Assembly (NCBI GenBank): GCA_903789635.1
Contig: CAIFEY010000023.1
Span: 1 to 46,519 of the forward strand
Reading direction: 5' to 3'
From: an uncultured Eubacteriaceae bacterium
GTDB lineage: Bacteria; Bacillota; Clostridia; Peptostreptococcales; Anaerovoracaceae
DNA length: 46,519 bases
Shown here: one piece after another, positions 1 to 46,519 of the stretch
Layout of the letters: every line of letters begins with the position of its first letter
How positions within the stretch are numbered: the first letter of the stretch is position 1
Program-made: the position numbers and the translations under genes
The notes under the pieces: generated by a model
The model's input: the letters and a program-made list of their open reading frames with translations, nothing else
Database searches by the model: none
Told to the model about the DNA's origin: nothing

Positions 1-80
1 CTAAAAAAACCGTTACACTTTTCCCGTGTCTACTTGACAGGGACCTGATCACTGGTCACTGTCGTAGTTTCGGCACATTA

Positions 81-120
81 AAAAGGGGCTGATCCAAATC
101 TCATCGATTTGATCAGCCCC
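81..120 (-). terminator. Rho-independent terminator of the desulfurase-yedF cluster
   Basis: A stem of GGGGCTGATC plus AAATC pairs with GATTT plus GATCAGCCCC around a short loop, with one bulged base. On the minus strand it is followed by a short T run. It lies about 140 bases past the stop of the last minus-strand gene and probably ends that transcript. Confidence 0.75.
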
Positions 121-258
121 TGCTATGTTCAATTTTAAATTTTCGCGGACTACGACCTCATCTTCCTGCGGCCAGGCGTTCGAGCCGTCCATTCCGTCCG
201 CCGCCGCTCTCGCGGTGACTTCCGGTCTATGCGGCGGTCGGCCGGCCGACAGTCCTCC

Positions 259-873
259 CTACCGGCCCATCCCGCGCTCCATCGCCGTGATGTAGGCGCC
301 GCCGTGCTCCTTGAGCCAGGCGCGGCGGGTGCGGTAGTCGGGGATGACGCGCTCGACCTCGGCCCAGAAGGCCGGGGAGTGGTTCATCTGCTTCAGGTGG
401 CAGAGCTCGTGGACGACGACGTAGTCCTGGATCTCATCCGGGAGCTTCATCAGCAGGCAGTTGAAGTTCAGGTTGCCCTTTGCCGAGCAGCTGCCCCAGC
501 GGGTGCGCTGGTTCCGGATCGTGATCCGGTTGTAGGCGACGCCCATCCTGGAGGCGTAGAAGGCGGCCTTCCGCGGCAGAACGGTGACTGCCTGGGAGGC
601 GAGTTCTTTGACCTCGGAGGCTGTGATCGGGGCGACGCGGTCGCCGTCGATGGCTTTTTGTTCGGCCAGGCGGACGTGCTTCTCGATCCAGCCGCGGCTC
701 TCCGCGACGAGTTCGTCCACGCGCCTTGCGGACGTGCGCAGCGGGACGCGGATCAGGACCTGATGGCGGTCGCCCTTGATGGTCACGCCGCAGGTTTTTC
801 GTTTGCTGTAGACGACGTAGGTGTCGAAGCTGCCGAATTTATAGGGCAGCCTGCGAACGGTGCGCTGCGGCAT
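259..873 (-). CDS. YgjP-type (M48-like) zinc metallopeptidase
   Basis: A 204-residue cytosolic protein of the YgjP/DUF45 family, predicted zinc-dependent peptidases of unknown substrate. The zinc motif HELCH lies at residues 155-159, followed by the family's NHSPAFW segment. The upstream block RWGSCS...LNFN (125-138) is also typical. There is no signal peptide or membrane segment. The start codon directly abuts the TAA of the preceding DUF3343 gene (TAA-ATG), with a GAGGAG Shine-Dalgarno inside that gene, so translation is probably coupled. Its place at the end of a selenium-delivery operon may only be co-transcription. The family call is firm; the biological role is unknown. Confidence 0.85.
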   Translation of the reverse strand: MPQRTVRRLPYKFGSFDTYVVYSKRKTCGVTIKGDRHQVLIRVPLRTSARRVDELVAESRGWIEKHVRLAEQKAIDGDRVAPITASEVKELASQAVTVLPRKAAFYASRMGVAYNRITIRNQRTRWGSCSAKGNLNFNCLLMKLPDEIQDYVVVHELCHLKQMNHSPAFWAEVERVIPDYRTRRAWLKEHGGAYITAMERGMGR

Positions 874-1113
874 TTAGAACATCTCCTCGTGGAAAAAGCC
901 CTGAACATCGGCTTCCTTCTCGTCGATCGCGTTTCTGATCGTCTCTTCCTGATCGAGCGGAACCATCCAGCAGAGGCCGCAGCTCGCGGAGATGGTGCGC
1001 GGCACCGGAACAAGCCGGCCCGGCAGACCCTCTGCCTTAGCCTTGGACTCCATGGCCATCGCCGCCGTCGTGGAACGGAAGGTCACGATAAACTTCATTT
1101 CTTTCTTTCGCAT
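874..1113 (-). CDS. DUF3343 protein, putative Se/S carrier
   Basis: A 79-residue protein matching the DUF3343 family, small proteins proposed as selenium or sulfur carriers in Sec-using anaerobes. Visible features are the N-terminal FRSTTAAMAME segment, then GRLVPVPR and ISASCGLCW, which carries C45 and C48 as a CxxC pair suited to holding a chalcogen. It starts 3 bases after the yedF stop, with GAGG about 9 bases upstream. An internal ATG at codon 6 is possible but has a poorer ribosome site. Gene order desulfurase-yedF-DUF3343 supports a role in selenium hand-over. That role is inferred from family and context, not shown by the sequence. Confidence 0.85.
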   Translation of the reverse strand: MRKKEMKFIVTFRSTTAAMAMESKAKAEGLPGRLVPVPRTISASCGLCWMVPLDQEETIRNAIDEKEADVQGFFHEEMF

Positions 1114-1116
1114 GCG

Positions 1117-1746
1117 TTACGGCCTCACGACATGTCCCGCATCGTTCAGCGTTGTGACGATGTCATACATGTTTCCGATGATTCCGATGTGGATCTGATC
1201 CTTGATGCCGTAGAAATCTGCGCAGGTGCCGCAGGTGATGATCTGAACGCCCTCGGCCTCCATCTTCTTGAGGTCTTCCAGAACTTCGGACCCGTCCGTC
1301 GTCAGGTAAGCTCCGCCGTTGTAGAATACCAATGCCTTAGGCAGTGTATCCAGCTGGGAAACGGCGTATACGAATCCCTTCATCAGCTTCTCGCCGAGCT
1401 TGTCGTCGCCCTGGCCCATGTACTTGGACGTGAATGCGTAAACGACATTTCTGCCGGAAACGACGTCGCATGCCTCGACGGCATCCTGGCCCTTGCCTGC
1501 GCCTGCTGCGTCGATGGACTCCTGTCCGACGTGCAGTGTCAGGTGGAACTCGCTGTCGGAGATCGTCTCTACGTCAACCGGAGCGTTCAGAGAATTAGCG
1601 AGGCGGGTTACGTTCTGTACTGCGGTCTCGTTGTCTACATGAACCTCAACGTCCGTCGGTCCGTCGAGTTTTTCAATCTGCTTCTTTGTCATTACTACCG
1701 GAATCGGGCACTGCTTGCCCATTCCATCTACGATAATCTTTGCCAT
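1117..1746 (-). CDS. yedF: YedF, selenium-metabolism sulfurtransferase-like protein
   Basis: A 209-residue two-domain protein. The N-terminal TusA/SirA-like domain (about 1-75) has the CPIP motif with C13. The C-terminal DsrE-like domain (about 98-205) has TCGTCADFYG with C172 and C175. This architecture is the selenium-associated YedF family, thought to relay selenium or sulfur as a persulfide/perselenide between a desulfurase and downstream acceptors. The start is set by AGGAGG 7 bases before the ATG. It sits 200 bases downstream of a cysteine desulfurase and overlaps in transcription with a DUF3343 gene. The family call is strong; the exact chemistry is not established. Confidence 0.9.
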   Translation of the reverse strand: MAKIIVDGMGKQCPIPVVMTKKQIEKLDGPTDVEVHVDNETAVQNVTRLANSLNAPVDVETISDSEFHLTLHVGQESIDAAGAGKGQDAVEACDVVSGRNVVYAFTSKYMGQGDDKLGEKLMKGFVYAVSQLDTLPKALVFYNGGAYLTTDGSEVLEDLKKMEAEGVQIITCGTCADFYGIKDQIHIGIIGNMYDIVTTLNDAGHVVRP

Positions 1747-1945
1747 TTCGGCACCTCCTGTAAATAAGCTTTGCTATATAATATTGCCGGAAAACCGGCG
1801 AATAAACATTGGTGTGGATTGTAATTCCATTATGTGTGCTGCACGGCCGGTTCGCTGATGCAGCGCGGCGCCGGCTCCGGTCACCCATCAGAACGGGTGT
1901 GAGCCTGGGCGGGTGCGGGCTTTGCCGCGAAAACCAATCTTACGG

Positions 1946-3097
1946 CTAGTCCTCATAGACCGAGCGGATCGACTGCAGCGCGTAATCGACCTCTTCCTCC
2001 GTCGTCCAGTAGCCGAACACGAACCGAACGGTGCCCTCCGGGAAGGTCCCGAGGGTCTTGTGGGCGAGCGGCGCGCAGTGCAGTGCGCATCTCGTCATGA
2101 TGCCGAATTCGCTGTCGAGCAGGGACGACATCTCGGCGTTGTCGATCTCGTCAAAGTCGACGGAAACGACAGCCGTGCGGCCTTCCCTGGTCTTAGGGCC
2201 GATGACGTGTGCCTGCGGGATGTCCTTCAGGCCGTCGATGAAGCGCATCGCGCGGTCAAGCTCCTGCGCGCCGATCTTCTCCGGCGTCTCCTGCAGGATG
2301 AACTCGAGCGCCTTGTGCATGCCGACGATTCCCGGGAGGTTCATCGTGCCCGCCTCGAACTTATCCGGGAGGAAGTCCGGCATCGTCTGCAGGTGTGAGA
2401 CACTGCCTGTGCCGCCTAAAATGACCGGCTGCAGCTCCTTAGCGAGGGCATCCGTCATCATCAGCGCGCCGATTCCCTGCGGCCCCAGCAGGCCCTTGTG
2501 GCCCGTCACGCAGAGTGCGTCCAGGTGCATCTTCTGGAAGTCGATCGGTACCGTTCCCGCGCTCTGTGCAGAGTCCAGGGCAAAGTAAACGCCATGGTGC
2601 ATACAGATTCTGCCGATTGCCTCGGCGTCCTGCAGCGTTCCCGCGACGTTCGACGCGTGGTTGATGACCGCCAGGCGCGTGTTCTTCCGGATCGCCTTCT
2701 TAAACGCGTCCAGGTCGAGGTAACCTTCCTTATCGCAGGGGCAGACCGTGACGTCCACGCCGTGCTCCTTCAGGCGGAATGCCGGGCGCGAGACCGCGTT
2801 GTGCTCCATCGCGGAGATGATCAGGTGGTCCCCCGGCTTCAGCAGCCCCAGGATCACGTAATTCAGGCTGTACGTGATGCCAGGCGTAAACACGACCTTG
2901 GCCGGCTGCGGGAAGTTGAACAGCTTAGCCAGCCGCTCCCTCGTCTCAAACACGACCTCCCCCATCGCATACGCGGACTGATACCCGCCGCGGCTCACGT
3001 TGCACCCGACGTTGGTCATAAAATCACTCATCGCCTCGCCCGTCCCCGGCGCCTTCGGGAACGACGTGCTTCCGTTATCCAAGTAAACCTTACGCAT
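1946..3097 (-). CDS. Cysteine desulfurase family protein (class V aminotransferase)
   Basis: A 383-residue PLP enzyme that should release sulfur or selenium from cysteine or selenocysteine to a carrier as a persulfide. Features are YLDNGSTSFPKAP at the N-terminus, the PLP-contacting D175 in ALDSAQSAG, Schiff-base K201 in TGHKGLLGPQG, and the catalytic-loop cysteines C337 and C341 in RCALHCAPLAH. These fit the short cysteine-desulfurase subfamily common beside yedF in selenium users rather than housekeeping IscS. I chose the ATG at 3097 (CAGGAG 9 bases upstream) over a longer reading whose extra 28 residues are arginine-rich and unlike the family. YedF and DUF3343 follow it. The preference for selenium is inference. 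Confidence 0.88.
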   Translation of the reverse strand: MRKVYLDNGSTSFPKAPGTGEAMSDFMTNVGCNVSRGGYQSAYAMGEVVFETRERLAKLFNFPQPAKVVFTPGITYSLNYVILGLLKPGDHLIISAMEHNAVSRPAFRLKEHGVDVTVCPCDKEGYLDLDAFKKAIRKNTRLAVINHASNVAGTLQDAEAIGRICMHHGVYFALDSAQSAGTVPIDFQKMHLDALCVTGHKGLLGPQGIGALMMTDALAKELQPVILGGTGSVSHLQTMPDFLPDKFEAGTMNLPGIVGMHKALEFILQETPEKIGAQELDRAMRFIDGLKDIPQAHVIGPKTREGRTAVVSVDFDEIDNAEMSSLLDSEFGIMTRCALHCAPLAHKTLGTFPEGTVRFVFGYWTTEEEVDYALQSIRSVYED

Positions 3098-3232
3098 AAT
3101 CTTCCGTCTCCTGTCTGTTTCCAGGCACCCTGCGCCCTCCTCGGGCCGCCTCCTTCTGTCCTCATGCTGATCCATAGACAAAAGAAATACCGGATCTCAA
3201 AAAAAGCCGGTTCTGATGCTCTCCCACCTAAA

Positions 3233-3262
3233 ATTATAGGATTCTGCCAAGGGCCTGTACAA
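3233..3262 (-). promoter_or_regulatory. Candidate promoter of the desulfurase gene
   Basis: On the minus strand TTGTAC and a perfect TATAAT are separated by 18 bases, about 135 bases upstream of the chosen start. The -10 box is ideal and the -35 box is poor, so an activator may be needed. Confidence 0.5.
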
Positions 3263-3310
3263 TTGAATTTCTCTATTTTACCTTACAGTATAGTACCTCC
3301 GGCACCAAAT

Positions 3311-3339
3311 TGCACGACACGATGCAAAACTGCACGACA
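3311..3339. repeat. Direct repeat TGCACGACA, two copies 20 bp apart
   Basis: The 9-mer TGCACGACA occurs at 3311-3319 and 3331-3339, a centre-to-centre distance of two helical turns, about 50-75 bases upstream of the candidate -35 box of the desulfurase promoter. The layout suits an activator or repressor binding one DNA face. No regulator can be assigned. Confidence 0.5.
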
Positions 3340-3439
3340 TTGTTATATATACCACAAAGAGAGGGGAATTAAAGGGGTGGATTTACATCCGAGCAGTTAT
3401 AATCGACCATTTCTTTCTTGTCAAAAAATATTGGCTGTG

Positions 3440-3460
3440 AAAAATAACGGGTTATTTTTT
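3440..3460 (-). terminator. Weak terminator-like hairpin after the helicase gene
   Basis: An AT-only stem (AAAATAA with TTATTTT) has a small CCCG loop on the minus strand, about 55 bases past the helicase stop. It is weak and could be chance in AT-rich DNA. Confidence 0.3.
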
Positions 3461-3512
3461 TGATATTCCGGTGTGATGGAACCGCGGAATGATCAACCAA
3501 TATGACCCATGA

Positions 3513-5207
3513 TCACACAACGGTTCTAGGCATGCTTGTGTCGCGTACCAGACCACGATACCTATCTTTCAGACAGAAATCGGAATTGTCCACCGTATAG
3601 CCGCCATTCGGCAATAAAGTGCCCGTAGACGTCCACTTTCCCAGGCAATATTTCACTGCAAGAGGCTCCGTGACATCCATTCTTCCCGCTGAATTTACCT
3701 GGCTCTCAGAAAATGACCATTCCGGAAATCCTGCCAGATTACTTTTCACGTGCTTCAGGAATGTGGTTTTCCCTTCAACATGACTGCTGGGATTATTGAT
3801 CTTCATCCATTGCTTGAAGCAATCATACAGGAATCTCGATGGCAGGAGCGTCCATTGCGCCTCTGTCAATACTTCCTCAAGAAATTGAAGCAGTGGATCG
3901 TTCATTCCCTGATATTCCCGCAGAGCATCCCTGCATACCTGCGGGATGTCAAATTCATAAAAATTCATGTCATGAAGGACGTGATAAAGCACATATTCCA
4001 AGACTTCTTTACGATTAAGGTAGTCCATTTTGATGTATTTGCGCTCCCTGCCCTCAAACCGCTTTTCCATCGGGACGACGAGCAGACGACGCAGCATGGA
4101 GGGCGTCTTGTCTCTCAAACGCGGCATACCGTTGATGCACTGCACCATCAATCCCCTGAAGCAGATCGTTTGCGGCTGTTGAAATTTCACGTCGATCATC
4201 AAATGGTCCCCCGTAATCACTGCCTTTAACGCGGAACAGTCATCGAGGTAAGTACCGCTGGCATTCTCATCGGTGATGATCGCCTGGATATGGATAAGCG
4301 GTTCCAGCATAAATTGTTTGCCGAAAGCTGAGAGCGGAACGGATTCCCAAGCACCTTTACCGAGTAAATTTTTCATCAACGCACACAAAGATCCCTTTCC
4401 ATTGTTCCCAGTGACCGATGATAACCATACAGATCGATTCCACGGAACATTGGGACGCAGGATCGCGCCCAGCACCTGCCAAAGCAGGCTTACAACTTCA
4501 GGATCATCGGACAATTCATTTATCCAGGAACAGACATCCCAGTCCGTCCCATCCGCATTGTTATGAATGACAGGATTTACTGCACCATCAACATAGTTGA
4601 CACGAGACTTAGACAAGAAGACAACTTCCGGATCAAACGGCATGAGTTCTTTCGTCTTGTAGTTGAAAATCCCGTTATTCACCGCAATAAGATCCGGATC
4701 CATGCACTTCGCTCTTCGCGGAGCTATGTTCCTGGCTATTTCCAGAACTTCTTTTCCATCACTGGATTTGCTTAAAGCATTGTACTGCTGAATAAGCGAT
4801 TTCATCTCATCCTTGCCAATGACATAGGTCCCCGCATCCTTATCATATCGGTGGAACATGGCCAGCAAATCTTTGTCGCAGTCCTGATCTAACCCTTCTG
4901 TGGCAATACGGGAAATTCCATATAAGTAGATTAATATCAAGGCTATCTGATAGTTGCTAAGGGCCTGGAAGCGTCTGAACCATTCGTTTCTCGGAAGCAT
5001 GTTCGGATATCTATCTTTCATTGACGCAGTCGTCGGCACACTTGGATCGGGATCACCGAGATTATGGTATTCAATCGCGTCATTCGTCTTTTCCAGCAGT
5101 TCCTCTTCAATTATTTCCGGAACGGGAGGATAGTGCAAATTCTGAGTAAGCTGATCCAGATAGTCCATCGTGACCGTTTTTATCAGTTCATTGAATGTGA
5201 TTTTCAT
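3513..5207 (-). CDS. Phage/plasmid P4-type SF3 replicative helicase
   Basis: A 564-residue protein resembling the helicase half of phage/plasmid P4-family primases. The Walker A motif GNNGKGS (267-273) sits in SVTGNNGKGSLCALM, Walker B-like AIITDEN is at 309-315, and the downstream CINGMPRLRDKTPSMLRR region matches motif C and the arginine finger of SF3 helicases. A short alpha-helical region precedes the ATPase, but no obvious primase domain. I chose the ATG at 5207 because AAAGGGG lies about 9 bases upstream; two earlier ATGs are worse. Base composition is AT-rich compared with the flanking metabolic genes. No integrase, capsid or relaxase gene is beside it, so it looks like a remnant or a satellite's lone replication gene. 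Confidence 0.8.
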   Translation of the reverse strand: MKITFNELIKTVTMDYLDQLTQNLHYPPVPEIIEEELLEKTNDAIEYHNLGDPDPSVPTTASMKDRYPNMLPRNEWFRRFQALSNYQIALILIYLYGISRIATEGLDQDCDKDLLAMFHRYDKDAGTYVIGKDEMKSLIQQYNALSKSSDGKEVLEIARNIAPRRAKCMDPDLIAVNNGIFNYKTKELMPFDPEVVFLSKSRVNYVDGAVNPVIHNNADGTDWDVCSWINELSDDPEVVSLLWQVLGAILRPNVPWNRSVWLSSVTGNNGKGSLCALMKNLLGKGAWESVPLSAFGKQFMLEPLIHIQAIITDENASGTYLDDCSALKAVITGDHLMIDVKFQQPQTICFRGLMVQCINGMPRLRDKTPSMLRRLLVVPMEKRFEGRERKYIKMDYLNRKEVLEYVLYHVLHDMNFYEFDIPQVCRDALREYQGMNDPLLQFLEEVLTEAQWTLLPSRFLYDCFKQWMKINNPSSHVEGKTTFLKHVKSNLAGFPEWSFSESQVNSAGRMDVTEPLAVKYCLGKWTSTGTLLPNGGYTVDNSDFCLKDRYRGLVRDTSMPRTVV

Positions 5208-5234
5208 TGAAATCATCCCCTTTCTCATTAACAA

Positions 5235-5785
5235 TTAATATTTATTTTTAAAATAGACGGCATTTTATATTTTTTAAATATAAATATCTGTCTATTTCTT
5301 TGTTGATAATACCCCAATCCAATGTGAACGTCTATATTTTTCCAGAGATTTCACAAATGCGTCACACTTATTATATTATTCCAGCGTAATTGCCTATTAG
5401 TGCATATGTAATTGATCATGATTATCTCTAATCCCTATCATTATTGGAATGCATGCAATACTAAAGGTAATATAAAAATGAATTTTTCCAGATCCTCCCC
5501 CTTCCCCCCTCCTCTTTATTCTGATCTCAAAAAATTTCACAGGGTGAAATTGCCGAATAATATATGTTATAAGACTTTTCTCCGTCATTCTCACAAAGCT
5601 CATATTTTAGCAATAAATTTCCCAATATATTTCCATATATCCTATATTTCATATTGGTTTTCCTTATTCTAGTTATACATAAAATATGAGAATATGAGAT
5701 CACAGGGGAAAATAACATGCTTCGTCGAATAATTGCTGCGCCCTCATTTGCATAAAATATGAACTTAACTTGTGCAGTATCGTAT
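5235..5785. other. AT-rich intergenic stretch
   Basis: About 550 bases of markedly AT-rich DNA lie between the helicase start and the truncated surface-protein gene. I see short open frames but none with a ribosome site or a recognisable product, and no clear iterons or long inverted repeat. It may hold the helicase promoter or a decayed end of the mobile segment. Confidence 0.6.
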
Positions 5786-6820
5786 TTAGATCCGGTCCTG
5801 ATGATCCACGGAAATGTCGAACCAGGAGGTTCTGTCTTTTCCGTCCTCGTCGTAAACCTTGATTTCGTCATTCGTGTGAACGTGGATGCACGGATCGACC
5901 TTATCGTAGATCATGTAGTGATCGAAGTGGATCTGGTCGGATTCCACCTTATGGAAGATGTCGTACTGGAACGGCTCGTCGTCGAACAGAGTGATCAGGT
6001 TATGGTCGGTGTTCTTCTCGTCGCTGTCCGTTACCTTTTTGGTAGGATCGTTGATCTTCGGCACCTTGACGTAAGTATCGGTGCTGTTGGTCGTGATCGT
6101 ATCTTTTACGGTGTCTTTATGCTGTGAAGAGCGGTCTTTGATCGTTTAAGTATATTTGACGTTGACATCACCGACGTTATACATATTGATGGACGGAAGA
6201 CCGTTGACGGTATTGCTGAACTGAATCAGCGGATCGCTGGTATAAGTATGGTCTGAGCCGCCAGCATCATATGGATGTGTTGTAAAGTAATTGATTGTTA
6301 CGGTTAAATCTACCGGTACATATCCGGCTTTACCTTTTGTCAAGGCTCCGGAATCTTTTGGATCGTAGATGTATAAGTTTTTATACACCATGTCGATACC
6401 GTCACCTTTACTGAGGTTAAAGATCGTACCGGTTTCTTTATGCAGGTAGTATTCGTCGCCCTTATTGAGAACGCAGTGTACGGTTTCTCCGACATCACCG
6501 GATGCCTGAACTTTTGTTGCCGGGTATTCTCCATTTGTATCGTAATAGGAATGCAGACGGGTTGCGTATTGCATTGGAACCTCGAATGCATCGGATACGG
6601 ATAAATCCCAGGAGGAAAAAGTATTATTTGTTGGTTGCCCAATATAGTCATGATAACTAGTTGATTGTTGATCACCAAGTTTACCATTATTGTTGGCTTC
6701 TGAAATAATGGTTTCTGCCGCATTTTCTGCAAATGATGTATACAGCATCGCAAATTCCATAATGACAGCGGCCAGAACAGCAAGTATGGCAATTGTTTTC
6801 TTATGTTTTATTCTGTCCAT
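5786..6820 (-). pseudogene. Truncated pilin/adhesin-like surface protein with in-frame stop
   Basis: The frame starts at the ATG at 6820 (AAAGGA 8 bases upstream) with a signal peptide of about 31 residues, KHKKTIAILAVLAAVIMEF. It continues for 224 residues to a TAA at 6146-6148, and then stays open in the same frame for another 119 codons to 5786. The second part contains KVTDSDEKNTDHN and FHKVESDQIHFDHYMIYD, typical of isopeptide-forming fimbrial/SpaA-like surface proteins, and stops inside that domain. No LPxTG or C-terminal membrane anchor remains. The upstream half is AT-rich and the downstream half GC-richer, suggesting recombination. It is probably a pseudogene; readthrough or a short secreted product cannot be excluded. 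Confidence 0.7.
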
Positions 6821-6918
6821 ATCATGTTCCTTTCTGAACGATTGATGTGCGTTGATAGATAAATGTACGGGGGTGAACGGTTAATTGGTGCTGATATCAT
6901 GTTTTGGTATCCTTTCTT

Positions 6919-6957
6919 AAAAAAAAACAGAATCATCGTTTGTTGATGACTCTGTTT
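6919..6957 (-). terminator. Terminator of the lysine-rich secreted protein gene
   Basis: AACAGA-TCATC pairs with GATGA-TCTGTT across a 7-base loop, followed on the minus strand by nine Ts. It lies 20 bases past the stop codon. It is a strong intrinsic terminator. Confidence 0.85.
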
Positions 6958-6976
6958 AGCAATGTAAAATACGTTA

Positions 6977-8470
6977 TTAATCATTCCAACTGTAGAACAC
7001 TGTATATTTTTCATAAATCAGATGAGTACCTTCATATACTCTGATCCACTGTGGTGCTTTGTCCCAGACGGTTCCATCTGCAGCCGTACCCATTCCCCAT
7101 TGATAGGTATGGAACGTTTTTCCGTCAGTAGACGCTTTGGTCCAACTTTCATAGTTGTGATCTAATGTTGGAGCTGTTCCATCAATGGATTCGACGACGG
7201 TAATGTTATCTTTTTTAATTTGAATTACAGCAGCTCTCCAACCGTCTCCCATCCAACTGAATGCATTGTTGCAACAATTATCTCCCTGTTCTATCGTTCC
7301 CATGCCTCTTTGTGAACCTGTTAATGTGTTAGTGGTTGTGATTAATGTTCCATAACCGTCATAAAAAACAGGGGTGTAATAAATATTATGTTTATAACCG
7401 ACTTGACCGCCATTATTATTAGTATTGATGGAACATTGATATACGCCTCCATGATTTGTATCAAATCCAAGTACGTAATTTCCACCGTTATAGAAGCCGC
7501 CTCCCGCTGATACCATCTTCGGAATATATGTTACCAGGATGTTTCGGTTCGACTGTGTATCGCCCCAATAGGAGGTGTTGTAGGTCTTGCCGACGTAGAC
7601 TTTCTTTCCGTCTGCGGTGTACAGGTAGTTCCTGTCTCCGAGAGGGACCGTGACCTTCTTTCCGCTGTCAAGCGTAACGGTTACGTTTGAGCCGGAAGCT
7701 GCGGCGGCATTCTGCACGGCTGCCTTCGCGTCCTTCTTGAAGGTGCTGTACAGGGACTTAATGGCAGAAGTGCTTTTCGCTTTCTTGATTTTGGCAATGG
7801 CCTTTTTACGGAGTTTTTCCACGGCAGCCTTGGACTTGGCCGTCATGCCGCTTGGCTTGTATTTCCTGGTCTTGGCAAGGTAGGTGCTGCGCGTTTTTGC
7901 AAGCGCTTTCTGCTGCTTAATTGTCATGATCTTTGCGGCGGAAGCTTTAAACTTGCTGTAGTAGGTTTTGACGCTACTTTCGGATTTCGCCGCTTTGATT
8001 TTCTTGATGTAGGAAGGCTTCAGGGACTTCAGCTTCTTCTTATTGGAAGCAGAGTAGCCGGTAGTGGACTTTTTCTTAATTTTGGTGATATAAGTCTTCT
8101 TGCATTTCTGCAGGGACGTTTTTGTGTTAGCGAGGGTGTTGTAAAAGCTCGTCAAGGCTGCGTTGGCATCAGCATAGGTCTCTGCCGAAGACAGGGAGGT
8201 CTTTGCCGCCTCACAGGCTTCCTTCACCTTGGTCAGCTCCGGCTCGGAGTACGCGCTGAAGTCGTACTGATCGAGGAAGTTATTCAAGGCCTCCTTATCG
8301 CTCTGCGTAAGCGGGGTGGTGGCGGTTCCTGTTTCGATGGTCTGCACGATGGCCGGAGTTTGGGCCGACGTATCTGCGTAGGCGCCGGATGCCATGACCG
8401 GCATCATGGTCATGGTCATGGCCGCAGAGAGGAAGACCGCCGCGATCTTCCGGATTGCTCTCTTTTTCAT
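6977..8470 (-). CDS. Secreted lysine-rich repeat protein, unknown function
   Basis: A 497-residue predicted secreted protein. The signal peptide (1-33) has a KKRAIRK n-region and ends near GAYA. Residues about 40-120 are acidic-helical, like FIVAR-type linkers. Residues about 120-270 hold several lysine-rich helical segments of similar form (YITKIKKKS, YIKKIKAAKS, KAIAKIKKAKS), so this part is very basic. The C-terminal 220 residues are rich in Gly, Asn, Tyr and Trp with a Cys-Cys pair (DNCCNNAFSWMGDGW) and match no family I know. I set the start at MKKRAIRK because AAAGGA lies 7 bases upstream. The 3' third is AT-rich and the 5' part GC-rich, so the gene may be a fusion. No cell-wall anchor motif is seen. 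Confidence 0.75.
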   Translation of the reverse strand: MKKRAIRKIAAVFLSAAMTMTMMPVMASGAYADTSAQTPAIVQTIETGTATTPLTQSDKEALNNFLDQYDFSAYSEPELTKVKEACEAAKTSLSSAETYADANAALTSFYNTLANTKTSLQKCKKTYITKIKKKSTTGYSASNKKKLKSLKPSYIKKIKAAKSESSVKTYYSKFKASAAKIMTIKQQKALAKTRSTYLAKTRKYKPSGMTAKSKAAVEKLRKKAIAKIKKAKSTSAIKSLYSTFKKDAKAAVQNAAAASGSNVTVTLDSGKKVTVPLGDRNYLYTADGKKVYVGKTYNTSYWGDTQSNRNILVTYIPKMVSAGGGFYNGGNYVLGFDTNHGGVYQCSINTNNNGGQVGYKHNIYYTPVFYDGYGTLITTTNTLTGSQRGMGTIEQGDNCCNNAFSWMGDGWRAAVIQIKKDNITVVESIDGTAPTLDHNYESWTKASTDGKTFHTYQWGMGTAADGTVWDKAPQWIRVYEGTHLIYEKYTVFYSWND

Positions 8471-8800
8471 GATGACGTCCTTTCTAAATTTGCAGGAATT
8501 GCGGGACATTTCAACAGACGGATCAGTTCCTTCATGAACGAATCCGAATTTCGCTGACCTTGCATGCCGTCCCGCCGGCGAATGTTCTCTCCTAACAATA
8601 ATTACCGAGTTGTTAACTGAATATTTGTTGTTATTACCTCTTCTTACGTACTATCACCTTATGCTGCATTTGTCAATTACGAATACGGTGATCTTACAAT
8701 TTATCATTGAATTTTTGAAAGCTTGGCATTCGTTAGGATAACCATCAGATGAGTCAAAATCACCCGCCCGTTCTCCCTTTGTCCCTGCACGCCCGCGCAC
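8471..8800. other. Intergenic region upstream of the secreted protein gene
   Basis: About 330 bases upstream of the secreted-protein start. The half next to the gene is GC-mixed and the rest is AT-rich, with GTTA/TAAC-containing near-palindromes around 8594-8620. I see no gene and no convincing promoter pair. Confidence 0.5.
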
Positions 8801-8848
8801 AAAAAGAAAGCCGCACCTCCCAGTCCCTCGTGGACTCCGAGATGCGGC
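8801..8848 (-). terminator. Terminator of the PucR-type regulator gene
   Basis: On the minus strand GCCGCA-CTC...AGTCC pairs with GGACT...GAG-TGCGGC and runs into TTTCTTTTT. It lies about 40 bases past the regulator's stop. Confidence 0.8.
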
Positions 8849-8886
8849 CTCTGCCCCCAATCGACGTTATTCTTCATTATCCTTCG

Positions 8887-10224
8887 TTACTCTTCGTTTT
8901 CGATCAACCTCAGGATCAGGAACCCGATCTGCAGCCTCTGCGCTACGGCCGGGTCGTCGACGGACACGTCGATCAGGTCGGTGATCTTGTCGAGGCGGTA
9001 CTTCAGCGAGTTGCGGTGCAGGTGCAGGCGCGCCGCGGCCCGGTTCAGGTTGTTGCGTTCGTAGAGGTAGGCCTGCAGGCTGTTCGCGTAGTCCGTGCGG
9101 CTGACCTCGTCGTACTCGCGCAGGCGGACGATCTCCGAGGGGATCAGGTTCTGCAGGTCGATGCTCCGGGTCGCCTCCAGCTGCGCCGCCGCGATGTAGT
9201 AGTCCGGGTAGTAATAGCTGCGCCTGTCCCCGTGCACGCGTTCGCCGGTTTTGAGCGCGAGTTCTGCCTGCTGGATGTACAGCGCGCGGTCCTCCAGGTT
9301 CGTGAACACCTCGCTGTAGCCGATCTTCAGCTCGTACTCGTTCAGGAACGCGTAGCTCCTCTCTCGGATCCGCTCCTCGGAATTCCCCGGGACGTCGTAG
9401 AAGAACAGGTACAGCGCGGTCCCGATCTGCATGTAGATGACCTCCGGGTACAGCGCGCGGATGCGGCCGCAGATGTGCTGCAGGACCATCTCGTTCCCGC
9501 TGACCGACCGGACCACGGCGATGAAATATCCCGGCTTGACGTCCAGGAACGGGCGGTATTCCTCGGGGTTCGGGGCGGTCGGGTAGTTGACGGTGTCCAG
9601 CAGCTGTCGGGCAAAAACTCCCCGGACAGGGTTCTGCATCTGCTGCCGAAAAGCGTCACTCGTCTGAAAATGGATCGACATCAGCCTGGCCAGAATCCGG
9701 TTCAGCTCGAGCGCCTCGTCCTTCCGCTCCGCGTCCATGAACAGCAGGCTCACGAAGCCCGTGAGCTGGCCGTGCACGTAGATCGGCGCGCTGGTCTGCG
9801 GGTAACCCGTGCAGATCCCCCAGTCCACGTAAATCCCCTCGTGCGAGCCCGAGATCGCCTGCAGGTAGCCGTCGTTGAGATAGTAGTCGACGATCGTCTT
9901 CTCCTCCGGCGCTCCCGCCGTCGCCAGCGCCTCCCAGTACGGATCCTCGTACGGACGCACGCCCGCGCAGCCGAGCAGGGAGTACCCCTCGTCCACGACC
10001 ATGATGTCCCACTGAAAATATTCGAAGCACAGGTCACAAAACTCCTGCACCTCGATCCCCTCCGCAATCGACGAGACCGCCCGGTCGTAGAACTCCTCGT
10101 ACCTCGTCCTGCTGCTCCTGCCGATGCCGACACTTCCGGCATCGGTCCTGATGCCGCCGTTGACCGCAAGGCCATCCGCGATACCGCCGGCGATTCCTCT
10201 CATCCCTCTCTCGTTTACTGCCAA
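8887..10224 (-). CDS. PucR/CdaR-type transcriptional regulator
   Basis: A regulator of about 445 residues. The C-terminal 60 residues hold the PucR-family helix-turn-helix (YLYERNNLNRAAARLHLHRNSLKYRLDKI). The preceding region (about 250-370) resembles the GGDEF-like middle domain of this family, and the N-terminal 200 residues look like a sensory domain (EGIEVQEFCDLCFEYFQW). These proteins usually respond to a metabolite such as a purine or sugar acid. The start is uncertain: TTG at 10224 has GGAGGGG just upstream, and an ATG seven codons later is an alternative. It is divergent from the DUF3237/FMN-reductase pair and could control it, but no operator is proven. Confidence 0.8.
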   Translation of the reverse strand: MAVNERGMRGIAGGIADGLAVNGGIRTDAGSVGIGRSSRTRYEEFYDRAVSSIAEGIEVQEFCDLCFEYFQWDIMVVDEGYSLLGCAGVRPYEDPYWEALATAGAPEEKTIVDYYLNDGYLQAISGSHEGIYVDWGICTGYPQTSAPIYVHGQLTGFVSLLFMDAERKDEALELNRILARLMSIHFQTSDAFRQQMQNPVRGVFARQLLDTVNYPTAPNPEEYRPFLDVKPGYFIAVVRSVSGNEMVLQHICGRIRALYPEVIYMQIGTALYLFFYDVPGNSEERIRERSYAFLNEYELKIGYSEVFTNLEDRALYIQQAELALKTGERVHGDRRSYYYPDYYIAAAQLEATRSIDLQNLIPSEIVRLREYDEVSRTDYANSLQAYLYERNNLNRAAARLHLHRNSLKYRLDKITDLIDVSVDDPAVAQRLQIGFLILRLIENEE

Positions 10225-10457
10225 CTTCCCCTCCGATCCCGATCCGCCGCCTCTTCAGCATCCCCGCGCGTATTCCCACTTGCCCGCGTGCCGGAAGACG
10301 CCTGCAGTCAGCCCGTTTCCGCTGTCCCTGCCGCGTCCGCGTCCGGCGGCGTATTTCTCAATGTACATATTCTACCCGATACTGATCGAGAATAGAAGTA
10401 ATAAGAGGCTTTGTGAAATTTGAAAAATACGGAATCCCATCTTCGTCAGAATTGACA
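10225..10457. other. Divergent intergenic region, 5' part
   Basis: Between the PucR-type regulator and the DUF3237 gene there are about 500 bases. The part next to the regulator is GC-rich and the middle is AT-rich, where the candidate plus-strand promoter sits. No RNA element or gene was recognised. Confidence 0.5.
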
Positions 10458-10486
10458 TTGTTATACCTTTCACAGCCTGATACAAT
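10458..10486 (+). promoter_or_regulatory. Candidate promoter of the DUF3237/FMN-reductase operon
   Basis: TTGTTA and TACAAT are spaced by 17 bases. An overlapping TTGACA six bases upstream has the wrong spacing (23). It lies about 240 bases upstream of the DUF3237 start, leaving a long leader. Confidence 0.4.
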
Positions 10487-10723
10487 TTTAACAAGTCGAG
10501 AGGCCGGAGCCGATCGAATGCCGTCTACGCCCGCAGACATCAGCTGTGGACCGTCGGGCATCCCACCGAACACTCTGATTGATCCGATCTGTCCGGGCCA
10601 TTCGACCCTTCCGCCATTCCCATGCGGCGTCCGCCATCTGCTGCGCGGCGCCGTCCGCGGAAGACCAATTAATCGATCATCAATAGCCAATAACCAATAT
10701 TTTTCAGTAAAGGAGCGTACCGT

Positions 10724-11230
10724 ATGGAAAACATCCGGCTTAACAAATTCAAGTACGAGCATCTCTTCACGTACTCCATCGACGTAGATGCCAACATGTA
10801 CATTCAAAAGCTTCCGACCAAGGACACCCGAGTCACCGGCATCATCACCGGCGGCACAGTGTGGGGCGATGACATTCACGGCAAGATCGTCCCTATGGGT
10901 GCGGACTGGTCTATCGTACACCCGAACGGTGTGGTGGACGTAGACTGCCGGGCAATGATCGAGACTCACGACGGCGCACACATCAACATGTTCTACACCG
11001 GACGAATTGACCTGGGTTCTGAGGAAGCTGCTGCCGAATATGCCAACGGTCACTTCCCGCCAATTATGGGCACCCAGCCTAAGCCGGTGCTGGACACAGA
11101 CGACCCTCGCTACCTGTGGGTAAACAACATTTCATGCTTCGGCATCGGCCGCGTGGACTTCACTTCCGATCCGATCGTCATTCAGTACGATGTCTACAAG
11201 TACTACGCAACGCCTTTCGATGAAGACTAA
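10724..11230 (+). CDS. DUF3237 family protein
   Basis: A 168-residue cytosolic protein of the DUF3237 family, small beta-barrel proteins of unproven function. Recognisable parts are FTYSIDVDANMYI, the GGTVWGDDIHGKIVPMGADW loop, the DCRAMIETHDGAHINM strand pair and the C-terminal FTSDPIVIQYDVYKY. AAGGAG about 8 bases upstream fixes the ATG. The next gene, an FMN/FAD-dependent reductase, begins 79 bases downstream in the same direction. DUF3237 genes often sit with catabolic oxidoreductases for aromatic or unsaturated acids, so a role in a shared degradation pathway is plausible but not shown. Confidence 0.8.
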   Translation: MENIRLNKFKYEHLFTYSIDVDANMYIQKLPTKDTRVTGIITGGTVWGDDIHGKIVPMGADWSIVHPNGVVDVDCRAMIETHDGAHINMFYTGRIDLGSEEAAAEYANGHFPPIMGTQPKPVLDTDDPRYLWVNNISCFGIGRVDFTSDPIVIQYDVYKYYATPFDED

Positions 11231-11309
11231 GAGAAGACTTCAGGAAATCCAACTATCGATCAATAAACCAAACAGAAAGAAGAGAAAGAGAAGAGAAGGA
11301 GAAGAAACT

Positions 11310-13250
11310 ATGGGTTACGAGAAACTGTTTACGCCGTTCCGCATCGGAAAGATGGAGGTCAAGAACCGCCTGGTCATGTCCCCGATGGGGACGAATTCCG
11401 CGTTCGTGAACGGCCGCAAGGACGAACAGGAAGTGGACTACTTCACCGAGAGGGCCAAGGGCGGAGTCGGCATGATCATTATGGGCTGCCAGCCGCTGAA
11501 CGAGGTCATCGCGCAGGGCTCCATGGAGGGCTACCTGGACACGTTCACGGTACTACCTCCGCTGACGTCCGTCTGCGACAACGCGCACAGGTACGGCGCC
11601 AAGATCGTCTGTCAGATCACATGCGGGACGGGCAGAAACGCCTTCCCGGACACGTTCGGAAACCCGCCGATGTCCGCATCAGCAATCCCGTCCGTATTCA
11701 ACCCAGATGTTCTTTGTCATGAGATGACAAAGGAAGAGATCAAGAAGGTCATGGACGGCTTCACATTTGCCGCCGGGCTGGCTAAGGACGCGGGCTACGA
11801 CGCCATCGAGGTTCACGCCCACGCCGGATACCTGGTCGACCAGTTCCTCTCCCCGGTCTGGAACAAGCGCACGGACGAGTACGGCGGCTCCACGGAGAAC
11901 AGGACGAGATTCGCCGTCGAGATCGTCGACGCGATCCGCGCGGCAGTCGGTCCGGACATGCCGATCCTGTTCCGCATCTCGCTGGATCACCGGTTTGAGG
12001 GAGGAAGGACCCTGGAGGACAGCAGAGAAATCCTGAAGATCCTGGAGAAGGCCGGAGTCGATGCGTTCGACGTCGACGCGGGATGCTACGAGACGCTGGA
12101 CTACATCTTCCCGCCGTCTTACCTCGGCGAGTCCTGCATGTCCTACGTCACCGAGATGGCGAGAGAGACGGTCAGCGTTCCTCTGCTGAACGGCGGAACG
12201 CATAACCCTGACACAGCACTCCAGTTGATTGAGTCGGGCCAGTCCGACTTTGTCCTGATGGGGCGCGCACTGATCGCAGACCCTCAGCTCCCGAACAAGC
12301 TGATGCACGGCCATCCGGAGGACGTCCGCCCTTGCATCCGCTGCAACGAGAACTGCATCGGACGCATCTGGAACCGCCACACCAAGCTCAGCTGCTCGGT
12401 CAACCCGCAGGCAATGGAGGAGCGTAGATTCAAGCTCGAGAAGACGGACGAGCCTAAGCACGTCGTCGTCATCGGAGGAGGCCCTGGCGGAATGGAGGCA
12501 GCACGTGTCGCCGCTCTGGAAGGCCACCGCGTAACGCTGTTCGAGAAGAATTCCAAACTCGGCGGAGTCATGGGCGACATCTGCACGGCAAGCTTCAAGC
12601 GCAACATGGCCAAACTGACCGACTGGTACCGCACGCAGATGGACAAGCTCGGCGTCGACGTCCGCCTGAACACGGAGATTTCCGCGGATGACCCGATCCT
12701 GGAGCAGTGCGACAACATCGTCATCGGATGCGGCGCCAAGCCGATCACCCCGCCAATCCCGGGCATTGACGGAGACAACGTCATCACGATGCTGGCAGGC
12801 CACCGCGACCCGTCCCTGCTGAAGGGCGACAGCATCGTCGTCTGCGGCGGAGGTGCGTCCGGCTGTGACGGAGCCCTCGAGATGGCAAAGGATATGGGCA
12901 AGAAGGTAACCATCGTCGAGATGCTCGACGAATGCGCGAGGGACGCGATGTTCATCAATAAGATCACCCTCTTCAACCAGCTCGCCCAGTACGGCGTGGA
13001 GCTGCGCACGAGCACCAAGGTCGTCAGCATCGAGGAGGGCGGCCTGACGGTAGAGACCAAGGACGGCAGGACTGAGAAGATCGCGGCAGACACCATCGTC
13101 AACGCGTTCGGCATGAGGCCTGACCTGACCACCGTCCAGGCGGTCAAGGACAAGTACCACACCAAGACCCGCGTCGTCGGCGACAGCGCCAAGCTCGGCA
13201 AGATCGGCGATGCGATCCGCGACGGATTCGGCGCCGGCTCCTCTCTCTAA
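11310..13250 (+). CDS. Old-yellow-enzyme-type FMN/4Fe-4S/FAD enoate reductase
   Basis: A 646-residue flavoenzyme of the 2,4-dienoyl-CoA reductase / 2-enoate reductase / BaiCD-BaiH group. The TIM barrel (about 1-330) binds FMN and has the active-site stretch VHAHAGYLVDQFLSP. The cluster ligands C342, C345, C349 and C362 follow (CIRCNENC...LSC). An FAD/NAD(P)H domain then has GGGPGGMEAA near 390 and a second dinucleotide fold, VCGGGASGCDGALEMA, near 510. The start at 11310 has GGAGAAG upstream; a longer reading adds 40 basic residues that overlap the DUF3237 gene and look spurious. It should reduce a C=C bond of an unsaturated acid or thioester using NAD(P)H. The substrate is unknown. Confidence 0.85.
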   Translation: MGYEKLFTPFRIGKMEVKNRLVMSPMGTNSAFVNGRKDEQEVDYFTERAKGGVGMIIMGCQPLNEVIAQGSMEGYLDTFTVLPPLTSVCDNAHRYGAKIVCQITCGTGRNAFPDTFGNPPMSASAIPSVFNPDVLCHEMTKEEIKKVMDGFTFAAGLAKDAGYDAIEVHAHAGYLVDQFLSPVWNKRTDEYGGSTENRTRFAVEIVDAIRAAVGPDMPILFRISLDHRFEGGRTLEDSREILKILEKAGVDAFDVDAGCYETLDYIFPPSYLGESCMSYVTEMARETVSVPLLNGGTHNPDTALQLIESGQSDFVLMGRALIADPQLPNKLMHGHPEDVRPCIRCNENCIGRIWNRHTKLSCSVNPQAMEERRFKLEKTDEPKHVVVIGGGPGGMEAARVAALEGHRVTLFEKNSKLGGVMGDICTASFKRNMAKLTDWYRTQMDKLGVDVRLNTEISADDPILEQCDNIVIGCGAKPITPPIPGIDGDNVITMLAGHRDPSLLKGDSIVVCGGGASGCDGALEMAKDMGKKVTIVEMLDECARDAMFINKITLFNQLAQYGVELRTSTKVVSIEEGGLTVETKDGRTEKIAADTIVNAFGMRPDLTTVQAVKDKYHTKTRVVGDSAKLGKIGDAIRDGFGAGSSL

Positions 13251-13391
13251 GCATCAAAGGGAGTCGCCGGGCATCGTCCCGGCCGGCACCGATCAGGCAC
13301 CGCATAGACGTAAAACAGAAAAACAATTCCAAATCAAGCAAACGATAACCACCAATAACGCTTACCATTTATAAATAACACAATACACTAC

Positions 13392-13437
13392 GGGGCTGCG
13401 CCTGACGGAACTTATCCTTTCCGAAAGGCGCAGCCCC
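13392..13437 (+). terminator. GC-rich hairpin after the FMN reductase
   Basis: GGGGCTGCGCCT pairs perfectly with AGGCGCAGCCCC over a 22-base loop. No T run follows, so it may stabilise a 3' end rather than terminate alone. Confidence 0.55.
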
Positions 13438-13447
13438 CTGGCATCAG

Positions 13448-13500
13448 AAAAGGACTGCCGAAGGCGATTGCTCACCTCCTGCAGCCCTTTTCTTATTTTT
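13448..13500. terminator. Bidirectional terminator between the FMN reductase and grdA
   Basis: AAAAGG-CTGC pairs with GCAG-CCTTTT with one mismatch. The plus strand runs on into a T-rich tract, and the minus strand has CCTTTTCTG. It lies between convergent genes, 34 bases beyond the grdA stop. Confidence 0.6.
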
Positions 13501-13533
13501 TATCATCTACTAGTTGTCGAGTCGTTTTCACGA

Positions 13534-14013
13534 TTAGTTATCGAGATACTTGCAGTACTCGTCTCTGATATCGGTCATCTCTTCGATGATGTCGTCAACG
13601 TCAAGTACCATCTCCATCATGCTGATCTGCTCGTCATAGACGTCAGGATCGAACTCAGCCTTCATCTCAGGTTCAACAACATGGTAAACTGTAAGTCCCA
13701 ACTGGACATTCGTCAACGGACCTGCGTAAGTAGGGTCTCCTGCTGTAACGGTCTCAGCAGCCAGTCCGGCAGCCTCTCCCTCAGCAGCACCAAGCAGTAC
13801 GACTACGTTCTCCGGGCCATACTTCTCAGCAAACTCCTTAACCCTCTTCTGGTTCTCCAGGTCCATTGCGCCTGCGCTCGTTCAGACAAAGCACTCCGTG
13901 GACGAGAATACGACTTCGCCGCCGGCAGTTTTGACACATTCTGCGATGGCGTCGCCCGGAATTCCGTCACGGTCGCCGATAATTACTACTTTTTTGTCTT
14001 TTAAAATAGCCAT
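13534..14013 (-). CDS. grdA: Glycine/sarcosine/betaine reductase selenoprotein A (Sec44)
   Basis: GrdA is the small redox selenoprotein that takes the carboxymethyl group from component B as a Se-carboxymethyl adduct, passes it to component C and is re-reduced by thioredoxin. The frame runs 159 residues from the ATG at 14013 (AAGGAG upstream) through an in-frame TGA at 13882-13884 to 13534. The TGA falls at residue 44 in TECFVU, with C41 three residues earlier; this C-x-x-U pair is the known catalytic centre. The N-terminus ([19 protein letters not shown]) and C-terminal acidic tail match the family length. It is last in the operon, 235 bases after grdB, and has a candidate promoter of its own. 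Confidence 0.95.
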
Positions 14014-14097
14014 TATCTCTTCTCCTTTCCTTTTTCATTCATATTCTAACTGTGATTGTTAAATTCGATACATAGATAATATCATTAGTTGATGTGA

Positions 14098-14125
14098 ATT
14101 ACAATAGAAAACTTATATATTTCAA
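14098..14125 (-). promoter_or_regulatory. Candidate internal promoter for grdA
   Basis: On the minus strand TTGAAA and TGTAAT are separated by 16 bases in an AT-rich gap, about 85 bases before the grdA start. It could raise GrdA above the other subunits, fitting its use by both reductase systems. Confidence 0.45.
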
Positions 14126-14208
14126 GAACTAATTTAATTAAAAACTTATCAATACTTTCCCTGAAAATTCTAAGCTTCAATTCAAAGCATCAACTGTATC
14201 GAACACGG

Positions 14209-14229
14209 GGGATGCAAAGCATGCATCCC
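14209..14229 (-). other. Hairpin in the grdB-grdA gap
   Basis: GGGATGCA and TGCATCCC form a perfect 8-bp stem with a 5-base loop, 20-40 bases past the grdB stop. There is no T run, so an mRNA 3'-end stabiliser or processing site fits better than a terminator. Confidence 0.5.
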
Positions 14230-14248
14230 TCGCATTCAAGTGATAGTA

Positions 14249-15562
14249 TTAGTCTTCGAAAATTGTCTGCTCTGTGACCTCTGTTGTCAGGGCCTTCAGA
14301 GCCTTCTCTACGATATGACGGCGAAGTGCCTTCTCCTCGTCAGGATCCAGTTCCGGATTTCCGAGAGGATGCGGGATCGCAATAGCCGGAACGATTCTGT
14401 TCGCTCCAACTGTCATGGAAATAGGAGTAACCGTGCAGACGTGAACTACCGGCAGACCAGCTCGCTCGATTTCCTTAACCATCGTTGCACCGCAACGCGT
14501 ACAGGTTCCTCAGGTGCTGGTGAGAATAACAGCGTCTACACCGTCATTCTTCAGTTTCTTACCGATCTCCTCTGCGAACTTCTTCGCGGATGCTACAGCG
14601 GTTCCGTTACCGACGGTCGCATAATACTTGTTATGCAGCTTGCCGATAATGCCTTCCTTCTCCATATCGCGGAGGACGTCTACAGGCAGTACGCGGTCTG
14701 CGTCTTCATTCGCATATACCGGGTCGTAACCGCCGTGTGCGGTCTCGTATGTCTCCGGGGTCAGGTCGGTAACGCCGTTGATGTCGTACTCTCCGTAGTG
14801 GGAAGCGGAGGAACTCTCAATGTGGTCCGGATTTCCCTTCGGAACGATTCCGCCGGAGGTAACCAGCGCGATCGTAGCCTTGGACAGGTCCTTAACCGCC
14901 GGGTTAGGAGCGACACGGTCAAAGCTCGGCATCGGATACTCCGTCGTGAACGCCTTTCCGGCCAGCTTCTTCAGCAGCATCTCTACTGCACGCTCGGATC
15001 CTCTCTTCTTCTCGAAGAAGTTTACACGGATTCCGTTCGGCAGGTAGCCTTCCTCGCAGGAAGCGCCGATCTTCTCGCCCTTTCCGAGCTTCAGAGCCAG
15101 CGGAGCGATCTTCTTCATCGCGCCTCTCATGCCTGCTGCGCTGTTCTTAGTTGCGACGATCAGAACCTTGTTCTTGTACATGTCTGCACCAGGGTTCTCC
15201 TCGTACATACCGGTAACGGAAGGAACGCCGAGTTCTTCCTGAACGGCTGCTGCCATGGTTCCGCAGGCAACTCCGTAACGGCCTGCGTTGAATGCCGGAC
15301 CTGCTACGAATACATCAGGCTTCAGCTCCTTGACCATTTCCAGGATGTCCGCTTTTGCTTTGTCAATATTCTCGTTGAAATAGGAATCTCCGCAGACGAT
15401 CGTTCCGACGATCTCTGCCTCATCTCCGAAGTCTTTCTGCAGGGCGAGTCCCGGTCCTACGACCTCTCCCGGTCTGCATTCTGCCGGATAATCAGCCTTT
15501 TCCTCTCCGCCGATCTGAGCGAAGAACTGGTTGATATAGTGAACGACTCTAAGTTTAGCCAT
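14249..15562 (-). CDS. grdB: Glycine reductase component B selenoprotein (Sec351)
   Basis: GrdB is the 47-kDa-type Sec subunit of substrate-specific component B, which attacks the substrate amino group's carbon after Schiff-base formation on the pyruvoyl subunit. The frame is 437 residues with an in-frame TGA at 14510-14512 (residue 351) in ILTSTUGTCTRCGAT, the diagnostic GrdB site; reading it as a stop would split the gene in two. Family blocks such as FVAGPAFNAGRYGVACG and GGIVPKGNPDHIES precede it, and TVGANRIVPAIAIPHPLG follows. It starts 16 bases after grdE. A bacterial SECIS-like hairpin lies just downstream of the TGA. Glycine as substrate is inferred from the glycine riboswitch and the grdX/grdE/grdA context. 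Confidence 0.94.
14483..14512 (-). promoter_or_regulatory. bSECIS-like hairpin of grdB
   Basis: On the minus strand the UGA (14510-14512) is followed 12 bases later by CGUUGC-GGU-GCAACG, a 6-bp stem with a GGU apical loop, at the distance expected for SelB recognition. The surrounding 41 bases (14478-14518) are identical to the second grdB-type gene. Confidence 0.75.
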
Positions 15563-15578
15563 TTCTCTTCCTCCCCTC

Positions 15579-16859
15579 TTATCTTGCGCTCAGCTTGTTA
15601 AAGCCCGTCTCGTTGGTCGCGCCGGTGATGACCTGGAGCTCAACTTCCAGAGTTCCGTCCTCACGCAGTGTCTCTTCACTTGCGCCGGCGATCTTATTGA
15701 TGAATGCCATCGTTCCGATAACCTTGTCCAGCTTAGGCAGGATGATTACCTCGTTGGCATTTCCGCCTGTTACTACTGCGTCTGCAGCGGCATCTGCGTC
15801 TGCCAGGGACTGGGACTTTCCATCTCTTCCGGCGTACTCGTCGGTGATGATGACGGTCTTGACGCCCTCAGCCTCGATCTTCTTGCAGTTCATGATCAGG
15901 TCTGTATCCGGGTTTCCGAATCCTTCCTGAGATACGATAACGCCGTCGAGATCCAGCATCTTGCAGAGCTTGGCGGTAAAGTTGGAAGAACGCTCCTTAT
16001 CTGCGAGGTATACGTTCTCGTTCGTGATGATCTGGCATACGAAGTTCAGTGTCTTTCCGTGCTGCTTGAACAGGTCGGTGACTACCGGGTTGTTCTGGTG
16101 AACGTATGTCGGGTTCTTATCGCATGCGGATACGCAGTTTCCGGAGATGATCGCGCCGTCCATTACCTCAGTAGGGCTGAGCAGTGTCGGCAGGATCTTC
16201 TTGGCATCTACGCCGTAAACGTAGGTGTCGTGCAGGAGTCCCTGGCTCTGCAGCATCTGCACATAAGCGACTCTCGGCAGATCCGGATACTTCTCCAGGC
16301 CTTCCTTGATCGTGCATGTCTCGAATACTTCCGTCTCTTCCGGCTCCAGATCTCTTGCGAGCTCGCCGACATAGGTGGCTACGCGGAATCCGGCCATTCT
16401 TACTGCTCTCTCGTAGTCGTGCTGCTTGATTCCCTCAACCGGCTCTACTACCATGCAGAGATTCAGCGTCTTGGAGAACGGTGTGTAGTCAGCGCCCGGG
16501 CCTGTCATATCGATGACACCCTCCTGGAAACCGACGATCGGTCCTGCCGTAACGACGGCCATTCCCTTCAGTGCGTAGGTCTTTCCGGATCCGACTGTGT
16601 CTACCTTAGCGATGACGCCAGGGAATTCCCCTCCGTTGCCTTCAACTTTTACACGCGGTTCGATAACATCCTTGACCGGAGTAATACGTACCGACTCACC
16701 TGGTTTAGCGATATCGAAGCTTGCAGTCTTGAGATGCTCGTCTTCCAGAGCAACCTTGGTCAGTTCATCCTTATTGACATAGAGGACGCCGTCCTGAACC
16801 TTGGACTCATCTGCAAACTGGATATCCTTAATGTAGATATATCCCATTTCCAGTTTCAT
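15579..16859 (-). CDS. grdE: Glycine reductase component B precursor (pyruvoyl proprotein)
   Basis: A 426-residue proprotein cleaved into two subunits, the smaller-chain N-terminus becoming a pyruvoyl group that binds the amine of glycine. The cleavage pair is visible as N241-C242 in SGNCVSACDKN, at the position described for GrdE. The N-terminal domain begins KLEMGYIYIKDIQF and contains FQEGVIDMTGPGADY; the C-terminal domain has VSQEGFGNPDTDL and the EYAGRDGKSQSL loop. AGGAGG precedes the ATG. It lies between grdX and grdB and is presumably co-transcribed from the riboswitch-controlled promoter. Confidence 0.94.
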   Translation of the reverse strand: MKLEMGYIYIKDIQFADESKVQDGVLYVNKDELTKVALEDEHLKTASFDIAKPGESVRITPVKDVIEPRVKVEGNGGEFPGVIAKVDTVGSGKTYALKGMAVVTAGPIVGFQEGVIDMTGPGADYTPFSKTLNLCMVVEPVEGIKQHDYERAVRMAGFRVATYVGELARDLEPEETEVFETCTIKEGLEKYPDLPRVAYVQMLQSQGLLHDTYVYGVDAKKILPTLLSPTEVMDGAIISGNCVSACDKNPTYVHQNNPVVTDLFKQHGKTLNFVCQIITNENVYLADKERSSNFTAKLCKMLDLDGVIVSQEGFGNPDTDLIMNCKKIEAEGVKTVIITDEYAGRDGKSQSLADADAAADAVVTGGNANEVIILPKLDKVIGTMAFINKIAGASEETLREDGTLEVELQVITGATNETGFNKLSAR

Positions 16860-16987
16860 ATCTGGTTCCCTCCTTTTACAGAAGATTAAAATAATAGGTG
16901 ATTAATTGGTTTTTAGTAACGCTTTGATTGAATATTGAGTTTGTGAAAATGCTGGCAACATTCAGTCAGCTGAGTATGGACTGCTTG

Positions 16988-17374
16988 TTACAGCCATTCG
17001 TCGGCGGATGACATCCCACTTTCGATCAATGTCATGTCTACCAACTGGAAATCTTTATAAACCCCCGGCTTGTATTCATACGTGCGCTTCTCGAACTTGT
17101 CATAAGTCTCTATGGCCTGCTCGATCAGCCTGATGGAGCGGTCATCTTCCTTCGCGGTTTTCCGCCTGACCAGGAGTGACTTATACGGTGTCTCGTTCGG
17201 TTTCACGCTGCCGGAGAGCGGGTGGGTCAGGAGCTCGTGCCCCTTCAGGATCCAGTCCATCGCTTCCTCCAGGATCTCCCTGTACGATACGTCCTTATAG
17301 ACGACCTCATGAGTATCGCTGAACTTTTCATTGACCATCGGATTGTTTGTAATAATGATATATCCAGTACTCAT
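16988..17374 (-). CDS. grdX: GrdX family protein
   Basis: A 128-residue cytosolic protein of the GrdX family, found at the head of glycine-reductase operons and of unknown biochemical role. It starts STGYIIITNNPMV and has the family segments YREILEEAMDWILKGHELLTHPL and PYKSLLVRR. It is the first gene after the riboswitch terminator, with grdE 128 bases downstream. The ATG at 17374 is preceded by AGGAGG. A broken copy sits at the equivalent place in the second reductase operon. Confidence 0.88.
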   Translation of the reverse strand: MSTGYIIITNNPMVNEKFSDTHEVVYKDVSYREILEEAMDWILKGHELLTHPLSGSVKPNETPYKSLLVRRKTAKEDDRSIRLIEQAIETYDKFEKRTYEYKPGVYKDFQLVDMTLIESGMSSADEWL

Positions 17375-17444
17375 AATGTCCGATTCCTCCTGAAAATCAC
17401 AGTCTGCCGCGCGTCAATGCCGCGCCTTAGCACATCTGGTGAAT

Positions 17445-17492
17445 AAAAAAGGGGGCGTACCAACAGGGTGCTCTAAGTCCTGCGGTCGTCCC
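17445..17492 (-). terminator. Riboswitch expression-platform terminator
   Basis: On the minus strand GGGACGACCGCAGG pairs imperfectly with CCTGTTGGTACGCCCCC and is followed by TTTTTTATT. It lies between the glycine aptamer and grdX, so glycine binding probably allows readthrough. Confidence 0.75.
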
Positions 17493-17550
17493 TTCTGTCT
17501 GCAATATGAAAGAGGATTTACACCCCTTGCATTCATTCAGAATCCGGTCC

Positions 17551-17637
17551 GTTCTCCGATCCTTTTACCTGAAAGTTTCACGGCATCCGCCGCTTGCCCC
17601 TTCGGTTGCCCCATTAATAGGCGATCTCTCAGAGAAC
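17551..17637 (-). promoter_or_regulatory. Glycine riboswitch aptamer
   Basis: On the minus strand the P1 stem GTTCTC/GAGAAC closes an 87-base aptamer. It contains the hallmark CCGAAGGGGCAA (17594-17605) and AACTTTCAGGTAAAAGGA, matching the glycine riboswitch consensus. One aptamer is visible; a stem GGATT/AATCC follows and may be the usual helper helix of singlet riboswitches. It lies between a good promoter and a terminator ahead of grdX-grdE-grdB, so it should switch the operon on with glycine. Confidence 0.88.
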
Positions 17638-17687
17638 ATCATCCCGTTAGCATAGTATGTATCTATGCATCATCAGATCTCACATTT

Positions 17688-17716
17688 ATAATATCAATTC
17701 GTTAATAAATCGTCAA
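17688..17716 (-). promoter_or_regulatory. Promoter of the glycine riboswitch-grd operon
   Basis: On the minus strand TTGACG and TATTAT are spaced by 17 bases, about 50 bases upstream of the aptamer. The same pair and spacing recur upstream of the diverged riboswitch copy. Confidence 0.7.
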
Positions 17717-18033
17717 TAGATCCGAACTATATTTAATTTACTACTCACGATTATTAAATTCACCGTTTCTATTTTTGTCACCGATAACATAATTCCTGTA
17801 AATAGCATACACTAGGCAGACAATACTAATGAATTCCGTGAATTATTGACCCTGCCGCCCGTCTGAATTATAATGTTAATATATATTGATCTTCGACAAA
17901 ATACATCTTCTCTATATACTACATATATAGATGTATAGATGTTTATCGTACACCTCTGGAGCAGGGACCAATTCAGACGGCCTCAGGACGGCGCTCACGG
18001 AGATCCGAAGAGACTCCCGGTGAAGCCGCACAG

Positions 18034-18083
18034 AAAAAAAGGCCTTCCCGCAGCTCCTTTTACAGAGTGCAGGAAAGACCTTT
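18034..18083 (-). terminator. Terminator of the BCCT transporter operon
   Basis: On the minus strand AAAGG-CTTTCCTGCA pairs with TGCGGGAAG-CCTTT with mismatches and runs into seven Ts. It lies 65 bases past the transporter stop and separates this operon from the glycine riboswitch promoter. Confidence 0.85.
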
Positions 18084-18147
18084 GTCCGTCTAAATAGTTG
18101 CGCAGTAGAGAAGCGTTTCCGAGGCCAACGGTTAGACCTCTGCGCAA

Positions 18148-19638
18148 TTAAACCTTCTCTGACTTCAGTATCTTCATCAGTGACGCCATCTCCGCAAACA
18201 TGATGAATATGAATGGGAAGGCTGCCACCAGGGAGATGGTCTGCAGCGGTTTCAGTCCGCCAGCCATCATCATTCCGATTGCCATTACAGACTGAATGAC
18301 ACCCCAGATGACCATCTTCTTCTTCGGCGGGTTCTGCGCTCCGTCGCTGGAGAGCATGGAAAGTACGAACGTTCCCGAGTTCGCCGATGTGATAAAGAAT
18401 GTGTTCAGCAGGATAATCGCTACAATTGACAACAATTTAGCAATCGGATAGTGCTGAAGGACTATGAATAGTCCGGTCTCCGGCGCGGCCGCAATCTGTG
18501 CGATCTCTGCGTGGGACAGGATACCGGTTGTTGCCAGGTGCAGTCCGAGGGATCCGTAAATTGCGAACCATACGATAGACATTGCAGCCGGTACGAATAC
18601 AACGCCCAGGATAAACTGACGGATTGTTCTTCCGCGGGAGATTCTCGCGATGAATACGCCTACGAAAGGTGCCCATGCGATGAACCATGCCCAGTAGAAA
18701 ATTCTCCAGTTATAGGTCCAGCTGTTGTCGCCATATCCGTTTACCAGGACGGAATCCTTGATAAAATTCTGAATATACGAAGCAACACCGCCTGTCAGAT
18801 TATTCAGGATCTCAAGCTTAGGTCCGATCAGGAAACCGACGATCATCAGTCCTACGAACAGGTAGAGGTTGACATCCGAGATAACTTTGATGCCCTTCTC
18901 AATTCCGGAAGCCGCAGTCCAGATATATACGACAGAAATCAGAATGATAATGACGATCTGAACCGTCAGGTTGGACGGAAGGCCTACGACCATGTGAAGA
19001 CCCGAGTTAATCTGCATGACACCCAGTCCCAGAGAGGTTACAACGCCTGCGACAGTTGCGAAAACTGCCAGAATATCGACGGCTGTTCCCAGACCGCCCT
19101 TGGCCTTGTCACCCAGCAGCGGAACCAGTGTTGTGCTGACCATTGCGTTCTGCTTCTTGCGGAAGCCGAAGTATGCGAGTGCCAGTCCCATGATTGCGTA
19201 GTTCGCCCACGGGGAGATACCCCAGTGCATATAGGCAGCCTTCATCGCGAAGTTTGCCGCAGCGGTAGTCTCAGGTTTGATTCCCGCAGCCGGACCTGCA
19301 TAGAAGGACATTGGCTCTGCAACTCCCCAGAATACCAGTCCTACGCCCATTCCGCAGCCAAACAGCATCGCGATCCAGGACAGAGTACTGAACTGAGGTT
19401 TTTCTCCATCATCGCCCAGAGTAACTTTGCCGTACTTACTGAAGGCGAGGAAGATACAAAATACTACAAACACGACCATGGCGATACAATACAGCCAGCC
19501 GAAGTCTGTGGTGAAGAAACTGAACAGTGCATTAGCTACGACTGTGAAGTTCGCGTTTGCGAATACAGCCCAAACGGCAATGCACGCACATATAATAAGC
19601 GAGACAATGAAAACAATACTGCTCTTGCTCCGTTTCAT
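18148..19638 (-). CDS. BCCT family betaine/choline/carnitine-type transporter
   Basis: A 496-residue membrane protein with about 12 hydrophobic segments. BCCT signatures are the glycine-rich stretch FGCGMGVGLVFWGVAEP, HWGISPWANYAI, and WAPFVGVFIARISRGRTIRQF with the conserved tryptophan. Such carriers import trimethylammonium compounds such as glycine betaine, carnitine or choline, driven by sodium or proton gradients or by exchange. I take the ATG at 19638; an earlier ATG at 19650 is possible because neither has a strong ribosome site. It follows the grdH-like gene by 151 bases with a large hairpin between them. That link makes betaine, or less likely sarcosine, the best guess for both. Confidence 0.9.
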   Translation of the reverse strand: MKRSKSSIVFIVSLIICACIAVWAVFANANFTVVANALFSFFTTDFGWLYCIAMVVFVVFCIFLAFSKYGKVTLGDDGEKPQFSTLSWIAMLFGCGMGVGLVFWGVAEPMSFYAGPAAGIKPETTAAANFAMKAAYMHWGISPWANYAIMGLALAYFGFRKKQNAMVSTTLVPLLGDKAKGGLGTAVDILAVFATVAGVVTSLGLGVMQINSGLHMVVGLPSNLTVQIVIIILISVVYIWTAASGIEKGIKVISDVNLYLFVGLMIVGFLIGPKLEILNNLTGGVASYIQNFIKDSVLVNGYGDNSWTYNWRIFYWAWFIAWAPFVGVFIARISRGRTIRQFILGVVFVPAAMSIVWFAIYGSLGLHLATTGILSHAEIAQIAAAPETGLFIVLQHYPIAKLLSIVAIILLNTFFITSANSGTFVLSMLSSDGAQNPPKKKMVIWGVIQSVMAIGMMMAGGLKPLQTISLVAAFPFIFIMFAEMASLMKILKSEKV

Positions 19639-19682
19639 ATAAACCCCCATTTCCCGGGGATCCACCATACATGAACAGTACG

Positions 19683-19752
19683 GGCGGGGCAGCTATGTAA
19701 TTTCGCATTTAATTTCCAGACAGCTGCCCCGCCGGGGCGGAGGCCCCGGCGC
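19683..19752 (-). other. Twin GC-rich hairpins in the grdH-BCCT gap
   Basis: GGCGGGGCAGCT (19683-19694) pairs perfectly with AGCTGCCCCGCC (19722-19733). Immediately beside it GCCGGGG pairs with CCCCGGC (19731-19752), sharing about three bases. There is no T run. They could set the ratio of transporter to reductase mRNA by processing or attenuation. Confidence 0.6.
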
Positions 19753-19789
19753 AGCCCGTCTGTATGATTTGGGAGGAAACCCCTGATAA

Positions 19790-21088
19790 TTAAACGCGGA
19801 ATACAGTCTGCTCCTCGACGCCAGTAGCGAGAGCTTCCAGAGCAACGTGTACTCTGTGATAACGAAGCTTCCACTGGTCCTCCTTCGAAGTACCCGGGTC
19901 ACCCAGCGGATACGGGATGGAGATGGTCGGAACGATTCTGTTCGCTCCAACTGTCATAGAAACTGGGACAATATTACACATGTGGACGATCGGAATGCCT
20001 GCACGCTCGATCTCCTTGACCATCGTTGCACCGCAACGCGTACAGGTTCCTCAGGTGCTCACCATGATACAGCCGTCGACATGGTCCTCCTGCAGAAGCG
20101 GAAGGATTTCCTTAGCCATTCTGGCTGCTTCTTTCTCTGTTGTTCCTGTTCCTACTGTGGAGTAGAAATACGGATGCAGTTTTCCGTAAACGCCTTCCTT
20201 TTCCATTGCCTTCATTACGTCGACAGGCATGATGACGTTCGGGTCAGCATTAGCTGCTGCCGGGTCGAATCCTGCGTGAACGGTCTTGAATACGCCGCTC
20301 TCAAGACGATCCATGTCGGAAATGTCGTATTTACCCCAGCGGGTTGCAGATGCAGACTGGATACGGTCCGGGTTGTCTACAGGAACGATACCACCGGTGG
20401 TCAACAGTGCGATGTTGGCCTTGCTGAGGTCAGCGATCGGAGCAGCAACCGGTACACGGTCCATCTTAGGAACGATGAGCTCGGAAGTGTACGGCTCGCC
20501 CGTGATTCTCGCATGGAGCATCTTCATGAAACGGTCAGCAGCGGTCTCCTCGACGAATACCTGATGACGATGTCCGGTTGGGAAGTAGTTCAGCTCATCA
20601 GCAGGGCCGATCGGCTGATCGTTCAGGTAGAGATTTGCCACCTTGCAGACTGCCGGGAGGTCCTTACGCATCTTGGATGCGATGTTTCCGCCCTTCAGGA
20701 TGATGATGTCCTTACGGAACATCTCAACTCCAGGGTTCTCCTGGTTCATTGAGGTTACTACCGGTACTCCGAACTTCTCTTTAACTGCCTTGCAGATTGT
20801 TCCGCATGCAACTCCGTAACGTCCAGCGTTGAATGCCGGTCCTGCAACGAAGATATCGAACTCCAGCGGCTCCAGGAAACCAAGAATCTGATTGACAGCG
20901 TCCTCGGTATTGGTGCCCATATAGTTATCACCACAAATGATGGTGTGTGTTACTTCAGCGTCAAGCTTCTGGTTGTAAGCCATAGCCGGTCCGATCTGAC
21001 CCTCATGAATGGAAGGTCCGACACCTGCTGTGTCCTCACCACCTAACTGGCCGAAGAACTGGTTAACATATACAATGGCTTTTTTCAT
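19790..21088 (-). CDS. grdH: GrdB-family reductase selenoprotein, probably betaine reductase (Sec346)
   Basis: A 432-residue GrdB/GrdF/GrdH-type selenoprotein. The in-frame TGA at 20051-20053 encodes residue 346 in IMVSTUGTCTRCGAT; without it the gene would appear as two pieces. Shared blocks with GrdB are FVAGPAFNAGRYGVACG, GGIVPVDNPDRIQSASATRWG and TVGANRIVP. The rest has diverged, and GYFP/NYFPTGHRHQ-type loops differ. It follows the grdI-like gene by 65 bases and precedes a BCCT carrier. I infer betaine as substrate from the carrier; sarcosine (GrdF) is the alternative, and sequence alone does not decide. Confidence 0.8.
20024..20053 (-). promoter_or_regulatory. bSECIS-like hairpin of the second grdB-type gene
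   Basis: The UGA at 20051-20053 is followed after 12 bases by CGUUGC-GGU-GCAACG. All 41 bases at 20019-20059 are identical to the grdB site, including synonymous positions, while flanking codons have diverged. Confidence 0.75.
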
Positions 21089-21153
21089 CTTAACCTTCTC
21101 CTCCTATTAGATTTAAATAAGTGTAAGACTTAGAAATTTTCTCTGTAGATGAT

Positions 21154-22479
21154 TTAGAAATCCTTCATGGTCTTGTGGGACCAGCCAACTGTCTGATCTC
21201 CGCAGAAGAGTCCGTTGTCCTCCATCAGGACGGATCCGTCCTCTCTTACAGAAGGTCCGATGTTCTCATCGAAGTCCCATCCGCCGGAGTTTCCGTCTCT
21301 GCCGAGAGCTTCAAGCTCACCCAGTACTGTATCCATAGGAGGAAGCTCGATCAGCTCAGATACGTTTCCTGTGGAAACCATCGCGACGAGTTTCTCGTCC
21401 AGAGTAACCAGCGGCTGAGATGCGCCGTCACGGCCTGTGCACTCGTTTGCTACGCCGACAACCTTGATTCCAGCTGTCTCCAGTGCAGCGATTGCTCCAA
21501 CATAGTCAGCGTCCGGGTTTCCGTAGCCTTCCTCTGTAACCAGAGCGAAGTCAGCGCCGAGCTCTGTAGCCTGCTGAACGATCATCTGGATAACTCTCTC
21601 CTTCTGGTCCATGGCTACGTTGAGGTTCGCCATGATGACGCCGAGGAAGTTGTAATATGTTCCGTCCTCATCCATCAGTCTTCTCAGGATCGGGAAGTTC
21701 TGGAAGTCATATGTGGACCACTTGGAGGAGCACGGCATGAAGGATCCGCTTACCAGCGCACCGTCCAGGATTTCCTGCGGGCTCATCAGAGTCGGCAGAT
21801 AGTGGTTCATGTCCCATCCGTAGATCAGGTCGTTGTATCCCATAGCCTCCATCTGAGACTGCGGCTGAAGTACTGCTACTACAGACGGCAGATCGTTGAT
21901 CTCCTGCGGTCTCTTGGTGATCGGCGTCGTCTCGTAAACATCGGTGTCCTCAGGAGTGAGCTCCTTTACGCACTTTCCGATGTATCCTGCCAGCTTGTGG
22001 CCTGCACGGCGGAGTGCGTCGTTCATCTTCTGCTGCTCATGCTTCTCGAACTCTTCGTTGGTATCTGCTACCAGAACGATGTTGTTCAGTTCACCGAAGT
22101 GTGTGAGCTTCTGTCCCGGGCCGCTCATGTCGATGAGTCCGTCCTGGAATCCGCCCCAGTGTCTTCCGACTACCAGTACGCTGCAGTTCTTGAGCGCGTG
22201 GAGTGTTCCGTTTCCGGACTGTCTCAGGTCGTCCGTGTAACCCGGGAATAATCCCTCTCCGTCTGTGCGGACTCTAGGCTCGATTGCCTCCTTGACCGGT
22301 GTCATTCTGATGGAATCTCCCGGCTTGGCAATGTAGAGTTCAGCTTCCGTAATTCTGTCGTCTTCGCGGACAAAGTTCAGGGCGTCTTCCTTATTGATAG
22401 TCAAAATGCCATCCTTGAAAGACAATTCATCCCCGAACACAATATCCTTGACGTAGAAATTACCAATTTCCAATTTCAT
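21154..22479 (-). CDS. grdI: GrdE-like component B proprotein, probably betaine-specific
   Basis: A 441-residue paralogue of GrdE (KLEIGNFYVKDIVFGDE, FQDGLIDMSGPGQKL, VTEEGYGNPDADY, ECTGRDGASQPL). At the alignment position of GrdE's cleavage pair N241-C242 it has S246-F247, in GALVSGSFMPCSSKW, and the nearest cysteine is C250. Pyruvoyl formation would therefore need a different cleavage point, perhaps before C250, or be absent. It also carries a C-terminal extension of about 25 residues ending WSHKTMKDF. AGGAGG precedes the ATG, and the leader just upstream closely resembles that of grdE. It forms a pair with the following Sec subunit; betaine versus sarcosine specificity is inferred from the neighbouring BCCT gene. 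Confidence 0.8.
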   Translation of the reverse strand: MKLEIGNFYVKDIVFGDELSFKDGILTINKEDALNFVREDDRITEAELYIAKPGDSIRMTPVKEAIEPRVRTDGEGLFPGYTDDLRQSGNGTLHALKNCSVLVVGRHWGGFQDGLIDMSGPGQKLTHFGELNNIVLVADTNEEFEKHEQQKMNDALRRAGHKLAGYIGKCVKELTPEDTDVYETTPITKRPQEINDLPSVVAVLQPQSQMEAMGYNDLIYGWDMNHYLPTLMSPQEILDGALVSGSFMPCSSKWSTYDFQNFPILRRLMDEDGTYYNFLGVIMANLNVAMDQKERVIQMIVQQATELGADFALVTEEGYGNPDADYVGAIAALETAGIKVVGVANECTGRDGASQPLVTLDEKLVAMVSTGNVSELIELPPMDTVLGELEALGRDGNSGGWDFDENIGPSVREDGSVLMEDNGLFCGDQTVGWSHKTMKDF

Positions 22480-22607
22480 ATCTGTTTCCCTCCTTTTACA
22501 GAAGATAAAAATGTAGGCGATTAATTGGTCTTGAGTAATGTTTAGATTGAATATTGATTCTGTGATAATATAGGCAATATTCGGGCTGCAAATCTACACG
22601 CGGTAAG

Positions 22608-22800
22608 TTCACAGCCGCTAGTCGGCGGCCGGCATGCCGCTTTCGGCCGATGCCTCGTCTCCCGACTGGAAATCCTTCAACCCCTCGGTTTATATTCACC
22701 TGTACGATGCCGTTGCAGACGACCTCATGAGCGTTGCCGGACTTTTCACTTGACCATCGGATTATCGTTAATTAACTATAATGATACATCCAGCACTCAC
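22608..22800 (-). pseudogene. Remnant of grdX in the duplicated operon
   Basis: Nucleotides here align with both ends of the intact grdX: the start side near 22740-22800 (ACTTTTCA-TTGACCATCGGATT) and the stop side near 22608-22690 (GACTGGAAATC). About half the gene is deleted in between, the start ATG has become GTG, and the stop codon and frame are lost. Flanking leader bases up to the riboswitch-like element and down to the grdI-like start are also recognisably duplicated. Confidence 0.8.
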
Positions 22801-22872
22801 AACGTCTTATTCCTACTGAGAGGTACGGTAAGACGCGAGGCTCTCTGCGCGTCTTCGCACATCTGATGAAAG

Positions 22873-22918
22873 AAAAAGGGGCCGTACCAACAGGCGCTCT
22901 AACTCCTGCGATTGTCCC
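22873..22918 (-). terminator. Terminator of the diverged riboswitch copy
   Basis: On the minus strand GGGACAATCGCAGG pairs with CCTGTTGGTACGGCCCC less perfectly than in the first copy, some pairs being kept as G-U, and is followed by TTTTTC. Confidence 0.6.
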
Positions 22919-22975
22919 TTCTGCCTGCAGAATGAAAGAGTATTACATTTCTTTCATTCATTCAGAATTCGGTCC

Positions 22976-23057
22976 GTTCTCCGATCCCGTTCCGGAAAGA
23001 TTCACAGCGTCTGCCGCCCCATCCGGTTGTCACATATTTGACGATCTCACGGAAAAC
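22976..23057 (-). promoter_or_regulatory. Diverged glycine-riboswitch-like element
   Basis: This 82-base element is homologous to the aptamer upstream of grdX. The closing stem persists as GTTTTC/GAGAAC through a G-U pair, and ATCGGAGAACGGACC is unchanged. The ligand core has changed: CCGAAGGGGCAA has become CCGGATGGGGCGG, and CAGGTAAAAGGA has become CCGGAACGGGA. It stands between a conserved promoter and a terminator, ahead of the grdI/grdH operon. It may be a decayed switch or one with altered ligand. Confidence 0.75.
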
Positions 23058-23086
23058 TTCATCCCACTGGTTCAGATTTCACATCA

Positions 23087-23115
23087 ATAATATCAATCCG
23101 TTAATTAATAGTCAA
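23087..23115 (-). promoter_or_regulatory. Promoter of the grdI-grdH operon
   Basis: On the minus strand TTGACT and TATTAT are 17 bases apart, at the same distance from the riboswitch-like element as in the first copy. Confidence 0.7.
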
Positions 23116-23156
23116 TAGATATGGCTTATATTTCGTTTCGTAATCGTGATTATTAA

Positions 23157-23197
23157 AAACATGATTAGAATTATGTATATATATTCTAATCATGTTT
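23157..23197. repeat. 15-bp AT-rich inverted repeat
   Basis: AAACATGATTAGAAT and ATTCTAATCATGTTT are perfect inverted repeats separated by 11 bases, 40 bases upstream of the grdI operon promoter. It may be an operator or an auxiliary terminator. Confidence 0.7.
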
Positions 23198-23228
23198 AAA
23201 AAATATTCCACAATCGGCACGAAAATCA

Positions 23229-23286
23229 AAAAATAAAAAACAATACCGCAATCCACACCACCCAGCTGGGTTTATGGACCGCGGTA
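23229..23286 (-). terminator. Terminator of the DUF3841 gene
   Basis: On the minus strand TACCGC-GTCCA pairs with TGGAT-GCGGTA and is followed by a long T-rich tract. It lies 100 bases past the DUF3841 stop. Confidence 0.85.
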
Positions 23287-23385
23287 CTATTTCCGTTTTC
23301 TTCCTATATATATTATTTTCTATACCTATTTATATAGACAAAACAGATACCTGCACTTCACACGTGCTTCTGACGACATCACGCG

Positions 23386-24018
23386 TTAATCCACTGCCGG
23401 GTAATACGTGTCGTCCGGGTAGAGGATGTCCACGACCTGATCCTTCGTGATCTCCCAGATGTTTCCGCAGACGTGCCACGGCGACCAGGTGTCGATCTGG
23501 AAGATGCGCTCCCAGCTGTCCCTGATCCGCTGCTCCTCCTCCGGGAACTGCCCCGCGTGCTTTCCCTGCATAATCTGAAAGCTGCTCGCGATTCCGAGCT
23601 CGTGGATATGCCTGCGGTAGGCCTCCTCGTCCTCCGGATCCTTAGGCAGGTAGATGCGGTTCAGGACGTAGTCCCACTTTCCGTCGTCGAAGAAACAGAT
23701 CTTCTCGCGCGGGACGTCGATGACGTAGGCTACGGTCCCCGGGATCGGGCGCAGGCAGTTTTCCTTGCACACGGAGCACCAGATCGGCGCGTGCACGTCG
23801 TCCGGCTTCGGCACGATCTTGGCGACGCGTTCGGTCAGCCAGTCGTAGCTCTCCAGGAAAAGCGGAGCCACGTCGCCCAGGTGAAGCTCCACGTAGATTC
23901 GCTGGTTGATGATTCTGCCGTCATGCTCCAGCTGATTGAGTGTCTTGTCGTTCTGGCGGGTGTACAGGCGGACGACCGGTTTGCTCGTCAGCTCGATAAT
24001 ATCCTTTTCCGTGATCAT
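23386..24018 (-). CDS. DUF3841-like protein
   Basis: A 210-residue soluble protein with the pattern of DUF3841: VRLYTRQ near the N-terminus, FLESYDWLTERV, PIWCSV, a central FFDDGKWDYVLNRIYLP and a C-terminal RDSWERIFQID...VVDIL. No function is known. It contains five cysteines, two in CSVCKENC (about 81-88), which could bind a metal. It is alone between the trxA terminator and its own terminator, so it needs a promoter in the short gap at 24019-24036 or readthrough. Context gives no clear role in the reductase pathway. Confidence 0.7.
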   Translation of the reverse strand: MITEKDIIELTSKPVVRLYTRQNDKTLNQLEHDGRIINQRIYVELHLGDVAPLFLESYDWLTERVAKIVPKPDDVHAPIWCSVCKENCLRPIPGTVAYVIDVPREKICFFDDGKWDYVLNRIYLPKDPEDEEAYRRHIHELGIASSFQIMQGKHAGQFPEEEQRIRDSWERIFQIDTWSPWHVCGNIWEITKDQVVDILYPDDTYYPAVD

Positions 24019-24036
24019 TTGGTCCCTCCATTAAAG

Positions 24037-24080
24037 AAAGGCCCTCCTGCACTCTGTGCTGAGGAGTGCGGGAAGGCCTT
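24037..24080 (-). terminator. Terminator of the trxB-trxA operon
   Basis: AAGGCC-TCC-GCACT pairs with AGTGC-GGA-GGCCTT, followed on the minus strand by TTTCTTT. It lies about 165 bases past trxA. Its core resembles the terminator after the BCCT gene, suggesting shared ancestry. Confidence 0.8.
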
Positions 24081-24244
24081 AAATTCCGTCTATTTACGCT
24101 GCAGTCAGGCTTCTGTGAGGTCCGCGGCGAGGTCTCTGCTCCTCTTCGCGGCAAAGGACATCCTGTGCTGGGGGACATCCCCTCCGATCCTCGTAAGTGC
24201 CTGCTGTCCTGCAGTCATTGCCGGTTGATTGGTGTACGTCCGAA

Positions 24245-24565
24245 TTAGATGTACTTCTGAATCATTGCCTCGATTGCTTCCGGTGTGCAGTCGTCCTTGA
24301 CGAGCTCTTCAACCTTCTCGCCGTCCTTGTAGATTGCCATTACAGGCAGTCCCAGGATCTGCTGCTTGATTGCCATGCGGCGAGCATGTGTTGTGTTCAG
24401 GGAAGCGAACTTCATCTTGTCGCCGTACTGATCAGCAAAACCGTGAACCTTAGGCATCAGAGCCATGCATGGCTGGCATCCGTCACCAAAGAAATCTACG
24501 AATACATATCCATCCTTGTAGTTCAGAACTTCTTCTTCAAAATTCTTCTTATCGCACTCTACCAT
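24245..24565 (-). CDS. trxA: Thioredoxin of the glycine-reductase type (CQPC active site)
   Basis: A 106-residue thioredoxin. The active site is C30-Q31-P32-C33 in FFGDGCQPCMALMP instead of WCGPC; the preceding glycine and this loop resemble thioredoxins that serve Grd reductases, where GCxPC replaces WCGPC. The cis-proline loop is LGLPVMAIY. It would reduce oxidised GrdA after each turnover. The start at 24565 has AGGAGG 7 bases upstream; a longer reading is unsupported. It follows trxB in one operon. The changed active site probably tunes potential or partner choice, which is inference. Confidence 0.9.
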   Translation of the reverse strand: MVECDKKNFEEEVLNYKDGYVFVDFFGDGCQPCMALMPKVHGFADQYGDKMKFASLNTTHARRMAIKQQILGLPVMAIYKDGEKVEELVKDDCTPEAIEAMIQKYI

Positions 24566-24734
24566 TTCATTACCTCCTGAAATTCGGCGGGCCGTCCTTC
24601 GGGACCGGTCCCGCAGCATTTGTATATGTGTGTATGTTTACGTATAAATGTCTGTATGTTGTATGTGCCGGCCCGCTGCGGGCCGCATGTGCACAGAAAC
24701 GCTGTCACTTCTGCACGGATGTCCGGTTTGATGT

Positions 24735-25679
24735 TTAATAAGTGGACATGCTCTTCTCTACCTGAACGGAAGCGATTGCTCCGTCGGCAGCTGCTGTGAC
24801 AACCTGACGCAGGCTCTTAACGCGGACGTCTCCGGCTGCATAAACGCCAGGGATGTTCGTGTGCATATCCTGATCCGTCGGGATATATCCGCGCTCGTCC
24901 ATCTCCAGTCCTGTGTCCTGGAAAATCTGTGTATTCGGAACCGTTCCTACGAATCCGAACAGGCCGAACATTCCGTCGTCCTCGTCAGCTGTGATCGTCG
25001 TGATCTCGCCTGTCTTGACGTTCTTAACGTCCATGGAGGACAGCAGTCCCTCGCCGTGCAGTGCTACGACTACAGAATCCCACATGAAGTGGAGCTTAGG
25101 GTTCTTGAATGCCTTCTCCTGTACGTGCTTGTCTGCGCGCAGCTCGTTTCTTCTGTGGATAACCGTTACGCTGCGGGCAAACTTGGTCAGGTACATAGCC
25201 TCTTCAACTGCGGAATTTCCGCCTCCGACTACGTAAACTTCGAAATCTTCGAAGAAGTTCGCGTCGCAGGTTGCGCAGTAGGAAACACCCTTTCCTGTGA
25301 ATACGCCCTCGTTCTCGCATCCGATCGGACGAGCATGTGCGCCGGTTGCGATGATAACGTTGTGCGTCTTATAGTCCCGCTTAACACCGTGCAGAACCTT
25401 TACATCTCCCTTTAACTCAACGGACTGAATGCTGTCGGACGCTCTCTTGGCCCCGAATCCCTCAGCCTGAGCTGCCATGCGGGCAACCAGTTCCGGTCCG
25501 GACTCGCCCTGAACCGCCTGGCCAGGATAATTCTCGATACTGTCAGTAATCGCGATCTGTCCGCCGTCCTGTCCTCTTTCCAGAATAAGCGCATTCATCT
25601 GACTTCTTCCGGCATACAGTCCCGCGGACAGTCCTGCCGGTCCAGCTCCGAGGATGACGACATCATAGATTTCTTCCAT
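24735..25679 (-). CDS. trxB: Thioredoxin reductase
   Basis: A 314-residue flavoprotein of the low-molecular-weight thioredoxin reductase type. FAD-binding GAGPAGLSAG is at 11-20, the redox pair C135-A-T-C138 at SYCATCD, the nucleotide-binding VGGGNSAVEEA at 151-161, and HRRNELR, a basic patch favouring NADPH. The C-terminal FAD motif is YAAGDVR. It transfers electrons from NADPH to TrxA and so drives the Grd reductases. GGAGG is 6 bases before the ATG at 25679. It is first of a two-gene operon with trxA, about 170 bases apart, with GC-rich palindromic sequence between them. Confidence 0.95.
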   Translation of the reverse strand: MEEIYDVVILGAGPAGLSAGLYAGRSQMNALILERGQDGGQIAITDSIENYPGQAVQGESGPELVARMAAQAEGFGAKRASDSIQSVELKGDVKVLHGVKRDYKTHNVIIATGAHARPIGCENEGVFTGKGVSYCATCDANFFEDFEVYVVGGGNSAVEEAMYLTKFARSVTVIHRRNELRADKHVQEKAFKNPKLHFMWDSVVVALHGEGLLSSMDVKNVKTGEITTITADEDDGMFGLFGFVGTVPNTQIFQDTGLEMDERGYIPTDQDMHTNIPGVYAAGDVRVKSLRQVVTAAADGAIASVQVEKSMSTY

Positions 25680-25801
25680 ATTGCACCTCCACAGTACCGC
25701 TTCCAGCGATACCACATTGAAAATCCGATGGTCAGAATTCCAGTTCGCTTCGGCATTAGAGCGGTGCCTCATCGTGCGTTCCGGAAAATCTTTCTACATC
25801 C

Positions 25802-25829
25802 ATTATATCGATTTTCTAGATATTGACAA
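25802..25829 (-). promoter_or_regulatory. Promoter of trxB-trxA
   Basis: On the minus strand TTGTCA and a perfect TATAAT are 16 bases apart, about 125 bases upstream of trxB. Confidence 0.65.
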
Positions 25830-26030
25830 CCATTTCAAGAGACTTCCTTGATATTTTTTAAACAGGATTATTTTTCACAATTTCAATGTTGTATTTTTGT
25901 TAACGAACAACAAAAGTTACGTCCATCTTATTGGATAATATCTGTAATATGTCATGCAAGCGCGTTATTATTTGCATTCCGTCAGAATTTTTGACGCCAG
26001 GCGGATGGATTTCACCAAAGCAGGACAACA

Positions 26031-26109
26031 GGACGGCTGGTGCACTCGATCATGTGGACTTTGCCGCAGCGGGACGGCTGGTGCTTCCGATGCGGTGAAC
26101 TTTGCCGCC
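26031..26109. repeat. Imperfect 40-bp tandem duplication
   Basis: GGACGGCTGGTGC...GGACTTTGCCGC (26031-26071) is repeated as GGACGGCTGGTGC...GAACTTTGCCGCC (26072-26109). It lies 150 bases upstream of the double-cubane cluster gene in an otherwise AT-rich intergenic region (25830-26258) where I see no other gene. Its role is unknown. Confidence 0.6.
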
Positions 26110-26258
26110 GAAAAAAAGGAGTAAGAACAGTATGTCAGATAGGAAATTTCAATTAGACTTTTACTAACGATTTGATTATCTTTAAGGAAGACATATGTAC
26201 ACACACAGAACCAAAATTAACCAATTTCATACACGAATTTTTACAGAGGAGATTAACT

Positions 26259-27530
26259 ATGGCTGACTACAGAGAAATGTGGAAAGAGCTCGGCATGGAC
26301 GTCGAGACGCACGACGACCTTTGCGCGGTGCTTCCGCAGGCAATCGGGGATGTATTCCTTTCCCAGAAGAACCGTCCGGAGAAGATGGATTACTTCGACT
26401 TCGTCATCGCTGAGGTCCACGGCGTACGTCCGGCTGAGCTGAAGAAGTTCAGAGAGGAAGGCGGCAAGGTTTTCGGAACCTTCTGCACGTACGTACCGGA
26501 CGAGATCATCTTCGCTGCCGGCGGAATTTCCACCGGACTGTGCGCGGGCTCCCAGTTCTGGGTACCGGGCGGCGAGCAGGTGCTCCCTCCGAATGTCTGT
26601 CCGCTGATCAAGGCCAGCGTCGGCGCACGCCTGACCAGAACCTGCCCGTTCTTCCGTCTCGCAGATATCTACATCGGTGAGACCACCTGCGACGGAAAGA
26701 AGAAGGCTTACGAGATCCTGGGCGAGGACGTTCCGATGTACATCATGGACCTGCCTCAGATGAAGCGTCCGGAGGACGTCGACAAGTGGGCCGGCGAGAT
26801 CAAGAAGCTGCTGGTCAAGGCCGAGGAAGTCACCGGCAATAAGGTCACCGTCGCCGCACTGAAAGAAAACATCCACATGATCAACGAGAAGAGAAAGGCT
26901 CTGATGCGTCTGTACAAGCTGCGCCAGAACCCGGTAGTTCCGATCAGCGGCACCGACGTTCTCCTGATCTCTCAGATCGCTTACTACGACGACCCTACCC
27001 GCTTCACGCAGAAGGTCAACGAGCTCTGCGACGAGCTGGACGAGCGCGTAGCCAACGGAGTCTCCGTCGTTCCTGAGGGAAACAAGAGAATCCTCGTCTC
27101 CGGCACACCGATGGCAGTTCCGAACTGGAAGATGCACAACATCATCGAGACCTCCGGCGCGACAGTCGTCTGCGAAGAGACCTGCACGGGCACACGCTAC
27201 TTCGAGAACCTGGTCGACGAGTCCGGCGAGACCCTGGACGAGCTGATCCACGCACTCGCTGAGCGCTACATGAAGATCAACTGCGCATGCTTCACGCCGA
27301 ACAGCGGCCGCATCGACGACATCCGCCGCCTCGCTAAGGACTACAAGGCCGACGGCATCATCGACATCCACCTGAAGTTCTGCACGACCTATGACGTGGA
27401 GGAGTACTTTGTCGAGCGCGAGATGAAGAAGGACGGCACCCCGTTCCTCGAGATCGAGACCGACTACACCGACAGCGACACGCAGCAGCTGAAGACCAGA
27501 GTCGAGGCATTCATCGAGATGCTGAGCTAG
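26259..27530 (+). CDS. Double-cubane cluster protein / 2-hydroxyacyl-CoA dehydratase D-type reductase
   Basis: A 423-residue protein of the BcrC/BadD/HgdB superfamily. The conserved cysteines are spread as in single-subunit double-cubane cluster proteins: FCTYVPDE, NVCPLIKAS, RTCPFF, TTCDGKKKAYE and EETCTGTRYF. Such proteins use an activator ATPase to load very low-potential electrons and reduce small molecules; natural substrates are mostly unknown. The ATG at 26259 has GAGGAG upstream. The partner activase (28000) and a DUF3343 protein lie just downstream, and no second dehydratase subunit is present. That favours the stand-alone double-cubane type over a true two-subunit acyl-CoA dehydratase. 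Confidence 0.85.
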   Translation: MADYREMWKELGMDVETHDDLCAVLPQAIGDVFLSQKNRPEKMDYFDFVIAEVHGVRPAELKKFREEGGKVFGTFCTYVPDEIIFAAGGISTGLCAGSQFWVPGGEQVLPPNVCPLIKASVGARLTRTCPFFRLADIYIGETTCDGKKKAYEILGEDVPMYIMDLPQMKRPEDVDKWAGEIKKLLVKAEEVTGNKVTVAALKENIHMINEKRKALMRLYKLRQNPVVPISGTDVLLISQIAYYDDPTRFTQKVNELCDELDERVANGVSVVPEGNKRILVSGTPMAVPNWKMHNIIETSGATVVCEETCTGTRYFENLVDESGETLDELIHALAERYMKINCACFTPNSGRIDDIRRLAKDYKADGIIDIHLKFCTTYDVEEYFVEREMKKDGTPFLEIETDYTDSDTQQLKTRVEAFIEMLS

Positions 27531-27742
27531 TTTCAGAGACAAAGATCACACGACCAAAAACCAAACCAAGCAGCCGGATGTCCGCGTCCGGCTGTTTAGC
27601 ATATCACGCATCCGGGCATGTATACATGGACAAAACCCACCCGCCCTGCCGGAAAACCTGCCGCGGGCGGACACCACGCCCTGCCCCGAATGCGAAAACC
27701 AAGCGGAATGAAGAAAGAATGACGAAACGAAAGGAAACGCCG

Positions 27743-27997
27743 ATGGATACACCGAAAGCAGAACACTACTACATCCTTTTTAAGAATCACACGGACGGCA
27801 CCGCGATGTACCACGCGCTCAGGGCCGCAGGACTCTCCGCGCAGATCGCGCCGACCCCGCGTCAGCTCAGCGTCTGCTGCGGCGTCTCTCTGATCATTCA
27901 GCCGGAGGAAATTCCGGCGATTAAAAAACTCGCAGAGGAGCAGGAGCTGGAATATGTTAAGATAGAAGGCGTGAACAATCCATTTAGAAGGGGGTAA
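27743..27997 (+). CDS. DUF3343 protein, second copy
   Basis: An 84-residue DUF3343-type protein (HYYILFKNHTDGTAMYHALR, APTPRQLSVCCGVSL). It has adjacent cysteines C45-C46 where the first copy (874-1113) has C-x-x-C. AAAGGA lies 8 bases before the ATG at 27743. It ends 2 bases before the activase start. Being wedged between the double-cubane protein and its activase suggests a dedicated carrier or adaptor for that system; the role is inferred. Confidence 0.78.
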   Translation: MDTPKAEHYYILFKNHTDGTAMYHALRAAGLSAQIAPTPRQLSVCCGVSLIIQPEEIPAIKKLAEEQELEYVKIEGVNNPFRRG

Positions 27998-27999
27998 AC

Positions 28000-28785
28000 A
28001 TGTATTACATTGGAATAGATATCGGCTCTACGGCCTCAAAAGTTTGCGTTCTCCCGCCGGAGGACGGCAAGCCGGAGGAGATCATGCGCTGCGAGGTCCT
28101 GCCGACTGGATGGAGCAGCAAGGTCACTTCCGCCTCGATCAAGGAGAAGCTGGAACCGTATTTAAACAGTGACGAGGGCAGCAAGACCGTCGCGACAGGC
28201 TACGGCCGCATCTCCGTCGACTACGCGGATAAGGTCATCACGGAAATCTCCTGCCACGCGCGCGGCGGCTACGAGCTCGCCGGCCAGAACTGCTCCGTCA
28301 TCGACATCGGCGGCCAGGACACCAAGTTCATCAGCGTCCGCAACGGAAAGGCGATCGACTTCCTGATGAACGACAAGTGCGCTGCCGGAACCGGAAAATT
28401 CATCGAAGTCATGGCCAACCGCCTCGGCGTCGACATCGCGGACATGTTCGCGCTCGCCCAGGAGGGCCACGACAACGGCAGCCCGGTCTCCATCAGCTCG
28501 CTCTGCACGGTCTTCGCGGAGTCCGAGGTCATCAACTACATGGGTGAAGGCAAGGACAAAGAAGACCTCGCCGCCGGCATCATCCAGTCCGTCGCACTGA
28601 AGGTCGCGACCCTGGTCCAGCGGCGAGAGCTCCAGGACTACGTCATCCTTACCGGCGGCCTGAGCCAGAGCCGCTTCCTCGCCTCCCTGCTCTCAAACGA
28701 GCTGAACGCCGAGGTCCACCCGATGGACAACGGCCGCTTCGCCGGCGCCCTCGGCGCCGCGCTCCTGGCGAAGGAGAAGCTGTAG
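28000..28785 (+). CDS. Acyl-CoA dehydratase-type activase (ASKHA ATPase)
   Basis: A 261-residue ASKHA-fold ATPase of the HgdC/YjiL family. Phosphate motifs are IGIDIGSTASK (4-14) and IDIGGQDTKF (101-110). The cluster cysteines C127 (NDKCAAGTGKF) and C169 (SSLCTVFAESE) should bridge one [4Fe-4S] cluster across a homodimer. ATP hydrolysis drives electron transfer to the partner double-cubane protein encoded upstream. The ATG follows the DUF3343 stop by 2 bases with AAGGGGG upstream, so the three genes are one operon. Confidence 0.92.
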   Translation: MYYIGIDIGSTASKVCVLPPEDGKPEEIMRCEVLPTGWSSKVTSASIKEKLEPYLNSDEGSKTVATGYGRISVDYADKVITEISCHARGGYELAGQNCSVIDIGGQDTKFISVRNGKAIDFLMNDKCAAGTGKFIEVMANRLGVDIADMFALAQEGHDNGSPVSISSLCTVFAESEVINYMGEGKDKEDLAAGIIQSVALKVATLVQRRELQDYVILTGGLSQSRFLASLLSNELNAEVHPMDNGRFAGALGAALLAKEKL

Positions 28786-28800
28786 TCCAACCCGCGCCGC

Positions 28801-28925
28801 AGCTGACAGGCACCGGAGTGCGGCGAGCACTGCCGGACGGGCGCCGGACGGCAGCAAGCACAGACTTGCGGCGACGGACGGCGGCAGGCACTGACGGACA
28901 GGCACCGGACGGCAGTAGACCGACC
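28801..28925. repeat. Degenerate GC-rich direct repeats
   Basis: Variants of GACAGGCACCGGACGGCAG and GGACGGCGGCAGGCAC recur at least five times. The array is imperfect and has no fixed spacer, so it is not CRISPR. It may be slippage-prone simple repeats. Confidence 0.6.
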
Positions 28926-28946
28926 GCGATTATGAACATTGAATAT

Positions 28947-28985
28947 GCAAAACGGAGCCGTGAAATGATTGCGGCTCCGTTTTGC
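28947..28985. terminator. Strong bidirectional terminator after the activase operon
   Basis: GCAAAACGGAGCCG pairs perfectly (14 bp) with CGGCTCCGTTTTGC over an 11-base loop. The outer A/T tracts lie within the stem on both strands. Confidence 0.8.
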
Positions 28986-29908
28986 TGCATTCAGCAAACT
29001 GATGATGCTGCATTCGTAATGTATTGGAGTGGAACGAGTTCGGATTTTCGACGCGCCGGGCGGCGACGCGTGTATACTGCTTGCGCGGCTGCCTGACATC
29101 GGCGCGGCCCGCAGCGCATGAGCAGACCGCGCGCGATAGCAGCTGTGGTGTCGCAGGGGCCGCGCACCGCGGAGGCGATAGCGGCGGTGACGTCGACGCC
29201 TTCGGTTATTATAAAAAATCGACCTTCTCGAGAATATTTTCTCGAGTCCTCCTGTCATTTTAATTTGGGATCTTATTTCCGAATCGAGAGTGGTAATATC
29301 ACATATTAAAACAGAATAGTCAGATAATCATCTTGGGATTTCGGTGACTTTCTGTTTCCTGCAGCGGATTTTGCGCGCGGCGATCAGTGGAACGAGCCGC
29401 TGTCATTGTATTCACGCTCTATTTACACAGATATTTTCATGCGTTCTCATGTATTTTCAGATAACTTATCTCAATTGTCAGATATAATCGCCGCCGCGCC
29501 GCACCGGACTCACTGCACGCCCGCCGCGCGCCTGAACCAGACTCCGGAAACGCTTAGATTTCCAATATGACTGAAGTTTTTCTGATATTTTTAGAATTTG
29601 AGCGGTTTCTTCTGTTTGCTGAACGTCCCGCGGCGGCGGTATCAATAATGCTATCGCTCACCCGGGCAGAATATTACTCAGCTTCCGATTCCCACAGGAT
29701 TATCCTGTGAACGCAAGGAATTCTTCGGTAATTTTAGGAAGACGTCCATGGATACAGTATACCTTCGTGCGCAGCCCACTAAATTCCTTTTCCCCCCCCA
29801 CTTTGATCCCTCCACGCACAGTGTCGTCCCCGGCACACAACAACCCCCGCGGCTGCAGAAATGGCATCACCAATTTCCGCATCCGCGGGGTTCATGTCCC
29901 ACGATGGT

Positions 29909-30811
29909 TTATTTAAACTTGTTGATGACGTACTCGCGGAAGCTGACGGCTGCCGGGGCCATGGCGATTGTCTTGTTCCAGACCATGTAGAATTCGCGCT
30001 TCAGGTTCAGGTCCTCGTCGGCGAACATGAAGATCAGGAAGTCGTCGTTCTTCATGTTTTCTGCGACGGAGCGCGGGATGACGGAGACGCCGACGCCGGC
30101 AGCCACGCAGTGGCAGACGGCATCGAGGCTGTTGACGGATGCCGCAGAATTCAGATGCATGCCGTGCTGCTCGTAAACCAGCTCCTCGAACGTGCTGCGT
30201 GTCGCGGAACCGCCCTCGCGCAGGACGAACGGCTCGTGAATGAAGTCGGTGTAAGAGATGGATTCCGACTTCTCGTGGAGCTGCCTGTACTTCTCGTGGT
30301 TCGGCGTGATCACGACCGACTCGTCGCGGCAGAGGAGCGCGCGGCCGATGTCCGCGTTCCGGCGCTTGCTGCCGACGAATCCGAGTTCGCCGCGGCCTGC
30401 AGCGATGCTTCCCCAGACCTCTTCACTGTCCGACTCGTTCAGGAAGAAGCGGACGTTCGGGTGCTCGGCGCGGAAGCCCGCCATCAGGGACGGCGCGATA
30501 AACTCCGACGGGACGCTCGACGCCTCGATCGTCACGATACCGGAGACGTCCTTGACGAACGAGTTCATCTCCTGCAGTGCCTTTTCCCTCGTGTTCAGCA
30601 TGTCCGTCGCGTACTTGAAGAAGTCCGCGCCCTCCGACGTCGGGACGGATTCCCGTCCTTTTCTCTCAATCAATTTGACGCCGAGTTCCTTCTCCAGCGC
30701 CTGGATATGCGTACTGATCGTCGGCTGCGTCAGGAACGCTGCGTCCGCCGCCTTGGAGAAGCTGCGGTATTTTACGACGTTTACGAATGCTTCAATCTGC
30801 TTAAAATCCAT
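29909..30811 (-). CDS. Selenium-metabolism-associated LysR regulator
   Basis: A 300-residue LysR-type regulator. The N-terminal winged helix-turn-helix (MDFKQIEAFVNVVKYRSFSK, LTQPTISTHIQALEKELG) closely matches the LysR subgroup found with Sec-synthesis genes. The rest is a typical periplasmic-binding-like effector domain (about 90-300). Its ATG lies 2 bases after the selB stop, with AGAGG inside the end of selB, so the two are translationally coupled. It may sense selenium state or a metabolite and regulate sel or grd genes. Ligand and targets are unknown. Confidence 0.88.
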   Translation of the reverse strand: MDFKQIEAFVNVVKYRSFSKAADAAFLTQPTISTHIQALEKELGVKLIERKGRESVPTSEGADFFKYATDMLNTREKALQEMNSFVKDVSGIVTIEASSVPSEFIAPSLMAGFRAEHPNVRFFLNESDSEEVWGSIAAGRGELGFVGSKRRNADIGRALLCRDESVVITPNHEKYRQLHEKSESISYTDFIHEPFVLREGGSATRSTFEELVYEQHGMHLNSAASVNSLDAVCHCVAAGVGVSVIPRSVAENMKNDDFLIFMFADEDLNLKREFYMVWNKTIAMAPAAVSFREYVINKFK

Positions 30812-30813
30812 CT

Positions 30814-32718
30814 TTAACCTCTTACTCTAGCATCACCGATCTTCACGGTAATGTGCTGCCGATCCCAGTATTCCAGGATCATCATCGCGTACTTTCTGGA
30901 CGCGTGGATAAGATCACGGAATTCTGCGAGCGTGATCTGTCCCTGCCGGTCGACGATTTCCGTCATCCCGTCCAGGGCGTTCTGATAATATTCCGGATCC
31001 ATTAGGTTTTGTCCGTCGAGACGGATCAGCTCTCCGGAGCCGGCCATCGCATCGAGGACGTGGCGCGCGAGCTGCGGATCATTCTCTTCCTTCAGCACCT
31101 GATCCTGCGTCGGCACCTCGTACCCGGCGTCTTTATAAACTTTCTTCATGCGAGCTCTGATCTTCTCCATCTCCGGCGTGAACTGGACATGGAAGTCGGT
31201 CAGCGCGACCGCGTTGGTCTCCTCCCGGATCAGGCCCTCGTCCAGCATGCAGCGGCCGATGCCCATTCCGGCCTGCTTGTCCTGGATCCTGAGGTCCTTC
31301 ATCAGACGGGAGTAGAACTCCTCCTTCAGCATTCCCGGCGTCAGCGGGTTCTCCTTGTGGAACGCGGTCAGGATCTCCTGGCCGGCCTCGTAGGCGCCGT
31401 GCAGGTATACCGTATGCATCAGGAACTTTCCGACCAGCTGGACTTTCTTTTTGTCCTCAAGGTCCTGGACGATCGCGTGGCAGCGGTCACGGCCGATCCT
31501 GAGGCGAGCCGCCAGAACAGGCTCCGTCAGCAGCTGTGCACTGCCCTCCAGGATGTACTGCTCCGCGATGTCCTCCATCTCGCCGTGGTCCTTGATCTCC
31601 AGCGCCTGGATGACGCTGTCGCGGTTGCGCTTGTGCTTGGCCGGGTGGGCGTCCAGGATGCGGCCTCCGCCGATCGTGACGACCGGGGAGTAGAAGCGGA
31701 CGATGAACCGGTCCTCGCGCTTGAACGCGACCTCTTTCTCGAATCGGATCTGCGCGTAGCACTTGTCCCCCGGCTCCGCCGCGTCCCTGTCGAGCAGGAC
31801 GAGCTTTCCGATGACCTCGGTCGAGCCGCAGTAGAAATGCACGCGGCTGTTGTTCAGCACCTCGTACTCGATGTCGTCGAAGAGCTCCAGGTAGATATCC
31901 GCCATCATCGACGGCTCCAGGGAGTCCGGATACGCGAGGACGTCGCCCCTCTGCAGGTCTTCCTTAGCGACCCCGGCGAGGTTCAGCGCCGTTCTCTGTC
32001 CGGCAAAAGCCGCGTCGACCGTCTCGTTGTGCACCTGCACGTTCCTGACCTTGATCTTGCGGTCCTCCGGGAAGATCTCGACCTCGTCGCCCTTCCGGAT
32101 CGTGCCCTCGATCAGCGTTCCCGTGATGACGGTTCCGTAGCCCTGAATCGTGAACACGCGGTCGATCGGCAGGCGGAACAGCTCCTCGTCGTTGTTCTTC
32201 AGCAGCGCGTCATCGATCTGCGAGACGATCAGCTGCTTCAGTTCCTCGATGTGGTAGCCCTCGAACGCCGCGACCTCGATACTCGGTGCGCCCTCCAGGA
32301 ATGTCCCCTCGACGAGGCTCCTCGTGTCCTCTTCTACGAGCTCGATCCAGTCCTCATCCTCAACCATGTCACGCTTGGTGAACACGATGATGCCGCGCTT
32401 GATGCCGAGCATGTCCAGGATGTGCAGGTGCTCGACCGTCTGCGGCATGACGCCCTCGTCCAGCGCGACGACCAGCAGAACCATGTCGATTCCGCCGATG
32501 CCCGCGAGCATGTTGCGGATGAACTTCTCGTGGCCCGGCACGTCGATGATGCTGATGTTGTAGTCGCCGACGATCATGTCCGCGAACCCGTTCTCGATCG
32601 TGATTCCGCGCTTCTGCTCTTCCTTCAGGCGGTCGGTGTCCGTCCCGGTCAGCGCGCGGATCAGGCAGGTCTTTCCATGATCGACGTGACCCGCCGTTCC
32701 GACAATAATATTTTTCAT
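30814..32718 (-). CDS. selB: Selenocysteine-specific elongation factor SelB
   Basis: A 634-residue GTPase that carries Sec-tRNA-Sec to ribosomes paused at UGA with a SECIS hairpin. GTP motifs are GHVDHGKT (10-17), DVPGH (59-63) and TKRD (114-117). EF-Tu-like domains 2 and 3 follow, and the C-terminal 250 residues carry the winged-helix repeats that read SECIS RNA. The length is normal. It is 53 bases downstream of selA and coupled to the LysR gene. It would serve all four UGA-Sec genes in the window. Confidence 0.96.
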
Positions 32719-32771
32719 TGGTATGCCCCTTTATGCTGAAAACGTTCTAACGTTGTATTTTGTCTGAAAGA

Positions 32772-34166
32772 CTACTTCCCTGCGATCGTGCCGAGCTTCT
32801 CGGCAGTCTCGATGCGTTCTTTTCCGGTCATCGTGCGGACGTCGAACAGGATGTGGTCGTGGACCGTCCTCGTGACGATCGGCAGCAGGCCGGCGCGGAG
32901 CTGCTCGTCGAGTTCCTTCTCGCTGAACGACGGGTGGGTCAGTGCGACGCCAAAGCCCGGAAGCTCCGTGCCCGGCGCGGATCCGCCGCCGACAAGCCCG
33001 ATCGACTCGACGACCTCGGCCTCGTAGCCGGCATCCAGTGCCTCGATGCGCTGGAGCAGGTCTCTCGCCTCCTCACGCAGCGTCTCCGGGTCCCTGGTCA
33101 GCATGTTCAGGACCGGGATCTCCTTCTTCGCCTTCTCCTCGTCAAAATACGTGTTGAACGTCTCTTCCATCGCGGACAGGGTCATCTTGTCGACACGCAG
33201 GACACGCGCGAGCGGGTGCTTCTTCATGCGGTCGATGATGCTCTTCTTTCCGACGATGATTCCGCCCTGCGGGCCGCCCAGGAGCTTGTCGCCGCTGAAC
33301 AGCACGACGTCTGCGCCCTCCGCGAGACCCTGACGGATCGTCGGCTCCATGATGCCGTACTCCTCCAGGTTGACCATCAGGCCGCTCCCCAGGTCGTACA
33401 GCAGCGGGAGATCGTATTTATCCGCGAGCGTGCGCAGTTCAGGAACGGACACGTCATCGGTGAATCCGACGACCTTGTAGTTGCTCGTGTGCACCTTCAT
33501 CAGCGCACCCGTGTTCTCCCCGATTGCACGTTCGTAATCGTAGAGATGCGTCTTGTTCGTCGTGCCGATCTCCTTCAGGAAGGCGCCGCTCGTCTCCATG
33601 ATCTCCGGGACGCGGAACGATCCGCCGATCTCGACCATCTCTCCTCTGGACAGGATAACCTCCTTACCCTCTCCCAGGACCGCGAGCGCGAGCATCGTAG
33701 CCGCCGCGTTGTTGTTGACGACCATCGCCGCCTCCGCCCCGGTGATGCGCTGAATCAGCTTCTCACAGTGGACGTGCCTGGATCCGCGCTTTCCGGCGAC
33801 CGGATCGTACTCCAGCGTGGAATAGCTGTCCGCCGTGTCCATAACAGCCTCCTTGGCGCGCTGGCTCAGGCGTGCCCTTCCCAGGTTCGTGTGCAGCACG
33901 ACTCCCGTCGCATTGATCACACGGCGCAGGGACGGCATGCTCGCCTGCTTCATCCTCGTGAGGACCATTTCTACCGCCGCATCGTGAGACACGTCGGCCT
34001 CCTCCACCTTCTCTCCGTGGAGGATGGACTGCCTCAGGGCATTGATCGAATCTCTGACCGCATCCGCGACCTGCTCATGCGCAAGATCACCGGCCGCCGC
34101 CAGTACTCTCTCATCGCTCAAAATTTCATCAACCTTAGGCAGTTTCCGAAGAAGTTCCTGATTCAT
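32772..34166 (-). CDS. selA: L-seryl-tRNA(Sec) selenium transferase SelA
   Basis: A 464-residue PLP enzyme that converts Ser-tRNA-Sec to Sec-tRNA-Sec using selenophosphate. The PLP lysine is K294 in LFSGDKLLGGPQGG. The N-terminal tRNA-binding helix region begins LLRKLPKVDEILSDE, and INATGVVLHTNLGRA is the SelA signature. AGGAG lies 9 bases before the ATG. It heads selA-selB-lysR; upstream are dsdA and tRNA-Sec on the same strand. Confidence 0.96.
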   Translation of the reverse strand: MNQELLRKLPKVDEILSDERVLAAAGDLAHEQVADAVRDSINALRQSILHGEKVEEADVSHDAAVEMVLTRMKQASMPSLRRVINATGVVLHTNLGRARLSQRAKEAVMDTADSYSTLEYDPVAGKRGSRHVHCEKLIQRITGAEAAMVVNNNAAATMLALAVLGEGKEVILSRGEMVEIGGSFRVPEIMETSGAFLKEIGTTNKTHLYDYERAIGENTGALMKVHTSNYKVVGFTDDVSVPELRTLADKYDLPLLYDLGSGLMVNLEEYGIMEPTIRQGLAEGADVVLFSGDKLLGGPQGGIIVGKKSIIDRMKKHPLARVLRVDKMTLSAMEETFNTYFDEEKAKKEIPVLNMLTRDPETLREEARDLLQRIEALDAGYEAEVVESIGLVGGGSAPGTELPGFGVALTHPSFSEKELDEQLRAGLLPIVTRTVHDHILFDVRTMTGKERIETAEKLGTIAGK

Positions 34167-34388
34167 GATTACGTTCTCCTGTCCGCACTTTTCCCGCGAA
34201 GGGGATCGAAATTAACGCGATCTTTTCTCTCATTAATATCCGCAATATCCGCAGGAAAAGCTCATATATTAGTATACTATAGATAATAAGCAATAAAACA
34301 ATTTCTCATCAATACTACCACCATATATATGATAATTCAATAGCAATCTTCCGGTAAAATACATCTTCTCAATTGATTTGGGCAAAAT

Positions 34389-34481
34389 AAAACCCTGTCA
34401 GGGAGAAATTCCGTCCTGCCGGCAAGCCCGGCGGTTCAACGGCCGCCGCATCACCGGTGCGTATCTCTTTGACAGGGTTTT
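34389..34481 (-). terminator. Long branched hairpin / terminator after dsdA
   Basis: AAAACCCTGTCA (34389-34400) pairs perfectly with TGACAGGGTTTT (34470-34481) around about 69 bases, which themselves fold into GGCGG/CCGCC and GCCGGG/CCGGC hairpins. On the minus strand TTTTATTTT follows. It probably terminates dsdA, but the cloverleaf-like interior is unusual and a small RNA is possible. The remaining gap (34167-34388 and 34482-34617) is AT-rich with no gene seen. Confidence 0.65.
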
Positions 34482-34617
34482 GATTCTGCATCTGTTTTTG
34501 TCTGAAGTTTACATCAATAGTGCCGAACGAGAAAATCTGGAAAATTTATCCTGCATCCCCTTACACTGCCGCTCATTCAGACTCTGTTCTGTACTGCAGT
34601 ACAGAACGTCGTTCATT

Positions 34618-35964
34618 TTACTCCAGCGACTCCGCCTTCTTCACGTAGCTCTCGCGCACGCTGTCCGGAACCAGGCTTCCGCCGGTCGCCCAGACGAGCT
34701 GGACGGAATCCTTCATCTTATCCGTGAGTCCGTTTTCCTTTATATATGCCGCGGTCTCATCCGCCGAGAGAAGGTGCTGCGGGCCCGTGAACATCGCGCA
34801 TGCGGACGGCTCCAGGAAGACGCCCTCCGTGTCCAGCAGGTCCTTCATATAGCCGTACAGCGCGTCGTCCTGCAGCGTGAACTCGCCCGAGAGGTGCGGC
34901 TCCATGACTTTGCCGACGAATCCCGACGGTCTGCTTACCGCGAGTCCGTCCGCCTCGGTCAGGCCGGTCAAGCCGACGTCGGTCGCGGAGATGTCGTGCT
35001 GCAGCCCGGTCATCATGCCGAGCAGCATTGCCGGGGCCTGCACAGGCTCGATGAAGAAGCAGTGGACGTTGTCACCGTACTTCTGCTTGAGTCCGAACGC
35101 GATTCCGCCCGGCGCTCCGCCGACGCCGCACGGGATGTAGACGAACATCGGATGGTCTGCGTCGACCTTGATGTCCTGCTTCTGAAGCTGGCCCTCCAGG
35201 CGGCTCGCCGCGACAGCGTAGCCCAGGAACAGGTTCTGGGAGTTCTCGTCGTCGACAAAGTAGCTCTTAGGGTCTGCGTCGGACAGCGCGCGGCCTTCCT
35301 TGACGGCCTCGCCGTAGTCTGCCTCATACTCCTTGACCGTGACGCCGTGCGAGCGCAGCTTATCCTTCTTCCACTGGCGCGCGTCCGCGGACATGTGGAC
35401 AACCGCGCGGTAGCCGATTGCGGCACTCATAATGCCGATGCTCATGCCGAGGTTTCCGGTCGAGCCGACCTGCACCGTATAATCGGAGAAGAACTTGCGG
35501 CATTCCGGCGAGGCGAGCTTCTCGTAGGAGTCGCCCGGCTTCAGGAGGCCGTGCTCCAGCGCGAGTTCCTCCGTGTGCTTGAGCACCTCGTAGATGCCGC
35601 CCCTGGCCTTGACCGAGCCGGCGATCGCGAGCGCGTTGTCCTGCTTCAGGACCAGTCTTCCCGGGATCTCCGCGTTATATTTCTCTTCCATGTGCTTCTG
35701 CATCTTTGGGATCGGCGTCAGCGGGGATTCGATGATGCCCCCTGTGGCCTTTGTCTCCGGGAAGCACGCCATGAGAAACGGAGCGAACCTCTTCAGCCGC
35801 TCTTCCGCATCCTTGATGTCCTCCGAGGTCAGCACCTGGTCCTTCGCCGCCTCCGCGAACGGGCGCTTGTTCGGGTTGACCCAGACGACGTCCTGCGCAG
35901 CCTCCACGGCCTTCAGCAGCGGGTGCTTCTCCTCTAACGCTTTTAATTCGATGTCCTTCATCAT
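34618..35964 (-). CDS. dsdA: D-serine ammonia-lyase (D-serine dehydratase)
   Basis: A 448-residue fold-type II PLP enzyme converting D-serine to pyruvate and ammonia. The PLP lysine is K119 in AIAGSVKARGGIYEVL, nearly identical to the DsdA signature, and the phosphate loop is GSTGNLGMSIG. The length matches the family. I take the ATG at 35964 (AGGAG 7 bases upstream) over an extension of 17 residues. It stands between tRNA-Sec and selA; pyruvate production fits amino-acid fermentation, but a specific tie to Sec synthesis is not evident. Diaminopropionate ammonia-lyase was considered and fits less well. Confidence 0.88.
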   Translation of the reverse strand: MMKDIELKALEEKHPLLKAVEAAQDVVWVNPNKRPFAEAAKDQVLTSEDIKDAEERLKRFAPFLMACFPETKATGGIIESPLTPIPKMQKHMEEKYNAEIPGRLVLKQDNALAIAGSVKARGGIYEVLKHTEELALEHGLLKPGDSYEKLASPECRKFFSDYTVQVGSTGNLGMSIGIMSAAIGYRAVVHMSADARQWKKDKLRSHGVTVKEYEADYGEAVKEGRALSDADPKSYFVDDENSQNLFLGYAVAASRLEGQLQKQDIKVDADHPMFVYIPCGVGGAPGGIAFGLKQKYGDNVHCFFIEPVQAPAMLLGMMTGLQHDISATDVGLTGLTEADGLAVSRPSGFVGKVMEPHLSGEFTLQDDALYGYMKDLLDTEGVFLEPSACAMFTGPQHLLSADETAAYIKENGLTDKMKDSVQLVWATGGSLVPDSVRESYVKKAESLE

Positions 35965-36049
35965 TGTCTTTCTCCTCTCTGATGGAATTCTCAAACGAAT
36001 CAAACTATTACTCATGCTCTCATTTTAACATAAAGACGTTCGGCGCGCG

Positions 36050-36092
36050 AAAAAAAGGGGCCGCATCCGGAAAGATTCTCCGGAAACGGCCC
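36050..36092 (-). terminator. Terminator of tRNA-Sec
   Basis: On the minus strand GGGCCG-TCCGGA pairs with TCCGGA-CGGCCC and is followed by seven Ts, 8 bases after the tRNA 3' end. Confidence 0.88.
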
Positions 36093-36099
36093 TGTAATC

Positions 36100-36196
36100 T
36101 GGCGGGAGTATGTGGGAATTGAACCCACCCGAGAGGCTCCTAACCCCTCACATTGGTTTTGAAGACCAAGAGGCACACCAGCACCTATCTACCCCC
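36100..36196 (-). tRNA. selC: tRNA-Sec (anticodon UCA)
   Basis: On the minus strand a 97-base tRNA runs from GGGGGTAGATAGG to ATACTCCCGCCA with encoded CCA. The anticodon loop CTTCAAA carries UCA. It has a long acceptor stem, an extended variable arm (GTGAGGGGTTAGGAGCCTCTC) and a T arm GGTTCAATTCC, as expected for bacterial tRNA-Sec. A perfect promoter precedes it and a terminator follows, so it is transcribed on its own. Confidence 0.96.
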
Positions 36197-36223
36197 ATAA
36201 CGTATTTAGTCTCATACTCAACC

Positions 36224-36252
36224 ATTATATTGACTGCACCTATTCTTGTCAA
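36224..36252 (-). promoter_or_regulatory. Consensus promoter of tRNA-Sec
   Basis: On the minus strand a perfect TTGACA and a perfect TATAAT are 17 bases apart, about 30 bases upstream of the tRNA 5' end. Confidence 0.9.
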
Positions 36253-36438
36253 TCTTAAAATATTTCTTTTCTCTGCATTTTACGGGTTGTAAACTGAAAG
36301 AAAAGGATTAAAATACATCTATTGACTTCACGGGGCGCACGGACCCGCCGTCAAGCCATGCCGATGCCGCACCGGGCGGTCCTGACCGGGACAGTGCCGA
36401 CGATCCTGCTGCCGTCCGCGGCAGCACCCGAATACAAT

Positions 36439-36500
36439 CCGAAGTCAGCACCGAAGACGTCCGAAGTCAACACCGGAAGACGACCCGAAGTCAGCACCGG
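36439..36500. repeat. Three imperfect ~22-bp tandem repeats
   Basis: CCGAAGTCAGCACCG occurs three times (one copy with AACACCGG) separated by GAAGACG-type linkers. It lies in the 36253-36662 gap upstream of trkH, which has no gene. Confidence 0.65.
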
Positions 36501-36662
36501 CGATATCAAAAACAACATTTTAATATAGTAATATATAGTATGAAATAACGAAATCATAACGTCAGCACGGCATCGGCAGCTGCAGTACCGATACGCCGGA
36601 CGTTCGTTTGATACAGACGTACTTTAACATACGTCCGATACAGAAGAAAGTGACGCATTCCT

Positions 36663-38069
36663 ATGAAACAGATCGCTGTCTCCAATAAACGCCGCCGCAG
36701 GCACGGGATATCCCCTGTACGATGGACCTCCCTGAGTTTCCTTGCGGTTATTATCGTCGGCTCACTGCTCCTGACGCTGCCGATCGCGAACAAGGGCCCC
36801 GTCGAGCCGTACATCAACAACCTGTTCATCTCCGTCTCCGCGGTCTGCGTGACCGGCCTGTCGCCGATCGTCCTGATCGACACGTATTCCGTGTTCGGCC
36901 AGGTCGTCGTCATGCTGCTGATCCAGATCGGAGGGCTGGGGTTCTTCACGTTCCTCTACTTCTTCCTGTACACGACCAGGGCACGGCTCTCCATGTCGAC
37001 TAAGCTCGTCTTTCAGGAGGCGCTGAACCAGGACAACATGCATGAACTGCCGCGCATCCTGAAGACGATCATCAGCTACACGGCGGGCGTAGAGGCCGTC
37101 GGTGCGGTCTTCTGGGCGATCGCCCTGATCCCGCGCTACGGAATCGGAAAAGGCATCTGCTACGGCATCTGGCACTCCGTCAGCGCGTTCTGCAACGCCG
37201 GATTCGACCTGCTCGGAAGCAATTCCCTGATCGGGTGGCAGAACAACTTCCTGATCAACGCGGTCACCGCCGCCGAGATCGTCCTGGGCGGCATCGGATT
37301 CTTTGTCGTCCTGGACCTGTTCGACCGGATCCGCGCCGAGAAACGCCGCGACCTGGGCTTCAGCGTCCGCCGCTGCGTGCGGAAGCTGTCCCTGCACACC
37401 AAGCTCGTCCTCGTGACGACCGCCCTGCTGCTCGTCCTCGGTACGATCGGCTTCCTGGGCCTGGAATTCCACAACCCGGGCACGATCGGCCGCATGCCGC
37501 TGCGCTGGAAGATCGGCACGTCCTTCTTCCAGTCCGTCACGGCCAGGACCGCCGGATTCGCGACGGTCGACATGGCGAGCCTGCACACGGCGACCAAGAT
37601 GCTGATGTGCGTCCTGATGTTCATCGGAGGGTCGCCCGGCTCCACCGCCGGCGGAATTAAGACCGTCACGTTCGCCCTGGTCATCCTGATGACCATCGGC
37701 GTCTGCCACGGCCGCGACAACGTCATCGTCTGGGGCAGAAAGGTCCGCACCAACACGGTCCTGCAGGCCTTCACCGTCTTCGCACTCGGCCTGACCGCCT
37801 GCGTCATCGGCGTCCTGATCCTCTCAATCACCGAGCCGCAGCAGCAGGTCCAGAACCTGATGCTCGAGGTCTTCTCCGCATTCGGCACGGTCGGCCTGTC
37901 CGCGAGCGTCACCCCGACGCTTTCCGACGTCGGCAAGAGTGTGATCATGATTCTGATGTATATGGGCCGTATCGGTCCGATCTCGCTGATGCTGCTGTTC
38001 ACGCGCATCTCGCAGAAACACCGGCTGAACGAGCTGAAGTATCCGGAGACTGACGTCATGGTCGGCTGA
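36663..38069 (+). CDS. Trk/Ktr potassium transporter membrane subunit
   Basis: A 468-residue TrkH/KtrB-family channel-like transporter. Four selectivity-filter-like loops are visible: CVTGLSP, CNAGFDLLG, TARTAGFATVDM and FSAFGTVGLS, each followed by a hydrophobic helix. It imports K+ coupled to Na+ or H+ and membrane potential. A conserved GGSPGSTAGGIKT segment precedes the last repeat. The regulatory NAD-binding subunit gene follows 150 bases downstream. The ribosome site is weak, but the start agrees with the family N-terminus. Confidence 0.93.
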   Translation: MKQIAVSNKRRRRHGISPVRWTSLSFLAVIIVGSLLLTLPIANKGPVEPYINNLFISVSAVCVTGLSPIVLIDTYSVFGQVVVMLLIQIGGLGFFTFLYFFLYTTRARLSMSTKLVFQEALNQDNMHELPRILKTIISYTAGVEAVGAVFWAIALIPRYGIGKGICYGIWHSVSAFCNAGFDLLGSNSLIGWQNNFLINAVTAAEIVLGGIGFFVVLDLFDRIRAEKRRDLGFSVRRCVRKLSLHTKLVLVTTALLLVLGTIGFLGLEFHNPGTIGRMPLRWKIGTSFFQSVTARTAGFATVDMASLHTATKMLMCVLMFIGGSPGSTAGGIKTVTFALVILMTIGVCHGRDNVIVWGRKVRTNTVLQAFTVFALGLTACVIGVLILSITEPQQQVQNLMLEVFSAFGTVGLSASVTPTLSDVGKSVIMILMYMGRIGPISLMLLFTRISQKHRLNELKYPETDVMVG

Positions 38070-38219
38070 TGGACTGCAGCAGCCGAACGCCCCTTTCGGC
38101 CGTTGACGGCTGCGCACCCGCACGACAGCGGCCGTATATCCATGTACCGCCGCACAGCATATATAGTTGACAAATACCAAAAGACTACATATTTAATGTA
38201 TATAACAGGAGGTTGCCTG

Positions 38220-38888
38220 ATGGCAAAGAAAACACTGCAAGTGGCCATTCTCGGCCTGGGAATCTTTGGATCCACTCTCTCGGAAACGCTCGCGGAAAAC
38301 GGGGTTGAGGTCCTCGCCGTCGACATCGACCCGGTGTGCGTGGAGCGCGTGTCCGACGAGGTCACCCGCGCCGTCGTCGCCGACATCACCGATAAGGAGC
38401 AGCTGCTGGAGCTCGGCATCACGGAGTTTGACGTCGTGATCGTCTCCCTGTCCAAGCACTTCGAGGAATCCGTCCTCTGCACGATGATCCTGAAGGAGCT
38501 CGGCGTCACTGACATCATCGCCAAGGCGCGCACGCGCCGCAAGGGCCTGATCTTAGAGAAGGTCGGCGCGACCCGCGTCGTCAACTCGGAGAAGGACATG
38601 GCGCACCGCATTGCGAAGAGCCTGCTCCGCCACGACATCCTGGACCTGATCAACCTCGACGAGGAGCACTCCGTCGCCGAGATCAAGGCCCCTGCCGCCT
38701 GGATCGGCAAGACGATCGACAAGCTGAACATCCGCTCCGCCTACGACATGAACATCATCGGCATCTACCACGGCAGCGACGAGAACATGTACCTGAACTT
38801 CAACGCGGACTACGTCGTCGTCGAGAACGACCGCTTCCTGGTCATCGGCAATACCCGTTCGATCGAGAAGTGGGACAGAGTGAAATAA
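38220..38888 (+). CDS. TrkA/KtrA potassium uptake regulatory subunit
   Basis: A 222-residue cytoplasmic RCK protein. The Rossmann motif AILGLGIFGSTLSETL (9-24) binds nucleotide, an acidic D37 ends the second strand (VLAVDIDP), and a TrkA-C domain covers about 140-222. It gates the adjacent TrkH-type subunit. AGGAGG lies 7 bases before the ATG at 38220; longer readings run into non-coding sequence. Confidence 0.93.
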   Translation: MAKKTLQVAILGLGIFGSTLSETLAENGVEVLAVDIDPVCVERVSDEVTRAVVADITDKEQLLELGITEFDVVIVSLSKHFEESVLCTMILKELGVTDIIAKARTRRKGLILEKVGATRVVNSEKDMAHRIAKSLLRHDILDLINLDEEHSVAEIKAPAAWIGKTIDKLNIRSAYDMNIIGIYHGSDENMYLNFNADYVVVENDRFLVIGNTRSIEKWDRVK

Positions 38889-38903
38889 TCCGGCAATTAA
38901 CAG

Positions 38904-38935
38904 GGCCGCGGGACACAGTGATTCCGCGGCCTTTT
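38904..38935 (+). terminator. Terminator of the Trk operon
   Basis: GGCCGCGG pairs with CCGCGGCC over a 12-base loop, followed by TTTT, 15 bases past the stop. Confidence 0.85.
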
Positions 38936-39137
38936 GCTATGCCGTTCCGGTTTCCTTTGTCCGCCGGCCTACCAGCCCCCATCCCCGCCGTTTCGCATCC
39001 CCGCGGACATCACGGCCCGCCGCCCGTGTATACATCCGTCCTGTCCGTTTTTCCGCCCGCCTCCGTGGGCATACAATACGATAAGAGACTTCACCGCCAA
39101 AGGTTTACACATCAACCACGAACCAATGGAGGTAATT

Positions 39138-39563
39138 ATGGAAAAACTATCGTTACAGGACATCAGGCCCCTCCTGGAGCCGTTTCAGCCGCTGCAGTGG
39201 GTCCTCGACAAGGACACCATCGCCGTCTACCCCTGCTTCGACCCCGAGCCGGTCCGCCTGCAGCAGGGCGAGTCGCTGACCCTGAGTGACGGCCCGGCGG
39301 TCATCCTGTCCGGCTCCGGCACCTCCTCTCAGGAGGGACAAAGTTCACCGCTCAAGCCAGGAGACCTGACCGGCTGCATACGCGACACGAACAGCAGCGC
39401 GCTGCTGCCGACGCACCCGACCTTCACCGCGGGCAGCCCGGACACCGTCCTGCTCTGCATGGGAAAGCGCGTCCTGGACGGCACATGCTTCGGCATGTCC
39501 TGCGGCAGCATGCACCTGAGGACCCGCGAGATGATCGTGCGGTACCTGGACGGGCATCGTTAA
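39138..39563 (+). CDS. Small protein of unknown function, cNMP-fold-like
   Basis: A 141-residue soluble protein that I do not recognise. GGAGG 6 bases before the ATG and a clear frame support it as real. Segments such as QGESLTLSDGPAVILSGSG, LKPGDLTGCI and VLLCMGKRVLDG loosely recall the beta-roll of cyclic-nucleotide-binding/Crp-type sensor domains, but no DNA-binding domain follows. Several cysteines (in FGMSCGSM and elsewhere) are present. It lies between the Trk terminator and a convergent GntR gene. Confidence 0.6.
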   Translation: MEKLSLQDIRPLLEPFQPLQWVLDKDTIAVYPCFDPEPVRLQQGESLTLSDGPAVILSGSGTSSQEGQSSPLKPGDLTGCIRDTNSSALLPTHPTFTAGSPDTVLLCMGKRVLDGTCFGMSCGSMHLRTREMIVRYLDGHR

Positions 39564-39683
39564 CGCAATGCCGTAAGAAAACAATCGGACGGACACACGG
39601 GAGAATCTGCAGTTCCGCAGCGGGATGCGGACTCTCCCCATTTCCATCCGCTGAAAAGAGGCTTCGTCTTCGCTTACGTCCAG

Positions 39684-40415
39684 CTACTTACTCTTATAAT
39701 CAAAGTCGATCACGCTGTTGATATTCATCAGCCCCCTGAGTTCCTTCTCCATCGACTTCATGAGGATACGGACTGCAGCTTCCGCGGCTTCTCGTTCACG
39801 GGCATGGATCGCGTTCAGAATATCCTCATGCTCCTGAATATGATGTGTCCTGCTCCCCTCTGTATCAGAAGGAATCATGGCGTCACAGCAGCGGCCGATC
39901 ACGTCCGCACAATTCCCCACCATCTTGACGAGCAGCGGATTCCTGGCACACTCCGCGATCCGGACGTGGAAGGCGGCACCCTGCTCCGCCCATGCCTTTT
40001 TCGACAGGAGCGCCTCCCTGAGATCGTGAAGAGTGTCATCGATTTTAACGAGATCCTTCTCCGATGCCCTGTCGATGCAGAGTTTCACGGCCAGCACGTC
40101 CAGATCCGTGAACACTTCCATGATCTGCTGGGCAGATACGTCTGCATGGAACTCGAGATTCGTTCCCTCGTTGAGCGTGAAGTTCAGCATCGGCTGACGC
40201 ATGAACGTCCCCTTCCCCGGGATCGACTCCACCGCCCCGTTCATCGCGAGTGCCTTCATCGCCTCTCTGACGATATTTCTGCTGACGCGGAACTGCGTCG
40301 CGAACTCGCTCTCGGTCGGCAGTTTATCCCCTACCTGCAGTTTGTTTTCCTGTGTATATTTCACTATCGAATCCAAAACCTGGTTCGACAAAGAAACCCT
40401 TTTGATCGTATCCAT
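39684..40415 (-). CDS. GntR/FadR-type regulator (FCD domain)
   Basis: A 243-residue GntR-family regulator. The N-terminal winged helix (about 8-75) includes GDKLPTESEFATQFRVSRNIVREAMKAL. The C-terminal all-helical FCD domain (about 90-235) has metal-ligand candidates in HVRIAE, near ADVIGR and in HIQEHEDIL. FCD regulators bind small carboxylates. It is transcribed away from selD, from a promoter whose -10 box overlaps a dyad, consistent with autoregulation. Whether it also controls selD is an open inference. Confidence 0.88.
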   Translation of the reverse strand: MDTIKRVSLSNQVLDSIVKYTQENKLQVGDKLPTESEFATQFRVSRNIVREAMKALAMNGAVESIPGKGTFMRQPMLNFTLNEGTNLEFHADVSAQQIMEVFTDLDVLAVKLCIDRASEKDLVKIDDTLHDLREALLSKKAWAEQGAAFHVRIAECARNPLLVKMVGNCADVIGRCCDAMIPSDTEGSRTHHIQEHEDILNAIHAREREAAEAAVRILMKSMEKELRGLMNINSVIDFDYKSK

Positions 40416-40473
40416 TTCATCCGTCCTTCCTACTGTGATTGATGTCTACGTTCATTATTCTATATGTTCTACA

Positions 40474-40492
40474 TTTGATCAGTTTAATCAAA
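40474..40492. promoter_or_regulatory. Dyad operator candidate for the GntR regulator
   Basis: TTTGAT and ATCAAA are inverted repeats 7 bases apart and overlap the -10 box of the gntR promoter. Confidence 0.5.
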
Positions 40493-40509
40493 ACTTCCTT
40501 CATTGTCAA
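40481..40509 (-). promoter_or_regulatory. Promoter of the GntR regulator gene
   Basis: On the minus strand TTGACA and TAAACT are 17 bases apart, about 65 bases before the start codon. Confidence 0.6.
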
Positions 40510-40674
40510 GATTATGACAAATCACCGATTAGCTCCGTTCCGGAGCGGCCGGCAGGACGGATATACCCCCTGCCCGCGGAAGCTTTGTCATATAGCCAAA
40601 TTGACGGTTATTTCCGCATAGTTAATAGTGGAAACAGCTGAAAATAAACAATAGGGCAATATCCGCCGAATCTG

Positions 40675-40703
40675 TTGACAATGCGACGTTCAGTTAATAC
40701 AAT
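40675..40703 (+). promoter_or_regulatory. Promoter of selD
   Basis: TTGACA and TACAAT are exactly 17 bases apart. The predicted transcript starts near 40710, leaving a leader of about 275 bases. Confidence 0.8.
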
Positions 40704-40985
40704 TTAACGACTGGAGGGGTAACTTCTGTTTATTGGGTACCCCGTAAGGGTATTAAGGTTTTGTATACATGACGCCCCTGCCGCAGCCACTCCCACGGCG
40801 ATTTCAGCGGGGCAGCGAACCCGGGATTTTCCGGGCGGTCACGGCGAATACAGCAAATACGAGCAAATACAAACAGCTGCACATCATTAACATGGCGAAA
40901 GCCATGCGAATCACGCAGTTTTACGTCTATTAGAGACGATTATTTACCGAATACCACGATTTTACAGATATAAGGAGGAACATTT
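40704..40985 (+). promoter_or_regulatory. Long structured 5' leader of selD
   Basis: Four hairpins can be drawn: TACCC/GGGTA (40738-40752), GCCCC-TG/CA-GGGGC (40774-40813), CCCGG/CCGGG (40820-40835) and CATGGC-GAAA-GCCATG (40891-40906, a GNRA tetraloop). AAGGAGG follows close to the start. No internal terminator is clear. It matches no riboswitch class I know. Confidence 0.55.
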
Positions 40986-42023
40986 ATGTCAGAGACCAAG
41001 TTAACGGACCTTACCACGCATCGCGGCTGAGCGGCCAAGGTGGCACCAGACACCCTGTCGCAGGTCCTGCGGCAATTACCTAAATTCAATGATCCTAATC
41101 TGCTTGTCGGATTTGACACCGCCGACGACGCTGCAGTCTACAAGATCAATGACATTACCGCTCTGATCGAGACGGTGGACATCTTCCCACCGGTTGTGGA
41201 TGATCCGTTCGACTATGGCAGGATCGCGGCGGCGAACTCCCTGAGTGACGTCTACGCCATGGGAGGCCAGCCAAAGCTCTGCATGAACGTCCTCGGCGTA
41301 CCGGAGTCGATGCCTGCCGATGTCACGGCGGAGATCCTCGGGGGCGGATACGAGAAGGTCAAGGAAGCGGATGCCATCATCTGCGGCGGCCACACCGTCC
41401 ACCTCGCGGAGCCGGTTTACGGACTCTGCGTAAGCGGATTCGTACACCCTGACCACATCCTGCCGAACAGCGAGGCTAAGGACGGCGACGTCCTGATCGC
41501 GACCAAGGCTGTCGGAACCGGTATCCTGAACACCGCAATCAAGGCGGACCTCCTGACCCCGAACACGGTCAAGGAGCTGACGGAGTCCATGGCGATGCTG
41601 AACAAGTACGCCGCCGAGCAGCTCGGCGACTTCCACGTCCACGCCTGCACCGACATCACCGGATTCGGAATCCTGGGCCACGTCTACGAGATGGCGGCCG
41701 GCTGCCACAAGCGCATCCGCCTGGACAGCTCCAAGATCCCGTTCCTGCCTCAGGCACTGGAAATGGCGGAGATGGGCGTCGTCCCTGCGGGCGCGTACAA
41801 CAACCGCAAGTGGATCGGCGGATCCATCCAGTTCGCGGACAGCGTGTCCACGGGCGTCCAGGACGTCCTGTTCGACCCGCAGACCTCCGGCGGCCTGATT
41901 ATCGCCGTCCCGGAGAACGAGGGCGAGAAGCTGCTGCGCCGCATGAAGGACACCGTCCCTTACGCGGAAATGATCGGAACCGTCTTCGACGGAAGCTGCC
42001 ACCAGCCGGTGGAAGTCATCTAA
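40986..42023 (+). CDS. selD: Selenophosphate synthetase, itself a selenoprotein (Sec15)
   Basis: A 345-residue enzyme making selenophosphate from selenide and ATP. The ATG at 40986 has AAGGAGG upstream. An in-frame TGA at 41028-41030 gives U15 in HRGUAAKV, where many SelD proteins have Cys; starting after it would remove the catalytic loop. DDAAVY and IAAANSLSDVYAMGG are ATP/metal-binding motifs, and the C-terminal domain has FDPQTSGGLI. A short GCC-AAGGU-GGC hairpin just after the UGA may act as SECIS. Since SelD needs Sec to be made, its own synthesis depends on the pathway it feeds. Confidence 0.96.
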
Positions 42024-42034
42024 AGGAACATTGC

Positions 42035-42064
42035 GAGAGCCGTGCGCGAGTGCGGCTCTCTTTT
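42035..42064 (+). terminator. Terminator of selD
   Basis: GAGAGCCG pairs with CGGCTCTC over a 10-base loop, followed by TTTT, 12 bases past the stop. The next 350 bases (42065-42420) show no gene. Confidence 0.88.
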
Positions 42065-42425
42065 GTTATGTTATGCCCGCTGCGCCCCGCTGGACGGGCG
42101 GCATTGCGCATTCATCCCCCGCGCGCAGCCTGCCTGCAGCGCCGCCCTGCGCCGTCCGGAAAAGCACCCTCCATGTGCTTTGTACGGCGGCGCGAACGCG
42201 GGCGAATCCCCGGAATCCATCCGAGGCCAAGAAGTCTGAACAGACGCTCAATTGTGCCTTGGATTTTGTCTGCAAGGTAAAATATTCCCTATTGGCGGAA
42301 AATCCGCGAACTTCAATGCGTGGCAATCCGCCTAATTTATTTCTTACAATTTTGTGTTTTGCCGTAGATAAGTCCAGGTATATCAAGAAAATATGGTAAA
42401 GCTGTCAATTCTGCGTATAACTCAA

Positions 42426-42454
42426 TTGCAGACCGTCTTTATTTGCGTTAAACT
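42426..42454 (+). promoter_or_regulatory. Possible promoter of pckA
   Basis: TTGCAG and TAAACT are 17 bases apart, about 80 bases before the start. Both boxes are imperfect. Confidence 0.35.
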
Positions 42455-42535
42455 ATAAGGTAGAGATTTTTCAGAATTTATATTTCCGGATTCTGCGCTC
42501 TGCGGGTCCGGATCGTTCATTCAAGGAGGAATATA

Positions 42536-44125
<1,590 letters not shown>

Positions 44126-44159
44126 TCCCTGAGAAAAAGCAGGCAAAATATGAATATAC

Positions 44160-44208
44160 AAATCCGCCCGGAGCGGCTGCGGCAGCGCAGCCCCCGGGCG
44201 GATTTTTT
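44160..44208. terminator. Terminator of pckA
   Basis: AAATCCGCCCGG pairs with CCGGGCGGATTT over a GC-rich loop, followed by a T run on the plus strand. Confidence 0.9.
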
Positions 44209-44390
44209 CGCGGATATTTTCACGTGTAATTTCCCCATTTTCTCCCGATAAATTCCAGTTAGAGATGTTACATATATAATTATAATGGGTAGACATATAA
44301 AGAACTTTTATCGTACAATATAATGAACAAAGATTCAATTTTTGACACATCAGCCGCTGCCGCAGCAATACACACGGAAGGAGCCGAGCC

Positions 44391-45302
44391 ATGCTGGACC
44401 TGAAAAAACTGAACTACCTCGCCGCCATTCATAAATACGGAAGCTTTACCCAGGCGAGCAAAGAGCTCTACGTCTCTCAGCCGGCCATCTCCGCGGCGAT
44501 CACGTCCCTGGAGAAGCAGCTCGGCGTCGACCTGCTGATCAGGAACTCCAAGTCCGTCACATTCACGCCGGCGGGCGAGCGGTTCATGATCTACACGGAA
44601 CACATCCTGCAGGAGTGCAGTGACGCGGAACAGGAGATGAAGCGCATGGCCGAGTCCTACGACCACACCCTGCGCCTCGGCCTCTCGCCTTCCCTGTCCC
44701 ATCACCTTCTGCCATTCCTCTACGAGACCTTCTTCCCAAAGCACCGCGACGCGCACATCCAGCTGTTCGAGGGCACGATGACCAACCACATCACGATGGT
44801 CAGGGACGGCAGCCTGGACGTGACCTACAACGGCATCCCGGACCACCCTGTCGATGACATCATCTGCGAGAAGATCGGCACGACCCAGATCTACGCCATG
44901 CTCCCGCACGACCACCCGCTGACCAAACAGCCGAAGATCGACATCGAAATGCTGAACGGCGAGGCCGTCTCCCTGCCGGACAGGAACTCCAAGGTCTACC
45001 GCCTGATGGTCCACGAGTTCCAGCGCTACGGCGTCGTCCCGCGCGAGATCTCCTACCACGACCAGATCATCTGCATGCTCGACATGGTGAAATACGGCAA
45101 CTACATCTGCTTCGTCAACGAGAGCACCTACCGGACCCTCGTTGACACCAACCCTGAGCTCGTCGCCCGCCCGATGACCCGCCCGATCACCTTCGACGTC
45201 GGCTTCATCATGCGCAAGGACGTCCCGCTCCCTAAGATCGGCCGCGAACTGATCGAATATGCCAAGAAGACCTCCGCCCAGTGGCTCGAGCGCGCCGATT
45301 AG
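44391..45302 (+). CDS. LysR-type transcriptional regulator
   Basis: A 303-residue LysR regulator. The N-terminal helix-turn-helix is LNYLAAIHKYGSFTQASKEL...SQPAISAAITSLEKQLG, and the effector domain covers about 90-295. It is not of the selenium-linked subgroup seen beside selB. AAGGAG lies 7 bases before the ATG. It has no divergent partner gene in the usual position, as pckA upstream is co-directional and terminated, so its target is not evident. Confidence 0.9.
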   Translation: MLDLKKLNYLAAIHKYGSFTQASKELYVSQPAISAAITSLEKQLGVDLLIRNSKSVTFTPAGERFMIYTEHILQECSDAEQEMKRMAESYDHTLRLGLSPSLSHHLLPFLYETFFPKHRDAHIQLFEGTMTNHITMVRDGSLDVTYNGIPDHPVDDIICEKIGTTQIYAMLPHDHPLTKQPKIDIEMLNGEAVSLPDRNSKVYRLMVHEFQRYGVVPREISYHDQIICMLDMVKYGNYICFVNESTYRTLVDTNPELVARPMTRPITFDVGFIMRKDVPLPKIGRELIEYAKKTSAQWLERAD

Positions 45303-45305
45303 TCT

Positions 45306-46280
45306 CTATAATTCAAAACTTTGTCCCGGCTCCGTAAACGCGATCACGCGCCCGCAGCGCGCTTCCCACCGCTCGATCCTGCGCTGAAGCAGGTGCCGCA
45401 TGTTCATCGAATCGTCCGGTTCGAACGGGACGTGGTAGACCGCAAAGGTCTCCGCCTTCAGCTCGCCGTGGTAGAACCTGCGGTAACCCAGCTCCCCGAA
45501 GAACAGCGGGTTGACGAACGCAATATCAATATCCTTCGGGAACTCGTGGAAATCGTAGTGCGTGTAGTCCACGTCCGCCGTGATCAGGACCTTCCTTTCA
45601 TCGAAATTCAATAAGTAACAAAAATGCGGAATCTGATAATACACCTTATCGAGATGACGCATTTTTTTCGCGCGGATTTCCAGGTGCGGCTCCGGGCGGA
45701 TCACGATCCGGTCCGTATCTCCGCTCAGGTAAAACGCCGGAACCCCCGTCTCCTCAAGCGCCGCGGTGAGATCCGTCATCTCAAGAGCGTCCTCCGGCAG
45801 CACGATTCCCTTGACAGGGCTGATTCTCTCTTTCTGCGGCACATGAGGCCCTTCAGGGCCCTCCTGCTCGGGTGATTCGCCCCGCAGATGCCTTCCATCC
45901 TGTTCCTGTCCCTGCAGCTCCATCAGCCTTTGCCGATGACGAAGGAAGCGGATCAGTTTCCCCTCCGAGAAGTGATCCTCGTGCGTGTGTGTGAACAGCA
46001 GGTAATCGATCTTGCGGAACGGACCGCGCCCCTCCAGCAGGTTCTCCCACGTCTCCTCCGGCACTCGGCTGAACGGATGCCCCTCATCCTCATAAATCGC
46101 GTCCACGAGCACATTAATCCCCATATAACTCAGCATAATCCCCGTATTCGCGAGCAAAACCGCTGTTATCGCCCCATTTTCCCGTCCTAAATCACTATTT
46201 TCCTGTAGTAATTCGCTTCGTTCCTGCAGTAAGTCACTTCTGCCCGTAGTCCCGTCCATAATTGCAAACCCTTTTTCCAT
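45306..46280 (-). CDS. MBL-fold metal-dependent hydrolase
   Basis: A metallo-beta-lactamase-fold protein of 324 residues. The metal motif THTHEDHF is at 97-104 and a second aspartate at ITADVDYTHYD; NTGIMLSYMGINVLVDAIY forms the first strands. No signal peptide is seen. The N-terminus has three heptad-like repeats (SDLLQER, SELLQEN, SDLGREN) not usual for the fold, and residues 110-155 form a Gln/Glu/Gly-rich low-complexity insert. An internal ATG at codon 8 is an alternative start with AAGGG upstream. It is convergent with the LysR gene, 3 bases apart. The substrate is unknown. Confidence 0.8.
   Translation of the reverse strand: MEKGFAIMDGTTGRSDLLQERSELLQENSDLGRENGAITAVLLANTGIMLSYMGINVLVDAIYEDEGHPFSRVPEETWENLLEGRGPFRKIDYLLFTHTHEDHFSEGKLIRFLRHRQRLMELQGQEQDGRHLRGESPEQEGPEGPHVPQKERISPVKGIVLPEDALEMTDLTAALEETGVPAFYLSGDTDRIVIRPEPHLEIRAKKMRHLDKVYYQIPHFCYLLNFDERKVLITADVDYTHYDFHEFPKDIDIAFVNPLFFGELGYRRFYHGELKAETFAVYHVPFEPDDSMNMRHLLQRRIERWEARCGRVIAFTEPGQSFEL
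46176..46238 (-). repeat. Three in-frame 21-bp repeats in the MBL gene
   Basis: Three consecutive 21-base units encode SDLLQER, SELLQEN and SDLGREN. The unit length keeps the frame, so copy number could vary without breaking the gene. Confidence 0.75.
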
Positions 46281-46372
46281 AAAACTGCATCCTGAAAATG
46301 CAGGTCAGAAATACATTCACTTCGTATATTCCGACTATCGTCTACCCCCTATACTACCGCGAAACGGCAAAT

Positions 46373-46415
46373 AAAAAAAGAGCCTGCAACAGGCAATTGT
46401 CTGCTGCAAGCTCTT
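46373..46415 (-). terminator. Terminator of the rRNA operon
   Basis: On the minus strand AAGAGC-TGCA-CAG pairs with CTG-TGCA-GCTCTT and runs into seven Ts, about 50 bases past the 5S 3' end. Confidence 0.85.
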
Positions 46416-46465
46416 CTGCTTCATGAGAAATGATAAACATGAAACGAATAAATACTTTAGAACCG

Positions 46466-46519
46466 AACCGGCGGTGTCCTACTTTCCCAGGCGGTCACCC
46501 ACCAAGTATCATCGGCGCT
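46466..46519 (-). rRNA. rrf: 5S rRNA, 3' part only
   Basis: The minus strand reads GATGATACTTGGTGGGTGAC and then GGGAAAGTAGGACACCGCC, the conserved 3' half of bacterial 5S rRNA. The gene continues beyond the window. The exact 3' end is uncertain by a few bases. Confidence 0.9.

Follow-up and report, generated by a model that had tools for sequence, protein, structure and literature searches.

A diverged paralogue of a glycine riboswitch before a betaine-reductase operon, probably a decaying duplicate of its neighbour

On the minus strand of a 46,519-nucleotide stretch of DNA from an uncultured Eubacteriaceae bacterium (hereafter the window, meaning this whole stretch), two reductase operons adjoin, grdI-grdH-BCCT upstream and grdX-grdG-grdF downstream. 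Each has a leader made of a promoter of the form TTGAC[TG]-17-TATTAT, an aptamer region and a terminator. The aptamer before the downstream operon (copy 1) is a canonical glycine riboswitch; the one before the upstream operon (copy 2) has an altered core. This arrangement raises the question of whether copy 2 still senses glycine, has turned to another ligand or has been left to decay. We consider it probable that copy 2 is a decaying duplicate of the neighbouring glycine riboswitch in which glycine sensing is no longer selected.

The two operons and their leaders

The genes of both operons and the leader of the downstream one were assigned as follows.

21154-22479, minus strand: grdI, betaine reductase component B subunit (PF09338, 574.9 bits)
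20051-21088, minus strand: grdH, betaine reductase selenoprotein B, up to its in-frame UGA (NF040795, 576.8 bits over this part, below the full-length cut-off of 775)
20013-20050: SECIS_4 element after the grdH UGA (58 bits)
18148-19668, minus strand: BCCT-family transporter (NF047988, 616.2 bits, cut-off 650; TIGR00842, 482.8 bits, above cut-off)
17716-17688, minus strand: copy 1 promoter, TTGACG-17-TATTAT (consensus scan)
17542-17645, minus strand: copy 1, glycine riboswitch aptamer before grdX-grdG-grdF (sarcosine reductase; RF00504, 55.7 bits)
16988-17374, minus strand: intact grdX behind copy 1 (NF038093, 123.8 bits, above cut-off)
15579-16859, minus strand: grdG (best NCBIfam match, below curated cut-off)
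14510-15562, minus strand: grdF, up to a UGA followed by a SECIS_4 element (best NCBIfam match, below curated cut-off)

The name grdI was taken from its grdH partner, as the best NCBIfam match of the gene itself is GrdG at 326.4 bits, short of the cut-off of 780; the name sarcosine reductase follows the best NCBIfam matches of grdG and grdF, both under their curated cut-offs. For grdH the best-matching model is that of the betaine GrdH, and for the BCCT transporter that of a glycine-betaine BCCT protein; the transporter probably carries glycine betaine. Compared with its counterpart in Lachnospiraceae bacterium JC7, grdI had a dN of 0.049 and a dS of about 2.5 (saturated), showing that purifying selection acts on grdI. 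Since the operon is under purifying selection, as shown for grdI, it should be expressed somehow.

Several other features of the surroundings were recorded. Immediately 5' of the grdI operon, and in its orientation, comes a DUF3841 gene (23386-24018); similar-looking genes, compared by eye, seem to precede grdI at two other loci (L039 and L044). The window that holds both selenoprotein reductases also carries a tRNA-Sec gene (36104-36196, 72.3 bits). Across the two contigs of this genome with PF09338 matches (C23 and C11), grdG and grdI gave the only strong full-length ones, four further, weaker matches all being on C11; a dedicated glycine reductase GrdE may be absent from this genome, which is 97.9% complete. 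Contig C11 also holds another glycine riboswitch (L002, 1501-1635, 38.5 bits). It precedes a long open frame that, as we read it, may encode an amino-acid permease.

Copy 1 passed the RF00504 threshold of 32 bits, its match to that model spanning 17547-17641. The best model of the clan for it was RF03166 (glycine-GGAnGA) at 56.5 bits, below that model's cut-off of 110. We also used a covariance model, R1, made from 13 homologous grd-leader aptamers (alignment A1) that include copy 1 and exclude copy 2; the 77.8 bits that copy 1 scored with R1 are those of a member of the model. The parts of the copy 2 leader are listed below.

23115-23087, minus strand: promoter, TTGACT-17-TATTAT, with TG before the -10 box (consensus scan)
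22976-23057, minus strand: copy 2, diverged glycine-aptamer paralogue with altered core (R1 model, pairwise alignment)
22992-23026, minus strand: remodelled P3, CCGGA ... TCCGG (minimum-free-energy fold and alignment)
22968-22990, minus strand: P1 3' strand and linker, predicted by folding to pair with the P1 5' strand or to fold on itself (anti-P1 hairpin)
22868-22922, minus strand: intrinsic terminator, a hairpin of about -15.3 kcal/mol followed by TTTTTC
22609-22800, minus strand: grdX pseudogene with a large internal deletion, its pieces in three frames with stops

The first-pass annotation of this DNA had described copy 2 as a homologue of the canonical aptamer in which the switch parts are kept and the core is changed, and this description proved accurate. 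R1 found copy 2 with 32.9 bits and an E-value of 2.4e-7 (match 22967-23065), so the homology of the two copies is beyond chance. The given boundaries coincide exactly with the two P1 strands, GTTTTCCG on the 5' side and CGGAGAAC on the 3' side, and the flank ATCGGAGAACGGACC is unchanged between the copies. The promoters, with the same boxes and 17-base spacing, have 26 of 29 bases in common; the linker region is the same at 29 of 30 bases (17530-17559 in copy 1 numbering); and the terminator is kept in form, with 38 of 43 bases shared and a hairpin of -15.3 kcal/mol against -17.8 in copy 1. From copy 1 to copy 2 the core changes from CCGAAGGGGCAA to CCGGATGGGGCGG and from CAGGTAAAAGGA to CCGGAACGGGA.

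When both elements were scored with RF00504, as had been proposed, copy 2 gave no match in a search of its own genome, against 55.7 bits for copy 1. No Rfam model matched copy 2 in the window or in a 271-base stretch at E-values up to 10, RF03166 included, and an R1 search found no second aptamer in the copy 2 leader. The conserved glycine core (CCGAAG, GCAA, CAGG...GGA) is not intact in copy 2: CCGAA and CAGG, constant in the 13 aligned homologues, are both altered, and two invariant As, of the GCAA in copy 1, are deleted. The annotation had called the changed core bases near-invariant, which in those 13 holds for CCGAA and CAGG but fails for the GAAACT segment, as this varies in natural grd-leader aptamers. 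Its proposal that glycine sensing was lost gained support, with five sites that are invariant in 13 of 13 homologues changed or deleted and Rfam's glycine models silent, and the copy 2 RNA probably no longer switches with glycine. That copy 2 might be a divergent but ordinary glycine riboswitch, still binding glycine weakly, seems to us very improbable: the homology is clear and natural grd-leader glycine-type aptamers accept GAATC or GATGATC for GAAAC, but these losses in CCGAA, CAGG and GCAA, and the failure of the Rfam glycine models to recognise copy 2, speak against it.

We also noted a natural core variant among other leaders. In a regular-expression search of 53 loci, GATGATCTCAGG stood in place of GAAACTTTCAGG in 11 of 24 distinct glycine-type aptamers (L020, L025, L026, L028, L030, L132, L134 and L136-L139), eight of which have grdX or grdG within 1.5 kb downstream; at L020, L025, L026 and L030 the variant is followed by another aptamer, which carries GAAACT or GAATCT. 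Because this variant recurs in several genera, it would be a better candidate than copy 2 for altered ligand recognition.

Block duplication and divergence of the copied aptamer

Global alignment showed that the homology between the two leaders extends from 5' of the promoter through the ribosome-binding site and the first codons of grdG/grdI. The duplicated block comprises about 680 bases (about 22480-23157 in copy 2), grdX included; identity is 73% across one span of 490 bases and 75% across another of 221. In copy 2 the grdX is a pseudogene, as seen in the DNA alignment, in three-frame translation and in tblastn pieces in frames 1, 2 and 3. The pattern is that of a decayed duplicate, with copy 1 intact by model score and the grdX next to copy 2 broken. 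This leader DNA was found nowhere beyond copies 1 and 2, either in the same genome (531 bases searched) or in 197 family genomes (201 bases searched). In a genome of the same genus (G093), a canonical riboswitch precedes grdX-grdG, and grdI lies on a different contig, preceded by an operator-type promoter. Given this layout and the absence of the leader DNA from the other 196 family genomes, the arrangement of copies 1 and 2 seems to be confined to this lineage.

The sequence of events that we propose begins with duplication, in this lineage, of the sarcosine-reductase leader, that is promoter, single glycine aptamer, terminator, grdX and ribosome-binding site. Copy 1 would be the original and copy 2 the duplicate, which the alignment places directly before grdI-grdH-BCCT. 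The copied grdX then died, and conserved sites of the aptamer core were lost at the pace of the rest of the block, as the sequences show.

The pace of divergence was gauged against reference segments (upstream sequence, post-terminator leader, grdX remains and intergenic DNA), which were identical at 312 of 404 ungapped columns and are not strictly neutral because the grdX of copy 1 is constrained. The aptamer core alone stood at this reference level (50 of 65 ungapped columns identical), as did the core with the P1 5' strand (56 of 73, p 0.88). By change or deletion, copy 2 had lost 5 of the 23 sites at which all 13 homologues agree and 2 of 9 near-invariant ones, compared with 18 of the 72 remaining sites; the conserved core has thus been without protection, its divergence keeping pace with that of the block around it.

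Other parts of the leader stand against decay. The promoter, the P1 3' strand with linker and the terminator are together conserved above the rest (93 of 102 columns against 312 of 404, p 0.0013), although taken singly only the linker (29 of 30) differed clearly from the reference (p 0.004; promoter p 0.16, terminator p 0.12). An intact terminator without a working sensor should harm expression, so decay of the terminator would be expected. Among the 28 pairs of the copy 1 structure, 20 are unchanged in copy 2 and six of the eight changed ones still pair, two of them, in P2, through double changes; the two broken pairs both sit in P3a. Having at most two broken pairs had a probability of 0.002 when all substitutions were placed randomly on copy 2 and of 0.068 when half of the changes were put on the lineage of copy 1 under constraint, and having as many as six changed-but-pairing pairs had a probability of 0.089. 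In P3a, the changes A47G, G49U and A79C (copy 1 numbering, A1) are jointly predicted to convert what in copy 1 is an internal loop of the conserved core into a continuous 5-bp helix, CCGGA/UCCGG. The kept stems and switch parts would be better explained than by decay if the leader had kept a structural role or had been given a new ligand.

In the first of these two cases, ligand binding would be lost and the leader still used, a ligand-independent P3 fold, the P1/anti-P1 hairpin and the terminator acting together as a fixed attenuator that sets a constant level of grdI-grdH. The joint conservation of promoter, P1 3' strand and terminator, the retained stem pairs and the continuous helix in the fold all favour such a role. 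The folding results do not: P1 is less stable than in copy 1, and its pairing probability in the full leader is 0.06 (copy 1, 0.97). Folded in isolation, copy 2 does not surpass its shuffles in stability (z-score -0.26; copy 1, -2.98), nor does it surpass simulated neutral copies, of which 25.7% in a set of 600 folded at least as stably. We therefore regard a fixed attenuator as doubtful. The minimum-free-energy fold of isolated copy 2 does display P1, P2 and P3. In the full leader, the 5' strand of the terminator was predicted to pair downstream with a probability of 0.92 in copy 2 and 0.77 in copy 1; in silico the terminator dominates the copy 2 leader, and termination would be its default state.

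The annotation had further argued that the retained switch parts speak against simple decay. This argument keeps some force through the better-conserved switch parts and the stem pairs, and loses some because the grdX copied along with them is dead and the fold shows no added stability.

Relatives and control of the grdI operon

In the second case, the altered core would bind betaine, sarcosine, dimethylglycine or another ligand, which would stabilise P1, prevent termination and so let the betaine-reductase operon be turned on by its own substrate. The position of copy 2 before a betaine operon, the kept switch parts with stems held partly by double changes, and a default of termination in silico, which an on-switch would need, are all in keeping with this. 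Among relatives, we searched 91 other grdI loci (11 from family genomes and 80 from further genome contigs); in 86 of them the sequence before grdI spans at least 700 bases, sufficient to reach a leader placed like copy 2. None of the 91 had a glycine-riboswitch match near grdI at E-values up to 5. A weak hit (E 1.2) lay about 2 kb upstream of one grdI, on the opposite strand, and five extra stretches in the searched set gave matches in two sarcosine-type ones (L117 once, L119 twice). The closest GrdI relative, that of JC7 (L037), is 93% identical and uninformative on the leader, because its contig begins 16 bases before grdI.

The covariation expected of a conserved altered core could not be found, as no relative with that core turned up, and the suggestion that the RNA may have shifted ligand, here to betaine or sarcosine, drew no support from the 91 grdI loci and 197 family genomes. 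No match was found in the other grdI loci, nor the leader DNA in the other 196 family genomes; the core changed at the background rate, the grdX in the same block is dead, and there is no stability signal. On these grounds we think a switch with a new ligand unlikely. That copy 2 has been caught in the act of retargeting, its closed P3 core recognising a methylated glycine and its old switching parts still working, is a comparably improbable form of the idea.

Other searches were made with broader means. At least 233 of 349 family genomes matched R1. A loose pattern for the remodelled core, tried as a finder of relatives, matched 87 of the 349 and was dropped as too unspecific; none of the 10 loci listed for it had an R1 match. 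A pattern match from the same genus that shares TGTGAATCTTTCCGG sits inside a 520-residue open frame, and a scan of viral contigs with a 16-mer hit two places, both unrelated.

If copy 2 is, as we favour, a decaying duplicate, control of the operon would lie at the level of the promoter. Within 400 bases before grdI, a palindrome within two mismatches of ATAATCRYGATTAT or ATAAGCRYGCTTAT was found in 59 of the 89 relatives with at least 150 bases upstream, and was absent in 30; shuffles averaged 2.3 such loci and never exceeded 5, and exact sites occurred in 29 real loci. This operator is a strong signal in relatives. At copy 2, three features stand out upstream of or within the leader.

23140-23153: operator-like palindrome ATAATCACGATTAC, one mismatch to ATAATCRYGATTAT
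22761-22782: 22-bp near-perfect palindrome ATTATAGTTAATTAACGATAAT, inside the copy 2 grdX pseudogene and absent from copy 1
22802-22775: promoter-like TTGTGA-16-TATAGT, downstream of the terminator, its -10 covered by ATTATAGTTAATTAACGATAAT

ATAATCACGATTAC lies 24 bases upstream of the -35 box of copy 2, and when the 200 bases upstream were shuffled, a site as good arose in 3 of 1000 cases. A weaker version, with two mismatches, lies upstream of copy 1 (25 of 1000 shuffles as good). Of 15 other sarcosine-type leaders, none had the operator within 200 bases and one had it within 400. As the operator is found in grdI relatives and is rare in sarcosine-type leaders, the copied block thus has a betaine-type operator at its upstream edge, and by its sequence this may act at copy 2. 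Even with two mismatches allowed, the window contains no TAAGCGCGCTTA, the operator form seen in the closest relatives; it matches the ATAATC form, with nine sites within three mismatches of ATAATCATGATTAT against 1.33 expected, three of them at 23140-23199 and six elsewhere.

Just outside the copied block, a long inverted repeat (23155-23199, AAACATGATTAGAAT ... ATTCTAATCATGTTT) contains two operator-like half sites and is possibly what remains of the ancestral operator region of grdI. At the grdI locus of Merdimonas faecis, a divergently encoded protein is, as we read its sequence, TetR-like. The genome studied here has six matches to a TetR-like protein, the best 33% identical and none on the contig of the window; these are at most candidates for binding the operator.

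Added control might come from the putative new promoter with its palindrome in the dead grdX, past the terminator. ATTATAGTTAATTAACGATAAT consists partly of a 7-base insertion that copy 1 is without, and none of 500 shuffles reached 10 of 11 matching positions, for a palindrome picked by eye before testing. A search of the genome at up to three mismatches gave no second ATTATAGTTAATTAACGATAAT site, making a dedicated repressor less likely. This stretch is rich in promoter-like sites (21 against 8.1 expected), so the inner promoter is a lead only. Both the operator and this promoter are so far sequence matches.

Comparison with known systems

As a decaying duplicate, copy 2 would show, on a small scale but clearly, how block duplication can carry a riboswitch to a new operon where it is later given up; the dead grdX that travelled with it serves as an internal clock. 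Were the retargeting true, a genome with parent and daughter RNA side by side would offer a direct system for studying ligand change in riboswitches. We found no report of this locus in the literature searched, most subscription papers lying outside that search.

Variant riboswitch classes with altered ligand specificity rest on many aligned sequences and binding tests. They would be the fitting class if the ligand of copy 2 had changed, whereas copy 2 is one sequence with no relatives found. With RF00504 and copy 1 it shares a common origin, the same promoter, the GGATGA...GGAC flank, P1, P2, P3b, the 3' linker and the layout of the terminator; it differs in that core positions in CCGAAG, GCAA and CAGG are changed or deleted, the P3 loop is closed and Rfam gives no match, and in standing before a betaine-reductase operon where copy 1 stands before a sarcosine one. 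The GGATGA motif of the glycine-GGAnGA riboswitch (RF03166) is kept, yet that model does not match copy 2.

A precedent exists in the ghost aptamers: PMC6944388, which also cites variant glycine riboswitches from Weinberg et al. 2017, proposes that a single glycine riboswitch comes about when one member of a tandem pair degrades into a ghost aptamer. That ghost still assists a working aptamer within its own RNA, whereas the copy 2 leader is without a second aptamer match; the two have in common a lost ligand pocket and a retained P1-like pairing.
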